Below are positions 1-64,000 of a stretch of DNA of 64,000 bases, one piece after another. The notes beneath the pieces are model-generated. The model ran no database searches, was not told the origin of the DNA, and saw nothing but the letters and a program-made list of their open reading frames with translations. Within the stretch, counting starts at the first letter, position 1. Each line of letters opens with the position of its first letter. The position numbers were made by a program, and so were the translations under genes. Source of the DNA: Candidatus Jettenia ecosi. GTDB taxonomy: Bacteria > Planctomycetota > Brocadiia > Brocadiales > Brocadiaceae. Location: positions 1 to 64,000 of the forward strand of contig SULG01000003.1 of assembly GCA_005524015.1 (NCBI GenBank), in the 5' to 3' direction.

Positions 1-87
1 GATTTTGTTCTTGTTTCTTTTTGAATATATGGTAAACTAAGCCCTTTTGGTATTAGAGTTTACTGGTTTCTTTATTGGAGTATTATA

Positions 88-396
88 GTGCTGGATCAAA
101 TTATAAGGATACGAATGGAGGCTTATGATCATAGAATATTAGATCAATCAGCTCTGGAAGTTGTTGAAACGGCAAAGCGTACCGGAGCAAAGGTATTTGG
201 CCCTGTTCCTTTGCCAACCCGCATTGAGAGGTATACTGTATTAAGGTCTCCGCATGTTGATAAAAAATCTCGGGAACAATTTGAGATTAGAACACATAAA
301 AGATTGATTGATATTGTTGAGCCAACAGCAAAAACTATGGATGCACTAAATAAAATAAATATGCCTGCAGGTATAGAGATTAAGATAAAAGCATAA
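88..396 (+). CDS. rpsJ: 30S ribosomal protein S10
   Basis: The 102-residue product matches S10 over its full length (start [14 protein letters not shown], core [14 protein letters not shown], end GIEIKIK). S10 sits in the head of the 30S subunit and also acts in NusB-linked antitermination. The start is GTG at 88, chosen because GGAG lies 7 nt upstream and the family begins here. It is the first gene of the S10-spc-alpha run. The 87 bases before it hold no recognisable gene end, so any tuf or fusA gene must lie outside the window. Confidence 0.97.
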
Positions 397-439
397 GTTT
401 AGAAATATTAATATTTCTTGAGATAGAGGTGAAAGTGGG

Positions 440-1078
440 ATGTTAAATGGTTTTCTTGGAAAAAAAATAGGGATGACACAGGTGTACTCGGAGGATGGTG
501 TGCTTATTCCGGTAACGGTAATTCAAGCTGGACCTTGCAACGTAATGCAAATAAAAACTATAGAAAACGACGGTTATTCTGCAGTTCAGTTGGCATTTGA
601 TAATAAAAAAAAGAAGAATGCCAGGAAGCCGGAAATTGGTCATGCAGCGAAGGCTTCTCTAGAACCTAAAAGATTCATCAGAGAGGTAGTACCAGAAGAT
701 AGCACGGATATTAAGTTAGGCCAAATCATTTCTATTGATATGCTGAATGGAGTAAAGATGTTAGATGTTGTTGGTTTAACCAAGGGAAAAGGATATGCAG
801 GTGTAATGAAAAGATGGAATTTTAAGGGCGGTCTTAATACTCATGGTTCAACTCGGCACAGACGACCTGGTTCTATTGGTTCCAATACAGATCCTGGACG
901 GGTAATTCGTGGTAAAAAGATGGCTGGAAGGCTTGGTAATGAGCGTGTGACAATAAAAAATATCAGTGTCGTTAAGATAGACAGGGATAGGAATCTGTTG
1001 TTGGTCAAGGGTGCTATTCCTGGACATAAAGGAAGTTACCTTATATTAAAAAAGAGTAAAACAAATAAGATAGGTTAA
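440..1078 (+). CDS. rplC: 50S ribosomal protein L3
   Basis: The 212-residue product begins MLNGFLGKKIGMTQVY, the L3 signature, and contains the conserved internal loop with HRRPGSIG and the GxRVTIKN segment near the C terminus. L3 binds 23S rRNA and its central loop reaches the peptidyl-transferase centre. ATG at 440 follows an AGAGGTG ribosome-binding site. It lies 43 nt after rpsJ and 8 nt before rplD, in standard S10-operon order. Confidence 0.97.
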   Translation: MLNGFLGKKIGMTQVYSEDGVLIPVTVIQAGPCNVMQIKTIENDGYSAVQLAFDNKKKKNARKPEIGHAAKASLEPKRFIREVVPEDSTDIKLGQIISIDMLNGVKMLDVVGLTKGKGYAGVMKRWNFKGGLNTHGSTRHRRPGSIGSNTDPGRVIRGKKMAGRLGNERVTIKNISVVKIDRDRNLLLVKGAIPGHKGSYLILKKSKTNKIG

Positions 1079-1086
1079 TAAAAAGT

Positions 1087-1698
1087 ATGGAAATACTTGT
1101 ATACAATAAATTAGGTGAAAAAATAAATAACATACAATTAAACGAAAAGAAGTACGGAGGGCCTGTCCGTACTAAGCTGTTACGAGATGCTGTTATTATG
1201 TATGAGGCAAACAAAAGGCAGGGAACAGCTTGCACAAAAACAAGAGGAGAGGTTGCTGGTGGTGGTAAAAAGCCATGGGTGCAGAAACATACAGGAAGAG
1301 CCAGAGTCGGCAGCATTCGTTCACCAATTTGGAAAGGTGGAGGTGTATCATTTGGACCCAGGCCCAGAGATTATTCGTATTCGATACCAAAGAAAGCGAG
1401 AAAATTAGCTCTTTTTTCTGCATTAACAGCGAAAATTCGTGATAATGAGCTACTTGTGTTAGAAAGTTTAGAATTTGATACTCCAAAAACTAAACAAATG
1501 GTTGAAATACTGAAAGCCCTTGGTATAAATAAGGGTAGTTGCTTGATAGTTTTACCAAAGGCAAATGAAATAGTTTGGAAATCAGCCAGAAATATTCCTT
1601 CTGTAAAAGTTATGACAAGCGCGGAGTTGAATGCGTATGATGTTCTTAAGCCGAAAAAGATTTTAATAACAAGGGAAGCTTTAAATAGTATAAATTAG
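1087..1698 (+). CDS. rplD: 50S ribosomal protein L4
   Basis: This 203-residue protein has the L4 extended-loop signature (RQGTACTKTRGEV.GGGKKPW.QKHTGRAR.GS) at about residues 40-75 and the globular L4 fold after it. L4 lines the peptide exit tunnel. In enterobacteria L4 represses its own S10 operon; whether that happens here is not visible. It starts 8 nt after rplC with a weak ribosome-binding site, which suggests coupled translation. Confidence 0.97.
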   Translation: MEILVYNKLGEKINNIQLNEKKYGGPVRTKLLRDAVIMYEANKRQGTACTKTRGEVAGGGKKPWVQKHTGRARVGSIRSPIWKGGGVSFGPRPRDYSYSIPKKARKLALFSALTAKIRDNELLVLESLEFDTPKTKQMVEILKALGINKGSCLIVLPKANEIVWKSARNIPSVKVMTSAELNAYDVLKPKKILITREALNSIN

Positions 1699-1712
1699 GA
1701 GCTATGCACCTT

Positions 1713-1994
1713 ATGAATAGTTACCACGTGATAAAGAAACCTTTACGAACAGAAAAGAGCGTTGCTGATGGGGAAGCAACAAACTCTTATCATTTTGAAG
1801 TCGATTTAAAGGCGAATAAGATTCAAATAAAAGAAGCGATAGAGAAGTTTTTTAATGTGAAGGTTGATGGGGTCAGGACATTAGTCAGAAAAGGGAAGAC
1901 TAAAAGAGTTAGGTTCAGGTTGGGTAGGACCAAGGACTGGAAAAAGGCTATTGTAACACTGAAAGAAGGAAATACAATTGATCTTGGCTATTAG
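1713..1994 (+). CDS. rplW: 50S ribosomal protein L23
   Basis: The product is the small tunnel-exit protein L23 (motif YHVIKKPLRTEKS near the N terminus; KVDGVRTL-VRKGKTKR loop), which forms the docking site for trigger factor and SRP. Two ATGs are possible, 1704 and 1713. AGGAG at 1697-1701 is only 2 nt from the first and 11 nt from the second. The family normally begins M-N-x-Y-x-V-I-K, so 1713 is preferred, giving 93 residues. It follows rplD closely. Confidence 0.93.
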   Translation: MNSYHVIKKPLRTEKSVADGEATNSYHFEVDLKANKIQIKEAIEKFFNVKVDGVRTLVRKGKTKRVRFRLGRTKDWKKAIVTLKEGNTIDLGY

Positions 1995-2031
1995 TTTTAA
2001 TGGATAAATCAAGAGGTATAGTATAAATATT

Positions 2032-2877
2032 ATGGGTATTAAATATTATAAGCCTGTAACTGCGGGAAGAAGGTTTGCAAGTGTTTCAGATTTTTCAGAA
2101 ATTACTAAAAAAAAGCCTGAAAAATCTTTGTTGAAACCATTGAAAAAAACAGGTGGCAGGAATACAGAAGGTAAAATAACTGCTGAACATATAGGCGGTG
2201 GAAGCAGAAGGCATTACAGAGTTATTGATTTCAAGAGAAACAAAGATAATATTCCGGCGAAAGTGGCGAGTATTGAATATGATCCTAATCGTTCAGCGCG
2301 TATTGCGTTATTACATTATGCTGATGGTGAAAAAAGATATATACTTGCCCCAGAAAAATTAAATATCGGGCAAATGTTAATGTCTGGTGATAAAGTAGAA
2401 CCAGAAAAAGGAAATTGTATGCCCCTCAGAAGTATTCCTTTAGGTTTGGAAATTCATAATATCGAATTACGTGTCGGGCAGGGTGGACAACTGGTGCGTT
2501 CTGCAGGAGGTACTGCCAAATTGCTAGCGAAAGAAGGGAATTATGCGCATATTGTGCTTCCTTCCGGAGAGGTAAGGAAAGTGTTTGATGGTTGTAGAGC
2601 AACGATCGGTACGCTCGGAAATGCTGATCATATGAATGTAAGATTAGGAAAAGCAGGAAGGAAACGCTGGAAGGGAATTAGGCCTCATGTAAGAGGTGTA
2701 GCTCAAAATCCTGTGGCGCATCCATTGGGTGGTGGTGAAGGAAGAAGTGGTGGTGGCAGACATCCTTGTTCCAGGACAGGTTTATTGGCGAAGGGTGGCA
2801 AAACCAGGAAAAAGAAGTCGTTAAGCAATAAATTGATTCTTCGTAGAAGAAGGATAGGACCCAGAGGTAACTTATAA
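2032..2877 (+). CDS. rplB: 50S ribosomal protein L2
   Basis: The 281-residue protein is L2, one of the largest and most conserved 50S proteins, needed for subunit association and peptidyl transfer. Visible family marks are GGGSRRHYR near residue 60, [12 protein letters not shown] in the middle and the C-terminal [15 protein letters not shown] segment, which carries the histidine implicated in peptidyl-transferase function. The C terminus is strongly basic. It sits between rplW and rpsS as in the canonical S10 operon. Confidence 0.98.
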
Positions 2878-2903
2878 ATGAAAAATCAGTACCAGGAGAT
2901 GTT

Positions 2904-3188
2904 ATGAGTCGTTCAGTAAAAAAGGGCCCATACGTTGATAGTAAATTATTAAAGAAGGTGTTGAAACAAAAAGAGATTAAAAGTAACGAGCCGCTACGTA
3001 CATGGTGTAGGAGTTGTACAATTGTACCGGATTTTGTATCCCATACTTTTATGATTCATAACGGTAAAGGATTTCAAAGGCTTTTTGTTACAGATGATAT
3101 GGTAGGACACAAATTAGGGGAATTTGCTCTTACAAGAATTTTTAGAGCGCATGGTGGTGTTAAGAAAAAAGAGACACCGCGTGGTTAG
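2904..3188 (+). CDS. rpsS: 30S ribosomal protein S19
   Basis: The 94-residue product starts MSRSVKKGPYVDSKLL and contains TWCRSCTIVPDFVSHTF and HKLGEFALTRIFRAH, which identify S19. S19 pairs with S13 in the 30S head and contacts A-site tRNA. ATG at 2904 follows AGGAG with good spacing. The two cysteines in the TWCRSC segment are not conserved in the family, where W-S-R-R is common. Confidence 0.97.
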   Translation: MSRSVKKGPYVDSKLLKKVLKQKEIKSNEPLRTWCRSCTIVPDFVSHTFMIHNGKGFQRLFVTDDMVGHKLGEFALTRIFRAHGGVKKKETPRG

Positions 3189-3235
3189 TGTACGGTAAAA
3201 GTTTTTTAATATTGCTTTGAGAGGTTTGTTTCATC

Positions 3236-3595
3236 ATGGAATATAAATCTAGTTATAAATATGCGAGGATATCTCCAAGAAAAGCTCGATATGTGATAGA
3301 CCTTGTCCGAGGCAAATCTGTTAATGATGCATTGAGAATTTTGAGGTTGACTCATAAGCGTGCGTCTTACATGATTGATAAGGTAATAAGAGCCGCGGTT
3401 GCTGCTGCAAATGAGAATATAGATGTAGACGTTGAATCGTTATATGTAAAACAAGCCTTGGTGGATGCTGGGCCAACGAGAAAATGGCAACGTCCGAGAC
3501 CTCGGGGTATGTCGGCGAGAATTTTAAAAAGGACAAGCCATATTTCTGTTACGTTGTCTGAAAAGACAAAACATGTTGATAATCAAAATAGGTGA
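3236..3595 (+). CDS. rplV: 50S ribosomal protein L22
   Basis: This 119-residue protein has the L22 pattern: KYARISPRKARYVIDLVRGK at the N terminus, then the long beta-hairpin ending in GPTRKWQRPRPRGMSARILKRTSHI, which extends into the exit tunnel. L22 contacts all domains of 23S rRNA. The stop overlaps the ribosome-binding region of rpsC (GAGGAG just after the TGA), so the two genes are tightly coupled. Confidence 0.97.
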   Translation: MEYKSSYKYARISPRKARYVIDLVRGKSVNDALRILRLTHKRASYMIDKVIRAAVAAANENIDVDVESLYVKQALVDAGPTRKWQRPRPRGMSARILKRTSHISVTLSEKTKHVDNQNR

Positions 3596-3604
3596 GGAGA
3601 TAAA

Positions 3605-4303
3605 ATGGGTCAGAAGGTTTGTCCAATTGGCTTGAGATTGGGTATTACACAAGAGTGGAAATCTTTATGGTATGCCGATAAAAAATCGTTTGGCGCTTTG
3701 CTTGTCGAAGACCAAAAAATACGGAAGGCAATAAAGAAAAATTATAGTTTTGCCGGTATTCCAATTATAGATATTGAAAGAACGCGCCAAGATGCAAAAA
3801 TAACGTTACATACAGCCCGTCCTGGACTAATTATTGGGAGGAAGGGTGCCGAGGTTGATAAGCTCAAAGACGAGATACAAAAACTTATAAACCGGGATGT
3901 TGTTATTAAGATAAAAGAAATTAATAAGCCTGAGTTGTATGCACAACTTGTCGCTGAAAATATAGCTGAGCAGCTAGTGAAACGTGCAGCTTTTAGAAGA
4001 ACTATGAAAAAAGCAATGGAAGCTTCTTTTGATGCAGGTGCGAAAGGTGTGAAACTCCAAGTATCTGGTAGATTGGGTGGTGCTGAGATTGCGAGGACTG
4101 AAAAGATGACATCTGGAAGTATACCTTTACATACGTTGAGGGCTGATGTTGATTATGGTTTTGCTGAAGCCAAGACAACATATGGTGTTATTGGAGTTAA
4201 GGTATGGATTTATAAAGGATTAATTAGTTCCGAGAAGGAGAAGAAATATGCGCCTGATGCCAAAGAGGGTGAAGTACAGGAAGTCGCAAAGGCAGAAAAT
4301 TAA
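3605..4303 (+). CDS. rpsC: 30S ribosomal protein S3
   Basis: The 232-residue protein is S3, located at the mRNA entry tunnel. It shows [14 protein letters not shown] at the start, a KH domain with the RNA-binding motif [14 protein letters not shown] near residue 78, and the C-terminal S3 domain with [14 protein letters not shown]. The last 18 codons plus the stop are acidic and variable (about [14 protein letters not shown]) and overlap the start of rplP in another frame. A good AGGAG box precedes ATG 3605. Confidence 0.97.
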
Positions 4304-4667
4304 AGGAAATGCCACGAGATGTAATACTGTTGCTTTTGGTGAATTCGGTTTACAATCTTTAGAACCTGGTTGGATTAGTGCTCAGCAGCTTGAGGCTGGA
4401 AGGGTAGCTGCTTCACATTCGCTTCCTAGAGAAGGAAAGTTAACCATAAGGGTTTTTCCTCATAAATCTGTTACTTCCAAACCTATAGAGACCCGTATGG
4501 GTAAAGGTAAAGGAGAACCAGAATTATGGGTAGCTGTTGTTAAACCAGGGACTATTCTATATGAGCTTAGTGGTATAAATGAAGAAATAGCGAGGCAAAC
4601 CTTTAATAGAATGGCTCATAAAATGCCAGTTAAAGTAAGACTCGTGCAAAGGAGAAAAATAGTTTGA
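4248..4667 (+). CDS. rplP: 50S ribosomal protein L16
   Basis: This 139-residue protein is L16, which organises the A-site tRNA and 5S rRNA region. It begins [15 protein letters not shown] and contains PLEPGWIS-type and [17 protein letters not shown] segments. The ATG lies inside rpsC, 56 nt before the rpsC stop, behind a strong AAGGAG box that is itself part of rpsC. The conserved MPKRVKYRK start of L16 shows the overlap is real. A later ATG at 4257 would still overlap. It ends in a 4-nt overlap with rpmC. Confidence 0.96.
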
Positions 4668-4882
4668 AGGCTAGTGAAATCAGAAGTAAATCAAGACAAG
4701 AAATTTTGGAAGAAATTGATGCTAGCAGACGTGAATTGCTGAATATTAAATTTCAATGGCAAGCAGGTGAGACGAGGAATCCGGCTCAAAAAATGAGTGT
4801 TAGAAAAAACATTGCAAGGTTATTGACTATACTAAAAGAAATGGATTCTCATGCACATAGGCATCTCGGTGAAAAGGAGTAG
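4664..4882 (+). CDS. rpmC: 50S ribosomal protein L29
   Basis: A 72-residue helical protein of the L29 family ([17 protein letters not shown], then LLNIKFQWQAGETRNP and VRKNIARLLTIL). L29 lies at the tunnel exit next to L23 and contributes to the SRP and trigger-factor docking site. The start is TTG at 4664 within a TTGA overlap with the rplP stop, preceded by AAAGGAG. This couples translation of the two genes. Confidence 0.94.
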   Translation: MKASEIRSKSRQEILEEIDASRRELLNIKFQWQAGETRNPAQKMSVRKNIARLLTILKEMDSHAHRHLGEKE

Positions 4883-4889
4883 GTTTAAA

Positions 4890-5150
4890 ATGGAGCGCGA
4901 TGATAAAAGAGGTAAGAGAAGAAAAATAATAGGAACAGTAATTGGGAATAAGATGCAGAAGACTATAGTGGTTGAAGTAATGAATCTTCTAAAACACAAA
5001 AAATATGGTAAGTATATAAAAAGAGCTTCATTCTATAAGACCCATGACGAGAATAGTCAGGCAAAAATAGGTGATAAGGTAGAGATTGTCGAAACAAGAC
5101 CGTTGAGTAAAACAAAAACTACAAAGTTAGTCAGGATTATAGCAAAGTAA
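4890..5150 (+). CDS. rpsQ: 30S ribosomal protein S17
   Basis: The product is S17, a 16S rRNA-binding OB-fold protein ([20 protein letters not shown] near the N terminus, [21 protein letters not shown] near the end). ATG 4890 is chosen because AAAGGAG lies 10 nt upstream and the family starts near here. An ATG at 4851 would add 13 residues that overlap rpmC and do not look like S17. Predicted length is 86 residues. Confidence 0.95.
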
Positions 5151-5188
5151 GATTACTATATTATGAGATTACAGGGGAGTTTCCTATA

Positions 5189-5557
5189 ATGATAATGGAA
5201 CAGACAAAATTAGAGATTGCAGATAACAGTGGGGCTAAGAAAGCCAAATGTATAAAAGTGTTAGGGGGGACAAGCAGAAAATACGCAACGGTTGGTGATA
5301 TTATAGTTGCTGCTGTTAAAAAGGCAATACCTGATGGAGTTGTGAAAAAAGGGGATGTTGTAAAGGGTGTTGTTGTGCGTACAAGAAAAAATATACGGAG
5401 AGATGATGGTTCGTATTTGAAATTTGATAAGAATGCGATCGTTATTATTGATAATGATGGAAATCCCAGAGGAACACGTATATTCGGTGCTGTTGCCAGA
5501 GAATTAAGACAAAAGAATTTTATGAAAATTATATCACTAGCCGCTGAGGTAGTGTAA
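5189..5557 (+). CDS. rplN: 50S ribosomal protein L14
   Basis: This 122-residue protein is L14 ([17 protein letters not shown] at the N terminus, [29 protein letters not shown] in the centre, [14 protein letters not shown] later). L14 is a 23S rRNA-binding beta-barrel at the subunit interface and the target of the silencing factor RsfS. ATG 5189 lies 10 nt after GGGGAG. Most L14 proteins begin MIQ; here it is [16 protein letters not shown], two residues longer. Confidence 0.96.
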
Positions 5558-5607
5558 ATAGTCACAGAATAAATAACATAAGAACACACATACCTACGGA
5601 GAATTTT

Positions 5608-5943
5608 ATGCATGTTTGTAAGAATGATTTAGTTGCTGTTATGTCTGGTAATGAAGCCGGTAAAACTGGACGAATAATGAAAGTTTTACGGGATAAAAAA
5701 CGGGTTGTAATAAAAGGGGTAAACTTGGTTTATAAACACACAAAGCCTAGCCAAAAGAACCCGCAAGGCGGTAGAATACAAAAAGAAGCTTCTATTGCTG
5801 TATCGAATATATTACCTGTTTGTCAAAATAAAAGCTGCGAAAAAAATGGAAAAGGTGTGCGGACACAGAAGAAGATCTCGGAGAATGGGAATAAGGTTCG
5901 TGTTTGTGCTTATTGCGGGTTTGAAATATTATCGGCTGAATGA
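5608..5943 (+). CDS. rplX: 50S ribosomal protein L24, zinc-ribbon form
   Basis: A 111-residue L24 with the N-terminal KOW motif (KNDLVAVMSGNEAGKTGRIMKVL; GVNLVYKHTKPSQKNPQGG). L24 starts assembly of the 50S subunit. The C-terminal half carries CQNKSC and CAYC pairs about 27 residues apart, a pattern that would bind zinc and is seen in only some lineages. ATG 5608 follows CGGAGAA. It precedes rplE in the usual spc order. Confidence 0.95.
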   Translation: MHVCKNDLVAVMSGNEAGKTGRIMKVLRDKKRVVIKGVNLVYKHTKPSQKNPQGGRIQKEASIAVSNILPVCQNKSCEKNGKGVRTQKKISENGNKVRVCAYCGFEILSAE

Positions 5944-5960
5944 TTTTTGGGATTTAAAAA

Positions 5961-6503
5961 ATGGTGAGATTATTACAAAAGTATCAAGAAGAAGTAGTTC
6001 CACAATTAATTAATAAGTTTCAATATAAAAATAGATTTTCAGTGCCCAAGATACAGAAGATTGTTATTAATATGGGTCTTGGTAAAGCAGTCGATAATAA
6101 GAAAATTATTGAAGAAGCTGTAAAACATTTATCATTAATTACTGGTCAAAAACCACTTATTACAAAAGCGAAGAAGGCAATATCAGGTTTTAAACTTCGT
6201 GAGGACCAACCTATTGGATGCAAGGTAACTCTCCGTGGAAAGATGATGTTTGAGTTTTTGGACCGTCTCGTTAGTATTGTGTTACCAAGAATAAAAGATT
6301 TTAGAGGTCTCCCTTCAAAATCATTCGATGGCAGAGGAAATTATACACTAGGTCTTACAGAGTTAAACGTGTTTCCTGAGATTAACATTGATACAATTGA
6401 ATTTGTGCAAGGTATGGATGTTACCTTAGTTATTACCGGTAATTCCAATGAACAATCCTACGAATTATTAAAATTATTAGGTATGCCTTTAAGGTTAGAA
6501 TAA
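5961..6503 (+). CDS. rplE: 50S ribosomal protein L5
   Basis: This 180-residue protein is L5, which binds 5S rRNA and contacts the P-site tRNA and the 30S head. Family marks include [50 protein letters not shown], and [25 protein letters not shown]. It starts at ATG 5961, 17 nt after rplX, with only a weak GGGAT upstream, so translation may depend on coupling. Confidence 0.97.
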
Positions 6504-6512
6504 GGAGTATGA

Positions 6513-6698
6513 ATGGCAAGGAAATGTCTGATCGAAAAATCAAAAAAAGAGCCTAAATATAAGACAAGAAGATATAATAGATGTAATTTATGCGGACGAA
6601 GGAGAGCTTATTATCGTAAATTTAAAATCTGTAGAATATGCTTTAGAAACTTGGCATCCAAGGGTGAGATTCCTGGGGTAAAGAAGGCGAGTTGGTAA
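6513..6698 (+). CDS. rpsN: 30S ribosomal protein S14, type Z
   Basis: At 61 residues this is the short zinc-binding form of S14. The motif is [20 protein letters not shown] (two CxxC pairs, 15 residues between the pairs), with the conserved end [16 protein letters not shown]14 binds 16S rRNA in the 30S head. ATG 6513 follows AAGGAG with good spacing, right after the rplE stop. Confidence 0.96.
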
Positions 6699-6745
6699 AA
6701 AGTTAATTAATAATTCAGGTCGTATTAAAGTAAGGAATAAAAAGA

Positions 6746-7147
6746 ATGTCTATGACGGATCCGATTTCTGATATGCTTACTCGTATTAGAAATGCAAATA
6801 AGAATCGATGTGAGACGGTTGATATACCATTTTCTAGGATAAAATTAGAAATATTAAAAGTATTAAAAAATGAAGGTTTCATTAAAGAGTTCAAAGAGGT
6901 TCCAATTAGTAGTAATAAAAACATGATTAGGGTGTATCTCAAGTATGGTCCACTAAAGCAACAACTTATCAATAAGCTTGAAAGAGTGAGTAAATCGAGC
7001 AGACGAGCTTATATAAAAGTAAGCAATATTGGCAGAATATTTGGTGGGATTGGAACGGCTGTATATTCTACGTCAAAAGGAGTTCTTAGTGATAAAGATT
7101 GTAGAAAATTAAAAGTTGGTGGTGAGCTTCTTTGTGTTGTATACTAA
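6746..7147 (+). CDS. rpsH: 30S ribosomal protein S8
   Basis: The 133-residue product is S8 (MSMTDPISDMLTRIRNA start; SNIGRIFGGIGTAVYSTSKGVLSD near the C terminus). S8 is a primary 16S rRNA-binding protein of the central domain, and in enterobacteria it represses the spc operon through a helix-21-like mRNA structure. No such mRNA mimic was identified here. It sits between rpsN and rplF as expected. Confidence 0.97.
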   Translation: MSMTDPISDMLTRIRNANKNRCETVDIPFSRIKLEILKVLKNEGFIKEFKEVPISSNKNMIRVYLKYGPLKQQLINKLERVSKSSRRAYIKVSNIGRIFGGIGTAVYSTSKGVLSDKDCRKLKVGGELLCVVY

Positions 7148-7174
7148 GCAGTTTTTGTTAATAGAGGGTTTTAT

Positions 7175-7738
7175 ATGTCACGTATAGGAAAACAACCAGT
7201 AAAAATTCCAAAAGAGGTAAAAATATCAGTCAACAATAATACCCTTAATATTGAAGGACCAAAAGGGAAGCTAAGTCAAACTTTTCATGATGATATTACA
7301 ATAACATATAATCAGGAAGCTAAGCAAATATTTGTAAACAGACCATCAGATGAAAAACGTTATAAAGCATTGCATGGTTTGACACGTGCACTTATTGCAA
7401 ATATGGTTACAGGTGTTACTGCCGGTTATTTTAAAAATCTTGAGATCGTAGGGCTTGGATACACTGCTAAGGTGCAGGGTAAAGATCTGGTATTATCGCT
7501 TGGTTATACGCATCCTATCCAACTAGAAATACCAAAAGGATTAAAGGTAGAGATAAAGAATCCGACAAATCCTGCTAAAATGACCATTTCAGGTTCTGAT
7601 AAGCAATTAGTGGGACAGTTTTCCGCTGTAATCAGAGGGATGAAACCACCCGAGCCATATAAAGGGATGGGTATTAAATATGAGGATGAGATTATTAGAA
7701 GAAAGGCTGGAAAAGCATTATCATCAGGCACAGCCTAG
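7175..7738 (+). CDS. rplF: 50S ribosomal protein L6
   Basis: This 187-residue protein is L6, at the base of the L7/L12 stalk near the sarcin-ricin loop. It shows MSRIGKQPVKIPKEV at the start, LNIEGPKGKLSQ in the first domain and the second-domain motif PPEPYKGMGIKYEDEIIRRKAGK near the C terminus. ATG 7175 follows GAGGG. Confidence 0.97.
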   Translation: MSRIGKQPVKIPKEVKISVNNNTLNIEGPKGKLSQTFHDDITITYNQEAKQIFVNRPSDEKRYKALHGLTRALIANMVTGVTAGYFKNLEIVGLGYTAKVQGKDLVLSLGYTHPIQLEIPKGLKVEIKNPTNPAKMTISGSDKQLVGQFSAVIRGMKPPEPYKGMGIKYEDEIIRRKAGKALSSGTA

Positions 7739-7763
7739 GAGATCTTAATTATAGGTTTTAACT

Positions 7764-8132
7764 ATGGATCGTATAAAAGAAAAATTGCATAAAAGAACAA
7801 GGCGTCATTATAGAGTCAGAAGAAAGGTGTTTGGAACTAGTGAAAGGCCACGTTTAAGTGTTTATCGTAGTTTGAAACATATTTATTGCCAGATTATCAA
7901 TGATGTCGATGGAAAAACTTTAGTATCAGTTTCTACACAAACCCCTGATGTTAAATCGCAGGTTGGATATGGGGGAAATGTTAAAGCTGCGGAGATTGTA
8001 GGAAAAATGATTGCTGATGAGGCGAGGAGTCAAGGTGTTACAAAAGTTGTTTTTGATAAAGGTGGTTATAAATATCACGGAAGGATAAAAGCTTTAGCGG
8101 AAAGTGCTAGGAAGCATAATTTAGATTTCTAA
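7764..8132 (+). CDS. rplR: 50S ribosomal protein L18
   Basis: A 122-residue L18 with the basic N-terminal tail ([27 protein letters not shown]) and the C-terminal [23 protein letters not shown]18 binds 5S rRNA together with L5. It lies between rplF and rpsE. There is no strong ribosome-binding site directly in front; a TAGGAG at the rplF stop is about 20 nt away. Confidence 0.96.
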
Positions 8133-8159
8133 ATATTTGATTCGTGCAAGGAGATTCAT

Positions 8160-8645
8160 TTGGGACGTATCGAAGAACCTGTAAAATTAGAAGAAACGGT
8201 TGTGAGAATCAACCGCTGTACTACAGTAACTAAGGGTGGAAAATCTATGAGCTTTAGTGCCCTTGTTGTTGTAGGTGATAAAAAAGGGAGTGTCGGTATT
8301 GGTTTTGGTAAGGCTCGTGAAGTGCCAAATGCTGTGAACAAAGCAGTTAAAGAGGCAAAAAAAGAAATGGTTAAAATTCCCCTTGTTGGTGATACAATAC
8401 CCCATTTGATGTGGGGAAAATACAAAGCCGCAAGTATTTTCTTAAAGCCAGCTTTGCCAGGCACTGGTATTAAAGCTGGTGCATCTTCCCGCGCTGTGCT
8501 CGAGTCAGTAGGAATTAAAAATATATTAACAAAATGTTACGGTAAGAGAAATCCTCTTAATGTTGCGAAAGCGACACTAATGGGATTAAAGGCTTTAAGG
8601 ACGAAGCAGGAAGTTGAAGAATTAAGAGGAGTAAAGATAGAATGA
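8160..8645 (+). CDS. rpsE: 30S ribosomal protein S5
   Basis: This 161-residue protein is S5 (dsRNA-binding N domain with ETVVRINRCTTVTKGGK and ALVVVGDKKGSVGIGFGKA; C domain with GAGVKAGASSRAVLE-like GTGIKAGASSRAVLESVG). S5 acts in decoding accuracy and mRNA unwinding at the entry site. The start is TTG at 8160, behind CAAGGAG at a suitable distance; no ATG fits. It overlaps rplO by 4 nt with no rpmD gene between them. Confidence 0.96.
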   Translation: MGRIEEPVKLEETVVRINRCTTVTKGGKSMSFSALVVVGDKKGSVGIGFGKAREVPNAVNKAVKEAKKEMVKIPLVGDTIPHLMWGKYKAASIFLKPALPGTGIKAGASSRAVLESVGIKNILTKCYGKRNPLNVAKATLMGLKALRTKQEVEELRGVKIE

Positions 8646-9085
8646 ATCTTACTGATATAAAAGCGATACCTTTTTATAGAAAACGCAAAAAAAGAGTGGG
8701 CCGTGGTAGGGGTTCAGGCACAGGAAAAACCTCTGGCAGAGGTGGTAAAGGAGCAACAGCCAGATCTGGTTATGCAACGAAGATTCAATTTGAAGGCGGA
8801 CAAACTCCTCTGTTCCGCCGTTTGCCAAAAAGAGGTTTCAATAATCCATTTAAAAAAAGGTATGCAATAATCAATATAAAAGATATCGCACAATTTGAAA
8901 AAGATACAACTGTGGATTTCGAGAAGTTGAAAGACGCGGGGTTGATCAAAAAAGTTTTGGATGGCGTAAAGGTTTTGGGTGAGGGTGAAATAAAAAATCC
9001 TTTAACAGTTATTGCAAATAAATTTAGCAAAGTTGCTTTAGAAAAGATTAAGGCAGCAGGTGGAGAAGCAAAGATCTTATCATGA
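8642..9085 (+). CDS. rplO: 50S ribosomal protein L15
   Basis: The 147-residue protein is L15, a late-assembly 50S protein. The glycine- and arginine-rich N terminus (KKRVGRGRGSGTGKTSGRGGKGATARSG, in parts) and the later FEGGQTPLFRRLPKRGF are diagnostic. It starts in an ATGA overlap with rpsE and ends in an ATGA overlap with secY, so translation of rpsE, rplO and secY is probably coupled. Confidence 0.97.
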   Translation: MNLTDIKAIPFYRKRKKRVGRGRGSGTGKTSGRGGKGATARSGYATKIQFEGGQTPLFRRLPKRGFNNPFKKRYAIINIKDIAQFEKDTTVDFEKLKDAGLIKKVLDGVKVLGEGEIKNPLTVIANKFSKVALEKIKAAGGEAKILS

Positions 9086-10464
9086 TTGAACAATTTGGAA
9101 ACATTTTTAGAATTCCGGAATTAAGAAAAAAAGTACTTATAACTCTCGGTTTAATTGCATTATGCCGTGTCGGTGTCTATATTCCTATACCAGGAATTGA
9201 TACGACAGTATTAAAGTCGTATTTTCATCAGTTTACACAGACAGGGGTTGGACAGTTGCTAGGATTAGTTGATATGTTTGCAGGAGGTGCGTTGACCTCA
9301 GGCGCTATTTTTGGCTTGGGTGTTATGCCCTATATAAGTGCATCTATTATATTTCAGTTGCTGGTTGGTGTAATACCTTATCTGGAAAAACTACAAAAAG
9401 AGGGAGAGGTAGGAAGGAAAAAAATTAATCAGTACACTCGCCTTGCAACAGTTGGGCTTTGCTTATTTCAGGCATTTGTAATGACAAGGACACTTTATAC
9501 CGTAGAATTTAATGGAGTTCCGGTCATCCCTGTCTATCTGCAGGGTATTGGATTTCAAATGATGGCAGCGCTTCTTTTGACTACAGGGACAATGACACTC
9601 ATGTGGATAGGTGAGCAAATAGAAGAGCATGGAATTGGAAGTGGAATATCGATCGTAATTATGGTCGGTATTATTGAACGTTTACCGTGGGCTTTTTCTC
9701 AAGTTGTACAAAACTTTACATTCTCTGTAACTCCAGCAGAGCATCAGATTGGTATTGTGAAATTACTCGTCCTTTTGGGTATGTTCTTAGCGATTGTTGG
9801 TGGTGTTGTATATATCACACAAGGCCAAAGGAGAATACCTGTTCAGCAGGCAAAACATACTCGTGGAAGAAAGGTATATGGCGGGCAAAGGCATTTTTTA
9901 CCGCTTAGGGTGAATCAGGCAGGTGTAATGCCTATTATATTTGCTCAGTCTCTGTTGATTTTTCCTGCTGCAATTATGCAGGGCATACAAGCAAGGTTAG
10001 ACCCTGGAACAGTTGGTTATTGGATGACTTCTCGTTTGTCAGATATATTGCAAGGTGGTGTGATTTATGTTATACTTTATATACTGCTTATAACTTTTTT
10101 TTGTTACTTTTGGACCGCTATACAATTCAATCCTAAAGAAATGTCTAATAATATGAAAGATTATGGAAGTTTTATTCCGGGAATCAGGCCTGGACACAGA
10201 ACAGCAGAATACTTAGAAAGTATTATGGGTAAGATTACACTGGCTGGAGCGGCCTTTTTAGCGTTAATTGCGATCTTGCCTAAACTTGTTGCCGGCGGTT
10301 TCGAGCTTAATCGTGCTATAGCTGGTTTTTATGGTGGTACAGGATTGCTGATTATTGTTGGAGTGGCGCTTGATATGGTGCAAAGGATTGAATCCCATAT
10401 GATTATGAGGCAATATAGTGGATTTTTAAGTGGAGGCACAAGAATTAGAGGAAGGATGGGATGA
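9082..10464 (+). CDS. secY: Protein translocase subunit SecY
   Basis: This 460-residue membrane protein is the channel subunit of the SecYEG translocon, which moves unfolded proteins across or into the inner membrane. About ten hydrophobic segments are visible. Family motifs include the plug region GALTSGAIFGLGVMPYISASI and the cytosolic loop RRIPVQQAKHTRG with conserved basic residues. Overlaps of 4 nt with rplO upstream and adk downstream tie it to the spc transcript. Confidence 0.97.
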   Translation: MIEQFGNIFRIPELRKKVLITLGLIALCRVGVYIPIPGIDTTVLKSYFHQFTQTGVGQLLGLVDMFAGGALTSGAIFGLGVMPYISASIIFQLLVGVIPYLEKLQKEGEVGRKKINQYTRLATVGLCLFQAFVMTRTLYTVEFNGVPVIPVYLQGIGFQMMAALLLTTGTMTLMWIGEQIEEHGIGSGISIVIMVGIIERLPWAFSQVVQNFTFSVTPAEHQIGIVKLLVLLGMFLAIVGGVVYITQGQRRIPVQQAKHTRGRKVYGGQRHFLPLRVNQAGVMPIIFAQSLLIFPAAIMQGIQARLDPGTVGYWMTSRLSDILQGGVIYVILYILLITFFCYFWTAIQFNPKEMSNNMKDYGSFIPGIRPGHRTAEYLESIMGKITLAGAAFLALIAILPKLVAGGFELNRAIAGFYGGTGLLIIVGVALDMVQRIESHMIMRQYSGFLSGGTRIRGRMG

Positions 10465-11135
10465 GGATCGTCTTTCTTGGACCTCCGGGAGCTGGTAAAG
10501 GAACTCAGGCGCAAAATATTTCTAAAGAAAAGATGGTACCGCATATATCCTCCGGAAATTTGTTAAGAGAAGCTGTGGAGATAGGTACCGACACAGGTAT
10601 AAAAGCACGGTATTATATTGAGAAAGGATTGTTGGTACCTGACCAGATTGTCGTTGATATTATTAAAGATCGTATCTTAAAGAATGATTGCACAAACGGA
10701 TTTATTTTAGACGGATTTCCAAGAACTTTATCTCAAGCAAAGGTATTAGATGAAATGTTAAAAGAACTTGGAAATAAATTAGATCTCGTTTTTCATTTTG
10801 CCGTCTCCAAAGAAAGCATTGTCCTTCGCCTATCCGGGAGAAGAATTTGTGGTAGTTGTGGCTCAAATTATCATGTAACATACGTTCCATCGGCAAGAGA
10901 TGGATTTTGTGATAAATGCGGTGGTTTTCTCAATCAACGAGCAGATGATAAGCCTGAAACGGTGCTGGAAAGATTAAGAGTATACCGTGAGCAAACTGAG
11001 GATTTGATAGCTTATTATAAGAAGAATGGTATCTTAAAAGAGATTCAAAGCGACGCACGTATAGAAGTAATTACAAAAAATATATTAGATACTATTGATA
11101 CTTTGTCTGAAAAAAAATCCCTGGCATTGGAGTGA
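10461..11135 (+). CDS. adk: Adenylate kinase, zinc-lid type
   Basis: A 224-residue adenylate kinase (AMP + ATP = 2 ADP). It has the P-loop GPPGAGKGTQ at residues 7-16, GFILDGFPRT for the AMP site and a lid with CGSC and CDKCGG pairs typical of the zinc-containing form. It starts in an ATGA overlap with secY, the usual secY-adk-map arrangement. Confidence 0.96.
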   Translation: MRIVFLGPPGAGKGTQAQNISKEKMVPHISSGNLLREAVEIGTDTGIKARYYIEKGLLVPDQIVVDIIKDRILKNDCTNGFILDGFPRTLSQAKVLDEMLKELGNKLDLVFHFAVSKESIVLRLSGRRICGSCGSNYHVTYVPSARDGFCDKCGGFLNQRADDKPETVLERLRVYREQTEDLIAYYKKNGILKEIQSDARIEVITKNILDTIDTLSEKKSLALE

Positions 11136-11141
11136 ATTGAA

Positions 11142-11894
11142 TTGATAGTGAGGAAATCTCCTCGAGAAATTGAATTAATGAGAACTGCCGGGAGAATTAC
11201 TGCAGATGCGTTGAGGTTAGTTAAAGAGATCGCAATGCGAGATGTAACAACAGATTATTTAAATTCTGAGCTTGAAAAATATATTCTAAACCAAGGTGGT
11301 GTACCGGTTTTTAAAGGTTATCGGGGATTTCCGAAAAGCATCTGTGCTTCGATAAACGAGGAAGTTGTGCATGGTGTACCGGATCAAAGGAAATTAAAAA
11401 ATGGTGATATTCTTAGCGTAGATGTAGGGGTTGGTTATCGTAAATATATTGCAGATGCAGCAATTACGATGCCTATTGGAGAGATTAGTTTAGAGGCAAA
11501 AAAGCTCATTGATGTATGTGAAAAGTCGCTTAGTTTAGCAATTGACATCATAAGAGCAAATGTAAAGTTATCATTAATATCAAGAACAATACAAGAATAT
11601 GTGGAAAAGAATGGTTTCTCTGTTGTAAGGAACTATACTGGTCATGGAATTGGCAGATGTATGCATGAGGATCCACAAGTACCTAATTTTGTGAGCAAAT
11701 CATTATTAGAAACAGATGAGATTTTAATGCCTGGAGTAACTATTGCTATTGAACCTATGATATGTATGGGTAAGTGCGATACCGAGGTTTTAAGTAATAA
11801 ATGGACAGTAGTAACTAAGGATAGAAAACTATCTGCCCATTTTGAACATACGATCGTTGTAACTGAAAATGGAGCGGATATTCTAACAACATAG
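11142..11894 (+). CDS. map: Methionine aminopeptidase, type I
   Basis: This 250-residue enzyme removes the initiator methionine from new proteins. The pita-bread fold is recognisable from [17 protein letters not shown] (metal-binding aspartates), [15 protein letters not shown] (metal-binding histidine), AIEPMICMG and the final [14 protein letters not shown] (glutamates). The start is TTG at 11142, 9 nt after GGAG and 6 nt after the adk stop. The residues that follow, [16 protein letters not shown], are the normal N terminus. Confidence 0.95.
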
Positions 11895-11922
11895 GAAAAC
11901 TATTTGTAAAGTTGCTTTTAAT

Positions 11923-12141
11923 ATGACAAAAGAAGAACCAATAAGAGTTGAGGCGACTGTAAAAGAGGCGCTTCCCAATGCAATGTTCTGGGTAGAGTTG
12001 CAGAATGGCCATAAGGTGCTCGCGCATGTCTCTGGAAAGATGAGGATGCATTTTATTAAGATATTGCCCGGTGATAAAGTAACCATTGAAATGTCGCCTT
12101 ATGATCTTGATAAAGGCAGAATTATTTATAGGCAAGTCTAA
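11923..12141 (+). CDS. infA: Translation initiation factor IF-1
   Basis: The 72-residue protein is IF-1, an OB-fold factor that covers the 30S A site during initiation. The match covers the whole length ([32 protein letters not shown], in parts, and [18 protein letters not shown]). It has the classic size and lies between map and rpmJ, as in many bacteria. No strong ribosome-binding site is seen before ATG 11923. Confidence 0.96.
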
Positions 12142-12182
12142 TATAAATTTAATAATTTTTAGTTACGCAGGAATAATAAATT

Positions 12183-12296
12183 ATGAAAGTTAGGTCTTCT
12201 GTAAAAAGAATCTGTGAAAATTGTAAAATAATAAGGCGAAAAAAGATTGTTCGAGTAATTTGCACCAATCCCCGCCATAAACAAAAGCAAGGATAG
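12183..12296 (+). CDS. rpmJ: 50S ribosomal protein L36, zinc form
   Basis: A 37-codon gene reading [19 protein letters not shown], then basic residues, then [12 protein letters not shown]. The CxxC...C....H zinc-ribbon of the C+ form of L36 is complete. L36 binds 23S rRNA near the base of the L7/L12 stalk. It lies in the standard infA-rpmJ-rpsM order. A GCAGGA stretch 12 nt before the ATG may be the ribosome-binding site. Confidence 0.96.
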
Positions 12297-12346
12297 TTTA
12301 TATATATTAAGTTTGATTTTACAACAAATTAAGAAAGGATTGATGA

Positions 12347-12730
12347 ATGCCGAGAATTGCAGGAACGGACATTCCAGCAGATAAAAGAATAGTTATTTCA
12401 CTTACCTATATTTATGGAATTGGAAAGGCTTTGTCTGAAAAGATATTAAAAAATATTAATATCGATGAGAATATACGCGCAAAGGATCTTCATGAGGATC
12501 AGTTAACTATGATTAGCGGGTACATAGAGAAGAGTTTTGCTACAGAAGGTCAGTTGCGCAGGCAGGAGATGCAGAATATTGCACGCATGAAAAGTATCAA
12601 TTGTTATCGTGGAATACGGCATAAAATCGGTTTACCGGTTAGGGGTCAAAGGACAAAAACAAATGCACGTACCAGAAAAGGTCGTAAGAAGACGGTGGCC
12701 GGGAAGAAGAGCGTAAAAGAATTAGGTTAA
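12347..12730 (+). CDS. rpsM: 30S ribosomal protein S13
   Basis: This 127-residue protein is S13 ([26 protein letters not shown] start; [26 protein letters not shown] near the end), in the 30S head where it contacts L5 and P-site tRNA. ATG 12347 follows AAAGGA. The next gene is not rpsK, as would be normal, but a methyltransferase gene. Confidence 0.97.
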
Positions 12731-12775
12731 TAATATGCTCCCTGACTAAAATAAAGAATGCTGGAAGAGGCTTTT

Positions 12776-13582
12776 ATGGAGGAGAAAGAAGCTATAACGA
12801 AAGAATTGAGATCAAGTAAAGAATTTCTGAACGCTATAGCCTTGAATATTGAACAATCTGGTGATGATCGTGATGTAAAGAAATTTAATGAGGTTGTAGG
12901 TTTTTGCGAGCAAATTATACAAATCATTCAAGCGCATCAATTCGATAAAGAAATTGTGTTTCTTGAGTGCTCATGCGGTAAGTCTTACTTATCTTTTGCC
13001 ATCAATTATATTCTGTCAAAGCGGTTTTCTATAAATACGATCTTTTATGGAGTAGATATTAATCAGATACTTATAGAAAAATGTAATCAGACAAAAGATA
13101 GCCTCGGCTATCAAAATATGCATTTTATTAACGATAGGATTATCAATGTTCAAATTGAAAAGTCTGTTGATATTGTGATAGCGCTGCATGCGTGCGATAT
13201 AGCTACAGACGAGACGATTGCTAAGGGGATTAAATTAGGCGCTAAATATATTATAGTTGTTCCTTGCTGTCAAAATCAAATAAGAAATCGTTTAAAAATA
13301 GGTCACCCCTTAGTGGATATAACTGATTTTGGGCTTTTGAGATATCGTTTTGCTGATATTTTAACAGAGGCCTTAAGGGCGCAGTTTTTGACAGGAGCAG
13401 GTTATTATGTGAAGTTTACGGAAGTAACTTCTCCTAAGTTTACTCCAAAAAATCTCATGATTATAGCCCGTAAAAAAAAGGGTAGCAGAAAATATAATAT
13501 GGATAAATATAAGAATTTGGATGAAATGTTTCATACTGAGTTTATTTTACAAGATTATTTTAGCGGATATGAATTAAGTTAA
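12776..13582 (+). CDS. SAM-dependent methyltransferase (GSTCD/Methyltransf_32-like)
   Basis: This 268-residue protein looks like a class I methyltransferase of the Methyltransf_32 / GSTCD-like group. The glycine-rich SAM site is FLECSCGKSYLSFAINY, followed by GVDIN (acidic ribose contact). The later IVIALHACDIATDETI and IIVVPCCQNQ match the ALHACG...VPCC pattern of that family. The substrate is unknown; RNA or a ribosomal protein is a guess from the location. ATG 12776 has GGAAGAGG 7 nt upstream and is preferred to ATG 12758. It sits between rpsM and rpsK, same strand, 27-56 nt spacers, so it is probably co-transcribed with them. Confidence 0.72.
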   Translation: MEEKEAITKELRSSKEFLNAIALNIEQSGDDRDVKKFNEVVGFCEQIIQIIQAHQFDKEIVFLECSCGKSYLSFAINYILSKRFSINTIFYGVDINQILIEKCNQTKDSLGYQNMHFINDRIINVQIEKSVDIVIALHACDIATDETIAKGIKLGAKYIIVVPCCQNQIRNRLKIGHPLVDITDFGLLRYRFADILTEALRAQFLTGAGYYVKFTEVTSPKFTPKNLMIIARKKKGSRKYNMDKYKNLDEMFHTEFILQDYFSGYELS

Positions 13583-13638
13583 GAAATTTCTTAATTCAAT
13601 AAGTTAGAATTTTTTTATTTTGAGGAATAGAGTTAATC

Positions 13639-14019
13639 ATGTCAACTGCGGTAAAGAAAAAAGCAAGACATAATGTTACGCGAGCAATTGCTAATATTAA
13701 GGCAACATTTAATAACACCTATGTTACAATATCAGATGTTAATGGTGAAACAATATGCTGGGCAAGCGCTGGTACGGTAGGTTTCAAAGGATCGCGGAAG
13801 AGTACTCCATTTGCTGCTCAGAAGGCAGCGTCGAGCGCTGCTGAAAAAGCTAAAAAATATGGGGTTCAGGAAATTGAAATTAGAGTGAAGGGGCCAGGCC
13901 CAGGCAGAGAATCCGCTATTACAGCAATTCAGTCGTCAGGATTGAATTTGAAGGCAATTGAAGATGTAACACCGCTTCCCCATAATGGTTGTCGGCCAAG
14001 GAAAAAACGCAGAGTATAA
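13639..14019 (+). CDS. rpsK: 30S ribosomal protein S11
   Basis: A 126-residue S11, part of the 30S platform near the E site. The signature is continuous: [53 protein letters not shown]-like segment and [16 protein letters not shown] at the end. It follows the methyltransferase gene and precedes rpsD. Confidence 0.97.
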
Positions 14020-14064
14020 GCATGATTTACATAAGTTTAAAATGAGGTTCGAGAAAGGAACGAT

Positions 14065-14691
14065 ATGGCAAGATATGTAGGTCCACAATGCAGATTGTGT
14101 AGAAGAGAGGGTGAAAAATTATTCCTGAAAGGAATCAGATGTGATACGGTAAAATGCGCAATCTCAAAACGCAAGTATCCTCCTGGTCAATTTACCTGGG
14201 GCAGAGGTAAGTTATCAAAATATGGTATTCAGTTTAGGGAAAAGCAAAAAATAAAACGTTTTTATGGGGTTTTAGAAAGACAGTTTCAGAATTATTACAA
14301 AAAAGCTGAAAAACAAAAGGGAAATACAGGCGAAAACCTTTTAAATATATTCGAGAGAAGGTTAGATAATGTTTTATATTTGGTCTCTTTTGCTATTTCA
14401 AGAAAGCAAGGTAGGCAAATTATACAACATGGTCACATAAGCGTGAATAATAAAAAAGTAGACATTGCCTCATATCTTGTAAAGGCTGGGGATATTATAA
14501 AACCGAAGAATGATGAATCAAGTCTGAGCATTATAAAATCGAATATTGAATTTGTTAATGGCCGAAATGCCCCTGTTTGGATAGAATTTAGAAAAGATAC
14601 CTTGGAAGCTATGGTGACACAACTCCCTACAAGGGACGATATTTCTGTTCATATTCAGGAACAATTAATTATCGAACTGTGTTCTAAATAA
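14065..14691 (+). CDS. rpsD: 30S ribosomal protein S4, zinc form
   Basis: The 208-residue protein is S4, a primary 16S rRNA binder that nucleates 30S assembly. The N terminus has CRLCRREGEKLFLKGIRC and a fourth cysteine at about residue 31 (the C+ zinc form). An S4 RNA-binding domain follows (RRLDNVLYLVSFAISRKQGRQIIQHGHISVN, in parts). ATG 14065 follows GAAAGGA. Confidence 0.97.
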   Translation: MARYVGPQCRLCRREGEKLFLKGIRCDTVKCAISKRKYPPGQFTWGRGKLSKYGIQFREKQKIKRFYGVLERQFQNYYKKAEKQKGNTGENLLNIFERRLDNVLYLVSFAISRKQGRQIIQHGHISVNNKKVDIASYLVKAGDIIKPKNDESSLSIIKSNIEFVNGRNAPVWIEFRKDTLEAMVTQLPTRDDISVHIQEQLIIELCSK

Positions 14692-14841
14692 ATACGGTTA
14701 ACCGGTTCATTTCATTCCATAGCTGTAAATTCAGCAAATATTTTTATAGCCTCACAGGAGTTTATTTTCTCATTAATATTATTGAAGCCGAATGGTTTAT
14801 TTTATTTTAAAATCCCTTATTAATTGGATTAGGGGGAGAAT

Positions 14842-15837
14842 ATGCGAATAAGGTGGAGAGGTCTCGAACTTCCAATCCGTATGGATGTGGAAAAAGAGAC
14901 TTTAACCGATAAATATGGTAAATTTATAGCAGCTCCTTTTGAGCGCGGTTTTGGGCATACTATAGGAAATAGCTTACGTAGAATTTTACTCTCTTCATTA
15001 GAGGGATGTGCTGTTGTATCTGTCAAAATAAATAATATAAGTCACGAGTTTACTTATATTCCAGGCATTGTTGAGGATGTAACAGATATAATGTTGAATA
15101 TAAAAAATCTCGTTGTTAAGTTACATACGGATCAGCCGAAATTGATAAGAATTGAGGCGAATAAGAAAGGTGAAGTAAAAGCAAAAGATATTATTACTGA
15201 TGATAATGTAGAGGTTATAAATGATGACCTGCATATTGCAACGCTTTCAGAAGATGTGGATTTTAATGTAGAAATGCAGGTGCAAAAAGGGCGTGGATAT
15301 GTGACTGCTGAAGAAAATGAATCTGAAGAGCAGGAAATTGGATTAATAGCTTTAGATTCTATGTTTTCTCCTGTTAGAAATGTTCGTTATGCTATTGAAG
15401 AAACACGTGTAGGCAGAAGAACAAATTATGATAGACTTATTATGGAAATATGGACAAATGGTGTAGTTTCTCCAGAGATGGCTCTTGTTGAAGCTGCTAA
15501 GATTCTCAGAAAACATTTAAATCCTTTTGTGCAGTATTTTGAAATTGGGAGAGAATTACAGCAAGTTGAGAAAAGAATGGGAATTGAATCTGTTCCCGAA
15601 ATATCAGAAGAAGAACTTAATAAAAAACTTAGTATTCCAATAACTGAATTGGATTTATCAGTAAGGGCATCAAATTGCCTTGAGACTGCAAATATCTTAA
15701 CAGTTGGCGATCTCGTTTCAAAAAAAGAAGAACAACTCCTCGAGATTAAGAATTTTGGTAAAACAACACTGAAAGAAGTAAAGAAAAAATTAACACAGTT
15801 GAATTTAACAATCGGAATGCCTGTGGCAGCTAAATAA
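14842..15837 (+). CDS. rpoA: DNA-directed RNA polymerase subunit alpha
   Basis: This 331-residue subunit starts assembly of RNA polymerase. The N-terminal domain (about 1-235) shows [23 protein letters not shown] and the C-terminal DNA-binding domain (about 255-330) shows [22 protein letters not shown] and [18 protein letters not shown] 14842 follows AGGGGGAG. A 150-nt spacer after rpsD, longer than others here, contains a CGGTTAACCG palindrome at 14695-14704 and may hold a promoter, but I cannot name one with confidence. Confidence 0.98.
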
Positions 15838-15862
15838 ATGGAAAAGAGGAAAGGATAATTCC

Positions 15863-16417
15863 ATGAGACACGGAATGAGAGGAAGACACTTATCGCGGAC
15901 TTCTGCTCATAGAAAGGCGTTAAGGCAGAATATTACTAATAGCCTTTTTATATATGGTAGAATCATAACAACACTTGAAAAGGCAAAAGAGACAAAATCT
16001 TTTGCTGAAAAAATTATTACTATTGTTAAGAAAGGGTTATTAAAGAAGAATACAGATAGACCTGGATATGTTCATTGCTATCGTCAGGTTCTCTCAAAAC
16101 TAGGAAATGCTGATGTAGTAGAAAAGCTTTTTGGAGAAGGACAGTGGCGTGAAGCAGGAAGTATCATTCAAGGATATATGAATCGAAATGGCGGATATAC
16201 AAGAATATTAAAGTTATCCGGTACCCGATTAGGAGTATTATCCGGTAGTAGTGTAGGTAAGGTACCTGTGCTTGAGTATAAAATGGAAGGAAAGGATAGA
16301 AAACTACGATTATTAGGAAGAAGACTGAATGATAATGCATCCCGCGTGATTTTCGAATTAGTTGAAGGTCAGACACACGCAGATGAAGAAGTTAAGCCTG
16401 AAGTTACTACGGCTTAA
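15863..16417 (+). CDS. rplQ: 50S ribosomal protein L17
   Basis: L17 of 184 residues (MRHGMRGRHLSRTSAHRKALRQN start; NRNGGYTRILKL and a final FELVE segment). The usual bacterial length is about 115-130 residues; here an insertion of roughly 40 residues (TDRPGYVHCYRQVLSKLG and following) and a short acidic tail make it longer. L17 lies near the tunnel exit. It ends the ribosomal run and is followed by a strong terminator. Confidence 0.95.
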   Translation: MRHGMRGRHLSRTSAHRKALRQNITNSLFIYGRIITTLEKAKETKSFAEKIITIVKKGLLKKNTDRPGYVHCYRQVLSKLGNADVVEKLFGEGQWREAGSIIQGYMNRNGGYTRILKLSGTRLGVLSGSSVGKVPVLEYKMEGKDRKLRLLGRRLNDNASRVIFELVEGQTHADEEVKPEVTTA

Positions 16418-16457
16418 CAAAAGGGCGTATCAATCTTTAAAATAAATAATTCTTTTA

Positions 16458-16491
16458 CCCTCCTACTAAGTACTTAGTAGGAGGGTTTTTT
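16458..16491 (+). terminator. Intrinsic terminator after rplQ
   Basis: A perfect 28-bp palindrome (left arm CCCTCCTACTAAGT, right arm ACTTAGTAGGAGGG) is followed at once by six T. As a hairpin this gives an 11-bp stem with a 6-nt loop or longer. It lies 40 nt after the rplQ stop and ends 15 nt before maf, so it should end the S10-spc-alpha transcript. Some read-through into maf is possible because no promoter is obvious between them. Confidence 0.93.
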
Positions 16492-16505
16492 GTTCAAGGG
16501 AGATT

Positions 16506-17090
16506 ATGCAGGAAAAACGCTTTGTGCTTGCCTCAAATTCACCAAGACGAATTGCCTTGCTGAAATTATTAGGATATAAGTTTGATATTATACCGCATGA
16601 AATAGAAGAAGATGTCTGCTGCGATATTTTACCATCAGATCTGGTTCAGAATCTTGCATTTTTAAAAGCAAATGATGTTGCCAAAAGAGTAGACGATGCT
16701 ATTATTATTGCGGCTGATACCATTATTTCTTGTAAGGGTGCTATTTTAGGTAAACCGAAAGATGTCTATGATGCTAAAAGAATGCTTTCAATGCTGAGTG
16801 GTACAGAGCACGATGTTCTATCAGGTATATGCATAATAAATATGCCATTAAAAAAGAAATTATTGCGAATCGGAAGAACATATATTAAAATTAAGCATAT
16901 ATCTGAAGATGAAATTGATGCATATATTCAAACAGGTGAACCATTAGATAAGGCTGGTGCATATGCTATTCAGGGTAAAGAGAAAAAATTTATTGAGAAA
17001 ATAGATGGTAGCTATACAAATGCGGTTGGTTTGCCATTAGAAATAGTCCGAGAAATGCTTAACAATATTTTAAATGATACCAATGCCTAG
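16506..17090 (+). CDS. maf: Maf-family nucleotide pyrophosphatase
   Basis: A 194-residue Maf/YhdE-type protein, a nucleoside triphosphate pyrophosphatase acting on dTTP, UTP or modified nucleotides. The N-terminal LASNSPRRIALLKLLG is diagnostic; AADTIISCKGAILGKPKD and the late YAIQGKEKKFIEKIDGSYTNAVGLPLE carry the active-site acidic residue and lysines. The subgroup cannot be fixed from sequence alone. It starts at ATG 16506 after AAGGGAG. Confidence 0.93.
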   Translation: MQEKRFVLASNSPRRIALLKLLGYKFDIIPHEIEEDVCCDILPSDLVQNLAFLKANDVAKRVDDAIIIAADTIISCKGAILGKPKDVYDAKRMLSMLSGTEHDVLSGICIINMPLKKKLLRIGRTYIKIKHISEDEIDAYIQTGEPLDKAGAYAIQGKEKKFIEKIDGSYTNAVGLPLEIVREMLNNILNDTNA

Positions 17091-17544
17091 AAATTTTAGT
17101 TGGCTGATAAAAGATGAAATTGCCGGTATGGGGAGACCTGTATCGATAGTAACAGATCTTGAATTCCTGAAAGATAATGGAATTGAAGCGATAGTTTCAT
17201 TAACGGAGATACCACTTCATAAAACTTTAATAGAAGAGTTTGGGTTTGAGTATAAACATATTCCTGTCGCCGATTTTACATCACCAACTCAGGAGCAAAT
17301 CGATGAATTCTTATATTTCGTAAATAATCTTATATCTTCTAAGAAAAAGATTGTTGTTCATTGTGATGCTGGAGCTGGTAGAACAGGAACTATGTTAGCC
17401 TGTTACCTTGTAAATAAAGGTTGCAGTGCGAAGAAAGCTATTCTAGAAGTACGCACAAGAAGACCAGGTTCGGTTGAAACTATGGAACAAGAGGATACTG
17501 TGGTAAAGTACGAGGAAAGACTTTTGAAGAAACGTAGTGATTAG
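17074..17544 (+). CDS. Dual-specificity protein phosphatase (DUSP23/VH1-like)
   Basis: This 156-residue protein has the cysteine-phosphatase loop HCDAGAGRTGTM (HCxxGxxRT) near residue 108 and the general-acid aspartate in PVADFTSPTQEQI. Length and the N-terminal FSWLIKDEIAGMGRP resemble DUSP23-type phosphatases. The substrate is unknown. It overlaps maf by 17 nt from ATG 17074 (8 nt from ATG 17083), so the pair is probably co-transcribed. No clear ribosome-binding site decides the start. Confidence 0.82.
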   Translation: MIPMPRNFSWLIKDEIAGMGRPVSIVTDLEFLKDNGIEAIVSLTEIPLHKTLIEEFGFEYKHIPVADFTSPTQEQIDEFLYFVNNLISSKKKIVVHCDAGAGRTGTMLACYLVNKGCSAKKAILEVRTRRPGSVETMEQEDTVVKYEERLLKKRSD

Positions 17545-17589
17545 ACAGACTTTTTAAAGAATATCTTCTCTCTTTACAGTAGAATCCTG

Positions 17590-18384
17590 TTACTTTGATT
17601 TCCTGAGAAAATGCTCGTAAGCAATAATTGCTGCGCCTAACGCTGTAGTAATTTGTGGGTCAGATGGAATATGCAGTTTGACTCCCAATTCCTGTTCCAA
17701 TGCAATCTTCAATCCTTGATTAAAGGCAGGACCTCCATCGAAAAATACAGCTTCTCTGATACCAATTTTCTTAACCATAGCGCCTACCCTCTTAGCAATT
17801 GATTTGTGGATACCCGCAATTATATCAGGTACCTGCCTTCCTTGTGATAATAAGGAAATAACCTCAGACTCGCCAAAAACTGTGCATAAGCTATTTATAG
17901 GTGGTATATCCTCTGCCTTTTGAGATAATGTACCCAATTCATCTAATTCCACTTCAAGGATGCGGCTCATAACTTCCAGAAATCGACCTGTTCCAGCGGC
18001 ACATTTATCATTCATCGCAAAATCCAACATTATGCCATTGTTATCTAAAGCAATTACTTTACAATCCTGACCTCCAATATTTATAATGGTTCTTACGTTT
18101 TCCTTTTCATGCATGAGCCATTTAGCTGCTCTCGCGTTGGCGGTTATTTCGGTGACAATCTCATTAGCAAAGATCATCCTGCGACCATACCCTGTGGCCA
18201 CAACATATTGAATTTCTTCTTCTTTTAGATTATAATCCTCTAACACATCACTGAGCAACTGTTTTACCGTTTTTTTGCAATTAGCTCCTGTGGAGGAGAG
18301 CCTTGAACCAAGTACTGTGTTGTCCCGCATTATTACTATCTTTGTGGTGGTCGAACCGATATCAATTCCTGCGACTATTACCAT
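17590..18384 (-). CDS. 2-hydroxyacyl-CoA dehydratase / BCR-type activator ATPase
   Basis: A 264-residue member of the BadF/BadG/BcrA/HgdC ATPase family. These homodimers hold one [4Fe-4S] cluster between subunits and use ATP to drive an electron into a dehydratase or reductase. The phosphate-binding GIDIGSTTTK (residues 6-15), INIGGQDCK, and the two cluster cysteines C128 (NDKCAAGTGRF) and C167 (NSLCTVFGESE) are all present. No dehydratase subunits are adjacent, so its partner is unknown. It converges with the phosphatase gene. Confidence 0.88.
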   Translation of the reverse strand: MVIVAGIDIGSTTTKIVIMRDNTVLGSRLSSTGANCKKTVKQLLSDVLEDYNLKEEEIQYVVATGYGRRMIFANEIVTEITANARAAKWLMHEKENVRTIINIGGQDCKVIALDNNGIMLDFAMNDKCAAGTGRFLEVMSRILEVELDELGTLSQKAEDIPPINSLCTVFGESEVISLLSQGRQVPDIIAGIHKSIAKRVGAMVKKIGIREAVFFDGGPAFNQGLKIALEQELGVKLHIPSDPQITTALGAAIIAYEHFLRKSK

Positions 18385-18678
18385 GGCTATATAGTAATAA
18401 TTATAGATATGGAGGGCAAGGTAAAAGGGGGATTATTTTCAAGGCATTTTCAGATATTCTCACATGTTTTTTTGGCTTGACGCTATCCCAAACCTATTTC
18501 TGTACGGAAACCTATCTCTATCTTCAAATGATTCTAGATACTAAATTAAGGTTTTGGGATGACCTCTAGTGTAACGTCTCATTAAAATGTATTAAGTGAT
18601 GATCTGAATTCATGTGTGTAAGTAATAAGAGAATAATATACCAGAGATGTTTAATACCACAAGCCCTCTGTATTTTTA
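18385..18678. other. Intergenic region, no gene seen
   Basis: This AT-rich spacer between the divergent activator gene and the typA promoter holds no convincing coding region. An imperfect inverted repeat (ATCCCAAACCT near 18487 and AGGTTTTGGGAT near 18550) spans about 70 nt, but it has no T-run and could be chance. Confidence 0.5.
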
Positions 18679-18707
18679 TTGACAAAAAAGATTTTATTTG
18701 TCATAAT
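18679..18707 (+). promoter_or_regulatory. Sigma70-type promoter upstream of typA
   Basis: TTGACA at 18679-18684, a 17-nt spacer and CATAAT at 18702-18707 make a near-consensus promoter pointing toward typA. The expected transcript start is near 18714, about 140 nt before the typA ATG. A terminator-like hairpin lies inside this leader. Confidence 0.7.
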
Positions 18708-18762
18708 TTAAAGTGTTTTATATAGCGTAGTTGTAGGCTTAATAATTTACTATGATATTTGT

Positions 18763-18797
18763 AAAGCCGCTACGATTTTTCGTTGCGGCTTTTTTTA
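18763..18797 (+). promoter_or_regulatory. Terminator-like hairpin in the typA leader (possible attenuator)
   Basis: AAAGCCGC (18763-18770) pairs with GCGGCTTT (18785-18792). The stem extends inward through TACG and CGTT with one T-T mismatch, around a 6-nt loop, and is followed by a run of T. It has the form of an intrinsic terminator. It lies between the predicted promoter (18679) and the typA start (18855), and no other + strand gene lies upstream for 1.1 kb. It could therefore attenuate typA or end a short leader RNA of about 80 nt. Confidence 0.65.
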
Positions 18798-18854
18798 TTT
18801 ATATGCAATTTTACGGATCAGTTGCATTATTATGTGGTATATTTGAGGAATAAC

Positions 18855-20717
18855 ATGACACAGTTAGTAAGAGATGATATACGTAATGTGGCAATTATTG
18901 CCCACGTTGACCATGGAAAGACCACCCTTGTTGATCAATTGCTTAAACAGAGCGGCACATTCCGGGCTAATCAGCAGATACAGAATGTAGAGAGAATTAT
19001 GGATTCCAATGATCTCGAACGTGAGCGGGGTATTACCATTTTAGCAAAGAATACTGCTATTAATTATAAAGGGGTAAAGATTAACATTATTGATACTCCC
19101 GGACATGCTGATTTCGGCGGAGAAGTGGAGCGCGTTCTTAAGATGGCTGACGGTGTCTTATTGCTGGTAGATGCAGCTGAAGGAACTATGCCTCAGACAA
19201 GATTTGTACTTCGTAAAGCGTTGAGTTATAATTTAAGGCCTCTTGTGGTGATCAATAAGATTGATAGACCCGATGCCCGTTGTGTAGAAGTGCTGAATGA
19301 GGTCTTTGATCTCTTTGTTGAGCTGAATGCAACTGATGAACAGTTGGATTTTATGGTGCTTTATGCTAGCGGACGTGAAGGTTTTGCAAAGTTATTTCTG
19401 GAAGAAGCTAATAAGGATATTACCCCATTACTTGATGCTATTTTACACTATGTTCCCAAGCCCAATGGTGATCCTAACGGATCACTGCAAATGCAAATAA
19501 CCTCATTAGATTATAATGATTATGTTGGTCGAATTGGTATTGGTAGAATATTCATGGGTAATATTAATGCAGGTCAGCAAGTTACGAGAATTGATAAAGA
19601 TGGTAAACAAACAGTACATAAAGTGGTAGAACTATTTACTTTTACAGGGCTAGGAAGACAAACTATAAAATCGGCTAGCGCTGGCGATATCGTTGCTATA
19701 ACCGGGATTGAGAATATTGATATTAGTGACACGATTGCATCTCTTGAGAACCCGCAAGCAATGCCAAAAATTAGTATCGATGAACCAACGCTCTCCATGA
19801 TATTTTCTGTCAATAATTCTCCTTTTAGTGGTCGAGATGGTAAATATGTGACCAGCAGAAATTTGAGGGAGAGGCTTTATAGAGAACTTCGTTCGAATGT
19901 AGCTCTTAAAGTGGAAGATACGGAGACGCCAGACGCATTCCGGATTTCAGGTCGCGGGCTTTTGCACCTATCTGTATTAATTGAGAATATGCGACGGGAA
20001 GGTTATGAAATGCAGGTTTCAAAACCTAAGGTAATTTTTAAGGAACTAAAAGGGGAAAAGGCGGAACCTATAGAATATGTTGTTATCGATGTGCCGAAAG
20101 AATATGAAGGACAAGTTATCTCCTTATTAGGCGCCCGGAAGGGAGAGATGCTTAGTATGGACACCGATAAGGATATAACCCATTTTGAATTTAAGGTGCC
20201 ATCACGTGGTTTAATTGGGCTGAGAAACCGCATATTAAGTTCTACCCGTGGCGAAGCTGTAATGTACCATAATTTTTATGATTACGAGCCTTATAAGGGC
20301 GATATTGCTCATCGGATACAAGGTGTGTTAATTTCTATGGCGACAGGTGAGGCAACTACTTATGCTCTAGATGGATTGTTGGATAGGGGTATAATGTTCT
20401 TAAAACCAAGCGATCAAGTGTATGAAGGAATGATTGTAGGTGAACATTGTGAGCAGAACGATATTACAGTGAATGTCATCAGGGCAAAAAAGGCTACTAA
20501 TATCCGGTGTGCTACTGCTGAAAAAGGTATTAAACTCCCTCCACCCAGAGAATTCTCGTTGGAAATGGCTTTAGAATATATTGAGGAGGATGAGCTCGTA
20601 GAGATTACTCCAAAGACCTTTCGATTAAGGAAGAAGCTTCTTACTGAAAACGAGCGTAGGGTTGTTCGCAGACAGCAAACCTTGGAACCTGTGGAGACTT
20701 CTCCAGAGAAGGCATAA
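18855..20717 (+). CDS. typA: GTP-binding protein TypA/BipA
   Basis: A 620-residue translational GTPase of the EF-G/LepA superfamily, involved in 50S assembly and stress adaptation. G-domain motifs: AHVDHGKTT (G1), RGITI (G2), DTPGHADFG (G3), NKIDRPDA (G4). Domains III and V show [24 protein letters not shown] and [18 protein letters not shown], and the C-terminal BipA-specific part ends in a typical charged tail. ATG 18855 follows GAGGA and gives the family N terminus [17 protein letters not shown]. An upstream in-frame extension overlaps the leader hairpin and is rejected. Confidence 0.97.
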
Positions 20718-20736
20718 AGAACGTTATTCAGGCAAT

Positions 20737-20768
20737 AAAAAAGCAGGCTCTAAAGCCTGCTTTTTTTG
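20737..20768. terminator. Bidirectional terminator between typA and the HU gene
   Basis: AGCAGGCT (20742-20749) and AGCCTGCT (20754-20761) form an 8-bp stem with a CTAA loop, flanked by an A-run on the left and a T-run on the right. It can end transcription of both convergent genes, typA on + and the HU gene on -. Confidence 0.92.
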
Positions 20769-20789
20769 TTTATATATTTTAATAGCAAA

Positions 20790-21068
20790 TCATTTTTTAT
20801 TTACGATATTTTTAAAATCCTGTCCGGGAGTAAATTTTATCGCTTTGCTTGCTTTGATATTAATTGTAGCGCCTGTTTGTGGATTACGGCCTTTTCGTGC
20901 TTTTCTTTCTTTTACCGTGAAACTACCAAATCCAATCAGTCTGACTTCTTTATTTTTTTTAACACCAGTTTTTATACCATTTAAAACAGCATTTACTGCC
21001 TTTTCCCCGTTAGCCTTTGACATCTCACATTCCTTCGCCACCATTTCAACTAACTCCTGCTTATTCAT
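20790..21068 (-). CDS. hup: HU/IHF-family DNA-binding protein
   Basis: A 92-residue histone-like protein. It begins MNKQELVEMVAKECEMSK and contains the family signature GFGSFTVKERKARKGRNPQTG, followed by KASKAIKFTPGQDFKNIV. HU bends DNA and compacts the nucleoid as a dimer. ATG at 21068 is chosen because AAAGGAGG lies 8 nt upstream; an upstream TTG would place the ribosome-binding site inside the gene. HU versus IHF cannot be settled, though the sequence looks more HU-like. Confidence 0.94.
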   Translation of the reverse strand: MNKQELVEMVAKECEMSKANGEKAVNAVLNGIKTGVKKNKEVRLIGFGSFTVKERKARKGRNPQTGATINIKASKAIKFTPGQDFKNIVNKK

Positions 21069-21121
21069 CCAATAACCTCCTTTCAAAAATAGTTTATATA
21101 AGGTACGCTGAGTTTGGGGGT

Positions 21122-21150
21122 AGAATACATTAAATGAGCTTCTGAATCAA
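21122..21150 (-). promoter_or_regulatory. Candidate promoter for the HU gene
   Basis: On the - strand TTGATT (21150-21145), a 17-nt spacer and TATTCT (21127-21122) resemble a sigma70 promoter. It lies about 54 nt upstream of the HU start codon. Spacing is right but the -10 is weak. Confidence 0.4.
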
Positions 21151-21283
21151 GTATTTTCTGGATTATTTTGAAAATAATATTTTTATAAAATAAGAATATT
21201 TATTGATGCATGCGCTAAATGTCTCATTTTAGAAATGCAACTACGGAACAAAAATTGTCCCATCTGGTGTAATCTTTCCCATC

Positions 21284-22021
21284 TTAACTGTATAATACAG
21301 ATCTTTTAAATTCTTTTTCTAATACTCTTCCAACAATGATAAGCGCTGTCTTTTTTATAGATTCTTGTTTAACCTTTTCAGCAATATCCGATAATTTTGA
21401 ACGGATAATTTTTTGATCAGGCCAGGTCGCTTTATAAACGACAGCAACTGGACAATTATTGCTATAATGGGACGACAATATCTTCACGATTTCTTCAATT
21501 TTATCAATACTCAAAAAAATACAGAGTGTAGGAGTTGCGGCTGCTAAGGCGCTCAAGTGCTCTTTTTCAGGAATAGGGGTTTTTCCCTCCATACGGGTAA
21601 TTACAATGGTTTGTGTAACGCCCGGGAGGGTTAATTCCTGCCTTAAAACTGCGGCAGCAGCGACAAAGGAGCTGACTCCCGGAATAACCTCATACGGAAT
21701 TCCTAGCTCATCCAGTGCATGCATTTGTTCCTGTATTGCGCCATAAATCGACGGGTCTCCTGAATGTATCCTTACGACATCCGTATTTTGTTCCATTGCT
21801 TCTTTATAGAGAACCACCATATCCTCCAGGCTCATACATGAAGAATCATATATCTTTGCATGCATCGGAAGATGTTTCAGTAATTCTGCATTTACGAGAG
21901 AGCCTGCGTAAATACAGTAGCCTGCATGTTGAATAGCCTTGAGTCCCTTGATTGTGAGCAATTCAGGGTCACCTGGCCCTGCCCCTATAAAAAATACTTT
22001 CATAGATGTTTTAGTTTCCAT
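21284..22021 (-). CDS. cobM: Precorrin-4 / cobalt-precorrin-4 C11-methyltransferase
   Basis: A SAM-dependent tetrapyrrole methylase that methylates C11 of (cobalt-)precorrin-4 in corrin ring synthesis (CobM/CbiF). Marks are MKVFFIGAGPGDPELLTIKG, AGSLVN, and VRIHSGDPSIYGAIQEQM, with VIPGVSSFVAAAA. It is 246 residues from ATG 22021 (GGAAAG just upstream). ATG 22003 gives the more typical start MKVFFIGAG and is an equal option. No other cob gene adjoins it; cobS, cobU and cobK are 5-26 kb away. Confidence 0.92.
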   Translation of the reverse strand: METKTSMKVFFIGAGPGDPELLTIKGLKAIQHAGYCIYAGSLVNAELLKHLPMHAKIYDSSCMSLEDMVVLYKEAMEQNTDVVRIHSGDPSIYGAIQEQMHALDELGIPYEVIPGVSSFVAAAAVLRQELTLPGVTQTIVITRMEGKTPIPEKEHLSALAAATPTLCIFLSIDKIEEIVKILSSHYSNNCPVAVVYKATWPDQKIIRSKLSDIAEKVKQESIKKTALIIVGRVLEKEFKRSVLYS

Positions 22022-22376
22022 CTTTCCAGTGAATAGCATTGATGATAACTTTTTTTGATTCCTCTCCTACAATTTTAAATTGGCTCTCCTTTACCAGATA
22101 GGTAGAAGCCTCTTTACTGCTTGTTCGTACAGTCACTATCCAGAATCCTCCCTCTTTGCCTACCGATTCAATCCTTCCTTTCTTCACACTTACACTGATA
22201 TTTAACATAGATTCCTGTTCGCTATCTGATATTTGCCGGACACTTTCTACAGCAAATATGTTCGGTAGACCAGTTTTTAGCCTGATCTCAGGGGACTCGT
22301 AATCATAAAATTGTCCAAATACCGGAAAAGATATACTGCATAATACAAAAATATACAGAAATATTTTATTCTTCAT
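22011..22376 (-). CDS. Hypothetical exported protein
   Basis: I do not recognise this 121-residue protein. From ATG 22376 (AGAGGA 8-13 nt upstream) it has a lysine start and hydrophobic stretch MKNKIFLYIFVLCSISFPVFG, then QFYDYES, which looks like a cleaved signal peptide. The mature part is small, charged and beta-rich (KIVGEESKKVIINAIHW near the end), perhaps a pilus-assembly or periplasmic accessory protein, but this is not supported. It ends in an 11-nt overlap with the cobM start. Confidence 0.6.
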   Translation of the reverse strand: MKNKIFLYIFVLCSISFPVFGQFYDYESPEIRLKTGLPNIFAVESVRQISDSEQESMLNISVSVKKGRIESVGKEGGFWIVTVRTSSKEASTYLVKESQFKIVGEESKKVIINAIHWKDGN

Positions 22377-22546
22377 GTAGTTATCCTCTTCATGTTTGAT
22401 AGGTGAATTCAAAGTTTACAGGTCGTTATTCTACACAGAGAACAGATAGGTAGCAATTAATTTTTTGACTTACCGAGTATTTGAGAAAATTTTCAGTTTT
22501 TTTATAGAGCAACCCAATAATGGATTTTTAAAATAGGTATATTATA

Positions 22547-22575
22547 TTGACACATAACAAATTGTTATTTATATT
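22547..22575 (+). promoter_or_regulatory. Promoter for kdsA with an internal dyad
   Basis: TTGACA at 22547-22552, a 17-nt spacer and TATATT at 22570-22575 form a strong sigma70-type promoter 60 nt before kdsA. The spacer contains a palindrome with arms ATAACAA and TTGTTAT around one central A (22554-22568). That is a good position for a repressor or activator operator. Confidence 0.68.
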
Positions 22576-22634
22576 ACGTAATCGTTATTTTTACCCTATT
22601 CTCCTATGAGTTTAATCCTGATACTTTCTGTAAA

Positions 22635-23468
22635 ATGATGCATATTAAAAATTTGTCTATAGGGCAAGGCTTGCCCCTGATCTTCATCGCTGGTCCATGC
22701 GTTATAGAAAGCTTTGAGAGTTGTTTGAAATTAGCAGAAGAATTAAAGACCTTTTTTCAAATAAAAAACATGCCTTTTATTTTTAAGGCATCATACGATA
22801 AGGCAAACCGGACATCCGTTCATTCGTACAGGGGACCAGGTCTTAAAGAGGGAATAAGGATTCTCGCCGATATTAAAAAGAGATTGGATGTATTAGTGCT
22901 TTCTGACGTTCATTGTAAGGAAGATATACCAATCGTATCAGAAACGCTGGATATAATACAAATTCCTGCTTTTCTCTGTCGCCAAACCGATTTAATTCTG
23001 GCAGCAGCAAAAACGGGTAAACCCATTAATATAAAAAAGGGACAATTTTTGGCTCCTTGGGATATGAAAGCCGTTGTTGAAAAAATACGAAGTACCGGGA
23101 ATGAACAGATTTTATTAACAGAACGGGGAACTTCCTTTGGTTATAATAATCTTGTAAGCGATATGCGATCGTTGGTTATTATGCGTAAATTAGGGTATCC
23201 TGTGATTTATGATGCCACACATAGTGTTCAATTACCGGGGGGGAGAGGAAATACTTCTGGAGGTGAAAGGGACATGATTATACCCCTTGCCAGAGCCGCT
23301 GTGGCGACAGGATGTGATGGATTGTTCCTGGAAGTACACGATAATCCTGAGAAAGCACTGTCTGATGCCTCAACCATGCTGCCGATAAAAGATATTCCTT
23401 ATCTCATTGAGCAGTTATCTGAGATCCATAACATTATTAAGCCTGATCTTAAACAAGAGGCATCTTAA
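22635..23468 (+). CDS. kdsA: 3-deoxy-8-phosphooctulonate synthase (KDO-8-P synthase)
   Basis: The 277-residue enzyme condenses phosphoenolpyruvate with arabinose 5-phosphate to KDO-8-phosphate, the first step toward the lipopolysaccharide inner-core sugar KDO. Visible motifs are FIAGPCVIES, FKASYDKANRTS, NIKKGQFLAPWDM, LTERGTSFGYNNLVSDMR and DATHSVQLPGG, with FLEVHDNPEKALSD near the end. The N in KKGQFL region and cysteine in AGPCVIE help separate metal-dependent from metal-independent forms but I do not assign this. It implies an outer membrane with KDO. Confidence 0.95.
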   Translation: MMHIKNLSIGQGLPLIFIAGPCVIESFESCLKLAEELKTFFQIKNMPFIFKASYDKANRTSVHSYRGPGLKEGIRILADIKKRLDVLVLSDVHCKEDIPIVSETLDIIQIPAFLCRQTDLILAAAKTGKPINIKKGQFLAPWDMKAVVEKIRSTGNEQILLTERGTSFGYNNLVSDMRSLVIMRKLGYPVIYDATHSVQLPGGRGNTSGGERDMIIPLARAAVATGCDGLFLEVHDNPEKALSDASTMLPIKDIPYLIEQLSEIHNIIKPDLKQEAS

Positions 23469-23536
23469 GGCAGAATAACTATTGTAAATAAAAAAATTTT
23501 CCGTATAATACATATTTTATAGTAAGTATTATTTTA

Positions 23537-23609
23537 GCCCGCGTAGCTCAATTGGCGGAGCACGTCATTCGTAATGATGAGGTTGTCGGTTCGACTCCGA
23601 TCGCGGGCT
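23537..23609 (+). tRNA. tRNA-Thr (anticodon CGU)
   Basis: A 73-nt cloverleaf. The acceptor GCCCGCG pairs with CGCGGGC; the D stem is GCTC/GAGC; the anticodon stem is CGTCA/TGATG with loop TTCGTAA. The T stem is GTCGG/CCGAT with TTCGACT, and the discriminator base is T. The anticodon at 23570-23572 is CGT, reading ACG (Thr). The CCA end is not encoded (TTT follows). Confidence 0.95.
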
Positions 23610-23806
23610 TTGTGAATTATTGGATAAAGTTAGAGGTTGACCCCTCCTAGTTATTACGAGACATATCAGACAGCATAATATAAAACAGCACATTTCTCTG
23701 ATTGGCAACTTACCTGATTACTATCTATCTTCCTTAAAAAATATCTAAAATCTGCGTTGCCTCTGATAACAAATGATGAAAAACAAATCGTAGCTGAATA
23801 AGTTGT

Positions 23807-25195
23807 ATGATGATTAATAAAAAAAGAGTATTTGTATTAGGTTTAGACTCAATGCCGCCTGAGCTTTTTTTTGATCGATGGTTAAATCAATTACCTAATA
23901 TAAGACAACTTGTTTCTCGTAGTATTTACGGCGAGATGAAAAGTACTATTCCTGCTATTACCTGTCCGGCATGGATGTCTATGATGACAAGTGCTAACCC
24001 TGGCAGGTTAGGCTTATATGGGTTTAGAAACCGGTCGAATTATGATTATAATGGTTTGTCCTTTGCCAGTTCAAGGGCTATCCATATCGATACCGTATGG
24101 AATATTTTATCGAAACGAGGAAAAAAGGTTGTGGTAATTGGTGTTCCCATGACCTATCCCCCTCAACCAGTCAATGGATGTATGGTAACCTGTTTTATGA
24201 CGCCTGATACGACGTGTGAGTATACCTATCCGCCTAACTTAAAATTTGAGGTAGAAGATATCTCAAATGGTTATATTCTCGATGTAGAAGAATTTCGGAG
24301 CGAGAATAAAGAATCGATCCTAAAAACAATTTATGACATGACGGAGAAACGATTCAGGTTAACCCGGCATTTTATCCGTTCAAAGGAATGGGACTTCTTT
24401 ATGATGGTAGAGATGGGTTCTGATAGAATACATCATGCTTTCTGGAAGTATTTTGATGAGGATCATCCCAAATATATACCCGGCTCAAAATATCAGGATG
24501 CCGTTTTGAATTACTATAAGTACCTCGATAAAGAGATTGGTAGTATCTTGGATCTTTTACATGAAGATACTATGGTCCTCATTGTATCTGATCATGGAGC
24601 CAAGAGGATGATCGGGGGGATTCATATTAATGAATGGCTTATTCAAAACGGATACTTGAAATTAGTACAATATCCCAAAGAATCTATGCCGTTTAATAAG
24701 ATCATTGTCGATTGGGAGAATACAACGGTCTGGGGTGAAGGTGGTTATTATGGACGATTATTTATGAATGTAAAGGGTAGAGAACCTAAAGGGGTTATTG
24801 CGAAGCAGCACTATGAGCATTTTCGGAATGAACTGATAAAAAAACTAGAAGATCTTAGAGATGAGAATGGCAGGAATATTAATACGCAAGTATTTAAGCC
24901 TGAGGAGATTTACTCACAATGTAATGGTATACCACCGGATTTGATTGTGTACTACGGTGACCTCTTCTGGCGGTCTATTGGTAATGTTGGAAACAGGACG
25001 ATATGGGCTAGTGAAAACGATACAGGTCCGGATGATGCAAATCATTCCCAATATGGTATCTTTGTTATGAAGAGCGATAAAAATTATTACGGAATACGAC
25101 GTAAAGGTGTTACACTTTATGATATAGCCCCTACCATACTAAGCTATATGAATATTAAAATACCGGAGGATATGGAAGGTAAGGTAATTCAGTAA
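23807..25195 (+). CDS. AlkP-superfamily phosphodiesterase/phosphotransferase
   Basis: A 462-residue protein of the type I phosphodiesterase/nucleotide pyrophosphatase group. The first metal site is LGLDSMPPELF (D near residue 13), the probable nucleophile is the threonine in IPAITCPAWMSMM, and later metal ligands appear in MGSDRIHHAF and SDHGAKR and near DDANHSQYG. There is no signal peptide or membrane segment, so it should act in the cytosol. It lies 100 nt before a cysC-like kinase on the same strand. The substrate is not known. Confidence 0.83.
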   Translation: MMINKKRVFVLGLDSMPPELFFDRWLNQLPNIRQLVSRSIYGEMKSTIPAITCPAWMSMMTSANPGRLGLYGFRNRSNYDYNGLSFASSRAIHIDTVWNILSKRGKKVVVIGVPMTYPPQPVNGCMVTCFMTPDTTCEYTYPPNLKFEVEDISNGYILDVEEFRSENKESILKTIYDMTEKRFRLTRHFIRSKEWDFFMMVEMGSDRIHHAFWKYFDEDHPKYIPGSKYQDAVLNYYKYLDKEIGSILDLLHEDTMVLIVSDHGAKRMIGGIHINEWLIQNGYLKLVQYPKESMPFNKIIVDWENTTVWGEGGYYGRLFMNVKGREPKGVIAKQHYEHFRNELIKKLEDLRDENGRNINTQVFKPEEIYSQCNGIPPDLIVYYGDLFWRSIGNVGNRTIWASENDTGPDDANHSQYGIFVMKSDKNYYGIRRKGVTLYDIAPTILSYMNIKIPEDMEGKVIQ

Positions 25196-25295
25196 ACCCG
25201 GAGGGCTGCTGGTTTAGATATACGAAAGGATAACATGAGAATGTAGATTGGGAAATACAAAATGACGGGAGAGAATTTACAGTTTTCAAAGAAGG

Positions 25296-25907
25296 ATGGA
25301 AAAGATGAATAAAGGTTTTACCGTTTGGTTTACCGGATTATCAGGGGCAGGGAAGTCAACAATCTCTCATCTTCTGAAAGAAAAACTGAAAGAGTTTGGC
25401 AGAGATGTGGAAATACTCGATGATGATGTGGTGAGAACAAATCTTTGTCAGGATTTGGGTTTTAGTGAGCAGGACAGCGATATTACTATCCAACGTATTG
25501 CATTTATCTGCAAATTATTAACGAGAAATGGTGTTGCCGTTATTTCTGCTGCTATATCGCCTTACCGGGAAGCAAGGGACAAAGCCCGTAACGAAATTGG
25601 TAACTTTGTTGAGGTTTACGTGAAATGCCCTTTAGAGGTATGTGTTGAACGAGACGCTAAGGGATTATATAAGAAGTCGTTCAAAGGTGAGATTCACAGT
25701 TTTACAGGTGTTTCACATCCGTATGAGGAACCACAAAACCCCGAGCTTATACTGGAAACGAATAAGGAAAATGTTGAAGAATCCACCAATAAGATAATAA
25801 AAAAATTGATAGAGTTGGGATATCTTAATACGAAAGAAGATGTATATTCATCCGAAGAAGAGGGCATGATAATAAAAAGGCTATCCGGGCTGGGGTATAT
25901 TAATTAA
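25296..25907 (+). CDS. cysC: Adenylylsulfate (APS) kinase
   Basis: A 203-residue kinase that makes PAPS from APS and ATP. It shows the P-loop GLSGAGKSTIS at about residues 14-24, the LDDDVVRTNLCQDLGFSEQD substrate segment, SAAISPYREARD, and the lid region FTGVSHPYEEP. A short C-terminal extension repeats an L-GY-N pattern (IELGYLNT, SGLGYIN) and is not part of the core. Pairing with the preceding AlkP-type gene suggests sulfate-group activation for a shared pathway, but that is inference. Confidence 0.88.
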   Translation: MEKMNKGFTVWFTGLSGAGKSTISHLLKEKLKEFGRDVEILDDDVVRTNLCQDLGFSEQDSDITIQRIAFICKLLTRNGVAVISAAISPYREARDKARNEIGNFVEVYVKCPLEVCVERDAKGLYKKSFKGEIHSFTGVSHPYEEPQNPELILETNKENVEESTNKIIKKLIELGYLNTKEDVYSSEEEGMIIKRLSGLGYIN

Positions 25908-25946
25908 TAGGAATTTCAATAATGGCTCTCCTTCTTTCTCAGTAGT

Positions 25947-26543
25947 TTACTTATTTGCATAAGCAGTTTCTACAATACTTTTCGTCTTCATCGAAAATTT
26001 AGTGATGAGTTTATCCAGTTTAGGAATCAAAATAGGGGCTGCCGCTTTGGCTAAAATAGCGAGGAAAGTGTTATCAAATTTCAAATGGACGGCCGTTTTT
26101 ATATCCTCATAAGGGCCTATCTCATCTTTTTGTGTTGTATAATGAACCTCAAGTACAATAGACCCTGAAAAACTGAAAAATGTTGTGGCATTACCATGTC
26201 CCACATAGATTACTTTCTGTGGTTGTCGTTTCACTAACTGGAACTCTCCCACAATCCGTTTTGAGGGCATGCGTATGCCGTACTGGCCATCTTCTTTAAT
26301 TTCAAGTATCAATTCATTTCTCTTAAAATCCTTCCCCTGTTTCGTGAGCTCTTCTACATGTTCCATAAAATATTCAAGGGTCTCTTTATCGGTACGTACC
26401 GTAAGTGGCTTTTGAACTCTTGTGATCGTACTCCTATCAATAAGATGCTGTACTTTATCTACCGGTAAGGGATCTGAGTAGAGAGGTATGAGCCGTGAGT
26501 AGCAGAAGATGAAGATAAAGAGTATATAGTAAATAAAATGCAC
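25947..26543 (-). CDS. Hypothetical exported protein, SRPBCC-like
   Basis: The 198-residue product has an N-terminal hydrophobic segment (YYILFIFIFCYSRLIPL) followed by a soluble domain. Alternating beta pattern and a long C-terminal helix (KAAAPILIPKLDKLITKF) resemble START/SRPBCC proteins, but this is a weak shape match only. It lies between cysC and cobS in opposite direction. I cannot assign a function. Confidence 0.6.
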   Translation of the reverse strand: MHFIYYILFIFIFCYSRLIPLYSDPLPVDKVQHLIDRSTITRVQKPLTVRTDKETLEYFMEHVEELTKQGKDFKRNELILEIKEDGQYGIRMPSKRIVGEFQLVKRQPQKVIYVGHGNATTFFSFSGSIVLEVHYTTQKDEIGPYEDIKTAVHLKFDNTFLAILAKAAAPILIPKLDKLITKFSMKTKSIVETAYANK

Positions 26544-26679
26544 AGGTATTTATAAGAGGATAATTGAAATACAATCAATGTTCATTAAAAACAAAATTAT
26601 ATCACAAACATACGGTATGATAAAAGGGATTCTTGTTGACAGTTTTTATCAAAATGAATAAGCTCTTGAAGAAATAAAA

Positions 26680-27492
26680 ATGAATAATTTTTTATGGGCA
26701 CTTAAATTCCTGACTATTATCCCTATTGACAGGGGAGATAGGATAAAACCAAAGAGCATGGGTTCCGTTGCCTCCTGGTTTCCAACGGTAGGTTTATGCA
26801 TCGGTATCTTTTTATCCACAGCTTGCTTACTCTTCTCTCTCTTTTTCCCTCCCCGTATTGCTGATGCCTTGATTATTGTTGTTTATATTGCAATAACCGG
26901 GGCACTTCATCTCGATGGATTTGCCGATACCTGTGATGGCATTTGGGGTGGCTGGAATAAAGAAAAACGGTTAGAAATAATGAAAGATAGCCGTATAGGC
27001 AGCTTTGGAGCTATCGGACTGATTTGCCTGCTAGGGTTGAAATATATTAGCCTGGTTAGTATAGCCGAAACCTGTGCAATACATAACTCGCCTTTTGATG
27101 TCTGCACAAGGTATGTTTCCTGTTCTACTCCATCGGTCTTAATGAACACGTGTGCTGCGTTGATGGTAATGCCCGTTGCAGGGAGATGGGCGCAGGTGTG
27201 CGCAGCAGGGCTATCTTCCTATGCCCGAAGCGAATCGGGTACGGGAAGTTTTATCCTGAATACTACAACGGTAAGACACATAATCTATACATCGTTTTTA
27301 CCACTACTCTTATTGTGGTTTTTTTATAACCTCAACGGGGTAATGATGTTTGCACTAATTATTGCTTTTACTCTTATTTGGATTTGGTATATGAAAAAGA
27401 AAATTGGCGGGATGACGGGCGATACGTTAGGAGCTACTCATGAGATCATTGAGCTGGTATTTTTATTGAGTGTTTGTTTATGGCTAAAATAA
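26680..27492 (+). CDS. cobS: Adenosylcobinamide-GDP ribazoletransferase (cobalamin synthase)
   Basis: This 270-residue membrane enzyme joins alpha-ribazole to adenosylcobinamide-GDP. It has several hydrophobic segments and the conserved loops FLTIIPI, GALHLDGFADTCDGIWGG, RLEIMKDSRIGSFGAIGL and, near the end, KKIGGMTGDTLGATHEI. The aspartates in HLDGFADTCDG are the usual metal ligands. It overlaps cobU by 13 nt. The 136-nt upstream gap is too short for a cobalamin riboswitch. Confidence 0.94.
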   Translation: MNNFLWALKFLTIIPIDRGDRIKPKSMGSVASWFPTVGLCIGIFLSTACLLFSLFFPPRIADALIIVVYIAITGALHLDGFADTCDGIWGGWNKEKRLEIMKDSRIGSFGAIGLICLLGLKYISLVSIAETCAIHNSPFDVCTRYVSCSTPSVLMNTCAALMVMPVAGRWAQVCAAGLSSYARSESGTGSFILNTTTVRHIIYTSFLPLLLLWFFYNLNGVMMFALIIAFTLIWIWYMKKKIGGMTGDTLGATHEIIELVFLLSVCLWLK

Positions 27493-28046
27493 CCTTTGTT
27501 CTTGGCGGGGCGCGTAGTGGAAAATCTGCCTTTGCAGAAGGACTGGCTAAAAAATATCATGATGTGGTTTATATAGCTACTGCAGAGGTCAGGGATGACG
27601 AGATGCGTGAAAGGATTCAAACGCACCGTGCCAGACGGTCCTCTCACTGGAAGACCGTAGAATCTCCTTATCATATAGATAGGGCTATATCAGATATACA
27701 GGGGAATACACATCTTGTGCTCATTGATTGTATTACGTTATACATAACGAATATGCTTTTGTGTGATGAAATAGCAAATTCTGTCAGTTATCCGGAAGCA
27801 GACGTGGAGTATTTACAACAGAAACAGGTACAGATCCTTGATGAGATTCATAAACTTAGCAAGGCGTGTCGTAAATCAAAGTCGGATGTTATCGTGGTAT
27901 CGAATGAGGTTGGACTCGGTATTGTGCCTGATAATCCCCTTTCCCGTCTGTTTCGTGATATTGCAGGCCGTGCAAATCAAATTATTGCAGACGAAGCTGA
28001 TGAGGTATACTTTATGGTAGCAGGAATTCCTCAAAGGTTGAAATAA
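27480..28046 (+). CDS. cobU: Adenosylcobinamide kinase / guanylyltransferase
   Basis: A 188-residue bifunctional enzyme that phosphorylates adenosylcobinamide and then transfers GMP to it. The P-loop GGARSGKSAFAE starts at residue 8; RIQTHRARRSSHWKTVESP carries the guanylylated histidine; VVSNEVGLGIVPDNPLSRLFRDIAGRANQ follows. ATG 27480 gives the typical start MAKITFVLGGARSGKS. It overlaps the end of cobS, so the two last steps of cobalamin assembly are translationally linked. Confidence 0.94.
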   Translation: MAKITFVLGGARSGKSAFAEGLAKKYHDVVYIATAEVRDDEMRERIQTHRARRSSHWKTVESPYHIDRAISDIQGNTHLVLIDCITLYITNMLLCDEIANSVSYPEADVEYLQQKQVQILDEIHKLSKACRKSKSDVIVVSNEVGLGIVPDNPLSRLFRDIAGRANQIIADEADEVYFMVAGIPQRLK

Positions 28047-28108
28047 TGAATTCTATTATAATAACTTTCTATTTTCGGTAAATTCTGTAGATAAATCGTT
28101 CTAAAATC

Positions 28109-29086
28109 ATGGATATTCACCAGCATAAAGATAAGATTTTTCCGATATATGTCGTTTTTGGAGATGAAGAATTTTTTATTCGTGAGGCGCTTTCATCGTT
28201 AAAGGCTCATCTGCTCAAGGATACCGATCCTACTATTTCTTTAGTTGAATTTAAAGGTGACGAAGTTGCCGGAGGGATAATATTTGATGAACTGCGGACC
28301 ATGCCTTTTTTTATAAGTAAGAATAAGGTAGTGATTGTGGAAGATGTGGATAGTTTTGTTGAGAAAAACAGGCAGGTACTGGAAAAATATGTGCAGGCGC
28401 CTGCGAGTCATTCCCAGCTTATTCTTGTATGCGATAAATGGGACAAGAGAACAAAATTGGCAACCCTTGTTGACAAGGTCGGGATTCTGGCAGAATGTAA
28501 AAAATTAAAGGATCATCAATTGCCAAACTGGATAATTACCCGCACGAAACAGTACAAAAAAACAATCACTACCAAAGCGGCTCAAATGATAGCCGAGAAT
28601 GCAGGTAATAATTTAGCCATCCTGGATAAGCATATTGAGAAGTTATCTATTTATCTTGGCGATAGAACAGCGATTGACGAAAAGGATGTGGAAGCCCTTG
28701 TTGGGATTGATAGAAACCGAACGATATTTGAGCTAACCGATGCTGTTGCACAGAGAAATGTAACAATAGCTTTGAAAACCCTTAGTCAAATGCTGACACA
28801 CGGGGAAGATTCAGTAAAGATTATTAGTTTACTGGCATGGCAAATGAAACGGTTGTGGAGGGCTAAGCAGATGTTAAATAAGGGAGTACATGAATCAAAA
28901 GTTACCTCTGAATTACAAGTGCTCCCATTCTTCGCAAAGCGTTTTTTTGAACAGGTCAGGATTTTTACCGAGGAAGATCTCACAAAAAAGTATGCCCTCT
29001 TGCTGGAAGCTGATGTGAAGAGTAAGACAAGTTCCTTTAGTATGCAATTACTCTTAGAATTGCTGGTATATAAATTATGTATTTAA
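28109..29086 (+). CDS. holA: DNA polymerase III subunit delta
   Basis: A 325-residue HolA protein, the clamp-loader subunit that opens the sliding clamp. Family features are the N-terminal YVVFGDEEFFIREALSSLK, FISKNKVVIVEDVD, the segment LILVCDKWDKRTKL, NNLAILDKHIEKLSIYLG, and the C-terminal collar region LLAWQMKRLWRAKQML. Sequence identity in this family is low, so length and motif order are the main support. It immediately precedes the restriction-modification island. Confidence 0.86.
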   Translation: MDIHQHKDKIFPIYVVFGDEEFFIREALSSLKAHLLKDTDPTISLVEFKGDEVAGGIIFDELRTMPFFISKNKVVIVEDVDSFVEKNRQVLEKYVQAPASHSQLILVCDKWDKRTKLATLVDKVGILAECKKLKDHQLPNWIITRTKQYKKTITTKAAQMIAENAGNNLAILDKHIEKLSIYLGDRTAIDEKDVEALVGIDRNRTIFELTDAVAQRNVTIALKTLSQMLTHGEDSVKIISLLAWQMKRLWRAKQMLNKGVHESKVTSELQVLPFFAKRFFEQVRIFTEEDLTKKYALLLEADVKSKTSSFSMQLLLELLVYKLCI

Positions 29087-29103
29087 AAGATAAAAGGGCT
29101 TTC

Positions 29104-30873
29104 ATGAACAACTTCAGAGAAAAGGCAAACTTAATCTGGTCTATTGCCGACTTGCTAAGAGGTCACTATAAACAGGCTGATTATGGAAAAGTTATCCTGC
29201 CATTTACGGTACTGAGAAGGCTGGATATGGTGCTTGCACCAACGAAAAAACTGGTGCTGGAAGCATATCAGAAACACAAGGATAAAAAACCGGAGGTGTT
29301 GGAACCCATTTTAAATGGGGTTGCAAAGGCCAAATTTCATAACCGCAGTAAGTTTGATTTTCATGAGCTTGCTAAAGACCATAATAATGTGGCTGCCAAT
29401 CTGCGCAATTATATGAACGGGTTTTCAATCAGCGCCAGGGAGATAATCGATTATTTCAGCTTTGATGACCAGATCCGGAAGCTGGACGAATATGACTTGC
29501 TGTATTTAATCATAAAGGAATTTGCCAAAAAAGAGGATACTTTTAAAGATGTTGACGCCATGGAAATGGGTTACATCTTTGAAGAACTGATCCGTAAATT
29601 TGCGGAACTCAGCAACGAAACAGCCGGTGAGCATTTTACCCCAAGAGAGGTTATCCGCCTTATGGTAAATCTGCTGTTTGCTCACGATAAAGACATTCTG
29701 CGCAAAGAGGGTATCGTTAAAACGTTGTACGACCCGGCCTGCGGAACCGGTGGGATGCTTTCCATTGCCGGTGAATACCTGCACGACCTGAACTCGGGGG
29801 CAAGACTTGAATTGTTCGGACAGGAAATCAATCCGGAATCGTACGCTATTTGTAAATCGGATATGCTTATCAAAGGCCAAAATCCGGCCAATATAAAATT
29901 TGGTAACAGCTTTACCCAGGATGGGTTGGAGGATGAAACCTTTGATTACATGCTCAGCAATCCACCATTTGGTGTGGACTGGAAAAAGGCCCAGAAGTAT
30001 ATCAGGGATGAATACGAAAACAGAGGCTTTGCCGGCCGTTTTGGTGCAGGTCTGCCTTCCATTAGCGATGGCTCGTTACTCTTCCTGCAGCACATGATTA
30101 GTAAAATGAAACGGAGTACGGGCGGCAGCCGCATTGCAATTGTCTTTAACGGCTCACCGTTGTTTAGCGGCGCCGCCGGCAGAGGTCCCGGTAATATCCG
30201 TAAATGGATTATTGAAAATGATATGCTGGAAGCTATCATCGCCATGCCCGACCAATTATTTTACAACACCGGCATTTCCACATATATTTGGATTGTTACC
30301 GACCGCAAAACACCCGAACGCAAGGGCAAAGTGCAGCTCATTAACGCTAGCGGTAGCGACTGGGAGGAAGGCGATAAGAGCAACCCGTTCTCCATGAAAA
30401 TGATGCGCAGCCTGGGCAATAAACGTAAAGAAATCGGTGATGGCAGAGACGGCAAGCCCGATCAAATTAAAACTATTACCAAACTCTACGAGGCCTTTAA
30501 GGATGGCCCTTATTGTAAAATTTTTAACAATGAAGATTTCGGTTATCATCGCATTACCGTGGAACGCCCCAAACGCAATAAACGAGGAGAAATTGAAACC
30601 GACCGCAAAGGCGACCCGGTGCCCGATGCTGATTTGCGAGATTATGAAAACGTGCCTTTAAAAGAGGATATTGAAGAATATTTTAAAAGGGAGGTGTTAC
30701 CACACCTGCCGGATGCCTGGATAGACCATAGCAAGACCAAAACCGGTTATGAGATTAACTTTACTAAATATTTTTACCAGTATAAGCCCCTGAGAAGTTT
30801 GGAAGAGATACGCAGGGATATTCTGGCTTTGGAAAAAGAAACCGAAGGAATGATAAAAATAGTTCTTGATTAA
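29104..30873 (+). CDS. hsdM: Type I restriction-modification methyltransferase subunit M
   Basis: A 589-residue N6-adenine methyltransferase subunit. The N-terminal helical HsdM domain (about 1-150) is followed by the SAM motif DPACGTGGML near residue 209 and the catalytic NPPFGVDW near residue 285. ATG 29104 begins the family N terminus MNNFREKANLIWSIADLLRG, with AAAAGGG upstream; an earlier in-frame start overlaps holA. With HsdS it would methylate a bipartite site. The gene appears intact. Its codon use looks GC-richer than the flanking genes, which suggests acquisition; I have not computed this. Confidence 0.95.
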   Translation: MNNFREKANLIWSIADLLRGHYKQADYGKVILPFTVLRRLDMVLAPTKKLVLEAYQKHKDKKPEVLEPILNGVAKAKFHNRSKFDFHELAKDHNNVAANLRNYMNGFSISAREIIDYFSFDDQIRKLDEYDLLYLIIKEFAKKEDTFKDVDAMEMGYIFEELIRKFAELSNETAGEHFTPREVIRLMVNLLFAHDKDILRKEGIVKTLYDPACGTGGMLSIAGEYLHDLNSGARLELFGQEINPESYAICKSDMLIKGQNPANIKFGNSFTQDGLEDETFDYMLSNPPFGVDWKKAQKYIRDEYENRGFAGRFGAGLPSISDGSLLFLQHMISKMKRSTGGSRIAIVFNGSPLFSGAAGRGPGNIRKWIIENDMLEAIIAMPDQLFYNTGISTYIWIVTDRKTPERKGKVQLINASGSDWEEGDKSNPFSMKMMRSLGNKRKEIGDGRDGKPDQIKTITKLYEAFKDGPYCKIFNNEDFGYHRITVERPKRNKRGEIETDRKGDPVPDADLRDYENVPLKEDIEEYFKREVLPHLPDAWIDHSKTKTGYEINFTKYFYQYKPLRSLEEIRRDILALEKETEGMIKIVLD

Positions 30874-30874
30874 T

Positions 30875-30994
30875 ATGGAAAAATATAAACACCAATACCA
30901 CATCTCCACCGCAAGATTGGATGGCTGGGATTATGGTTCAGATGGGGCATATTTTGTAACCGTGTGTACAAAAAACAAAGCATGTTATACTTAA
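30875..30994 (+). pseudogene. N-terminal fragment of a REP-associated tyrosine transposase
   Basis: A 39-codon reading frame starts 1 nt after the hsdM stop. It includes RLDGWDYGSDGAYFVTVCTKNK, partly cited here, which matches the N terminus of RAYT-type HUH transposases (R-x-x-x-W-D-Y-x-x-x-G-x-Y-F-V-T-x-C-T). It then stops with no sign of the catalytic HxH or tyrosine region. The remainder has been lost and REP-type repeats follow. It differs from the small Y1 transposase at 33189. Confidence 0.7.
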
Positions 30995-31028
30995 CGTGTT
31001 CACAAATGTAATTTATTTAAAAACTATG

Positions 31029-31211
31029 AACCCCGAAGGGGTAAAATGATTATAGAAGAAAAAACCGGCAAACAACGCCCAATCCCAAAGGGATGACATA
31101 ATGATCACCACGTGGGGCATTTTCATGGGAAAACAATTATATCACCCCTTCAGGGTTTATCGCAGGTTTTTTCTGCAATCGTCTATAATAATTTCATCCC
31201 TTCGGGATTCC
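31029..31211. repeat. REP-type palindromic repeat cluster between hsdM and hsdS
   Basis: Four short hairpin units lie here. Two read forward (CCCCGAAGGGG at 31031 with tail ATGATTATAG; ATCCCAAAGGGAT at 31082) and two read in reverse (ACCCCTTCAGGGTT at 31144; ATCCCTTCGGGAT at 31196 preceded by CTATAATAATT). They belong to the same family as the units after hsdS but are more degraded. The rest of the 470-bp gap up to hsdS shows no gene. Confidence 0.8.
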
Positions 31212-31342
31212 TTGCTTTTTCGCGGAAGGTTGTTTGAATATCACAATCTGCGACCTTCTTAGTATATTTTGGTGAAATTCAAAATGTAGAGACGTAATAT
31301 TGAGTCTCTACAGGTGGGAATGAATAGAATAAAATCAGAATT

Positions 31343-32677
31343 ATGAAACGATACAAAAAATATAAGGATTCAGGGATTGAATGGGTCGGGGAGATTCCGG
31401 ATCATTGGGAAATAAAGAGGTTAAAGTATTTAGCCAAAGTTAACTCTTCAAAAAAGAATTTTGATTTAGAAAATAATTCTGAAACAGAAGTTGTGTTTTT
31501 ACCAATGGAAAAAGTTTCCAAACACGGAACAATAGATCAGGATTTAAGAAAGAAGAGTAATGAAGTAAGCACAGGATTTACTTATTTTGAAAGAAATGAC
31601 ATTATTGTTGCGAAAATTACACCTTGTTTTGAAAATGGTAAAGGGGCTTTCCTTGAAAATCTTGAAACAGAATTTGGTTTTGGTTCAACTGAGTTTCATG
31701 TATTGCGGGCAAGTAACAAAATCAACAAAAAATTTCTTTTCTATCAAACGAAGACAGACCGTTTTATGAATATTGGCGAAGCGTTCATGATTGGTTCTGC
31801 TGGGCAGAAAAGAGTACCATTAAGTTTTGTTGAATCTTTCATTATTGGAATCCCACAATTAGAAGAACAGATCGCCGTTGCCAACTACTTAGACGAAAAA
31901 ACCATCCAAATCGACAAGCTCATTTCTAATAAGCAAAAACTGATTGATCTGCTCAGAGAAGAATGCACCGCTATCATCAACCAGGCGGTTACAAAAGACA
32001 TTGACCCTAACATAAAACTCAAACCCAGCGGTATTGAGTGGTTGGGGGAGATTCCGGAACATTGGGAGGTGAAGAAGTTGAAGTATGTGGCGACAATTCA
32101 GTCAAGTAACGTCGACAAGAAAACAAATGAAGAAGAAAAATCAATCCTGCTTTGTAATTATATAGATGTTTATAAGAATGAATTTATAGATGATTCTATT
32201 TCTTTTATGGAAGCAACTGCAACAGAAAAGGAGATTGAAAAATTTATTCTTAATAAAGGTGATGTTCTAATAACGAAGGATTCTGAAACTCCTGACGATA
32301 TTGCAAATCCTGCTTATGTTGTAAAAGATTTTGATAATGTTATTTGCGGTTATCATTTAGCTCAAATTAGAGCAAATCAAATAGAACTACATGGAGAATA
32401 CTTGTTCCGGCTTTTTCAATCAAGACAATTTAATACTCACTTTGAAGTCTCTGCCAATGGAGTAACCCGCTTTGGGCTTCCGCTCGATTCAATAGCTGAT
32501 GTCTTCGTCCCGTTACCAAGTAAAGAAGAACAATTAAGTATCACCGAGTACATTTTAAAAGAAACTCAAAAAATATCTAATACCATTGTCAAAATAGAAA
32601 AAGAAATTAAATTACTACAAGAATACCGCATAGCCTTAATCAGCGAAGTGGTTATCGGAAAAATCAAGGTGGTATAA
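31343..32677 (+). CDS. hsdS: Type I restriction-modification specificity subunit S
   Basis: A 444-residue specificity subunit with the two-fold pattern of the family. Each half begins with SGIEW-GEIP-HWE (residues about 10-25 and 228-243) and has a target-recognition domain, then a conserved helical spacer (LISNKQKLIDLLREE and IVKIEKEIKLLQEYR). The last residues, LQEYRIALISEVVIGKIKVV, are the common C-terminal motif, copies of which recur downstream. The gene is intact; ATG 31343. It determines the DNA sequence recognised by HsdM and HsdR. Confidence 0.95.
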   Translation: MKRYKKYKDSGIEWVGEIPDHWEIKRLKYLAKVNSSKKNFDLENNSETEVVFLPMEKVSKHGTIDQDLRKKSNEVSTGFTYFERNDIIVAKITPCFENGKGAFLENLETEFGFGSTEFHVLRASNKINKKFLFYQTKTDRFMNIGEAFMIGSAGQKRVPLSFVESFIIGIPQLEEQIAVANYLDEKTIQIDKLISNKQKLIDLLREECTAIINQAVTKDIDPNIKLKPSGIEWLGEIPEHWEVKKLKYVATIQSSNVDKKTNEEEKSILLCNYIDVYKNEFIDDSISFMEATATEKEIEKFILNKGDVLITKDSETPDDIANPAYVVKDFDNVICGYHLAQIRANQIELHGEYLFRLFQSRQFNTHFEVSANGVTRFGLPLDSIADVFVPLPSKEEQLSITEYILKETQKISNTIVKIEKEIKLLQEYRIALISEVVIGKIKVV

Positions 32678-32682
32678 AATCA

Positions 32683-32758
32683 AGCCCGAAGGGCTGACAT
32701 GATTATAGCCAATGAACAACCATAAATTAACAACCCCGAAGGGGTGAAATGATCTTAG
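32683..32758 (+). repeat. Composite REP unit A, copy 1
   Basis: Two hairpins in tandem: AGCCCGAAGGGCT (32683) followed by TGACATGATTATAG, then about 36 nt later AACCCCGAAGGGGT (32732) followed by a GAAATGATCTTAG tail. It begins 5 nt after the hsdS stop. Copies 2 and 3 lie at 33094 and 33814 in the same orientation with only scattered differences. Confidence 0.88.
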
Positions 32759-32819
32759 ATAAAGAATTGAAACAATGATAGATTCTGAAGGGATGACATT
32801 TATACACGGGTTGCTAATG

Positions 32820-32890
32820 TCACCCCTTCGGGGTTCAAAATTTTTCTTATGGTCTTTGCTATAATCATTACATCCCTTCAGGATTAGGCT
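32820..32890 (-). repeat. Composite REP unit B (inverted), copy 1
   Basis: The inverse arrangement of unit A: CACCCCTTCGGGGTT, an AT-rich spacer, CTATAATCAT and ATCCCTTCAGGATT. Read on the - strand it is hairpin plus ATGATTATAG tail twice. Between A1 and B1 a further degraded unit (GATTCTGAAGGGATGACAT) is seen. Two more decayed inverted units occur at about 32945 and 32990. Confidence 0.85.
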
Positions 32891-33093
32891 TAAAGAACCA
32901 TAATTAGTGCATTTACTGGATTGAAATGAAAAGAAATCATAATTATTATATCCTTCGGGATTGAGAAACAAAATAAATCGTGCTTTAATTATGACATCCT
33001 TTTGTGATTAAAATAGGATACACTAAAAAAACGTTCAGATTATAAACTCGGCTTGTAAAGATGAAAAATTGCATTGACAAATAACCAACAAAA

Positions 33094-33169
33094 AGCCCGA
33101 AGGGCTAGCATGATTATAGTCAATGAATAACCACAGACCAATAACCCCGAAGGGGTGAAATGATTATAG
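33094..33169 (+). repeat. Composite REP unit A, copy 2 (left flank of transposase)
   Basis: AGCCCGAAGGGCT at 33094 and AACCCCGAAGGGGT at 33143, each followed by a TGATTATAG tail, in the same layout as copy 1. It ends 19 nt before the transposase start codon. A TTGACA at 33074 just upstream could be part of a promoter, but no good -10 was found. Confidence 0.88.
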
Positions 33170-33188
33170 GATGAAATAAAAGAAAACC

Positions 33189-33650
33189 ATGGCTGGAACG
33201 TTCACGCAAATATACATACAGGCAATATTTGCCGTAAACGGCAGGGCAAACCTGTTGCAAAAACCCTGGTGTGACGATGTGTTCAAATATATGGCCGGCA
33301 TCATCAAAAACAAGGGACAAAAACCTATAATCGTTAATAGCATTGCCAACCATGTGCATATGTTCGTTGGGTTGCAACCGGCTATGGCTGTTTCTGATCT
33401 GATCAGGGATGTGAAAAACAATACGACAAATTTCATCAATGATCAAAAATGGGTCAGAGGTAAATTTTCATGGCAGGAAGGATATGGCGCGTTCTCTTAT
33501 GCCCATAGCCAGATCGAGACAGTTTATAACTATATTTTAAAACAGGAAGAACATCATAATAAAAAAACATTTAAAGAAGAATATATTGATTTTCTGAAAA
33601 AATTCCAGATATTGCATGAAGAACGGTTTTTATTTGAATGGATTGATTGA
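33189..33650 (+). mobile_element. IS200/RAYT-like Y1 transposase gene within a REP cassette
   Basis: A complete 153-residue HUH single-strand transposase of the Y1_Tnp family. The metal-binding HxH is H55-V-H57 (NHVHMFVG) and the catalytic tyrosine is Y115 (or Y113) in VYNYILKQEEHH. The MAGTFTQIYIQAIFAV start and W-EGYGAFSYAHS segment are typical of small IS200-like or RAYT transposases. It lies between a forward composite repeat (33094-33169) and an inverted one (33658-33730), 19 and 8 nt away. No tnpB-type gene is present. It probably nicks and moves the surrounding hairpin DNA. Confidence 0.88.
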
Positions 33651-33657
33651 TACTATT

Positions 33658-33730
33658 TCACCCCTTCGGGGTTCAAAATCTTTCTTCTGTTTTTTTGCTA
33701 TAATCATTACATCCCTTCGGGATTAGGTTG
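33658..33730 (-). repeat. Composite REP unit B (inverted), copy 2 (right flank of transposase)
   Basis: CACCCCTTCGGGGTT, an AT-rich spacer, CTATAATCAT and ATCCCTTCGGGATTAGG. It begins 8 nt after the transposase stop and mirrors unit A copy 2, so transposase plus A and B looks like one cassette. An hsdS-like 3' end follows at once. Confidence 0.88.
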
Positions 33731-33731
33731 A

Positions 33732-33809
33732 AAAGAAACCAAATTTTTGCAGGAATACCGTGCGGCATTAATTTCGAAAGTTGTAACAGGAAAAATAAAG
33801 GTGATATAA
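33732..33809 (+). pseudogene. hsdS 3'-end remnant, copy 2
   Basis: In frame after a TGA, this reads KETKFLQEYRAALISKVV, then TGKIKVI and a stop. That aligns over 25 residues with the C terminus of the intact HsdS (KEIKLLQEYRIALISEVV, IGKIKVV). Many differences are in third codon positions, so it is a diverged relative and not a fresh duplication. The rest of the gene is missing and REP unit B copy 2 occupies its place. Confidence 0.82.
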
Positions 33810-33813
33810 TCCA

Positions 33814-33889
33814 AGCCCGAAGGGCTGGCATGATTATAGCCAACGAACAATCATAGATCAACAACCCCGAAGGGGTGAAATAATTATGG
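33814..33889 (+). repeat. Composite REP unit A, copy 3
   Basis: AGCCCGAAGGGCT at 33814 and AACCCCGAAGGGGT at 33863, with tails GGCATGATTATAG and GAAATAATTATG. It begins 4 nt after the stop of hsdS remnant 2, the same position that unit A copy 1 has after the intact hsdS. Confidence 0.86.
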
Positions 33890-33899
33890 GTTTCCAATA

Positions 33900-33971
33900 C
33901 CACCCCTTCGGGGTTTAAAACCTTTTTTCTATTTTTTGCTATAATCATGACATCCCTTTGGGATTAGGCTG
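33900..33971 (-). repeat. Composite REP unit B (inverted), copy 3
   Basis: CACCCCTTCGGGGTTT, a T-rich spacer, CTATAATCAT and ATCCCTTTGGGATTAGG. Together with A3 it forms a cassette of the same layout as A2-transposase-B2 but without the gene, i.e. a non-autonomous form. hsdS remnant 3 follows. Confidence 0.86.
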
Positions 33972-33972
33972 A

Positions 33973-34047
33973 AAAGAAACCGAATTCTTACAGGAATACC
34001 GCACCGCTTTAACCAGTGAAGCGGTTACCGGGAAAATAAAGGTTCTA
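33973..34047 (+). pseudogene. hsdS 3'-end remnant, copy 3
   Basis: After a TGA this reads KETEFLQEYRTALTSEAV, then TGKIKVL, again matching the HsdS C terminus. The stop codon found in the other two copies is replaced: the frame runs on about 9 codons, and the ATG of the next gene (34047) lies within its last codons. The AlbA-like gene thus begins where an hsdS gene used to end. Confidence 0.8.
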
Positions 34048-35705
34048 TGGCAGCATCTGAATTACTACAAAAATTAAATGAACTTCGCGGCCTACCTGCT
34101 GAAACTGAAGTGTTTGAGTTTAAGGAGGCTAAAAATGGTTACGACTTTAGCAAGCTCGGAAAGTATTTTTCTGCTTTGTCAAATGAGGCAAATCTCAAGG
34201 GTAAACCTCATGCATGGCTGGTTTTCGGTATTAAAGACAAAGGGAGAACTATAGTCGGCAGCCGTTTTCGACCAAATCGTAACGACCTTGACAGCCTTAA
34301 GGGAGAAATAGCAAGTAAAACGACTAATCGTATCACATTTATTGAAATATATGAAATGCTTCTACCAGAAGGCCGGGTACTCATGTTTCAAATCCCTGCT
34401 GCACCAAAAGGACTGCCTATTGCATTTGATGGGCATTATTACGGCAGAGACGGCGAAGAATTGTCCCCTCTGAATCTTGAGGAAATTGAACGAATCCGAT
34501 CACAGGCGATTATAGATGACTGGAGTGCAGCAATTTTGTCCAATGCTACTATTGAAGATCTTGACCCATCAGCTATAACAAAGGCGCGGGAAAACTACAA
34601 AAATAAATTTCCTGAAAAGGCCGCTGAAGTAGACACCTGGGACGATATTACTTTCCTCAACAAAGCTAAAATAACAATCAAAGGGAAGATAACGCGTGCA
34701 GCTATAATTCTGTTAGGAAAAGGAGAATCGGAGCATTTTATAAATCCTGCTGAAGCAAAAATACGCTGGGTGTTAAAAGATACCAAGGGGAATGATAAAG
34801 ACTACCATATTGAAAGCTGCCCACTATTTCTTGCCGTTGATAAGATATATGCAAAGATTCGCAATCTGAAGTACCGCTATATTAAGGACGGCACTTTATT
34901 CCCCGATGAGGTTGACCAGTACGAGCCGTTCGTAATTCGCGAGGCTATTAACAACTGTATTGCCCATCAGGATTATACAAAGGGCGGCCGCATAAATGTT
35001 GTGGAAATGGAAGATCAGCTTGTATTTACCAACCTGGGCAGTTTTATCCCGGGCTCCGTAGAAAAGGTAATCACGGAAGATGCCCCGGAAGAACACTACC
35101 GAAACCGGTTCCTTGCAACAGCCATGTTTAATTTGAAAATGGTTGATACGGCGGGCGGGGGCATCAGAAAGATGTTTAATTATCAGCGAGAGCGTTTTTT
35201 CCCAATGCCCGAGTATGACTTATCAGGAGAAAAGGTAAAAGTAACGGTGATCGGTAAAGTACTGGATATGGATTTTGCGAAAGTATTGGCAAGAAATCCC
35301 AGTCTCTCCCTCGAACAAATCATCATCTTAGACAAAGTTCAAAAAAGAAAACGGCTTACGGAAGGAGAGGCTAACTATCTCAAAGGATTAGGATTAATAG
35401 AGGGGAGAAAGCCTAATTATATAATTTCTGCCAAAATAGCGGCTTCACTTTCCAACGAAGATTTAAAGGCTCAGTACATTAAACATCGCGGCTTGGATGA
35501 TGAGCACTACAAGAAACTTATTATTGAATATCTCACAAAATTCGGCAAATCTCACAGGAAAGAACTTGAACAATTCCTGTGGACTAAATTGCCTGATATT
35601 TTGACTGAAAATCAAAAGAAAAACAAGGTTACCAATTTGTTATCTGCACTAAGAATAAGCGGGAAAATAAAGAATAGCGGCTACTCAGAGTGGTCTCTTG
35701 TTTAA
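34047..35705 (+). CDS. AlbA_2/Schlafen-like DNA-binding protein with GHKL-type domain
   Basis: A 552-residue protein of the group often annotated as putative DNA-binding or RecG-like transcriptional regulator. The N-terminal AlbA_2 (Schlafen-related) domain has FEFKEAKNGYDFSKLGKYFSALSN at about 25-45 and HAWLVFGIKDKGRTIVGS. The HATPase_c_4-type region has IREAINNCIAHQDY and GGGIRKMF at about 295-380. The C terminus has winged-helix-like repeats. Such genes are frequent companions of type I restriction loci. Its role, regulation or separate defence, is not established. It stands between hsdS remnants and hsdR. Confidence 0.82.
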   Translation: MAASELLQKLNELRGLPAETEVFEFKEAKNGYDFSKLGKYFSALSNEANLKGKPHAWLVFGIKDKGRTIVGSRFRPNRNDLDSLKGEIASKTTNRITFIEIYEMLLPEGRVLMFQIPAAPKGLPIAFDGHYYGRDGEELSPLNLEEIERIRSQAIIDDWSAAILSNATIEDLDPSAITKARENYKNKFPEKAAEVDTWDDITFLNKAKITIKGKITRAAIILLGKGESEHFINPAEAKIRWVLKDTKGNDKDYHIESCPLFLAVDKIYAKIRNLKYRYIKDGTLFPDEVDQYEPFVIREAINNCIAHQDYTKGGRINVVEMEDQLVFTNLGSFIPGSVEKVITEDAPEEHYRNRFLATAMFNLKMVDTAGGGIRKMFNYQRERFFPMPEYDLSGEKVKVTVIGKVLDMDFAKVLARNPSLSLEQIIILDKVQKRKRLTEGEANYLKGLGLIEGRKPNYIISAKIAASLSNEDLKAQYIKHRGLDDEHYKKLIIEYLTKFGKSHRKELEQFLWTKLPDILTENQKKNKVTNLLSALRISGKIKNSGYSEWSLV

Positions 35706-35750
35706 AAGAGTTTAAAAGAGTTTAAAAGAGTTTAAAAGAGTTTAAAAGAG
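35701..35750 (+). repeat. 10-bp tandem repeat, five perfect copies
   Basis: TTTAAAAGAG is repeated five times without a mismatch. The stop codon of the AlbA-like gene lies in the first copy, so changes in copy number do not alter that protein. The array ends 88 nt before the hsdR ATG, where it could change promoter or leader spacing. Confidence 0.97.
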
Positions 35751-35837
35751 TAAGTAACGAAAGACCAAAGATTTATTGCTCTTGTAAAATTATTGGGATA
35801 AAACTTATCAGGGATTATTTTTTTGGACAGGGGGACT

Positions 35838-38679
35838 ATGGCTAGTGAAATATACACTGAATCCATATTCGAAATGGCCATTATTGGCCATTTAACTGCA
35901 AACGGATGGTATTCCGGCAATGCCAGCGATTTCAACTGCGACCTGGCACTGGATAAAAAGGCGGTATTGTCCTTTGTGCAGGAATCTCAGCCCATAGAAT
36001 GGGAAAAATTGAAATCCTACTACAGAGAAGATACTGAAAACAAATTCGTCCATCGCCTATTCAAAGAACTGGATTTACGGGGTATGCTGGATGTTATCCG
36101 GCATGGTATTACGGATAGCGGTGTCAAATTTAAACTCGCATATTTCAAACCTGACAGCAAACTCAATCCCGACACGCTGAAACAATATAACTATAACAGG
36201 CTTTATGTCACCCGGCAGGTTTGTTTTTCAATAAAAAATAACAAAAGCATCGACCTTCTGCTTTCACTCAACGGGCTGCCTGTGGCAACCATTGAGTTAA
36301 AGAACCATTTTACCGGGCAACGAGTTGATGAAGCTATGGAACAATACCGTACCAGCCGTGATCCGAAGGAGTTGTTATTCCAGTTTAAAAAACGGGCATT
36401 AGCTCACTTTACGGTTGATCCGGATGAGGTCTATTTCACTACGAAGCTTGAAGGCAGTGGCACACGCTTTTTCCCATTCAATAAGGGGTTTAATAATGGC
36501 GGAGGCAATCCACCAACGAAAGATTATACCGCTTACCGTGCTGCCTATTTCTGGGGGGATATGCTGAGTGTAGACAGTTGGCTGGAAATTATTGGACGTT
36601 TTATGCATCTGCAAAAGGATGAATACCTGGTTGATGGGAAAAAGTATTACAAAGAAACCTTGCTTTTTCCCCGCTATCACCAGCTTGATGCGGTAAGGAA
36701 ATTAACAGCACATACGAAGGTACGAGGGCCAGGCAAGAGATACCTCATACAACATTCAGCCGGAAGTGGAAAAAGCAACTCCATTGCATGGTTGGCCTAC
36801 CGGTTGTCTTCACTCTATAATGAAGCGGACAGGAAGGTTTTTGATTCAATTATTGTAATAACCGACCGGAACGTGCTTGACCAGCAGTTGCAAAATACCA
36901 TTTACCAGTTTGAGCATAAAACAGGCGTGGTGCAGCGCATCGATGCAGATTCCAAACAATTGGCAGATGCAATTAATTCAGGAGTCAGTATCATTATAAC
37001 AACCTTACAGAAATTCCCTTTTGCCTTAAAATATCTGACAGAAATTCCGAATCGCAACTATGCCGTTATCATTGACGAAGCGCACAGTAGCCAGGGCGGC
37101 GAAGCCAGTCGTAAAATGACAGAGGCATTGGTTGGTAAAAATGTTACCCTGGAAGAATCTGAAAACGTTGAAGGTGAGATTGAAAAAGACATTGAAGATG
37201 AAGACGACTATATAAGGGAAACCATTCTGAAAAGAGGCCCACAGAAAAACATTAGCCTGTTTGCTTTTACAGCAACTCCAAAGGCAAAAACATTGGAAGT
37301 GTTTGGAAATAAAGATGCAGAAAGAAAGCCAAAGCCGTTTCACCTTTACTCCATGCGTCAGGCTATTGATGAAGGTTTTATTCTGGATGTGCTCAGGAAT
37401 TATACAACCTATGAGACCTATTACCAATTCTGCAAGACCGTAGAAGAAGACCCTGAATTGAACAAAAGAAAGGCTGCAAAGGCCATAGGCAGATTTGCCT
37501 CGTTACACCCTACGAATCTTGCACAGAAAACGGAGGTCATGGTGGAGCATTTCAGGCACTGTCATCGATGATCTGTATCCGGAAGGCGTAACAGAAGCGC
37601 AATTGAACAAGCTCGGTGAAAAGGAATTACCCGAAAGGTTTTCAACCCCCGAATATCAGATTTTGCTTGTTGCCGATAAATACCAATATGGTTTTGATCA
37701 GCCTCTTTTACATACCATGTATGTGGATAAAAAATTATCTGGTGTGAGGGCGGTTCAGACCTTATCACGGTTAAACAGAATGTGTCCAGGGAAGGAAGAT
37801 ACCTTTGTTCTTGATTTTGCAAACGACCGGCAGACGATTATCGATTCATTTCAACCCTATTATGAGTTGACCACTATGGCAGAAACCACTGATCTGAATC
37901 ACTTATATGATTTGAAGGGAATTACTGATAAAGCACAGGTATATTATCAATCGGAAGTCGATGCATTTTCTAAAGTATTCTATAAACCCGATAACGTATC
38001 GGTAAAAGACCAGGCAAAATTATATGCATATGTTGACCCTGCAGTTGATCGCTATAAAGAATTGGAAGAAGAGCCGCAGGATGAATTTAAGAAGTCGATG
38101 ACATCATTTGTCCGCCTTTATTCCTTTCTTTCTCAAATTATGCCGTTTCAGGATAGAGAATTAGAAAAACTCTATTCTTATGGCTGCTTTTTATTAACCA
38201 AATTACCGAAAATAGATTATACAGAAAGGCTAAAACTCGATAATGAAGTTGCCCTTGAATATTACAGACTTCAGAAAATAGCTGAGGGCAATTTGGTATT
38301 ACAGGTTCAGGGTGAACATGGTCTTAATCCGACCATGGAGGCAGGCATAAGCAAGCCAAAAGATGAAAAAGACAAGCTTTCAAATATCATCCAGCTATTG
38401 AATGATAAATTCCGTACTGACTTTACCGAGGCTGATCGATTGTATTTTGAGCAAATAGCGCAGGCGCTGTATGAAAATGAAGAACTGAGGGTAAGGGCTA
38501 AAAATAATCCAATCGAAAATTTCAAATATGCGTTTGAAGAGGTTTTCATTCAAACCCTGATTGATAGAATGGATGCAAACCAGGATATCTTTGAAAAGAT
38601 CATGGAGAATTCGGAGTTTAAACAGGATGTGAAGGAATGGTTAACTAAGAAGATTTACGAGCGATTTAACGAGGGTTAA
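35838..38679 (+). pseudogene. hsdR: Type I restriction endonuclease subunit R, broken by internal deletion
   Basis: The 5' part (35838-37571) encodes the nuclease domain (IELKN near residue 152), Walker A HSAGSGKSNS near 306, IIDEAHSSQGG near 411 and FTATP near 476. It then hits a frame change. The 3' part continues from 37552 in the next frame with SGTVIDD, ADKYQYGFDQP (motif V), QTLSRLNR (motif VI) and a normal C-terminal domain to 38679. From family knowledge about 45 residues between EHFRHC and FSGTVID are missing. TTTCAGGCACTGT (37550-37562) fits both sides. ATG 35838 follows AGGGGGAC. Restriction activity is probably lost. Confidence 0.88.
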
Positions 38680-38803
38680 AGAATAGCGCTAATTCTATAA
38701 AATAATCAGGTTCTCTTGTTGCGAAATGTATGTTGATTCGATACTATTTCATGAGATAGTCAGATTAAATTTCATAATTTAATGAGAAAGGAAATAAAAT
38801 ACG

Positions 38804-39451
38804 ATGAAGTTTTTTATTGATACGGCGGATGTGAAAGAGATTCGGGAGGCACATAGTCTGGGTATACTGGATGGGGTAACGACAAATCCCAGCTTAATAG
38901 CCAAAACAGGCCGACCTTTTCGTGAAACGATTGAAGAGATTTGCTCTATTGTGGATGGACCGGTCAGTGCTGAGGTCGTAAGCCTCGATACAGAAGGTAT
39001 GCTCAAGGAGGCGAGGGAATTGGCAAAGATTGCGGATAATGTTGTGGTAAAGATTCCCTTAATAAAAAACGGATTAAAAGCGGTAAAAAAATTGGCGGAA
39101 GAGGGAATTAAAACGAACGTGACCCTCTGCTTTTCTGCCAATCAGGCGCTTTTAGCAGCGAAGGCCGGTGGCAGTTACATCAGTCCTTTTGTTGGAAGAT
39201 TGGATGATAGGGGGCAGGTAGGCATGGAACTTATTCAGGAGATTCGTACTATATATGATAATTATAGTTTCCCTACAGAAATTATTGTTGCCAGTATCCG
39301 TAATCCTGTTCATGTACGTGATGCAGCGTTAATGGGTGCGGATATTGCTACGATTCCTTTTCCTGTATTTGATTTGCTTGTTCAACATCCGCTTACGGAT
39401 GACGGCGTTAAGCGGTTCCTGGCAGATTGGGAAAAAGTGCCAAAAAAATAA
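38804..39451 (+). CDS. fsa: Fructose-6-phosphate aldolase / transaldolase-like protein (TalC/FSA)
   Basis: A 215-residue small transaldolase-family enzyme. [16 protein letters not shown] and [17 protein letters not shown] open the protein; the Schiff-base lysine is K83 in [36 protein letters not shown] and ASIRNPVH follow. The family includes true transaldolases and fructose-6-phosphate aldolases, which sequence alone does not separate safely. ATG 38804 follows GAAAGGA. It is the first intact gene after the restriction island. Confidence 0.93.
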
Positions 39452-39513
39452 GATAATAGTTAGCCACAGAGGACACAGAGATTGCAGAGAAAACTATAAT
39501 TAGGGAGAGAAAA

Positions 39514-40752
39514 TTGTTCAAACCTACAAAAAGTAAACTCAGTATCTTTTTCCTGGTACTGGCGTTCTTACCACTCATTGTTATGCGACTGATTGTTTAT
39601 CCTATTACCTTCCAGACCCTACAAGAAGAGATTGTCAAAAATCTGGAGATTGCAGCGCATAAACAAGCTGAGTTGATTACGGCATGGATGGAAAAATGCA
39701 CTGCAGATGCGCAGCGTATTGCCAGCAATCCTTTTATACCCCTTGTCATCCAACCAGGTACGGGAAGTACTGAATACAGGGAACTGTTGAAGAGTTTGTA
39801 TGCAATGAAATACTTTGATTCTCTCTGGAAGGAATACGGCCATAAAGAAATCTTTATTGCTGATCGCGATGGTATGGTAAGAATTGCCTCAAGACAAGAG
39901 CTTGTTGGAACAAATATATCAGCAAAGGATTTTTTTCGCTCTGCAATCAGAGGGGCTCTGTTTACCTCCAATATCATACCCTCCGATATTCCTATTGAAA
40001 ACGAAACAGGTGTATGGGAGACCGGTATGCCTACCATGCTTGTTTCTGCCCCCATAAAGGATCCTTCGCATTCTGTTATAGGTACGGTAACACTGCGGAT
40101 AGATATTTTTGAGATAAACAAGATGATGCAAAATATCCATATTGGTATGACAGGGGAAACGTATCTCATTAATGGGTATGGATACATGATAACAGAATCA
40201 AAATTTATAGAGGATTTGAGAAGTCAGCAGAGGATTAAAAAACGGTCTGCTCTGGAATTAAAGGTTGCCAATCCAAAAACAAATATGGTGACAAAAGGCG
40301 TTACTGAATGCCTGAAAGGTTTGGAAGGATTTGATGTAAATGGTTATCCGGACTATCGTGGTGTAAACGTTTTGGGATTCTGGCATTGGATGCCCGATTA
40401 TGGTTGGGGTGTGATTGCCGAAATTGATGTAAATGAAGGTTATGGGGTACTGTATCAATTACGCAACTATATCATGTTTATCTTTGGAATAGTATCAGTA
40501 GCAGTCATCATTGTTGCCTTTTTCCTGGGTAAGAAAATTTCTTCTCCCATTCATTACATTTCTGACGTTGCCTGGAAAATTGCTCATGGGAGTTATAATA
40601 CGAGGGTCGCTTACCAATCGGACGATGAAATCGGTAAACTCGCAAGTGCTATTAACCATATGGCAGAGACCCTGGAAACACAGGTACAAAAGACGGAAAT
40701 GATGATTCCTGGCAAGGCATTACTGGACCATGGAAATAGTAAAAGGGTATAG
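39514..40752 (+). CDS. Membrane sensor protein with dCache and HAMP domains, no output domain
   Basis: The 412-residue protein has TM1 (about 8-30), a large periplasmic double-Cache domain (about 35-305; LINGYGYMITESKF, GYPDYRGVNVLG, WMPDYGWGVIAEID), TM2 (about 313-335) and a HAMP domain (336-390; SSPIHYISDVAWKIAHGSYNTRV). It then ends in about 20 residues, with no kinase, cyclase or methyl-accepting domain. Start is TTG 39514 behind AGGGAGAG. It may signal through a partner or be a truncated receptor. It is related to the protein at 42825. Confidence 0.85.
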   Translation: MFKPTKSKLSIFFLVLAFLPLIVMRLIVYPITFQTLQEEIVKNLEIAAHKQAELITAWMEKCTADAQRIASNPFIPLVIQPGTGSTEYRELLKSLYAMKYFDSLWKEYGHKEIFIADRDGMVRIASRQELVGTNISAKDFFRSAIRGALFTSNIIPSDIPIENETGVWETGMPTMLVSAPIKDPSHSVIGTVTLRIDIFEINKMMQNIHIGMTGETYLINGYGYMITESKFIEDLRSQQRIKKRSALELKVANPKTNMVTKGVTECLKGLEGFDVNGYPDYRGVNVLGFWHWMPDYGWGVIAEIDVNEGYGVLYQLRNYIMFIFGIVSVAVIIVAFFLGKKISSPIHYISDVAWKIAHGSYNTRVAYQSDDEIGKLASAINHMAETLETQVQKTEMMIPGKALLDHGNSKRV

Positions 40753-40770
40753 ACTCAAAAGGAGATTCTC

Positions 40771-42126
40771 TTGACGGTAAAAAAAACAGAAAGGGATTTA
40801 TTTAGTGTAAGGGCAGATACCACAAAAAAATCTCCCCTGTCCGACCGCATGAGACCACGGAACTTGAAAGAATTTGTAGGACAAGAACACCTCGTTGGAC
40901 CAAATAAAATACTCCAAAGGCTTGTTGAAAATAAGGAACTGATATCCCTGATTTTTTGGGGTCCGCCTGGTGTGGGAAAGACAACGTTAGCCTTTATCGT
41001 TGCGCAGGCAATGGACGCTCATTTTATTTCTTTTTCAGCGGTGTTATCAGGTGTTAAGGATATTCGCGAGGTTATTGAGGAGGCAAAAAACCAGGCTCAT
41101 TATTATCGTAAAAAAACGGTCCTCTTTGTAGATGAAATTCACCGGTTTAACAAAGCTCAGCAGGATGCATTTCTGCATCATGTGGAAGATGGTACTATTA
41201 CCCTGATCGGCGCTACCACAGAAAATCCTTCCTTCGAGGTTAATGCGCCTCTCTTATCACGCTGTAAGGTATTGGTGCTGGAACAACTAAATGAAGATCA
41301 TCTTAGGTCGATTATGAAGAATGCTTTATGTGATAAAGAGCGCGGGCTTGGTAATTTAAGGATTGAAATCCAGCCCGATGCCTTTGACCTTATTGCGCAT
41401 CTCTCACAGGGGGATGCCCGGGTGGCCTTAAATACCTTAGAGGCCTCAGTTATGCTTGCCAGACCTGATCAGGAAGAGAAACGTATAGTAACCAGAGAAA
41501 TTGCCCAGGAGTCTATGCAGCAAAAGTCGCTTCTTTATGATAAAGGAGGTGAAGAACATTACAATATTATTTCAGCTTTTATCAAATCGATGCGGGGTAG
41601 CGATCCTGACGCAACCCTTTATTGGTTAGCACGCATGTTAGAAGCGGGAGAAGATCCTCTTTTTATCGTGCGACGTATGATTATATTTGCTTCAGAGGAT
41701 ATTGGGAACGCAGACCCTGCTGCACTTCAACTAGCAGTATCGACTAAGGATGCCTTCCACTTTGTAGGGTTACCGGAAGGATGGATACCGTTAGCCCAGT
41801 GTGCTACCTATCTTGCCTGTGCACCAAAAAGTAACGCTTCTTATGTGGCCTATCTGGAGGCATTGAAAGATGTTAAGGAGAAAGGATCCCTGTCGGTTCC
41901 GTTCCACATCCGGAATGCGCCTACGCCGTTAATGAAAGACCTTGGATATGGTAAAGGTTATAAGTATCCACATAGTTGTGGAGGTTATGTGGAGCAATCG
42001 TATATGCCAGAAGAACTCCAGGGCAGGGAATATTATAAACCTACAGATAATGGCTATGATAAAGTAATGAAAGAGCGCCTTGCCCTCCTTGCCCTTCGTA
42101 AAAAAGAGCACAATTCGTTAAAATAA
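40771..42126 (+). CDS. rarA: Replication-associated recombination protein A (AAA+ ATPase)
   Basis: A 451-residue RarA/MgsA/WRNIP1-family ATPase that acts at stalled replication forks. It shows RMRPRNLKEFVGQEHLVGP, Walker A GPPGVGKTT at about 64-72, Walker B FVDEIHRFNKAQQDA near 122, sensor TENPSFEVNAPLLSRC, and a C-terminal tetramerisation region with ASEDIGNADPAAL and GKGYKYPH. The start is TTG 40771 after AAGGAG. It sits between the two Cache-domain genes. Confidence 0.95.
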   Translation: MTVKKTERDLFSVRADTTKKSPLSDRMRPRNLKEFVGQEHLVGPNKILQRLVENKELISLIFWGPPGVGKTTLAFIVAQAMDAHFISFSAVLSGVKDIREVIEEAKNQAHYYRKKTVLFVDEIHRFNKAQQDAFLHHVEDGTITLIGATTENPSFEVNAPLLSRCKVLVLEQLNEDHLRSIMKNALCDKERGLGNLRIEIQPDAFDLIAHLSQGDARVALNTLEASVMLARPDQEEKRIVTREIAQESMQQKSLLYDKGGEEHYNIISAFIKSMRGSDPDATLYWLARMLEAGEDPLFIVRRMIIFASEDIGNADPAALQLAVSTKDAFHFVGLPEGWIPLAQCATYLACAPKSNASYVAYLEALKDVKEKGSLSVPFHIRNAPTPLMKDLGYGKGYKYPHSCGGYVEQSYMPEELQGREYYKPTDNGYDKVMKERLALLALRKKEHNSLK

Positions 42127-42274
42127 TAATTTCCCCCTTTGGTTTAGATTCCCTATAAATTTACCGAACATCAAATATCTTAGAGACTGTCTGAAAAGTC
42201 CTCCAGAGTGCTTCGTTAGGAGCTAAATATTAATAGAAACAACATTTATCGCCAGCATTAAAGATAAGGACCAA

Positions 42275-42496
42275 TTGGTATATGATTACGAGATTAAACT
42301 GCCTGAAGAAAAATGGGTCGATCGACCACCAAAAGAATTTCTATATGAACTTGAGCTTGTTAAAGAGAGTAATTTTAACCTCGACAAGGAGAATTGGCTT
42401 GGATTATTATTCCAAATGATTAGGCAAATATCTAAAAATGATTTTCTAAAAATTAAAGGATATATTTTAGAGAGAACTAGACGTATAGATACTTGA
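42275..42496 (+). CDS. Hypothetical small protein, start uncertain
   Basis: I do not recognise this 73-residue protein (KLPEEKWVDRPPKEFLYELELVKES start region, charged, no membrane segment). The listed start is TTG 42275. The frame is open up to 42227 and AGGAG at 42219-42223 lies about 10 nt before an in-frame ATA at 42233; reading from there gives IETTFIASIKDKDQL. The true start may therefore be a rare ATA, or the gene may be decaying. The 148 bp before it and the 328 bp after it hold no other gene. Confidence 0.4.
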   Translation: MVYDYEIKLPEEKWVDRPPKEFLYELELVKESNFNLDKENWLGLLFQMIRQISKNDFLKIKGYILERTRRIDT

Positions 42497-42540
42497 TGTC
42501 AAATTTTTTTTATATGTATCATTACAAATGATTGCGCATA

Positions 42541-42575
42541 ATGTAATTACGCAACAGTATTTTGCGTAATTACAT
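42541..42575. repeat. Perfect 14-bp inverted repeat
   Basis: ATGTAATTACGCAA (42541-42554) and TTGCGTAATTACAT (42562-42575) flank a 7-nt loop. No T-run follows, so it is not a standard terminator. It could be an operator or a small palindromic element. The surrounding stretch from 42497 to 42824 shows no gene. Confidence 0.75.
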
Positions 42576-42824
42576 AGAGACTTATGGCTAACGGGTTATT
42601 GAAACGAGATGAATTTATAAATACTGAAATATTTAACAATATTGAATTTAGCTAAAGATAGTGTATAATATCTTATATTATCTGAGAAATAGACATTTTT
42701 TTCCCTTTTCCTTTCAAACAAAAAGATTCAAATAGCATTGTCTCTTCACACGTAAATTATAGCTGGTTGTTCTTTATCTCAGTAAGGCAGAGTATTTATA
42801 CTCACTTCATAAGGAGGAAATGCC

Positions 42825-44600
42825 ATGTTTAAAACAACCAAATTTGCTATAGCTGTACTTATCTCTTTCTCTTTGCTATCTGTAAGCATAGCGAAAATAT
42901 CTTTTTCTGATACCCTCAATATTATTAGAGAAGGTATTATAAGGGATTTACAGGGTATTACTAGAAAACAGGGTGAGATTATTAGGGCCTGGATGGATGC
43001 AAGAAAGAAAGATGTGAGGGTTACTGCCCATAATTTACATACGTACTGTGGTACAACAATCCGAGAAAGTAAGGAGCCTGATTTTTCAAAGCCTCTTGAA
43101 TATCTCACTTTTATGAGAGATATATATCATTACAAGGAAATCTTTATTGCAAATCCTATGGGTATGATTATCCTCTCAACAGATAAAAATAATATCGGAT
43201 TTGATATGGCTTCTACTCAATATTTTCAAGAAGCACTGAAAGGGAAAACGGTTTTCTCTGATATTATACCTTCAACAATACCTATTGAGAATGAATTAGG
43301 TGAGTTGGAATTAGGACTACCTACTATGTTTGTATCAACTCCTATTGACAATGAAAAATTAGAAATTTTGGGCGTATTAGTTTTTCGTCTGAATGTGGAT
43401 GATCTCAAAAAATTAATACTACCGATGAAAGCCACAGAGACAGGAGAGATTTATTTAATTAACAAAGATGGGCGCATGCTAACCGAATCCCGGTTTACTA
43501 ACGATCTTAAGGGAAGCGGTCTTATTATAAAGAGGACATCTTTAGAATTGAGAGTGACGAATCCCAAAACAGGGAATCTTACTCTTGCTGTTCAACAATG
43601 TTTAAAAGGACTGGAAGGATATGATGATACAGGTTACCTTGATTATCGGGGTACCAGTGTAATGGGTTATTGGACATGGATGCAGGATTATAATTGGGGA
43701 CTTATCGCCGAAATTAATGTGGATGAGGCATGTGACGAGGTGCGTAAATTTTTTCAAGATACAACCATTAAAAATTTGAGAGGGCTTATGCATCGTCAGG
43801 TTAACCTGGTAAAGATATACATGGAAGGGCATAAGAATAATGTCAGGGCAATTGCCCGTAAACCCCAAACTACTTATTATACAAAAGGTGTAGTATCGGT
43901 AGATGAATTTGTAAATGCCTTAAACTATTTAGAGTTTATCAGGGATGAATATGGGTATAAGGGGATATTTATAGGTGATTCTTCTGGAATTATAAAGTTA
44001 TCGACAGAGAAAAACCTGGTAGGTATGGATATTTCTGCAGAAGATTACTTTATTGAAGCAAAAAAATATAGAGTTTTTGTGAGTGATGTGAGATCATCAA
44101 ATACACCGATTGTAAATGAGTTTGGCAAGGCTGAACACAATGTGCCTACGTTTTTTGTATCTGCAATGATTCAGGATGATGTGGGAAATTTTGCAGGTAT
44201 TATGGTTCTTCGGGTCGATACCATGGAATTAAATAAGCTCATGGAAAGTATTGAGATCGGTGAAAGCGGAGAAAGTTATCTCATTAACTCGGAAGGTGTC
44301 TTCATCACGGAATCCCGTTTTACGATTGAACTGAAAAGGAACGGCATGATACAAGAGAGAACTGCTTTGGAACTGAAAGGGATTGATCCTAAATCGGGAA
44401 GGCTAACGAAGGGAATTACTGAGTGCCTGAGTGGAGGTGAGGGGTATGATGCCACCGGTTATAAAGATTATCGGGGTATACCGGTGTTAGGTACCTGGTG
44501 TTGGATTCCGGAATATGAGTGGGGTGTAATTATCGAGATCGATCTTGATGAGGCATTCCGCAAGAGTTCTGCCTTCTGGGGCATTAAACAATACTTCTAA
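42825..44600 (+). CDS. Exported protein with two tandem dCache domains
   Basis: This 591-residue protein has one N-terminal hydrophobic segment (about 6-24) that may be a signal peptide or anchor, then two homologous double-Cache sensor units (about 30-305 and 310-585). Each ends with the same sequence pattern (GY-DYRG-x-V-x-G-x-W-x-W, then EY/DY-W-G-x-I-x-EI) also seen in the protein at 39514. No second membrane segment, HAMP or output domain is present. ATG 42825 follows AAGGAGG. It may be a ligand-binding partner for a separate receptor. Function is inferred only. Confidence 0.82.
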   Translation: MFKTTKFAIAVLISFSLLSVSIAKISFSDTLNIIREGIIRDLQGITRKQGEIIRAWMDARKKDVRVTAHNLHTYCGTTIRESKEPDFSKPLEYLTFMRDIYHYKEIFIANPMGMIILSTDKNNIGFDMASTQYFQEALKGKTVFSDIIPSTIPIENELGELELGLPTMFVSTPIDNEKLEILGVLVFRLNVDDLKKLILPMKATETGEIYLINKDGRMLTESRFTNDLKGSGLIIKRTSLELRVTNPKTGNLTLAVQQCLKGLEGYDDTGYLDYRGTSVMGYWTWMQDYNWGLIAEINVDEACDEVRKFFQDTTIKNLRGLMHRQVNLVKIYMEGHKNNVRAIARKPQTTYYTKGVVSVDEFVNALNYLEFIRDEYGYKGIFIGDSSGIIKLSTEKNLVGMDISAEDYFIEAKKYRVFVSDVRSSNTPIVNEFGKAEHNVPTFFVSAMIQDDVGNFAGIMVLRVDTMELNKLMESIEIGESGESYLINSEGVFITESRFTIELKRNGMIQERTALELKGIDPKSGRLTKGITECLSGGEGYDATGYKDYRGIPVLGTWCWIPEYEWGVIIEIDLDEAFRKSSAFWGIKQYF

Positions 44601-44649
44601 GAGAGTACCTGTTTCGAGAATCTTCTCAAGGCAATCTCTCTATGAGAGG

Positions 44650-44691
44650 TAGGAATCATCTCAGTTCGTTATTATGAGGAGATGATTCCTA
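44650..44691. repeat. Stem-loop with 13-bp perfect arms
   Basis: TAGGAATCATCTC (44650-44662) pairs with GAGATGATTCCTA (44679-44691) around a 16-nt loop, 50 nt after the tandem-dCache gene. No T-run follows. It may end or stabilise that transcript, or be part of the repeat-rich spacer that extends to 45090. Confidence 0.65.
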
Positions 44692-44698
44692 TCAATAG

Positions 44699-44890
44699 CT
44701 TTATGAGAATTATGGTAGCACCTTCGTTTTTTGAGAAAATACCGTGAGAAGCTCCGTTGGGGGCGATATGTTTATAGACAAATTATTCTGCCACAATCAA
44801 GCTCCATCGAAGCAGCATGGTGTCTCTGTGTTTCACCTGCCGCTTTCTATAAACATTTCACCTCTATGGGGCATAAACGTTACCTTAAGC
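44699..44890 (+). repeat. Nested inverted-repeat element, copy 1 (decayed)
   Basis: This stretch aligns with 55848-56080 over most of its length: ATGAGAATTATGGTA, ATACCGTGA, ATGTTTATAGACAAAT, ATTCTGC-ACAATC, AAGCTCCATCG, CTATAAAC-TTTCACC-CTATGGGG. Relative to that copy, part of the inner inverted repeat is missing. Short reading frames within it are repeat-derived and not genes. Confidence 0.8.
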
Positions 44891-44924
44891 AGTATTTGGG
44901 GTGGCACGGACAAACCATGGGTGG

Positions 44925-45140
44925 GGTTCAGGTTTGTAATCTGAACCTTCTATTTGTAGTTCTGACTTGACTTTAACCTTATTCTCAATCTTTATAGACA
45001 ACTTACCGGTAATCTTTAGGAGCCTTTGCGTATCAATTTGTCTACCAGACATAGAGCGTATTTTCTGACATACATCTCAATTTACCATCGTTATAACATA
45101 GTGCTGTTAAAATATGGGTTCAGGTTACAAACCTGAACCC
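44925..45140. repeat. Pair of palindromes bounding an intergenic segment
   Basis: GGTTCAGG...TCTGAACC (44925-44947) and GGGTTCAGGTT/AACCTGAACCC (45116-45140, 11-bp arms, 3-nt loop) are two copies of the same palindrome, 170 bp apart. The second lies where the nucleotidyltransferase fragment loses its family resemblance. The DNA between them shows no gene. Confidence 0.75.
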
Positions 45141-45411
45141 GCGGGAGAAATGAAACCGAACACAATGAGCCAGGATTTGATTCCATAAGCTCGGTAGTAA
45201 CACCTAGTGTTATATCTATATTCCTGGTAAGTCGGGGTTCACCATAAAGGAGTACTGCCTGTCCACCTATAATCATATAGGACAGGCTAGATCTCGTAAG
45301 ACATACACTTATTCTCGGAAGGAGTTCTTCAAATCGGATAAAATTATCATCAAATTTTTTTAATAAAACAGGATTTTTAACCATGTGATGTAACCTTTCA
45401 TAGAAAATCAA
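45091..45411 (-). pseudogene. 5' fragment of a nucleotidyltransferase gene
   Basis: The first 75 or so codons encode LLPRISVCLTRSSLSYMIIGGQAVLLYGEPRLTRNIDITLG (cited in part). This matches the start of nucleotidyltransferase-fold proteins (I-G-G-x-A, then R-x-T-x-D-I-D). The second half of the fold is absent and the frame runs into the palindromic repeat at 45116-45140. It may be a remnant of a toxin- or resistance-type enzyme. The D-I-D site reads N-I-D here, another sign of decay. Confidence 0.65.
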
Positions 45412-45422
45412 CGAAGGATCTT

Positions 45423-46631
45423 TTACTTGGCATTATGACCCATTGCTTTTTCCACTTCATCGACAATAAATTTACTAAAGGAAAAGGCAGATGTAAATGC
45501 CGGTGATACGGCATTGAGTATGTGGGTAGAATTTTCTCCGTGCTCAATGACAAAATCCATTACTAGTTTCATTTTTTTCCTATCGAGTAATTGTGCCCTG
45601 ATTCCCGGGTTTAAATAATTACCAAATTTATTTCTATCAATCTTTTTAACTAAACATGCAGCTTGTTCTGTAAAATATTTCCTGTTATATTTTTTAATCT
45701 CTTCAAGGGTTAACTTTCTAAAATCAAAGGCGTTTGTACAGAAGAGTTTTGCTTCATTGAAAAAAATCTCTAAGAATTCATTTGCTTTAAAGTTAGAAAG
45801 GCTGCTGTAGTTTTCTCTCCAAAAGGCAGGGATTGCTGTAGGGCCTATCTTTACTTTCCCATCTACCGTCTTCGTAAAGTGTACACCGAGGAATGGATTC
45901 CCTAGATTTGGCACAGGATATATATGTTTTTGAATTAAATTATAATCTTTGTATTCCATGTATAACCCTTTAAAGGGAATAAGGGTATATTTGAGACCAA
46001 CTCCGAACTGATGAGCTGTTTTATCTGCGTAGAGACCTGCCGAATTGATTAAATACTTGAATTTTATCTTAAGGGTATCCGTCTTTACGGTAGAGATATC
46101 TTCCCGTTTTATACATTGCTCATTGAGTAAAATGTCTACTTTTCCTTTTAAATTATCGGCGATATGCTGTACTATCTGCCTTGGATTTACCACTGAAGTT
46201 GTAGGTGAATATAAAGCCTTATTGAAAGTCTTCGCATTCGGTTCGAGTTCTGCTAACCTTTTTTCATCGATTAACTCTAAATCTACACCATTTTTATCGC
46301 CTCTCCTTTTCAATTCGTGAAGACCTTCTATTTCCTTCTCATCTTTTGCTACGACAATTTTTCCACATCTGTTTATTGCAAGATTATGCTTCAGGCAGTA
46401 ATCGGTCAAAAGCTTATTCCCTTCTACCGTAAACCTTGCCTTTAAACTATCCGGGGTATAGTAAAAACCAGCGTGAAGTACTCCGCTATTCCTGCCACTT
46501 GTGTGACACGCCAAAGAAGCCTCTTTTTCTAATACAGTTATACGTAAATCAGGACGTCTGTTATTAAGTTCCCTGGCAGTAGAAAGGCCTACGATTCCAC
46601 CTCCGACTATCAATATATCTGTTGTTATCAT
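45423..46631 (-). CDS. lhgO: L-2-hydroxyglutarate oxidase
   Basis: A 402-residue FAD-dependent oxidoreductase that fits LhgO (YgaF), which oxidises L-2-hydroxyglutarate to 2-oxoglutarate. The N-terminal FAD site is ILIVGGGIVGLSTARELNNRRP, followed by CHTSGRNSGVLHAGFYYTPDSLKA, characteristic of the family. Later FLGVHFTKTVDGKVKIGPTAIPAF and the C-terminal NAVSPAFTSAFSFSKFIVDEV are also typical. It lies after a small hypothetical gene on the same strand. Confidence 0.9.
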   Translation of the reverse strand: MITTDILIVGGGIVGLSTARELNNRRPDLRITVLEKEASLACHTSGRNSGVLHAGFYYTPDSLKARFTVEGNKLLTDYCLKHNLAINRCGKIVVAKDEKEIEGLHELKRRGDKNGVDLELIDEKRLAELEPNAKTFNKALYSPTTSVVNPRQIVQHIADNLKGKVDILLNEQCIKREDISTVKTDTLKIKFKYLINSAGLYADKTAHQFGVGLKYTLIPFKGLYMEYKDYNLIQKHIYPVPNLGNPFLGVHFTKTVDGKVKIGPTAIPAFWRENYSSLSNFKANEFLEIFFNEAKLFCTNAFDFRKLTLEEIKKYNRKYFTEQAACLVKKIDRNKFGNYLNPGIRAQLLDRKKMKLVMDFVIEHGENSTHILNAVSPAFTSAFSFSKFIVDEVEKAMGHNAK

Positions 46632-46652
46632 TATTGTTTTACCCTCCGATTG

Positions 46653-46877
46653 TTAATATACTGGCTCCTCTATCTTCAAATGGTAATAAATCTTTTGCAC
46701 GAGTTCATCAAAACTATGTTTGTTTGCAGCGAGGCATTTGGCTATAATCTTTAATTTTGAGGGATCGCTGATCCCAAGATTCAATTCAATAGCTCTTTTG
46801 ATTTGCCGTTGTTCCCAAATATTTTTATCGCTATGGAAATCTATTCGTTTTAAAGTTGACCGTCTGTTGTGTTTCAT
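46653..46877 (-). CDS. Hypothetical small protein upstream of lhgO
   Basis: A 74-residue charged protein (MKHNRRSTLKRIDFHSDK start, then a helical region NLGISDPSKLKIIAKCLAAN). It has no membrane segment, and I do not recognise a family. It ends 21 nt before lhgO on the same strand and could be co-transcribed. Codon pattern and length are compatible with a real gene. Confidence 0.5.
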   Translation of the reverse strand: MKHNRRSTLKRIDFHSDKNIWEQRQIKRAIELNLGISDPSKLKIIAKCLAANKHSFDELVQKIYYHLKIEEPVY

Positions 46878-46947
46878 GTACTATAACACAGCCCTCCAGG
46901 TGGTTCAAGCTTTTAAGAATTCCTCAACATAGATAAAGAGAAGTCAT

Positions 46948-47715
46948 ATGATTTTAGTATTATCAGGTACAGAAGAAGGTAAAGAAATTGTCAGAAGCCT
47001 ATACAAAGAAGGATTCAGCCTTTTGACAACTGTTGCAACGGAGTACGGCAAGAAGGTTTTTGAGCGGATGGGTTTGGAAACTGTTTGTTTACAAGGCCGC
47101 CTGGATGCAAATGGATTTGCTCAATTGATAAAAGAGAGAGAAATAGATACGGTGGTAGATGCGACTCATCCGTATGCAGTACAGGTATCTCAGAATGCAA
47201 TAGATGCGTGCAAAAAAACAAATACCCGGTATCTGCGTTTCGAGAGGCAAAAGAGAGAAATCTCAGATCATCCGTTAATCCATAAAATAAAGACAATTGA
47301 AGATGCGGTAGATAAGGCCAGGTCACTTGGGAAAAACATATTTCTGACTACCGGTGTATCAAGTGTGGATAAATTTATTCGATTAAAGGGCGAAAAAGAG
47401 GTCTATGTTCGAATCCTTCCCATACCTGAACATATTGCTTTTTGTCTGGACTCAGGAGTTCCGCCCATGAATATTATTGCTATGCACGGCCCTTTTTCGG
47501 AAGATTTAAATCGTGCGATGTTCAGTCAATACAAAATCAACACTATGGTGACCAAAGATAGTGGAGATACAGGGGGGGCATTTGAGAAGATTCATGCAGC
47601 GCTGAGCGAAGGAATAGACACCATAGTTATCGAGAGACCTGAAATAGAATTTCCGAAAGTATACTCGTCTGTTCATGAAGTAATTAATTCGGTTAAGATT
47701 AGGGAGAGATGTTGA
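46948..47715 (+). CDS. cobK: Precorrin-6A / cobalt-precorrin-6A reductase
   Basis: A 255-residue CobK/CbiJ enzyme that reduces (cobalt-)precorrin-6A with NAD(P)H. The N terminus MILVLSGTEEGKEIVRSL is the family form of a Rossmann motif, followed by DTVVDATHPYAVQVSQNAIDAC, YLRFERQ, LTTGVSSVDKF and MVTKDSGDTGGAFEKIHAA. It is divergent from lhgO and overlaps the next gene by 1 nt. Confidence 0.92.
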   Translation: MILVLSGTEEGKEIVRSLYKEGFSLLTTVATEYGKKVFERMGLETVCLQGRLDANGFAQLIKEREIDTVVDATHPYAVQVSQNAIDACKKTNTRYLRFERQKREISDHPLIHKIKTIEDAVDKARSLGKNIFLTTGVSSVDKFIRLKGEKEVYVRILPIPEHIAFCLDSGVPPMNIIAMHGPFSEDLNRAMFSQYKINTMVTKDSGDTGGAFEKIHAALSEGIDTIVIERPEIEFPKVYSSVHEVINSVKIRERC

Positions 47716-48374
47716 TGAAGATTATATCTTTTGGTGATATTCACGAGGACATAAGTAATTTTATAAGAATGAAATTTGTTCTTGAGAAAGCGGATTTAAT
47801 TGTAATTTCAGGCGATTTAACAAATTGTCATGGAAAAACAGAAGCGAAAAAAGTACTGGAGGCTGTAAAAAAATATAATAGCCATCTTCTGGCACAATAT
47901 GGGAATATGGATAAACCAGAGGTGGATGATTATCTGACGCAAGAGGGTATAAATCTGCATGGGAATGGATATGTATTTGAAGACGTTGGTATATTTGGTT
48001 GTGGCGGCTCAAGTCCAACACCTTTTAATACGCCCTCCGAGATAAGTGAAGCTGATATCGAAAGATATTTAATACATGGTTATAATAAGGTAAAAGATGC
48101 GCGATGGAAGATTATGGTCTGCCATACACCACCCAGGGATACAGCGACAGACATTATTTATACTGGCGCACACGTAGGAAGTTATATCGTTAGGGAGTTT
48201 ATTATAAAATACAGACCCGATGTCTGTATAACGGGACATATTCACGAATCAAGGGGCAAAGATAAGGTGGGCAATACCACGGTACTTAATGCCGGCATGT
48301 TCAGGGACGGCTGGTACATTGAGATTGATATTGATAAGAATGATATATCTGCGGCGTTGAAATCTGTTGCTTAA
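47715..48374 (+). CDS. Calcineurin-like metallophosphoesterase
   Basis: This 219-residue protein has the full set of metallophosphoesterase motifs: SFGDIHED, ISGDLTNCHG, QYGNMDKPEVDDYL (GNxD/E), VCHTPPRD and TGHIHESRG. It resembles the YfcE/Icc-type phosphodiesterases, but the substrate is unknown. ATG 47715 shares one base with the cobK stop and has AGGGA at a suitable distance; an ATG two codons earlier is less well spaced. It is probably co-transcribed with cobK. Confidence 0.86.
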   Translation: MKIISFGDIHEDISNFIRMKFVLEKADLIVISGDLTNCHGKTEAKKVLEAVKKYNSHLLAQYGNMDKPEVDDYLTQEGINLHGNGYVFEDVGIFGCGGSSPTPFNTPSEISEADIERYLIHGYNKVKDARWKIMVCHTPPRDTATDIIYTGAHVGSYIVREFIIKYRPDVCITGHIHESRGKDKVGNTTVLNAGMFRDGWYIEIDIDKNDISAALKSVA

Positions 48375-48407
48375 ATCTAGATTTTTCAGAAGACGGAGAT
48401 TTTCATT

Positions 48408-48752
48408 ATGGAAAATAAAGAGAAAGCAGGACAAGTAAGTGTATGGGAGAAAGTCAAAATAGTTACTACAGCTATAATGACTATTATCATACCTATCTTA
48501 ATTGCCTTGATTGGGAATTGGTATACTCAGGCAATAAAAGAAAGGGAAACACAATTACGATATATCGAGTTATCCATTAATATCCTCTCTCAGGAACCGA
48601 GCGATAAGAATAGGAATATTCGAAGTTGGGCGATAAATATCATCAATGAATACGCACCAAAACACCTCGAAGAGGAGACAAAAAACGAGCTTAAACTAAA
48701 GACCAGGTTACCCGAAACTCAAAAATTTTATATTCAACAATCAGTAAAATAA
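48408..48752 (+). CDS. Hypothetical single-pass membrane protein
   Basis: A 114-residue protein with one hydrophobic segment (about 18-40, IVTTAIMTIIIPILIALIG) followed by a charged helical region with EYAPKHLEEETKNELK. I do not recognise a named family. ATG 48408 follows GACGGAGA. It lies after the phosphoesterase on the same strand and converges with mlaA. Confidence 0.6.
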   Translation: MENKEKAGQVSVWEKVKIVTTAIMTIIIPILIALIGNWYTQAIKERETQLRYIELSINILSQEPSDKNRNIRSWAINIINEYAPKHLEEETKNELKLKTRLPETQKFYIQQSVK

Positions 48753-48763
48753 GTCTTATGAGA

Positions 48764-49714
48764 TCATTCCTTTATCTTCTTAATTCGATTTTGTATATAA
48801 GCATCCTGGAGTGCAATATAAGGGTCTATAGCCTGCGTTGTTATACTCTCATAGGTTTTTCCTCTACCGAGGGAGGTCTCGTTGACATCATCGTAGGTCT
48901 TGGTTATAAAGCCCTCTATTGGGCCGATAAAAAAGGAAATTAAGGTTAAAGGGTTGAGGGCTACATCTCCTGCATATCCCACAGTATCACGAATGGTTGA
49001 TGGGCCAATAAGAGGCCACTGTATATAATATCCCTGCCCAAGTTTGTATTTAGCAAGAGTTTGGCCGAAGTCCTCATCTTGCCTCTCTAAATGAAACTTC
49101 GATTTTGCCGGATCAAACAGTCCGCCAATCCCTACCGTGGTATTAATAACAAAACGCATTGCTTCCGTACCGGCTCCTTTAAATTTCCCTTGTAAGAGAC
49201 AATTAACAAGGCGAATGGGCATTTTGATATTTAAGAAGAATTGACCGATACTTAGCCGTGCTTTTTCTGGTACCACTTTACTATATCCTGTGTACATGGG
49301 TTTAAATACATAGTAGTAAGCCTTATCATTAAAGGCATAGATTTTTCGGTTATATGGCTGTATGGGATCTTTAATTACAGAGATATTTAATTCTGTGTCG
49401 GCATACTCATATTCCTCATCCCCAGTTGTATCTTCATCGGTATCATTATCACTGTCTTCTTGATCACTAACAGCTTCCGTGAGTTGGCCTTCCGAAGGTT
49501 GACTTTGCTCTCTATCAAAGGCGCTTTCTAATTCTACCTGGATAGGCTTTAATTCATTATTCTTATTGGCGGTATCTTCTCCAGAATCTTTGGTATCTCT
49601 CACCATTTCACTGGAATGACTCTCTGAAACAGGAATGGAATCTGTCGAGGCAGAAGTCGTATACAAACAAATTGCAGAAAGGAATAAAAACGCCAATATA
49701 GCAGATGTTCTCAC
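48764..49714 (-). CDS. mlaA: Outer-membrane lipid asymmetry protein MlaA (VacJ)
   Basis: A 316-residue protein with an N-terminal hydrophobic export signal, an acidic linker (about 80-105, including SDNDTDEDTTGDEEYEY) and the VacJ domain (PIQPYNRKIYAFNDK, RFVINTTVGIGGLFDPA, DFGQTLAKYKLGQGYYIQWPLIGPS). MlaA removes phospholipid from the outer leaflet and passes it to MlaC. The start is GTG 49714, with CTAGGAG 7 nt upstream; an earlier in-frame start puts the signal sequence too far in. No clear lipobox is seen. It follows mlaC on the same strand. Confidence 0.9.
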   Translation of the reverse strand: MRTSAILAFLFLSAICLYTTSASTDSIPVSESHSSEMVRDTKDSGEDTANKNNELKPIQVELESAFDREQSQPSEGQLTEAVSDQEDSDNDTDEDTTGDEEYEYADTELNISVIKDPIQPYNRKIYAFNDKAYYYVFKPMYTGYSKVVPEKARLSIGQFFLNIKMPIRLVNCLLQGKFKGAGTEAMRFVINTTVGIGGLFDPAKSKFHLERQDEDFGQTLAKYKLGQGYYIQWPLIGPSTIRDTVGYAGDVALNPLTLISFFIGPIEGFITKTYDDVNETSLGRGKTYESITTQAIDPYIALQDAYIQNRIKKIKE

Positions 49715-49820
49715 TGGTTTACTCCTAGGGAATCTTAAATTAAACTGCCTTCGGCAGCAACTTATGAAAAAATAGAGCAATGCAGGGCAAGGTTTTAGCC
49801 TTAACTATATTTCACTATTT

Positions 49821-50444
49821 TTATTTTTGAGAAATAAATTTTTTTTCTTTTATTTTTTGGATGAGCTCTCCATATGATGATTTCAGTAAGATAGTATTGA
49901 ATTGACTACGGTAATTATTGATTAAACTTACACCTTCAATAATTACGTCGTAAATCTTCCATTTTCCCTGATTATTAATTAAGCGATAATCTATCAATAT
50001 TTCTGTATTATTCTTCGTAATAAATTTTGTCTGTACCATAGAGTAGTTTTTATCTTGTTTTTCGGTTATATAAACTATTTTTTCTCCAGAGTAGGTATCA
50101 GTTTTTCCTATATAGGAATCTTTGAGAATTACGGTAAATAATTCTACAAATTCTTTTTTTTCTTCAGGAGAGCGTTTTTTCCAGTACTGACCAAGAGTTC
50201 TTTTCGACATTTCTTCAAAATTAAAAATGGGTGAAATCTCATTCCACAATTTTTGCTTCCGTTCTTGTGTCTTGTCTGCTCCTTGCAGAGATAGGTCTTT
50301 CAGAATAATTAAACCACTATCTATGGTATTCATAAGTAGTTTTCCTGGTTCTCCCTGTTCGCCTGCTATGAGAAAAGTGGATATCGAGAGAACTATACCA
50401 AAAAATATTGCTGGTAGAACCTTTCTGCATTTCATAATCTTCAC
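49821..50444 (-). CDS. mlaC: Phospholipid-binding protein MlaC
   Basis: A 207-residue periplasmic shuttle protein. After a signal peptide (VLPAIFFGIVLSISTFLIAG) it shows MSKRTLGQYWKKRSPEEKKEFVELF, which is the MlaC/Ttg2 signature, and later TEILIDYRLINNQGKWKIYDVIIEGVSLINNYR. It carries lipid between MlaA and the MlaD ring. It overlaps mlaD by 4 nt. Confidence 0.93.
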   Translation of the reverse strand: MKIMKCRKVLPAIFFGIVLSISTFLIAGEQGEPGKLLMNTIDSGLIILKDLSLQGADKTQERKQKLWNEISPIFNFEEMSKRTLGQYWKKRSPEEKKEFVELFTVILKDSYIGKTDTYSGEKIVYITEKQDKNYSMVQTKFITKNNTEILIDYRLINNQGKWKIYDVIIEGVSLINNYRSQFNTILLKSSYGELIQKIKEKKFISQK

Positions 50445-50887
50445 TCCTTTATTTTTCCAAAAACGAGATTTCCTATCAATTTTTCTAAATCTATTGGTGG
50501 TTCTGTCTCATACAGAGTACCGCCAGGTTCTATTAATATATCTGATCCTCCGGGTGTGATTTCTACATACTTCTCTCCCAGAAGTCCTTTTGTCCGGATA
50601 GAGGCAATAGCATCTTCCTGGAGTTTTACATCATCCCGAATTAATAAGGTGACTACTGATTCATAATTAATAAGTTTAATAGCATTAACCTTACCCACTT
50701 CAACACCTGATATTTCTACTCCGGTATTTTTTTTAAGGCCTTTAACCGTAGTAAAAACAGCTTTTACCGGATAATAATGATTGCCTAAAAGATTGATATT
50801 CCCAAATTTCACAGAGATATAACCCATACAGAGCAGGCCAAAAAAAATAAAGATTCCAACAGCAATTTCAACATCGAATTTCTTCAT
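50441..50887 (-). CDS. mlaD: MCE-domain protein MlaD
   Basis: A 148-residue protein with one N-terminal membrane anchor (IAVGIFIFFGLLCMGYISV) and a single MCE domain (YYPVKAVFTTVKGLKKNTGVEISGVEVGKV; IRTKGLLGEKYVEITPGG). MlaD forms the hexameric lipid-binding ring on the MlaFE transporter. It lies 36 nt after mlaF and overlaps mlaC. Confidence 0.93.
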   Translation of the reverse strand: MKKFDVEIAVGIFIFFGLLCMGYISVKFGNINLLGNHYYPVKAVFTTVKGLKKNTGVEISGVEVGKVNAIKLINYESVVTLLIRDDVKLQEDAIASIRTKGLLGEKYVEITPGGSDILIEPGGTLYETEPPIDLEKLIGNLVFGKIKE

Positions 50888-50923
50888 AATATTTGTTACC
50901 TTTTTAGAGTATTGAGAATATAG

Positions 50924-51670
50924 TTATTTTATAACAATAGGACCTTCCAATTCAGCGTGAATAAACTGATGAATTACAGGATCTTTTGAACCCTTTATTT
51001 CTTCCGGGGTGTCTGCAGCAAGTATCTTTCCATCATATAACATAGCAACCCGATCTACCATAGAAAAAATTCCAGGAACCTCATGTGTTACTATAATAGC
51101 GGTAAAATTAAGGTTCTTCTGACACGCTCTGATCAGGTTATGTACTGCTTTGCCTGTAAGGGGATCAAGACCAGTTGTTGGCTCATCAAAAAGGACTATT
51201 TCAGGATGCATAACCAGGCATCGGGCAAGGGCTACTCTTTTTCTCATACCTCCGCTTATCTGGGCCGGGTATTTATTTTCCTCGCCGGTAAGGCCTACCC
51301 TGGCGAGTTCATGAAACACAGCGTTCCTGATTTGCGAAGCCTTCATTTTTGTCTTTTCTTCAAGGGGAAACGCAACATTTTCAAATACAGTAAGGGAATC
51401 AAAAAGGGCGCCTCCCTGAAAAACAATACCAAATCGTTCTTTTAATCGTTTCAGGGACTTTCCTTTTAACCTGCTGATATCTTGGTTATCCAGTAATATC
51501 TTACCCTCATCAGGCTTCATCAAACCAATAACAAGCTTTAGAATCACCGATTTTCCCGTTCCACTGCCGCCAATTAAGGCAAGAATTTGTCCTTTTTCCA
51601 CCTCTAAATTAATTCCTTGAAGTACCTTGCGGCCGTTAAAACTTTTATATAAATCGATGACTTTAATCAT
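50924..51670 (-). CDS. mlaF: Mla lipid-transport ATP-binding protein
   Basis: A 248-residue ABC ATPase: Walker A GGSGTGKS at about 34-41, signature ISGGMRKRVALAR near 136, Walker B IVLFDEPTTGLDP near 157 and the switch histidine in VTHEV. Sequence style matches MlaF/Ttg2A. It energises lipid transport through MlaE. The mlaE stop lies 9 nt upstream. Confidence 0.94.
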   Translation of the reverse strand: MIKVIDLYKSFNGRKVLQGINLEVEKGQILALIGGSGTGKSVILKLVIGLMKPDEGKILLDNQDISRLKGKSLKRLKERFGIVFQGGALFDSLTVFENVAFPLEEKTKMKASQIRNAVFHELARVGLTGEENKYPAQISGGMRKRVALARCLVMHPEIVLFDEPTTGLDPLTGKAVHNLIRACQKNLNFTAIIVTHEVPGIFSMVDRVAMLYDGKILAADTPEEIKGSKDPVIHQFIHAELEGPIVIK

Positions 51671-51679
51671 AGATAGCCA

Positions 51680-52462
51680 CTAAGCAACTAATAAAGATGT
51701 CATAAAATAATCCCATACCAGGATCATAACCGAAGAAAGCACTACCGCCTGTGTAGTTGCCTTGCTTACACCTGCTGCCCCGTATCCGGTAAAATATCCC
51801 TTATAACAGCCTATCCATGTTATCAGGATACCAAAACTCAGAGACTTATAGAAACCCTCGATGATATCTTTCATGGTAACGAAATCCTTAATTCCACCAA
51901 AATAGGTTCCCCCTGATATACTCATAAGCCCCACGCCTACAGCATATCCTCCAAAAATGCCAACCACAACAAAAATAGCATTTAAGAGAGGAAGAGATAT
52001 TATACCCGCAAGTAAATTAGGAATAATCAGATATTTATAAGGATTTAAGGCCATGGCGTCAAGCGCATCAATTTGTTCGGTTATTCTCATAATGCCAATC
52101 TCAGCCGTTAGCGCAGAGCCTGCGCATCCGGTAACCATCAAAGCAGAGATAACCGGCCCTAGTTCTCTGATCAACGATAAGGCTACGACAGGGCCTAAAC
52201 TGGTTTCAGCGCCGAATTTCGCTAAGGCATAATACGTTTGCAATGCCAAAACCATCCCGGTAAATGAACCTGTCAAAACAACAACGGATGTACTTTTTAC
52301 ACCGATAAAATAGACTTGCTTAATAATTCTCTGTATTAAATAGGGGTAGAAGAACATCCAGAATACGGATCGTGCGAGGAAACACGTCATGTTTCCTAAT
52401 TCCCTTATGAATTTATGGAGGGAATTTCCGATAATCTTAAATGGGATAAAGATAAAATTCAT
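51680..52462 (-). CDS. mlaE: Mla lipid-transport permease
   Basis: A 260-residue permease of the MlaE family with five or six hydrophobic segments and the conserved GSFTGMVLALQTYYAL, LGPVISALMVTGCAGSALTAEIGIMRITEQIDALDAMALNPYKYLIIP stretch (cited in part). It is the membrane core of the MlaFEDB transporter. It is the first gene of the mla operon on the - strand; no mlaB gene is seen near it. Confidence 0.94.
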   Translation of the reverse strand: MNFIFIPFKIIGNSLHKFIRELGNMTCFLARSVFWMFFYPYLIQRIIKQVYFIGVKSTSVVVLTGSFTGMVLALQTYYALAKFGAETSLGPVVALSLIRELGPVISALMVTGCAGSALTAEIGIMRITEQIDALDAMALNPYKYLIIPNLLAGIISLPLLNAIFVVVGIFGGYAVGVGLMSISGGTYFGGIKDFVTMKDIIEGFYKSLSFGILITWIGCYKGYFTGYGAAGVSKATTQAVVLSSVMILVWDYFMTSLLVA

Positions 52463-52499
52463 AGCAAAAATCTACATGTATGTTAAAGAAATTCAATTT

Positions 52500-52527
52500 G
52501 TAGTGGCAAGGCGCGCCTTGCCACTAC
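52500..52527. repeat. Perfect 28-bp palindrome upstream of mlaE
   Basis: Left arm GTAGTGGCAAGGCG and right arm CGCCTTGCCACTAC are exact complements with no loop base between. It lies 38 nt before mlaE. It could be an operator for the mla operon or a mobile palindromic repeat; the GC-rich sequence is unlike its AT-rich surroundings, which favours the repeat view. Confidence 0.85.
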
Positions 52528-52542
52528 TGTTATAAAAATTAC

Positions 52543-52618
52543 GTAGGGCAACCCTTTAGGGTTGCTATCCCCACGCACGCGTTCCGGCGGGGAGAGCAAG
52601 GCTAAAGCCTCGCCCTAC
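52543..52618. repeat. 76-bp nested inverted repeat
   Basis: Ends GTAGGGC (52543) and GCCCTAC (52612) are inverted. Inside are two smaller palindromes, GCAACCCTTTAGGGTTGC (52548-52565) and GGCTAAAGCC (52599-52609 region). It has the form of a REP/BIME or miniature element. The rest of the spacer to 52956 contains no gene that I can support. Confidence 0.75.
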
Positions 52619-52956
52619 ATCGACTCTATTTTTTACCAGAGGCAACCTGATTTTACTATTTTAGACTAAATATAAACAATTCCGGGCGGTCCAAAAAGCT
52701 TTTATTGGTGCAGGAGGCGATGCGGGGTTGGTCATTTCGTTCTACTTGGTGCATACAAAACACTTTTTGGTGCTATTTTGAATAGCCCTGTAATTTTCGG
52801 CTATAGTTTATGATATTTTATGTCATTCTCAATGAAACAAAAAATCCCCTTTAGGAGCACACCCTGGAATACTTTAGGTGGTAATTAAATCATTTAAGGG
52901 GAAAGTTGTCAAGAGGGTAAAACAGGATTATTAAAAAAACGTACCCTTTTAAAAAT

Positions 52957-54063
52957 CTATACGGGTGAAGATTCCAATATACGATAACACAGGTCCCTTT
53001 GCATTGCCTCGTATCCGAGATCTTTAATGAGCGATTCTATCTCTTCTTTATCCATTTGGTAGCTTACCCCGGCAGCTCTGACTACATTTTCTTCAATCAT
53101 TGTACTGCCCATATCATTGGCGCCAAATTTTAACGAAAGTTGAGCGATTTTTGATCCTTGCGTAACCCATGATGCCTGAATATTTTCAATATTATCTAAA
53201 TACAGACGCGAAATAGCTATCGTCCTTAAATAATCATAACTTCCGAGTAATGAAGTATGGAGTTGGGTATTTTTTGGCTGAAATGTCCATGCTATAAAGG
53301 CAGTAAATCCACCCGTTTCATCCTGAAGTTTCCGTATCTTTTCAAGATGTTCGACACGCTCTTCCAGGGTTTCGATATGGCCAAACATCATGGTAGCAGT
53401 GGTTCGCATGCCAAGATTATGCGCCTGGCGCATAACGTCAAGCCATTCTTGTGCAGTACACTTGTTTGGACTTAAGAGATTACGGCATCGGTTAACCAGG
53501 ATTTCAGCGCCGCCCCCAGGTATCGAATCAAGCCCTGCTTCATTGAGTTTTTGAATAATATCCAATACAGGGAGAGTATTTAATTTTGAAAAATGGATAA
53601 TCTCGGGAGGTGAGAAAGCATGGATATGAATAGTATATCGTGCCTTGATAGATTTAAGTATATCTACATAGAAATCCAGCCTCAACGATGGATGCAGGCC
53701 GCCTTGCATAAGGATTTGCCTGCCGCCCAAAGATAAGGTCTCTTCTATCTTTTTAAACAAAGAATCTTTAGAAATGATGTACGTGCCGTTTTGTTCAACC
53801 TCTTTGTAAAAGGCACAGAATTTACAGCCCGACGTACAGATATTCGTATAATTAATATTCCGGTCAATAATGTAGGTTCGGTAATTTTCCGGATGTTTTC
53901 TCCGTGAGATTTCATCTGCTGCCATTCCTAAACTGGTAAGTTCTTTGACAGAAAACAACTTTAAGCATTCTTGTGAGGATAATCTCTTATTATGTAAGGA
54001 TTTATCGAGAATATCTTCAATCTCATGAAATGGATAAGACAAACTAGGTTTCATTGAAAACAA
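52957..54063 (-). CDS. mqnC: Cyclic dehypoxanthine futalosine synthase
   Basis: A 368-residue radical-SAM enzyme of the futalosine menaquinone pathway. The cluster motif is C76-x3-C80-x2-C83 (CTSGCKFCAFY), preceded by DRNINYTN. Other marks are LMQGGLHPSLRLDFYVD, SIPGGGAEIL, TTATMMFGHIET and FIAWTFQPKNTQL, which favour MqnC over the related MqnE. It forms the spiro ring from dehypoxanthine futalosine. It overlaps the end of mqnA by 20 nt. Confidence 0.9.
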   Translation of the reverse strand: MFSMKPSLSYPFHEIEDILDKSLHNKRLSSQECLKLFSVKELTSLGMAADEISRRKHPENYRTYIIDRNINYTNICTSGCKFCAFYKEVEQNGTYIISKDSLFKKIEETLSLGGRQILMQGGLHPSLRLDFYVDILKSIKARYTIHIHAFSPPEIIHFSKLNTLPVLDIIQKLNEAGLDSIPGGGAEILVNRCRNLLSPNKCTAQEWLDVMRQAHNLGMRTTATMMFGHIETLEERVEHLEKIRKLQDETGGFTAFIAWTFQPKNTQLHTSLLGSYDYLRTIAISRLYLDNIENIQASWVTQGSKIAQLSLKFGANDMGSTMIEENVVRAAGVSYQMDKEEIESLIKDLGYEAMQRDLCYRILESSPV

Positions 54064-54838
54064 TCTTCACTCCCTGTGGGGCAAGCCCTAAAGATATAGC
54101 GTAATGATAAAATGTTTGAAGTCCTTTTATTTCGTTTTTGCCGAGATTGTATTTCATAGAGCTGGTAAGATAGTTCAAACATTTCTCGTAGGGAAACTGG
54201 AGACGTTGCGATTCATCGGCTGCTATCGTTTTAACCAATTTCATACCACACTCCTTTGCACTTTGTAATAAAATGTTTATATCTGGCATACGGTGGGCCT
54301 TCTTAACAGCCCAAACAGCATAAACGAAGGGAAGGCCGGTATATTCAAACCATGCCTGGCCTAAATCCAAAGTGAAATAACCATTGTCAATGGCTCTCAT
54401 AGCATTATCTCCAATGATGAGAACGGCATCAGTATCTATACAGGAAATGTCGTATTGATTATTCCACAATGTATACTGAGGAGAAAGATGATAGTATTCC
54501 TTAAAAAGGATCTTCGTGAGTGCACAGGAAGTTAAAGAACTTTTATCTAATGCCGCAGTTCTAATATTTTGTATCGGTACCTTTGAAAATATCTTTACAC
54601 TCTCAACAGTTCCCAGCGAAGAAAGAGAAATATTGGGTATGATTGCATAATTGCCATTCCTGAAATATTCAATGGAAGGAATGATAGCTACATCAATATG
54701 ATCATTATTCAACATCTCCGGGAGAAGCGAAGGTACTTCAAATAGTAATTCAACAGAATCCGATTGTTGAGTTAATGTATAAATCAATGGTTTGGCGTTC
54801 ATATAAGGGACAACGCCAATCCTGAGTTTTTTCGTCAT
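54044..54838 (-). CDS. mqnA: Chorismate dehydratase
   Basis: A 264-residue MqnA, which converts chorismate to 3-[(1-carboxyvinyl)oxy]benzoate, the entry step of the futalosine pathway. It has the periplasmic-binding-protein-like fold: LRIGVVPYMNAKPLIYTL, VAIIPSIEYFRNGNY, RTAALDKSSLTSCALTKIL, and LGQAWFEYTGLPFVYAVWAV. ATG 54838 is used because the family begins just before LRIG; an ATG 16 codons earlier adds non-conserved residues. It directly precedes mqnC. Confidence 0.9.
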   Translation of the reverse strand: MTKKLRIGVVPYMNAKPLIYTLTQQSDSVELLFEVPSLLPEMLNNDHIDVAIIPSIEYFRNGNYAIIPNISLSSLGTVESVKIFSKVPIQNIRTAALDKSSLTSCALTKILFKEYYHLSPQYTLWNNQYDISCIDTDAVLIIGDNAMRAIDNGYFTLDLGQAWFEYTGLPFVYAVWAVKKAHRMPDINILLQSAKECGMKLVKTIAADESQRLQFPYEKCLNYLTSSMKYNLGKNEIKGLQTFYHYAISLGLAPQGVKIVFNET

Positions 54839-55006
54839 TATACGCTTGCCTAAATAGTCTTTCTGGTATAAACTAAGCTCTTGCAAAACAGAACCCTCTC
54901 ACAGCTTTAGTAATATGCAAAATTTAACAATGTATTGTATAGAACTTTTATTAATTCTTCAATAAAGAATTACGAGAATCATTTTAAAATGAAAGGAGCC
55001 AAAGGA

Positions 55007-55759
55007 GTGAATAGGATATTTTGCAAGATTTTCTCATTAAAAGGATTTTTTACATACCTGGTTATTTTTTTAGCCATGTATTGTATTGTTATGTATGGTT
55101 ATGTTTCTGCGGAAGGACAGACAAACTATGGTAAGGATTTTTTTGACCGGGTAGAACCAATAAAAATGAAGGACCCTTTAGCTGTTGTACTTGGGGCAAT
55201 GGAGAAGGGAGAGGTTTTTACCTTTACGTATGCTGATGCCGTAAAATCTGCAGGGCATTCTTGCCCGGCAGTTGCTGGCGCCTATAAGTCTACTCAAATG
55301 GTGTTGAGGTCTCTGTATGGTGATGAAGTGCCGGTAAGGGGAAATATAAAAGTTACTTTTAAGGGGGATGTTAATTATAAGGTAAATGGACCAATATCAC
55401 AAATAGTAACGCTCATAACAGGGGCTTCCGGTGAAAATGGTTTTAAAGGGCTTGGGCCTGCCGGAAAATACGGAAGGTATAATTTAATGGTTTTTGATAA
55501 GGAGCAATCACCTGATCCCAGGGCAGTTTGCTCCATAATATTTCAAAGAACTGATAGCGGGAAAGCGGTAGAAGTAACGTATTATGTTGAACCGATATCA
55601 GGTAGTGAGCGGATGGATAAGCTTATGCCTCTTGTAATTTCTGGTAAAGCTTCTGAGGATGAATCGGGGGAATTTGGTATCTTGTGGCAGGAACGTGTAA
55701 AAACTATTCTTTTAAATCCACCGCAAGGCACGTTCCTGATAAAGGAGTTGAAGGAATAG
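55007..55759 (+). CDS. Exported FmdE-like protein
   Basis: The 250-residue protein (GTG 55007, with AAGGAG 8 nt upstream) begins with a signal or anchor sequence (FFTYLVIFLAMYCIVMYGYVSA). The mature part has SAGHSCPAVAGAYKSTQMVLRSLYG, which resembles the Cys/His motif of FmdE-family proteins (formylmethanofuran dehydrogenase subunit E domain). It lacks the C-terminal zinc ribbon of true FmdE. A metal- or cofactor-binding periplasmic role is possible but unproven. No related genes flank it. Confidence 0.65.
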   Translation: MNRIFCKIFSLKGFFTYLVIFLAMYCIVMYGYVSAEGQTNYGKDFFDRVEPIKMKDPLAVVLGAMEKGEVFTFTYADAVKSAGHSCPAVAGAYKSTQMVLRSLYGDEVPVRGNIKVTFKGDVNYKVNGPISQIVTLITGASGENGFKGLGPAGKYGRYNLMVFDKEQSPDPRAVCSIIFQRTDSGKAVEVTYYVEPISGSERMDKLMPLVISGKASEDESGEFGILWQERVKTILLNPPQGTFLIKELKE

Positions 55760-55847
55760 ATTGCAGAGGAATTTTCATTTTCATGAAGCGGGTTTGCGGT
55801 AGGGCGGATTAAACGGAGCGAATCCGCCTTTTCTGTAAATGTCAATA

Positions 55848-56080
55848 ATTTTATGAGAATTATGGTAACATAATAGTTTTTTAAAAAAATACCGTGAACT
55901 GCTCCATTGAGAGCGAAATGTTTATAGACAAATCATTCTGCTACAATCAAGCTCCATCGGAGCGGCATATTGTTTTTGTGTTTCACATGCCGCTCCGATG
56001 GAGCTAAGGTTTTGTATACTACTTGTTTCTATAAACGTTTCACCCCTATGGGGTTATTTTTCAAAAAACTACAGGGGCAG
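55848..56080 (+). repeat. Nested inverted-repeat element, copy 2 (well preserved)
   Basis: The core is an 18-bp perfect inverted repeat, GCTCCATCGGAGCGGCAT (55951-55968) and ATGCCGCTCCGATGGAGC (55987-56004), with an 18-nt loop. Outside it lie GAAATGTTTATAGACAAA (from about 55915) and, inverted, TTGTTTCTATAAACGTTTC (to about 56041), then CCCCTATGGGG. The layout matches 44699-44890. It lies in a 500-bp spacer with no gene. Confidence 0.85.
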
Positions 56081-56179
56081 GAGTGTTTTTATTTAAGGTA
56101 TCTATAGTATTGATGGACCGGCTTAAAAATCAATGCCTTAATCCAATCTGTTCATACCTTGACGGAACATGAAATTTAA

Positions 56180-56216
56180 AAGGCGCTTTTGTATCATATC
56201 GATACAAAAGCGCCTT
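56180..56216. terminator. Long stem-loop, probable terminator of the Cys-rich protein gene
   Basis: AAGGCGCTTTTGTATC (56180-56195) and GATACAAAAGCGCCTT (56201-56216) are perfect 16-bp arms with a 5-nt loop. On the - strand it follows the stop of the 56265 gene by 48 nt and leads into TTTAAATTT, a weak T-run. A terminator role is likely but the T-run is poor. Confidence 0.6.
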
Positions 56217-56264
56217 AAATTTTATGATATCTATTTTTTGGTAAATTATAAAATGCGTGTTTTC

Positions 56265-56570
56265 TTAGTGATGGTGATGTTCTGTTTTTTCACAGCATTT
56301 TTCATTTCCTTCTTTACAACCCTTTTTAAATGTGGCCTCACAATCTTTGCAGCATAATGTAACTGTTTTTCCTTCGCATTCTACCGATATTCCTTTATTT
56401 TTTTCAACAACTTTTCCACAAACAACACATTTATTTTCCGCTCTTTCAGAGGCGGAAGCCTCTTTACCGCCACAACAACCTTCACCTGCAGAGGTGGTTT
56501 TAATAGCATAAGAGGTAATTAATGCACAGCTAATTCCCACAACACTGAAAAAATATCCAATACGTTTCAT
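56265..56570 (-). CDS. Exported Cys/His-rich metal-binding protein (TRASH/YHS-like)
   Basis: A 101-residue protein with a signal peptide (MKRIGYFFSVVGISCALITSYA) and a cysteine-rich mature part: GCCGG, then CVVCGK, then CCKDCEATFKKGC, ending in HHHH. The CxxC...CxxxC spacing with a short beta segment between (GISVECEGKTVTLCC) resembles TRASH or YHS metal-binding domains. It may bind zinc, copper or another heavy metal in the periplasm. ATG 56570 follows AAAGGAG. Confidence 0.78.
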   Translation of the reverse strand: MKRIGYFFSVVGISCALITSYAIKTTSAGEGCCGGKEASASERAENKCVVCGKVVEKNKGISVECEGKTVTLCCKDCEATFKKGCKEGNEKCCEKTEHHHH

Positions 56571-56703
56571 CCCTTTTCTCCTTTCAAAATAGTAACTTAT
56601 CTATGATACAGATATAACAAATTCTACCTACTATAAAGTATTTTAGTTGCTAATAAGAACAAAATTATACCCCTGAAAGTTTCAAAATTCTCAAATTCTT
56701 AAC

Positions 56704-57612
56704 TTAGCCTATTGATGTACGATTTCTTCCGGAAATCTTGCTACAGTACATAAGCTTATCAGACCGTTCCAATAATGTGTTTACCGTATCATCCGGTTGC
56801 GCAATTGTAGCGCCAATAGAGATAGTAACCTGGATAATATCCGATCCTATAGAAAAACTGGAATGTCCAACAAGGGCATGAAGCTTCTTTGAAATAAAAT
56901 GCAGTCGTTCTTTATCAACATTTGGAGTGATTGCGATAAATTCTTCTCCACCCCATCGGCCTACAATATCAGATGTCCTAACAGAATGTAATAGTGTCTT
57001 CGTTACCATTTTTAATACTTTATCTCCAACACTATGGCCATATACATCGTTTATTTTCTTGAAGTGATCTATATCCATGAAGAAAATTCCAAAAGACCTG
57101 CCGTATCGGCACAATTCATCCAATTTGCTTTGTATATTCATCTCGATATAGCGCCTGTTTGCCAACTCTGTAAGTGGATCGAGTAATGCCATTTTCTCAA
57201 GGTCTTTAATCGTCTGATTAATGAGAAGCTTTGGTGTATTATCGCTGAATATTTCAACTGCCCCGGTAATACGTTCGTTCGAGTCGAGAAGTGGCGCTGT
57301 ACGCACGAAAACAGGTATCCGATGTCCTTTTTTATGTTGGATATATACTTCTACTTCGCGGGGCCTATAATCCCTTATTGTTTCAAACAATGGACATGCC
57401 GTTGTATAAAATTTAATACCACACGTATCAACATGATTGAGCACAATATCGACACATCGTTTCCCTACTACCTCAGAACTCATATATCCGGTAATTTTTT
57501 CTGCCCCTTTATTCCAGTAAAGAATCTTTCTTGTACAATCGACAAAGTAAACCCCATCATACAGGATTTCCAGGAGATGTTTATATAGATTATTATCTAC
57601 TGATGCTGTCAT
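56704..57612 (-). CDS. PAS-GGDEF diguanylate cyclase
   Basis: A 302-residue soluble protein with a PAS domain (about 10-125; ILYWNKGAEKITGYMSSEVVGKR) and a GGDEF domain (about 140-300). The active site is GGEEF at 221-225, and RTSD at 212-215, five residues before it, is the product-inhibition site. It should make cyclic di-GMP under control of a PAS ligand or redox signal. No membrane segment is present. PAS cysteines (C26, C53, C64, C73) might bind haem or metal, but this is speculation. Confidence 0.92.
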   Translation of the reverse strand: MTASVDNNLYKHLLEILYDGVYFVDCTRKILYWNKGAEKITGYMSSEVVGKRCVDIVLNHVDTCGIKFYTTACPLFETIRDYRPREVEVYIQHKKGHRIPVFVRTAPLLDSNERITGAVEIFSDNTPKLLINQTIKDLEKMALLDPLTELANRRYIEMNIQSKLDELCRYGRSFGIFFMDIDHFKKINDVYGHSVGDKVLKMVTKTLLHSVRTSDIVGRWGGEEFIAITPNVDKERLHFISKKLHALVGHSSFSIGSDIIQVTISIGATIAQPDDTVNTLLERSDKLMYCSKISGRNRTSIG

Positions 57613-57651
57613 TCGAATGTATTCAATATAGACGGAGTTTTCAGATAATTC

Positions 57652-59028
57652 TTACTTTTTCTCTTTTACATCACTTGCACAGCGAAACCCTAATGCCTGG
57701 TTAAACAAGTCAGGTTGTTCCGATTTTCTCGTGTTAGTCCGTACCTGGAATGGCTGAGAAAAACGAGATCCTCCCCGTATTACGCGCCTGATGCCGTTAT
57801 CAGGACCTTTGGGGTTTTGATGTGGGGATTCAGCATAGTACGTATTCAGATACCAGTCTGCACACCACTCATGAACGCTGCCGGCCATATCGTAGCAGCC
57901 GTAAATACTCTTTCCGCTTTCTACACTTCCCACGGGTTTGGGGTCTCCGCTGAGATTGCATCGGGCGGGATTCCACTCATTTCCCCAGGGAAACTTTCTT
58001 CCATCCAATCCCCGCGCTGCCTTTTCCCATTCAGCCTCGGTAGGTAACCGTTTCCCTGTCCAGGCAGCATACGCATAGGCATCATACCAATCAATTCTGA
58101 CAATAGGGTAATCCGGAACGTTATAGTACTCGTTTTCCCAGAATCTTGGGGTATGGTCTTTCCCACTGGGTTCTCCCTTAAAACATTTGCTATGATCGTT
58201 TGTCTTTTTTATATATTCTAAAAATTCCCAGTATTGGGCATTTGTTACTTCATAGCGGTCAATTTTAAATGCATCCAAATAGACCTTGTGTTCCGGAAAT
58301 GCATCTTCTCTGGCTTCATTCGTTCCCATTGTAAACTCGCCTGCCGGTATGGTAACGCTTCCATATTTTTGTTTCTGCTCAATCAACGCCTTTTTCATGG
58401 TTTCATCCCGATTTTTGAAAGTATCCCGAAGATGCTTCTGCTTCTCCAGCGCTTGTTTTAGAATGATGATATAACTTTGTACCTCCGTGAGATCGGTAGC
58501 ATCCGGTGCGAGTACGATATACTTTTGTAAATGCTGTATTGCCTTTTCCGCGTTTCCTGATTTGCCATAAACCCAACCCATATTATAATGAAGCGCCGGA
58601 AAATCAGAAAAAATTTCTTCCGCTTTTTTATATGACTCTATCGCTAAATCATATGATTCGGCATCGCAATGATCATTGCCTTCTTTATAATATTTTTTAG
58701 CAAGTTCTTTTTTGTTTTCTATAGCGTCTGTTTCCTGAAGAGGAGAAACCGCAGAAGGTGAAACAAGTTTCTTTCCGTGTTCTTTACAGAATTTTTCTCC
58801 CGGAGTCCCTTCTTTATTGCAATCCGGGCATACCATCTTTCCTGGTATCTCTACTAATTTTGATCCGTCTTCAGCGCAAAATTTTGTCTTTTCTGAATAC
58901 ACCTTATTACATGTCGGACATTTTTTTGTTATTGCAGGTGAAGTAGATATCCCGGCGTGAAGACCTGAGATCGAAATAAAGTATGATACCATGATGTAAA
59001 ACACAGGGATATAAAATATTTTTTTCAT
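57652..59028 (-). CDS. Exported zinc-ribbon / TPR / FGE-sulfatase-domain protein
   Basis: This 458-residue protein has a signal peptide (about 1-25) and two zinc ribbons (CPTCNKVYSEKTKFC and CPDCNKEGTPGEKFC). TPR-type helices follow (about 110-190; YDLAIESYKKAEEIF, AEKAIQHLQKYI), then an FGE-sulfatase (SUMF1) domain (about 225-452; GEFTMGTNEAREDAFPEH, RLPTEAEWEKAARG, YDMAGSVHEWCADWY, RVIRGGSRF). The two cysteines of true formylglycine-generating enzymes are not clearly present, so it is more likely a binding or scaffold protein than a sulfatase activator. Confidence 0.82.
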   Translation of the reverse strand: MKKIFYIPVFYIMVSYFISISGLHAGISTSPAITKKCPTCNKVYSEKTKFCAEDGSKLVEIPGKMVCPDCNKEGTPGEKFCKEHGKKLVSPSAVSPLQETDAIENKKELAKKYYKEGNDHCDAESYDLAIESYKKAEEIFSDFPALHYNMGWVYGKSGNAEKAIQHLQKYIVLAPDATDLTEVQSYIIILKQALEKQKHLRDTFKNRDETMKKALIEQKQKYGSVTIPAGEFTMGTNEAREDAFPEHKVYLDAFKIDRYEVTNAQYWEFLEYIKKTNDHSKCFKGEPSGKDHTPRFWENEYYNVPDYPIVRIDWYDAYAYAAWTGKRLPTEAEWEKAARGLDGRKFPWGNEWNPARCNLSGDPKPVGSVESGKSIYGCYDMAGSVHEWCADWYLNTYYAESPHQNPKGPDNGIRRVIRGGSRFSQPFQVRTNTRKSEQPDLFNQALGFRCASDVKEKK

Positions 59029-59126
59029 GAATTCCTTACCTTAATGCCAAAACTTAACCGTAAAAATACTGAACTATTGAAAAACTATTCTCTGGAATCT
59101 GAGGAGATGAAAAGTCTCTTAACTCC

Positions 59127-61817
59127 TCAAATTCTGCACTCAAGATCATGCAAAATGAGTTTTACCTTACCAATCTGATCTAACAATTCCTTCTGGCGAT
59201 TCTGTTCCATTGCTACAACATGAGCGGGCGCCCTTGCAACAAAATTTTGATTTTCCAGCTTACGCCTTACCACGAGTAAATGGTCTTCCAGTTGTTTTAA
59301 ATGCTTTAGTTGCCGCTCTTTTTCAGCCATCGGATCTATAATACCTGCAAGTGGCACAAATGCTTGTATTTGTCCAATAACTTCACAAGCGGAGTTAATG
59401 GGTTTCGTAAGATTTTTACCAATCTCTAAATGCTCAAGGTTGGCCATTCGCCTAAGGATATCTGCATGCTCTTTCAATCCGAACTCGCCATTTTCTGAAA
59501 AAGAGACCACCGCATTCAATTTTTGTTTTTCCATGATATTCATCTTACTCCGTATATTCCGAATAGCACGGATAATATCCTGCAGGACGACCATGGTTTT
59601 TTCGATATGATCTCCATATTGTTTTGTCGCCCTGGGCCACATATTACCGATAATGGTCTTACCGTGTATATCATTCCCGATATCAATTTTATTTTCAGAA
59701 ATAGTTTGCTTTAAATTTTGCCATAATTCTTCTGTAATAAAAGGAATAAAAGGATGTAATATACGGAGCATTTGATTAAATACCCTTGCCAATACTGTTT
59801 GTGCCACCTTTTTATCTCTGGGACTTACCGGCTCATAGAGGCGAGCTTTAACGATTTCCAGGTACCAATCGCAGAAGGTGTGCCACATAAAATCGTAGAT
59901 TTTCATGGTCGCATCATTAAACTTGAATTGATCCAGAGATGAAGTGCAGACCTCAATTGTTGCATCTAACCGGTTGAGTATCCACATGTCTTCAAATTGA
60001 TAATCTCCGGGTTCAATGGTAATCTCTTTCGGACATTCTTCTTCCAAATTCATCATAACAAACCGTGCGGCATTCCAGAGTTTGTTCGTAAAGTTACGAC
60101 CCATCTCAAATTTGCTTTCCGAAAGTTTTATATCCTGGCCTTCCGTGGTTAGGATAATAATCGAAAATCGCACAGCATCTGCTCCATAGGTATCAATCAT
60201 AACAAGGGGGTCAATGCCGTTTCCCAGCGATTTGCTCATTTTCCTTCCCTGTTCATCGAGAATTGTACCGTGGATGTAGACATTGGAGAAAGGGACTTGA
60301 TGCATCATTTCGAGTCCCATCATAACCATTCTGGCTACCCAGAAATAGATAATTCCCCGGTCAGTAACAAGGGTAGACGTAGGGTAGTAATACAGTAATT
60401 CAGGTGTTTCCTCAGGCCACCCCATTGTGGAAAAAGGCCATAGAGCAGAACTGAACCATGTATCAAGTACATCTTCATCTTGTTTCAACTGAGTACTACC
60501 ACATTTTGAACATTTCATAGGCGTTTCACGTGCTACTGTGGTTGCCCTGCACTCCTGACAATACCAGGCGGGAATACGGTGTCCCCACCAGATCTGTCTT
60601 GAGATGCACCAATCCCGGACATTTTCCAGCCAACTTAAGTATATCTTTTCCCATCGATCAGGGAAGAATGTTATAGACTTTTCCTGTGTTGTCTTTATCG
60701 CTGCGTCTGCAAGGGGACGCATCTTTACAAACCACTGATCAGAGATATAAGGTTCAATGACGGTATGGCATCGGTAACAATGTCCAACTGAATGCTTATG
60801 AGGGGAGACATTTTCAATGTATTTTTTCAATTTTAATTCTTCTACCAGAGCATTCCTGCACTCAAAACGGTCCAGTCCTTCGTAATCGCCTGCATTCTCA
60901 TTCATAATCCCATTCTCATGCATAATAACAATGGGGGTTAACGTATGGCGTTTGCCAATCTCAAAGTCATTAGGATCGTGAGCAGGTGTAACTTTAACTG
61001 CACCGGTTCCAAAAGATGGATCTACAAAATCATCGGCAATTATTGGCAATTCCCGTCCGGTAACAGGGAGGGTAAGGATTTCACCTATCATATCCTTAAA
61101 GCGGTCATCTTTCGGGTTAACGGCTACGGCAACATCACCCAGCATGGTTTCAGGGCGTGTTGTTGCTACGATAAAATAGAGATGCGGAGCGTCCCTGAAC
61201 GGATATTTTATATACCACAGATTCCCCTCATGTTCTTCATGCTCAACCTCATCATCGGCTAAGGCTGTGCAGCATCGGGGACACCAGTTAATCATGTATT
61301 TACCTTTATAGATTAAGCCCTTCTCAAACAATCGCACAAATGCTTCTTTCACTGCAGTTGAGAGGCCTTCATCCATCGTAAATCTTTCTCGGTCCCAATC
61401 GCATGAGCTTCCCAGTTTTTTCAATTGTTTAATAATAGTTGAGCCGTACTGATTTTTCCATTTCCAGACCTCTTCTATAAAACGTTCCCGTCCCAGATGC
61501 TCACGCTTTTTGTGTTTAGCTGCTAATTCCCGTTCAACTACATTTTGGGTAGCAATGCCTGCATGGTCCGTACCAGGCATCCACAGGGTGTTGTATCCCT
61601 GCATGCGTCTCCATCGGATCAAAATATCTTGAATAATATTGTTTAAGGCGTGTCCCATATGAAGCACACCAGTAACATTGGGAGGAGGAATGACAATAGT
61701 ATATGGTTTCTGAGAGGGGTTTGGTTCACTATGAAAAAACCCTTTTTCCTCCCAAAACTGATACCATTTGTCGTCTATCTCTTTTGGGTTGTATTGTGTT
61801 GACAGTTTTGTCCGCAT
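59127..61817 (-). CDS. valS: Valyl-tRNA synthetase
   Basis: A full-length 896-residue ValRS. The class I motifs are PPPNVTGVLHMGHAL (HIGH) at about 44-58 and KMSKSLGNGIDP (KMSKS) near 530. The editing domain has TTRPETMLGDVAVAVNP; DWCISRQIWWGHRIPAWYC and a zinc-type WCPRCCTALADDEVE lie on either side. The C-terminal coiled coil (KERQLKHLKQLEDHLLVVRRKLENQNFVARAPAHVV, in part) contacts the tRNA. ATG 61817 gives the usual N terminus. Confidence 0.97.
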   Translation of the reverse strand: MRTKLSTQYNPKEIDDKWYQFWEEKGFFHSEPNPSQKPYTIVIPPPNVTGVLHMGHALNNIIQDILIRWRRMQGYNTLWMPGTDHAGIATQNVVERELAAKHKKREHLGRERFIEEVWKWKNQYGSTIIKQLKKLGSSCDWDRERFTMDEGLSTAVKEAFVRLFEKGLIYKGKYMINWCPRCCTALADDEVEHEEHEGNLWYIKYPFRDAPHLYFIVATTRPETMLGDVAVAVNPKDDRFKDMIGEILTLPVTGRELPIIADDFVDPSFGTGAVKVTPAHDPNDFEIGKRHTLTPIVIMHENGIMNENAGDYEGLDRFECRNALVEELKLKKYIENVSPHKHSVGHCYRCHTVIEPYISDQWFVKMRPLADAAIKTTQEKSITFFPDRWEKIYLSWLENVRDWCISRQIWWGHRIPAWYCQECRATTVARETPMKCSKCGSTQLKQDEDVLDTWFSSALWPFSTMGWPEETPELLYYYPTSTLVTDRGIIYFWVARMVMMGLEMMHQVPFSNVYIHGTILDEQGRKMSKSLGNGIDPLVMIDTYGADAVRFSIIILTTEGQDIKLSESKFEMGRNFTNKLWNAARFVMMNLEEECPKEITIEPGDYQFEDMWILNRLDATIEVCTSSLDQFKFNDATMKIYDFMWHTFCDWYLEIVKARLYEPVSPRDKKVAQTVLARVFNQMLRILHPFIPFITEELWQNLKQTISENKIDIGNDIHGKTIIGNMWPRATKQYGDHIEKTMVVLQDIIRAIRNIRSKMNIMEKQKLNAVVSFSENGEFGLKEHADILRRMANLEHLEIGKNLTKPINSACEVIGQIQAFVPLAGIIDPMAEKERQLKHLKQLEDHLLVVRRKLENQNFVARAPAHVVAMEQNRQKELLDQIGKVKLILHDLECRI

Positions 61818-61910
61818 GGTTTTTATTTTGTAACCTTTTCGTCAGAAATATATACAAATCTCCGTAAACAATAAACAATCATTGTATTGAATAAGCCTCT
61901 CATATTCAAG

Positions 61911-62564
61911 TTATTCTATTTCAAAAAGAGTGACTGAATAGGTAATCTTAGTCCCGCCACGCTCAATCTCCACATTACAGGTATCGCCAAACTGCTTTGT
62001 TTGTAAATAATGGACCAGATCCATGACATTTTTTGCTACTCTCCCATCAATTGATAAGATACTATCACCTACCATGAAACCCGCCTTTTCAGCAGGACTG
62101 TTCTGACCTATTTCCTGGATAACTAATTTATCATCGCTTGTTTTTTGAAGTTGTACTCCCAGGTATACCATCTTTTTTTCCTTTTCTACCGGTGGGATAG
62201 CCCAAACAAAATCGGCTGGTTCCAGGGGAATGTCTGTTGAAAATAAGTCTTGATTACCCGTCGGTTTTCCCTCAGTGAATTCGGCCGGATAGATGGTGTA
62301 ATAGGGGAGAGGTGTGCGGCGAAACACCCTTTTCGGTATTCCAAAATCATACACAATATGGCCATTCCCTACAAAGGTGAGAAACTTCTTGTCTTTCCCT
62401 TCCCATGAGGATAAATAATCTACAATCGTCTGAGCCATGTATTCCTCCCATAAAGATTGTACATCATTATATCTTTCAAAATCTGTTGAACTGCCTACAT
62501 GTTCCATAATGGCTTTTTTCAAATAGATTCTATGAAAGAAATCGGTTGTATCAATTTCCGGCAA
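61911..62564 (-). CDS. C-terminal part of ChaN-like protein plus PDZ domain (frame-shifted from next gene)
   Basis: The frame begins at the A8 run and continues the ChaN/Tiki-type domain broken off in the neighbouring frame (IDTTDFFHRIYLKKAIMEHVG, FVGNGHIVYDFGIPKRVFRR). A PDZ domain follows (about 130-215; LGVQLQKT, IGQNSPAEKAGFMVGDSILSIDGR). There is no ribosome-binding site or good start codon at its 5' end; the TTG at 62564 is only the first codon after the run. A single -1 shift joins it in frame to the upstream part. Signs of an independent gene are lacking. Confidence 0.75.
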   Translation of the reverse strand: MPEIDTTDFFHRIYLKKAIMEHVGSSTDFERYNDVQSLWEEYMAQTIVDYLSSWEGKDKKFLTFVGNGHIVYDFGIPKRVFRRTPLPYYTIYPAEFTEGKPTGNQDLFSTDIPLEPADFVWAIPPVEKEKKMVYLGVQLQKTSDDKLVIQEIGQNSPAEKAGFMVGDSILSIDGRVAKNVMDLVHYLQTKQFGDTCNVEIERGGTKITYSVTLFEIE

Positions 62565-64000
62565 TTTTTTTTCTCTTCCTCGCTTAAATTTTTCAACCCC
62601 TTATTGTGCAGCATTTTTACCAATTCCTTGGGTGCGTTCAGGGCGATTATGGGGATTTTCTTTTCTCGGACAAAGTCAAAGATGTCTTTGTATAAAGAAT
62701 AATCATATCCCCACTCTTTATCCCATCGTGTATCCTCAAGAAATTTCTCCTCGTCAATCTCTCCCGCAACCCACTGGTCTAAAAAAGGTTGGTATGGTCT
62801 TGTAAACATCTCCATACCAATGGCTATGTTACTTCCAAATTTTTCATAGTATGCCTGAAGCACCTTTAGCTGCACCTGGTGAGCTGCCTTATTTGCATGG
62901 GTTTCGCCAACGTAGAGCACGCTTGCACAATCAAAAAAACGGGTAAGGTCAGAAAATTGTACCTTTTCACCCGTCGGGATATGGACAATATCATGGTGAG
63001 CGACCTGTGACGGGAAGTTTTTTAATCTATCTGCTTCTGAAAAGGCGTACATAGGCAATAAAAAATTACTTGTTAAAAGAAATAATATGGTTTTGGAAAA
63101 ACCCTTCATCCAAAGATGTTTAGTAAGACTCTTCATGATCTTAAAGATATTAAATCCTATTGGCATGAGTTTTGGAAGTATAAAATCCGATATCTTTACG
63201 GTGGACAATGATTTGCCAAAAATCTCTATGTTAGTCATATTTTGTTCTCCTATGTTATGCAGCTTGGCGGCTTTTAGAAGAGGCACCTGAGATGGTGAAA
63301 CGCAAAGAACCTCTGCCAGGATACGATCAATGGCGATGCAGTCAATACCTCCGAGGATTAAAGAGACCTGTCTGGGTGTCCCACCCGTTGGCCCATGTTT
63401 TTCCATAGCCATAACGGCATCCACGATGGTAAAAGTAGGTTTCACAGCCTGGTAATTTGCTAAGAGCATTTCTGTATACCAGCTCAGGTCATCATGCGAC
63501 TGAAGATGTCGCCATGCCTTTCTCTTGCCGCTGACGCATCCGTACATATTCTTCACTGCGGCAGTATAGAGCAATTGTACATGGGCTTTCAGTTTGGGAA
63601 GGTTTATGATGGTATCTACATCCAGTGCTTTACCAGAAACAGTGAGCGAAAATGATTTTACTCCGCATGTTGTTTTTATCCTGCGTGGCATATTAAGTTC
63701 GATAATCTCGATACCATGCTCCTTTGCAAAGTGGTCAATACCTATCCGCCTTGCAATTTTTGAGACAGAACCAAAAGCAGGACTATCACCAATAATGGGT
63801 GTGGCCCCCATCTCCAGTATCTTTTTGGCTATCACTTCTATGATTATAGGATGAGTAACCGCACATTCTTCAGGCGTGCTCTCCTTTATAAAATTTGGTT
63901 TTAATAATACCCGTGTTCCCTTTTTTATAATGCTCTGGATACCGCCAAAATGCTGAAAAATCTGATCGATAGCGGAAATGACCTTTTCTTTATCATAATC
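62519..64000 (-). CDS. DUF362 domain fused to ChaN-like domain (5' end beyond window)
   Basis: The frame is open to the window edge, so the true start lies beyond 64000. The N-terminal part is a DUF362 domain (VLLKPNF, THPIIIEVIAKKILEMGATPIIGDSPAFGS, INLPKLKAHVQLLYTAAVKNMYGCVSG, in part). A hydrophobic stretch KTILFLLTSNFLLPMYAF after Met (63109) looks like a signal or anchor. The first half of a ChaN/Tiki-type domain follows (VLYVGETHANKAAHQVQLKVL, GMEMFTRPYQPFLDQW). The frame ends at 62519, 46 nt after an A8 run (62572-62565). Haem or metal handling is a family-based guess. Confidence 0.8.
   Translation of the reverse strand, partial: DYDKEKVISAIDQIFQHFGGIQSIIKKGTRVLLKPNFIKESTPEECAVTHPIIIEVIAKKILEMGATPIIGDSPAFGSVSKIARRIGIDHFAKEHGIEIIELNMPRRIKTTCGVKSFSLTVSGKALDVDTIINLPKLKAHVQLLYTAAVKNMYGCVSGKRKAWRHLQSHDDLSWYTEMLLANYQAVKPTFTIVDAVMAMEKHGPTGGTPRQVSLILGGIDCIAIDRILAEVLCVSPSQVPLLKAAKLHNIGEQNMTNIEIFGKSLSTVKISDFILPKLMPIGFNIFKIMKSLTKHLWMKGFSKTILFLLTSNFLLPMYAFSEADRLKNFPSQVAHHDIVHIPTGEKVQFSDLTRFFDCASVLYVGETHANKAAHQVQLKVLQAYYEKFGSNIAIGMEMFTRPYQPFLDQWVAGEIDEEKFLEDTRWDKEWGYDYSLYKDIFDFVREKKIPIIALNAPKELVKMLHNKGLKNLSEEEKKNCRKLIQPISFIESI

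Follow-up and report, generated by a model that had tools for sequence, protein, structure and literature searches.

Lasting insertions between the ribosomal protein genes rpsM and rpsK are unusual. Among enzymes that act on RNA, TruA is a pseudouridine synthase, and KsgA is a methyltransferase with a role in assembly. RsmD and KsgA have their class I fold and the proposed class of target in common with the enzyme described here, although they belong to separate families. A comparison of 204 genomes from the Proteobacteria, Acidobacteria, Firmicutes and Tenericutes reports that 75 of 115 rearrangements break the links between operons and leave the operons intact, and that the spc-alpha pair is joined in all 204 genomes (PMC8046335). 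According to the same source, truA follows the spc-alpha block in Bacilli. This is an RNA-modifying gene beside a ribosomal block, as the present gene may be. It differs in its place, outside rpsM-rpsK and in a distinct operon with which the cluster ends (PMC8046335). It also encodes no methyltransferase.

The window analysed here is a stretch of 64,000 nucleotides from Candidatus Jettenia ecosi, a member of the class Brocadiia in the phylum Planctomycetota. On its + strand lies what we take, from the gene sequences, to be the S10-spc-alpha ribosomal gene block. The methyltransferase gene stands inside this block, between rpsM and rpsK (Table 1). Its frame is intact and open to 13582 from either 12758 or 12776. 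The second start is preferred, because the purine-rich GGAAGAGG lies just 5' of it and because a genome of the same genus (G001, locus L004) has Ile, not Met, at the position equivalent to the ATG at 12758, so that this codon is no start there. The spacers are 45 nt on the rpsM side and 56 nt on the rpsK side. The preliminary description, which had a frame from 12776 between the two genes, on their strand and with short spacers, is thus confirmed.

Table 1. Operon genes, methyltransferase motifs and terminator-like hairpin, in positions of the window
Feature	Position	Strand	Basis
rpsM (S13), upstream neighbour	12347..12730	+	ORF; name assigned from sequence
Methyltransf_32 class I SAM-dependent methyltransferase, operon-linked clade ("short form"), 268 aa	12776..13582	+	ORF, Pfam match, class-wide conservation
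SAM-binding loop ECSCGKSY, residues 64-71	12965..12988	+	alignment
LHACDIATD motif ("motif IV"), residues 137-145, after strand 4	13184..13210	+	alignment, structure model
VPCC motif, residues 162-165, then conserved R170	13259..13270	+	alignment
rpsK (S11), downstream neighbour	13639..14019	+	ORF; name assigned from sequence
rpsD (S4)	14065..14691	+	ORF
rpoA	14842..15837	+	ORF
rplQ (L17), final gene of this unit	15863..16417	+	ORF
Terminator-like hairpin, 13 pairs, then T run, 3' of rplQ	16457..16486	+	consensus scan

A consensus scan for terminators on both strands gives 4 sites, no real excess over the 3.0 expected in shuffled sequence. None of the other three has a stem as long as that of the hairpin after rplQ. 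Besides it, the only terminator-like site on the + strand between 11000 and 16600 is one of 5 pairs inside rpsD. The methyltransferase apparently forms one unit with S13, S11, S4, RNA polymerase alpha and L17. Elsewhere in the window, at 29077-32677 and 33189-33650, are frames that resemble HsdM and HsdS of a type I restriction-modification system, and then a small frame similar to an IS200-type transposase.

The protein belongs to Pfam family Methyltransf_32 (PF13679), as had been proposed. The match has an E value of 2e-33 and a score of 115.8 bits, where the cut-off stands at 27, and it covers positions 1-142 of the 143 in the profile. No NCBIfam model reaches its cut-off, and the sole rRNA family listed is NF008300, at 16 bits against 303. 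With a Rossmann-like fold and SAM motifs, the protein is a class I SAM-dependent methyltransferase.

The fold says little beyond this. A structure model built from three sequences has a mean pLDDT of 61, with a core at about 70-87 and values below 50 at residues 1-30, 166-196, 219-225 and 237-268; it is weak in what would be the substrate-binding half. Foldseek and VIA return generic class I methyltransferases, with query TM scores of 0.33-0.48 among the 50 rows listed. In VIA the top Z score of 12.1 is nearly tied among tRNA, rRNA and small-molecule enzymes, and 872 of 1000 aligned chains have a Z score of at least 8. RsmD from M. tuberculosis ranks 49th (Z 10.8), tied with many unrelated rows. 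Since the matches are generic and the model is poor outside the core, no functional inference is drawn from them. Among solved structures phmmer finds no clear sequence relative (best E 0.95), and the best profile match, at E 0.0006, spans a 45-residue SAM-binding stretch.

A vacancy left by one of two standard 16S enzymes, RsmD or KsgA, was also considered and rejected. RsmD is matched in 25 of 25 genomes, 22 of them above cut-off, including all 18 class members, and KsgA is above cut-off in 25 of 25. Since both are present, the methyltransferase replaces neither.

The survey of gene order covered the phylum Planctomycetota, plus E. coli K-12. The methyltransferase query finds a single match in its own genome. 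A search of genome contigs with the single sequence gives one locus, with a relative 75% identical. Counting its own genome, the protein query matches 58 of the 59 genomes of the order and 73 of the 75 of the class, and 71 of the latter have the operon form. Loci were inspected from all 75 class genomes. Of the 72 that entered the tally, 68 show the full order rpsM-methyltransferase-rpsK on one strand and one contig. Three more loci are interrupted by contig ends and fit the order of the insertion. In G006 the gene is split across two contig ends, one with rpsM and the other with rpsK, while in G333 and G343 the contig starts within the gene and rpsK lies downstream. With broken copies counted, every one of the 71 class carriers has rpsK downstream of the gene. 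In a further genome (G010) the contig starts inside rpsK; it is hence uninformative and stands outside the counts of both carriers and non-carriers.

Three class members, G336, G337 and G338, have rpsM adjoining rpsK, and their tblastn matches to the two genes lie 93, 61 and 44 nt apart. The first two have a long form only, at another locus, and G338 has no match to the methyltransferase query. In all three the insert is therefore dispensable. Four class genomes (G324, G340, G342 and G347) carry a longer copy in addition to the operon copy. Outside the class, none of 25 hand-picked phylum members, chosen with and without other members of the family, has the insertion, and their rpsM and rpsK matches are 28-194 nt apart. 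The two genes also adjoin in E. coli K-12.

The preliminary description had argued that the ribosomal link would be accidental if the gene appeared at unrelated loci in sister genomes. The class does not show this. No member of the operon clade was found at other loci of its genomes, and all members found adjoin rpsM and/or rpsK within reach of the contig. Wider members of the family do occur at unrelated loci in the phylum, but they fall outside the operon clade.

The stability of the insertion can be set against the decay of its surroundings. As a synteny control, eight downstream stretches of about 10-16 kb each were searched for the genes that follow rplQ in the window. They are kept in G012, of the same family. 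Two are left in G011 and G016, and one in G041, G040 and G036. In G339 and G324 none remains and a stretch of about 15 kb matches in rplQ only, save that G324 has a partial match, at 32% identity and on the opposite strand, to frame 18783. The methyltransferase is present in all eight genomes. An insertion that is stable across the class despite such decay points to selection on the linkage.

The window frame at 17074-17544, presumably phosphatase-like, lies near rplQ in six of the eight stretches, at 55.6-81% identity, and persists longer than other non-ribosomal neighbours.

Selection on the methyltransferase itself is clearly purifying, with dN/dS of 0.05-0.21 in six genome pairs, higher than for rpsK. 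The insertion is no local accident, since these values together with class-wide conservation of the match and of the complete order exclude chance. In four rows of family f2 (L059, L072, L073 and L081) the methyltransferase stop and the rpsK start overlap by 1 nt, which suggests coupled translation. Some copies deviate. An in-frame TGA after about 241 aa removes the C-terminal tail in G047 (L077), and in G017 (L083) the last 34 residues match in a different frame; both could be assembly error or decay. Unusually long spacers are found in G011 (L031), with 289 nt between methyltransferase and rpsK, and in G344 (L141), with 144 and 201 nt on either side of the methyltransferase.

That the gene keeps its site throughout the class although other neighbours vanish bears on the possibility that the enzyme acts on a small molecule or another substrate outside translation, the gene being merely stuck in the operon. 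The unspecific fold matches, which include small-molecule enzymes, would allow this, as would the lack of a common neighbourhood among wider relatives in ten loci viewed gene by gene. The retention speaks against it, as do the basic shift of the catalytic domain described below and the failure of the gene to track anammox metabolism, and we regard such a substrate as quite improbable.

The class probably includes anammox bacteria, and a link to their metabolism was tried and rejected. HZS_alpha (PF18582) is matched in 42 of the 75 genomes of the class and in none of the nine f6 genomes, all of which carry the methyltransferase. The genome of the window is among the 42, and by this match its organism is probably an anammox bacterium. 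HZS_alpha has 11 matches in G338 and 16 in G339, in frames mostly longer than the roughly 820 aa of anammox-like ones. These copy numbers and lengths mean that HZS_alpha is probably not limited to hydrazine synthase.

The wider family is common in the phylum. PF13679 matches 183 of 294 genomes at E 0.001, 92 of them above cut-off, and 8 of 14 control genomes, E. coli not among them. Relatives outside the operon clade have frames of mostly about 370-440 aa; a few are longer, and one (L062) has 350 aa. These long forms, known for instance from other Planctomycetota, Acetoanaerobium and Ilyobacter, have the same domain, with LHAC-x-x-ATD, PCC, T..R, GY and KN motifs. Unlike the clade, they have about 110 extra N-terminal residues, seen in the three that were aligned (alignment A1) and absent from the window protein. 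They also differ in their surroundings: neither rpsM nor rpsK occurs in the examined flanks of 37 loci, representing 33 distinct genes. A 2024 review describes METTL25 as little known (PMC11514484), and nothing was found on this insertion or clade among open-licence PMC papers.

Several relatives deserve separate mention. Four outside the clade, L094-L097 (G151, G134, G116 and G096), have only about 290-340 aa, lie away from ribosomal genes and read CGNSYL or similar in place of CGKSYL. They are another compact branch of Methyltransf_32, so the operon form is not alone in lacking the N-terminal domain. Three of them, L094, L095 and L097, have net charges of -1, +3 and +2 and hence are not basic. 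Viral contigs yielded one relative, a 373-aa form on one contig. In Acinetobacter baumannii (NZ_CP064203.1, L156:4498-5735) a homologue has GSGKGYL replacing GCGKSYL, and its N-terminal domain may be encoded by a distinct frame of 91 aa that lies directly upstream; the sequence is labelled a plasmid yet measures 3.97 Mb, and the same search gave other chromosome-sized "plasmids". In Fusobacterium vincentii (NZ_CP084075.1, L157:4533-5760) a long-form relative in two overlapping frames lies 16 nt upstream of a frame at 5777-7591, which we take from its sequence to be lepA. LepA has been implicated in 30S biogenesis (PMC12787274), and the translation link of the family may therefore be wider.

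In a tree of 67 rows the 32 operon rows form a single clade with support of 100/100, within which the families group much as in the taxonomy. These 32 were taken from 66 full-length operon rows and joined by 35 others; among the long rows, four duplicates were left out, as were two that lacked the search motif (L093 and L096). The non-operon rows carry a long-branch warning, and the root serves for drawing only. Since the tree has no sure root, the N-terminal domain may either have been lost here or never have been present.

TRM13 (PF05206), a eukaryotic 2'-O-methyltransferase that acts on position 4 of tRNA, has distant similarity to the window protein in its domain and its His/Cys motifs. 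One alternative is that the enzyme methylates tRNA as TRM13 does and is kept in the alpha operon solely for strong, growth-linked expression. In Pfam the window protein matches TRM13 weakly (E 0.0026), as does a long form (E 2.2e-5), but both matches fall under the cut-off of 26 bits, that of the window protein at 17.8. The conserved H-x-C and C-C resemble residues of yeast Trm13 (PMC10608323), whereas K307 of that enzyme, one before H308, is replaced by leucine here in an alignment by eye. A survey of 198 species reports TRM13 as absent from bacteria and archaea (PMC12155479). The truA gene of Bacilli, in an operon after the ribosomal cluster, would be a precedent for such a placement (PMC8046335). 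On balance a tRNA target seems unlikely.

The motifs of the operon clade are strongly conserved. All 66 operon rows have SCGK-x-Y, LHAC, ATD and VPCC without exception, and 98% of them have the second Ser of SCGKSY. Residues L, H, C, T, D, P, C and C of LHAC-ATD-PCC are identical in all 32 clade rows and all 35 others, L093 and L096 being left out as long rows that lack the motif as searched. The preliminary description had set the loop ECSCGKSY apart from the common D-x-G-x-G. The loop reads as described, but CGKSY is typical of the family and only Ser66 is specific to the clade. Ser66 occurs in 32 of 32 clade rows and never in the others, which read DFGCGKSY and similar. Two more clade-invariant residues, E39 and G42, are likewise found in 0 of 35 others, 34 of which have Gln at position 39. 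T183 and R170, also invariant in the clade, occur in 4 and 9 of the 35.

The second property of the clade is charge. The aligned catalytic domain has a median net charge of +9 (+2 to +15) in the 32 operon rows and of -2 (-11 to +8) in the 35 others, where it is mostly near-neutral or acidic; as the rows are related, a p-value for this comparison is no probability, and the basic shift lies on one stem and so counts as one event, not 32. The median pI of the domain is 9.1 in the clade against 6.5 in the others, while the whole window protein, with a pI of 7.55, is less basic. Residues 121 and 221 are basic in the clade and mostly acidic in the others, acids at 168, 190 and 206 are lost in the clade, and at positions 170, 174, 232 and 235 a conserved K/R is found, with a basic residue in no fewer than 94% of operon rows and no more than 29% of others.

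A basic domain and a position in the operon would also suit a 30S assembly factor for which binding matters more than catalysis, and KsgA provides a precedent. The SAM-binding and active-site motifs, invariant in 66 rows, argue instead for retained catalysis, and a role of mainly this kind is quite improbable.

A more serious rival concerns the ribosomal proteins encoded next to the gene. The enzyme might methylate S11, at its N-terminus, or S13 soon after synthesis, which would agree with the constant presence of rpsK downstream (71 of 71 carriers). E. coli S11 is N-terminally methylated, and a 2011 source lists the enzyme as "Not determined" (PMC3347575); S11 methylation is a serious rival because of that listing. 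However, E. coli has the mark with rpsM and rpsK adjacent and no PF13679 match, so another enzyme must place it there. The S11 N-termini of the class differ and have no shared motif. In alignments of S11 and S13 no change goes with the presence of the gene: a single S13 column sets the class apart from outsiders, and class members that lack the gene share it. Methylation of one of these proteins is judged improbable.

The reading preferred here is that a refitted family enzyme adds a methyl group to some component of the small subunit during assembly, with 16S rRNA the likeliest one. We consider it a real possibility, a little short of an even chance. The absence of the N-terminal domain, the basic surface and fixation beside S13 and S11 all fit a small-subunit methyltransferase. 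In this scheme a family enzyme would have settled between rpsM and rpsK in the class ancestor or soon after it. The form that settled would have had a basic catalytic domain but no N-terminal domain such as the long relatives have, and its inheritance since then would have been vertical. The basic surface may be able to hold RNA. Produced together with the ribosomal proteins, the enzyme would bind the assembling small subunit and methylate 16S rRNA, and coupled translation would match its amount to that of S13 and S11.

The steps differ in firmness. Position, conservation, a single clade, intact SAM and active-site motifs, a basic domain and purifying selection are directly established. The ribosomal linkage is strong. 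The preliminary description had suggested a target in rRNA, tRNA or a ribosomal protein on the strength of co-expression; the linkage it relied on proves real and old, and the basic domain supports such a target, while the substrate itself is still a matter of deduction from sequence. Least certain of all is that the target would be rRNA and not a ribosomal protein, and the position in the operon could serve expression alone.

A foreign gene within rpsM-rpsK singles out a candidate ribosome-modifying enzyme. Tentatively, and with rather more doubt than belief, this would be an enzyme specific to the class, made in step with S13 and S11 and placing on 16S rRNA, or on nascent S11, a methyl mark unknown in model bacteria. 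Its origin would lie in a family enzyme that, without a substrate-binding N-terminal domain, gained a basic surface, so that the ribosome itself may provide the docking. For a family on which little was found in print, the insertion offers a functional handle.

Follow-up and report, generated by a model that had tools for sequence, protein, structure and literature searches.

The hsd locus and its REP-like elements

The window, i.e., the whole stretch of 64,000 nucleotides that was analyzed (contig C3 of genome G000; its relatives are coded by other G numbers), carries a type I restriction-modification locus in which hsdM, hsdS, and hsdR are all present, the last being split by a frameshift in the assembly. 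The features are collected in Table 1. The intact hsdS is full length, since the PADLOC profile covers residues 1–443 of its product (E 3e-125). Between this gene and the Schlafen/AlbA gene, the following elements are aligned: A1, B1, a degenerate REP array, A2, the transposase gene, B2, hsdS end 2, A3, B3, and hsdS end 3. The A and B doublets have opposite orientations, and the A3-B3 pair folds on itself as RNA (−65 kcal/mol, z −8.3). The preliminary description of this DNA placed A1 and A3 4–5 nt past the stop codons of hsdS and remnant 2, which was nearly exact: the measured distances are 4 and 3 nt, respectively. It did not include the complete transposase gene between A2 and B2.

Table 1 Features of the locus and loci of the dispersed family II (positions in the window unless a contig is given; R1, sequence-only model of the hsdS end)
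Feature	Position	Strand	Remarks
hsdM, type I DNA methyltransferase subunit	29077..30873	+	Pfam N6_Mtase and HsdM_N; 93% identical to G012 hsdM
hsdS, intact specificity gene, 444 aa, two TRDs	31343..32677	+	Pfam Methylase_S; PADLOC Specificity_I
hsdS 3′ end 1, inside the intact gene	32598..32677	+	
REP-like doublet A1	32682..32759	+	Direct-repeat family D3
REP-like doublet B1, inverted	32808..32886	−	Repeat families D2 and I1
REP-like doublet A2	33093..33170	+	
Y1 (HUH) transposase, IS200-like type, complete, inverted REP doublets on both sides	33189..33650	+	Pfam Y1_Tnp, E 4e-19; NCBIfam IS200/IS605
REP-like doublet B2	33651..33725	−	
hsdS 3′ end 2 (remnant 2), with stop codon	33730..33809	+	75 bits, R1; 52.9 bits, intact-only profile
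REP-like doublet A3	33813..33890	+	
REP-like doublet B3	33891..33966	−	
hsdS 3′ end 3 (remnant 3), overlapping the start of the next gene	33971..34049	+	75.9 bits, R1; 59.7 bits, intact-only profile
Schlafen/AlbA_2 and HATPase_c_4 gene	34047..35705	+	Pfam; orthologue in G009 overlapped at its start by intact hsdS
hsdR, two overlapping frames, frameshift near 37550–37615	35823..38679	+	
Family II loci L227–L237 and L182 (G000)	C19:8203, C52:6739, C29:31354, C55:1983 and 21652, C50:10129, C145:6074, C22:35238, C94:2319, C71:18282, C6:46907, C23:8423		

Several further observations concern the surroundings. In the region between hsdM and hsdS (30874–31211), the start of a transposase-like ORF (MEKYKHQYHISTARLDGWDYGSDGAYFVTVCTKNKACYT, then a stop codon) is followed by inverted REP doublets, and the counterpart of this ORF in G012 is longer (L068, 6326–6643). 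In G009, two genes occur between hsdM and hsdS (L144, 6371–8022), a 382-aa ORF and a gene for a DUF4411 protein, which may form a toxin-antitoxin-like pair. A 10-bp repeat, GTTTAAAAGA, occurs five times in tandem directly 3′ of the Schlafen/AlbA gene (35700–35751), and variant copies are found at the same position in relatives (L084 and L100). The hsdR of G016 is intact (997 aa), whereas that of the window is split into two frames by either a mutation or an assembly error. Rfam gave no matches within 29000–39000.

The transposase carries the NHVH motif and the Y motif YILKQEEHH. REP doublets adjoin every homologue checked at 64% identity or more (9 genomic loci), while homologues below 58% identity have no adjoining doublets, a stray REP near L002 being the only exception; REP-like doublets are also dispersed elsewhere in the genome. 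This system resembles the REPtron/RAYT REP-BIME systems in that a single Y1 HUH transposase lies between inverted palindromic doublets and the doublets are dispersed. In those systems, REPs are found at most 20 bp from the 3′ ends of genes and clusters reiterate flanking DNA (PMC3733652); here too, the REPs are close to gene 3′ ends and flanking DNA is reiterated in clusters, but the reiterated DNA is an hsdS end. Two other differences were found. One is that neither GTAG nor CGTC occurs at the foot of the palindromes, which read AAGCCCGAAGGGCTGACATGATTATAG and AACCCCGAAGGGGTGAAATGATTATAG. Another is that the class 2 Y motif (Y...NP) of canonical TnpA_REP is lacking, and YILKQEEHH fits subclass 1.2 of PMC6006769. 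Because of this Y motif and the missing tags, we call the elements REP-like and do not count the transposase as a canonical TnpA_REP member. TnpAY1 subclass 1.2 is listed without REP in Table 1 of PMC6006769; the clade with the subclass 1.2 motif to which the window transposase belongs (with L009–L015 and L022) is consistently REP-flanked.

Identity of the two additional hsdS ends

The C-terminal motif of HsdS had been reported to occur twice more behind the intact gene, each time just after an inverted unit B, and both points were borne out. The last ~77 nt of hsdS are found again at 33731–33807 (71% identical) and 33972–34048 (78% identical), and each remnant starts about 4 nt after a REP B doublet. 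With an nhmmer profile built from five intact hsdS ends and nothing else (hereafter, the intact-only profile), the scores of ends 2 and 3 correspond to E-values of 4e-15 and 3e-17, respectively, whereas the top score among 20 dinucleotide shuffles (2.9 Mb) was 10.2 bits. Remnant 3 has no hsdS stop codon and reads into the ATG of the Schlafen/AlbA gene at 34047. Ends 2 and 3 are thus true hsdS ends.

The many codon-silent changes noted in the preliminary description were also recovered when the three ends were aligned at the nucleotide level. Over 24 codons, the silent-only and amino-acid-changing codons number 9 and 6 between ends 1 and 2, 7 and 8 between ends 1 and 3, and 9 and 6 between ends 2 and 3. 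The share of the third codon position in the pairwise differences is 0.61 for the remnants, close to the 0.66 for intact hsdS genes, as compared with 0.36 for the non-coding dispersed copies described below (seven copies of family I, including partial ones). Given this concentration of the differences at the third position, most of the divergence of the remnants took place when they still belonged to functional hsdS genes. The codon comparison also supports the view that the remnants derive from different hsdS lineages and are not recent duplicates of the present hsdS. A search of genome contigs for ET[KE]FLQEYR, in a scan that may omit records close to the genome of the window, gave five matches, none of which was an HsdS end; this codon set therefore appears to be peculiar to the remnants. 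The leftmost 14 nt of each remnant may alternatively be a general REP flank. The motif was not found as such genome-wide, yet within this locus B1 is followed by a similar sequence.

Related loci and dispersed copies

The relatives provide information on the native arrangement. The intact hsdS of G009 overlaps the start codon (ATG) of the orthologous Schlafen/AlbA gene, while in six relatives (G016, G019, G023, G027, G030, and G041) only the last 20–75 bp of hsdS precede the orthologue. To the left of these six stubs, both the DNA and the truncation points vary, and the junction in G027 falls in an assembly gap. By these relatives, the original order is shown to be an hsdS directly overlapping the Schlafen/AlbA gene, end 3 representing such a native end. 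The six stubs also indicate that the hsdS 3′ end at this place is a recurrent breakpoint. A partial explanation may be that the Schlafen/AlbA ribosome-binding region, as read from AAAGGTnnnATG, would lie in the hsdS end. End 3 is probably also kept by selection, as it would hold this region.

A sister locus was found in G012, with the order hsdM, hsdS, A-B, REP array, transposase (94% identical), B, and one hsdS end, the last being followed by a different Schlafen/AlbA gene. It is the same locus with one remnant fewer than in the window. The hsdS recognition domains differ between the two loci, while the flanks are 82–89% identical: TRD1 of the window resembles TRD1 of G016 (67%) and has no match in G012, and TRD2 of the window resembles TRD1 of G012 and G009 (66–67%). 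Since the recognition domains are unlike and the flanks (hsdM and the REP/transposase region) are conserved, hsdS alleles have been exchanged between conserved flanks. In three genera of the family, a REP element stands 2–4 nt behind the hsdS stop codon, and hsdS and REP thus travel as one tail.

The units of the window were compared with this sister locus. The unit end2-A3-B3 and the unit end1-A1-B1 are each 83.5% identical to the tail of the intact G012 hsdS, and they are 80.6% identical to each other; B3-end3 is 84% identical to the G012 B-remnant over 120 bp. Moreover, end 2 looks chimeric: to the left of the breakpoint it matches the G012 remnant at 8 of 9 informative sites, and to the right it matches the intact G012 hsdS at 7 of 8. 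Given the shortness of the ends and the total of five comparisons, this evidence is modest; the permutation p of 0.0125 (maximum chi-square) becomes 0.06 under strict correction. The same test gave p 0.0026 for G012's own remnant.

Copies of the hsdS end associated with REP elements, which the preliminary description did not contain, are also dispersed in G000. They were found with R1 and then scored with the intact-only profile. About seven copies (family I) occur in C9, C63, C14, C96, C27, C76, and, at a contig end, C81; an orthologue of the C9 copy is present in G002. Their order is mostly REP B, hsdS end, REP A, and the ends are frame-preserving but decayed (17–35 bits). At least 12 further copies (family II) take the form of a TIR-bounded element of ~430 bp, TATAGTAAT..ATTACTATA, in which a weaker stretch resembling an hsdS end precedes the A-B doublets (4–18 bits); the identity of this stretch as an hsdS end is probable, not certain. 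Some family II copies are left-truncated, and the element possibly has a TA target duplication as in IS630-type MITEs. In G012, an orphan unit beside ychF (C1:2249262) is 78% identical to window 33730–33966 (E 2e-52), and a weaker hsdS end is located at C1:2967434. As for empty sites, the intergenic region of the nearest relative was not alignable for the ychF orphan; for the C9 copy, the flanks are present in G001 together with a portion of the unit, which resembles an internal deletion more than an empty site.

The preliminary description had reasoned that the ends would not be hsdS relics if they belonged to the repeat itself. This applies elsewhere, where hsdS-end-plus-REP units lie away from hsd genes (G000 and two relatives); for ends 2 and 3, the coding signature and the neighbors speak against it. 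On these comparisons, we favor the view that the hsdS tails are gene relics at the window locus and repeat passengers elsewhere in the genome.

Origin of the stacked ends

On balance, and with moderate confidence, we consider the remnants to be 3′ ends kept from former hsdS alleles, which accumulated in layers as the specificity gene was successively replaced. In an early replacement, an hsdS with its REP would have taken the place of the resident hsdS and left one end as a stub, the right-hand junction lying near the AAAAGAAA stretch, ~24 codons before the stop codon. Later, homologous recombination would have brought in an hsdS-REP-transposase-REP-stub segment whose stub paired with the resident hsdS at its 3′ end. 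The body of the resident gene would thereby be lost, with its end and REP doublet remaining as end 2 and A3-B3, and every such out-of-register crossover would add one more layer. The REP doublets would probably hitch-hike and not act as enzymatic agents of the swap.

What favors stacking by replacement is the combination of the likeness of the units to the G012 tail, the match of B3-end3, and the chimera pattern, in which end 2 is remnant-like on the left and intact-hsdS-like on the right, the outcome expected if a donor stub crosses over with the end of a resident hsdS. The coding signature, the native arrangement in the relatives, and the TRD swap also speak for it. As in hsdS allele exchange by homologous recombination, TRDs are swapped between conserved flanks and conserved hsdS segments; unlike in plain exchange, stubs appear to remain after the swaps here, since a REP cassette and another copy of the end stand behind the hsdS tail. 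Against this explanation, the ends are only 72–80 nt long, their left-part codons (ETKF/ETEF) could be REP-flank sequence and not hsdS, and the order of events is deduced from a single relative that shares the locus. In addition, hsdS-end-plus-REP units are also moved or copied to other places in the genome, and end 2 could have arisen by transposition of such a unit.

In its general form, this last idea supposes that one hsdS-REP junction was captured once and that the extra ends, 2 and 3 included, are copies of a repeat unit inserted beside the gene. We regard it as unlikely, though it fits the units found away from hsd genes in G012, G000, and G002, the probable copies (at least 12) in the TIR-bounded element, and the usual order of REP B, hsdS end, and REP A. 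The coding-type divergence of ends 2 and 3 is absent from the dispersed copies compared, end 3 lies exactly where the intact hsdS ends in G009, and the two ends score 53–60 bits with the intact-only profile versus 17–35 bits for the dispersed family in this genus.

More doubtful is the proposal of the preliminary description that two or three complete hsdS genes, with REPs after each, once stood in tandem and that their bodies were deleted. The ends do come from distinct functional hsdS lineages, end 2 retains its own REP tail, and multi-hsdS type I loci are known elsewhere (PMC7394358). However, a search for hsdS ends in 33 family genomes revealed no two complete hsdS genes in tandem, and the proposal requires two independent deletions stopping at the same codon, a junction also present in G012, whose locus has a single remnant. 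For relics of different hsdS genes, layered replacement is therefore more likely than a lost array. The locus shares with phase-variable multi-hsdS loci such as SpnIII (PMC7394358) the extra hsdS sequence downstream of the expressed hsdS and the shuffling of TRDs, but differs in having only 80-bp ends without TRDs, and direct instead of inverted repeats. The ORF list contains no second hsdS ORF with its own TRDs between 32677 and 34047, and no site-specific recombinase was found among the six proteins of the locus scanned with Pfam.

It is rather improbable that the hsdS end is a functional component of the REP cassette, serving as a homology arm that homes REP units onto hsdS, re-tails it, and exchanges or parks specificity alleles at many sites. 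Already disfavored, and the least probable of all, is the idea that unequal crossing-over at the 77-bp direct repeats duplicated one end-A-B unit in tandem and that the copies then diverged neutrally: the D4 repeat (33662–33807 versus 33903–34048; 75% identical in register, 241-bp spacing) and the description of large REP clusters in which REP dimers are repeated together with adjacent DNA (PMC3733652) agree with it, but 12 of the 20 differences between ends 2 and 3 are at the third position, as compared with about one third under neutrality (p 0.013), and these ends differ more from each other than each does from the G012 remnant.

In the open-access literature, nothing was found that joins hsdS with RAYT/REP or that concerns the capture of gene fragments by REPINs. 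To our knowledge, no case has been described of a defense-gene fragment carried by REP/MITE-type repeats; the dispersed copies indicate that such carriage can occur. Because hsdS-end-plus-REP units are found away from hsd genes, an hsdS end beside a REP does not prove the loss of a local hsdS, and annotators should not take such a tail alone as evidence of a lost local restriction system. If stacking by successive replacement is true, the stubs would constitute a readable, ordered record of the specificity changes in a restriction system, and the hsdS 3′ ends would be recurrent exchange points.

Follow-up and report, generated by a model that had tools for sequence, protein, structure and literature searches.

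Cassettes in which a Y1 (HUH) transposase gene is framed by inverted hairpin arms are present in type I restriction (hsd) operons far above chance, an association that is new here, and the cassette is co-inherited with the operon. Since the cassette recurs in hsd operons of several bacterial phyla, it is either a recurrent passenger of type I restriction defence systems or their partner. The example on which we focus lies in a 64,000-nucleotide stretch of contig SULG01000003.1 of Candidatus Jettenia ecosi, hereafter the window. Here, the unit A2-tnp-B2 probably represents the gene-bearing form of a REPtron-like element that settled in hsd operons, with extra copies of the hsdS 3' end as a possible by-product. 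These findings reveal that, in several phyla, a single-strand transposase is recurrently linked to type I restriction operons in a consistent orientation. In addition, palindromes can now be assigned to a transposase subclass that was described without them, which provides a testable substrate. As a passenger, the cassette would illustrate how small elements that lack a route of transfer can be spread by hitching on to defence operons, and as a partner it would provide a novel means of altering specificity genes.

A Y1 transposase gene between inverted double-hairpin arms

The transposase gene (positions 33189-33650, forward strand; Pfam Y1_Tnp, 4e-19; NCBIfam IS200/IS605) is intact and encodes 153 amino acids without internal stops. 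It is preceded by the left arm A2 (33093-33170, forward strand), in which an outer hairpin AGCCCGAAGGGCT and an inner hairpin ACCCCGAAGGGGT are each followed by ATGATTATAG. On its other side lies the right arm B2 (approximately 33655-33725, reverse strand), where the inner and outer hairpins are inverted, and both arms are conserved in relatives. This is the arrangement that the earlier note had described, with A2, the intact open reading frame and the inverted B2 at the same places. In general, the arms are about 75 nt long and contain two hairpins that are about 50 nt apart, the outer one being AGCCCGAAGGGCT or ATCCCGAAGGGAT and the inner one ACCCCGAAGGGGT, usually followed by ATGATTATAG and with a conserved ATTATAG tail. 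The hairpin consensus is AAcCCCGAAGGGgTGa.At.attatag, in which TATAG is found on the 3' side of the hairpin and no GTAG/GTGG foot on the 5' side.

The layout of the cassette minus the gene, which had been proposed for two further pairs of arms, was also found at both sites. A1 (32682-32759, forward strand) is located directly behind hsdS and is paired with B1 (32817-32886, reverse strand), and A3 (33813-33890, forward strand) is paired with B3 (33897-33966, reverse strand). A fourth gene-less pair, A0-B0 (31029-31209, no strand assigned), which was absent from the earlier list, lies between hsdM and hsdS and adjoins the 5' relic of another Y1-type gene. This relic (30876-30995; MEKYKHQYHISTARLDGWDYGSDGAYFVTVCTKNK) is present as a longer stretch in the related operon L215, and a Pfam search with the fragment gave no match. 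No clean empty site corresponding to the pair at 31029-31209 was obtained from L215, where the gap has diverged.

The catalytic residues of the transposase (HVH at 55-57, Tyr115, Gln119 and HH at 122-123) are kept in 104-105 of 106 related proteins. By sequence match, its nearest solved structures are those of the ISDra2 and IS608 TnpA proteins, and dN/dS values of 0.02-0.11 in the pairs tested indicate strong purifying selection. Quentin et al. (2018; PMC6006769) characterised TnpA_Y1 subclass 1.2 by a length of about 150 aa, an HUH motif, WQ and Y-x3-Q-x2-HH, and reported a low copy number, a distribution mainly in Bacteroidota and no REPs. Judged by its residues, the window protein fits this subclass. 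It has the characteristic size and motifs, and there are four close copies in the genome that are 52-56% identical, in line with the low copy number and low identity of the subclass. The absence of REPs in the survey is contradicted by our finding that inverted hairpin arms flank many members, but subclass membership stands, because this absence was an observation of the survey and not a delimiting criterion. Recent transposition is not visible, because the close copies within the genome share only the afore-mentioned 52-56% identity.

Duplicated hsdS tails and related operons without a cassette

In the window, hsdM (29077-30873; HsdM_N, N6_Mtase), hsdS (31343-32677; Methylase_S), a downstream AlbA_2/Schlafen-type gene (34047-35705; SLFN_AlbA_2, HATPase_c_4) and hsdR (35823-38679; HSDR_N, ResIII) are all located on the forward strand, and hsdS is the sole specificity gene at this locus. 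Since hsdR was read as two open reading frames (profile parts 13-460 and 494-841) and its alignment with the single 1002-aa hsdR of L215 skips about 140 nt of the latter, this genome or its assembly probably contains a broken restriction subunit; hsdM and hsdS are intact. A short tandem repeat, GTTTAAAAGA (35700-35751), spans the end of the AlbA_2 gene. Furthermore, the second recognition half of the window hsdS (32030-32475) matches the first half of the L215 gene (6067-6512) with 72% identity over 450 nt, which implies that a recognition domain changed position between the two hsdS genes.

The last approximately 77 nt of hsdS are present three times on the forward strand. Tail 1 (32599-32675) is the 3' end of the intact gene, tail 2 (33731-33807) is a duplicated 3' end minus the gene body, and tail 3 (33972-34048) runs directly into the next gene. 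This results in the order tail1-A1-B1-spacer-A2-tnp-B2-tail2-A3-B3-tail3-AlbA_2, as compared to hsdS-tail1-A1-B1-spacer-A2-tnp-B2-tail2-AlbA_2 in L215 (HsdM 93% identical). L258, a related operon from a genome of the same genus (HsdM 69% identical), has no hairpins at the place of the cassette, and in this operon hsdS and the start of an AlbA_2-like gene, which was recognised from its translation, overlap. L257 has the outer hairpin only, located behind the tail. Among the operons of the type represented by the C44 locus of the window's genome, L254 lacks hairpins in its S-M gap, and L221, L222 and L224 contain tandem tail-A-B units, the tail being the last part (up to about 80 codons) of the operon's own hsdS family. 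L253 is likewise a related operon without the cassette, and L225 has a broken hsdS gene, which is not a copy. The comparison of empty and filled sites that had been called for thus identified related operons without a cassette (L254, L258), but no clean empty/filled pair in near-identical DNA, the operons compared being diverged.

Duplicated tails beside cassettes were found in two hsdS families, with lengths of about 77 nt in one and up to about 255 nt in the other, which led us to reject a fixed-size target-site duplication. The extra hsdS pieces in the window, L213, L215, L221, L222 and L224 are 3' tails only, most of which join an arm directly, and no copied recognition domains were seen beside the cassettes at these loci. 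A silent store of specificity domains was rejected as well, tails being all that was found. The earlier note had suggested that the cassette could move or shuffle DNA in the restriction locus. Of this, only duplicated hsdS tails were observed, the target-recognition domains not being duplicated. The note had also spoken of a cassette repeated at the 3' ends of specificity genes. In the window this is incorrect, as there is one hsdS and the rest are tail copies, but the statement is true of other genomes, where cassettes are repeatedly found at hsdS 3' ends.

The tails might also have originated through ordinary decay, if several hsdS genes had each carried an A-B pair and their bodies were deleted with the tails left behind, the transposase being uninvolved in the duplications. 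This view is supported by the tandem units in L221, L222 and L224, and by the resemblance of tail2-A3-B3 in the window to tail1-A1-B1 in L215, which would be expected from recombination between repeats. However, the extra pieces at all loci listed above consist of the 3' tail alone, mostly joined to an arm, and decay leaves both the conserved cassette and its bias towards hsd operons unexplained. We therefore regard decay as a serious possibility, albeit one with less than an even chance of being correct.

Association of the cassette with type I restriction operons

The nearest hsd gene was found within 1.5 kb at 13 of the 80 wide-survey loci and at 12 of the 24 own-order loci, and at a distance of 1.5-7.5 kb at none of the former and one of the latter. 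At all 25 loci with an hsd gene within 1.5 kb, the transposase and hsd genes are on the same strand. Such proximity was observed for 13 of the 27 loci of profile-close members compared to 5 of the 67 loci of other Y1 genes (p-value of 2e-5), where each set includes a few duplicated loci and four of the five matches among the other genes are weaker relatives of this clade. It should be noted that hsd genes were detected with profiles built from a few seeds, and that the hsd loci are partly related by descent and not all independent. The architectures vary (M-S-tnp-R, R-S-tnp-M, M-tnp-S, R-tnp-M-S and R-MS-tnp), and the hsd label must have changed at least 15 times on the tree of the transposases, with 5 of these changes forced by well-supported branches. 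In one restriction-modification (RM) family with 92% identical HsdM, two transposases that are only 54% identical occupy the same hsdS-hsdM gap. Of the four close Y1 copies in the window's genome, three are in hsd loci, namely the window itself, C44 (hsdR-hsdS-tnp-hsdM) and C28 (hsdM-tnp-hsdS). In the open-access literature searched, we found no report of an association of hsdS with IS200, Y1 or REP transposases.

Between the window and L215, the dN values of the transposase, HsdM and HsdR are 0.03, 0.05 and 0.06, respectively, and the dS values are 0.36, 0.59 and 0.48. The transposase thus diverges in step with HsdM and HsdR, while the HsdS proteins are only 43% identical. The left arm of the cassette contains the end of the hsdS reading frame in L104, L105 and L108, at 5-10 nt before the transposase start.

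The tight same-strand placement within operons could point to a domesticated accessory of the type I system, where the Y1 nuclease and the hairpins serve the operon, for example by nicking at the hsdS 3' end and thereby promoting duplication or exchange of hsdS, and are retained for this role. The same can be said of the co-divergence of the transposase with HsdM and HsdR under purifying selection, with HsdS identities of only about 40-45% in several pairs, and of the tail duplications that accompany cassettes in two families of hsdS. Yet, HsdS commonly diverges in type I systems whether or not a cassette is present, and the related operons L253, L254 and L258 do without it. Moreover, the duplications concern tails and never recognition domains, and more than half of the homologues are located away from hsd genes. 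Altogether, a role as accessory seems unlikely. We are similarly doubtful that subclass 1.2 Y1 cassettes would constitute a dedicated type I restriction module, in which the HUH nuclease duplicates the hsdS 3' end and promotes hsdS exchange and which is maintained through selection on the operon; what is shown is association, co-inheritance, purifying selection and tail duplication.

Under the favoured reading, namely a REPtron-like element that settled in hsd operons, the protein would bind the hairpins on single-stranded DNA, by analogy with IS608 and ISDra2, and would cut near the conserved tails via Tyr115. The segment from A to B could then be moved by a single-strand reaction resembling that of IS608 and ISDra2, with the arms inverted as in REPtrons, and the gene-less A-B pairs might be mobilised in trans. 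The cassette may settle in hsd operons because a position behind a conserved gene end does no harm and is transcribed, and because the wide transfer and retention of RM operons would carry along a cassette that lacks a transfer route of its own. The least certain step is the origin of the extra hsdS tails, for which a tail-A-B unit may have been tandemly duplicated or a circle may have re-entered by tail homology. The copying of the tails would be compatible with duplication in tandem, with the loss of hsdS genes that once stood in tandem, and with re-entry of a tail-A-B circle by homology.

Conservation of the arms across phyla and A-B pairs in the genome

The wide scan yielded 80 homologue loci, mostly from Bacteroidota but also from Ignavibacteriota, Chloroflexota and others. 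Homologues in these three phyla have the same double-hairpin arms, often at matching offsets, the hairpins of close homologues being located at about -75 and -23 from the start codon and at about +9 and +61 past the stop codon. Within 120 nt, forward hairpins were found upstream of 34 of 105 genes and inverted hairpins downstream of 42, compared to 10 and 7 genes, respectively, for hairpins in the wrong orientation and a background rate of 0.0067 per 120 nt far from the gene. The closing pair of the stem covaries (C-G 157, T-A 136, G-C 22 and about 25 unpaired), and the upstream and downstream regions match as inverted repeats at 72 of 102 loci. In a more divergent clade, another hairpin, AGCTCCGTAGGAGC...TTTGTAG, appears in an unchanged layout. 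Beyond the close clade, there are many relatives in which hairpins were recognised on one side only or not at all. The proposal of a REPtron-like cassette with gene-less A-B derivatives is supported by this occurrence of the same arms around homologous genes in other phyla.

In Flavobacterium and Chryseobacterium (L148, L159, L164, L170, L173, L177 and L182), the transposase is found in one place between genes of similar size, in agreement with 3HCDH/thiolase matches among the neighbours. This constant place suggests long vertical inheritance of the transposase in these genera.

A search of the 3.86-Mb genome for the hairpin plus ATTATAG, allowing up to 3 mismatches, returned 125 + 131 (256) matches compared to 1 + 0 for the reversed control. 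Random scatter of unpaired A and B units, which the earlier note had named as fatal to the cassette idea, was not what the genome-wide search revealed: among the first 100 exact sites listed, neighbours within 300 nt were predominantly convergent (30, versus 3 divergent and 1 tandem). Many A-B pairs elsewhere have a near-identical spacing of 167 or 125 nt. About 30 of the pairs in the genome are cargo of two unrelated MITE families and owe their multiplication to these; according to an approximate breakdown by reading of the flanks, about 12 pairs are MITE1 cargo, about 18 are MITE2 cargo and about 10 are free. Because most A-B pairs are MITE cargo, their copy number provides little or no evidence for activity or mobility of the Y1 transposase.

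MITE1 has inverted repeats TATAGTAATnTnAAAACAAAATGTC with TA ends, of which there are 24 end matches in the genome, and it carries an hsdS-tail-like stretch plus an A-B pair (e.g. L061, L065, L066, L074 and L076). MITE2 has the ends TAAGTACCTGA...TCAGGTACTTA and an A-B pair as cargo (e.g. L064, L077, L079 and L080), and in L078 a MITE2 is nested within a MITE1. Dispersed units of an hsdS tail plus A were considered as proof that Y1 carries the tail, but this was rejected, as most of them lie within MITE1 or MITE2. At C76, C63 and C9 (L056, L058 and L063), a short hsdS tail directly precedes an A arm outside hsd loci, and the stretches inspected contain neither a B arm nor an hsdS gene.

It is highly improbable that the repeats belong to MITEs or to another Y1 gene and that the transposase entered one A-B pair by chance, because the arms are conserved at the same offsets around homologous genes in other phyla and remain inverted in copies with different hairpins (C28, C37), even though about 30 A-B pairs are MITE cargo, a second Y1-type gene has left a relic next to the pair at 31029-31209, and the other close Y1 copies of the genome are not bracketed by the hairpin family of the window.

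Comparison with known systems

The cassette resembles the REPtron/RAYT systems (TnpA_REP, class 2) in that a Y1 gene lies between inverted palindromic repeats, which also occur in many further copies across the genome. It differs by having Y-x3-Q where class 2 has Y-x3-NP, by the missing GTAG foot and by the two hairpins per arm. Because the motif YILKQEEHH lacks Y-x3-NP, the cassette would be REPtron-like in its working rather than a class 2 RAYT. TnpA_REP has been described as mostly single copy, with mobility evidence lacking (PMC6006769, PMC8266576), whereas the gene-bearing cassette is found at several loci and is present or absent in related operons.

Recombinase-driven hsdS variation, such as the pneumococcal hsdS inversion (PMC11709252), likewise involves a DNA-processing enzyme in an hsd locus beside repeated hsdS sequences. 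In the present case, however, the enzyme is an HUH transposase and not an invertase, and the repeats are hsdS tails alone, silent recognition domains being absent. With IS200/IS605 elements (IS608, ISDra2) the cassette shares the fold family, the catalytic residues and a compact gene with flanking hairpins, but its arms are inverted copies of each other, no tnpB was seen between them, and its close copies, at 52-56% identity, are not the near-identical multiple copies of such elements. The gene-less pairs (A0-B0, A1-B1, A3-B3 and the approximately 10 free ones) are reminiscent of REPINs and BIMEs, which are inverted palindrome pairs at many sites, except that there are two hairpins on each side and that MITEs carry most of the copies in the window's genome. 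The closest likeness in protein features is to TnpA_Y1 subclass 1.2 (about 150 aa, HUH, WQ, Y-x3-Q-x2-HH, low copy number), and the occurrence mainly in Bacteroidota is shared as well. Compared to this subclass as surveyed, inverted double-hairpin arms flank many members, and many members are located in hsd operons.
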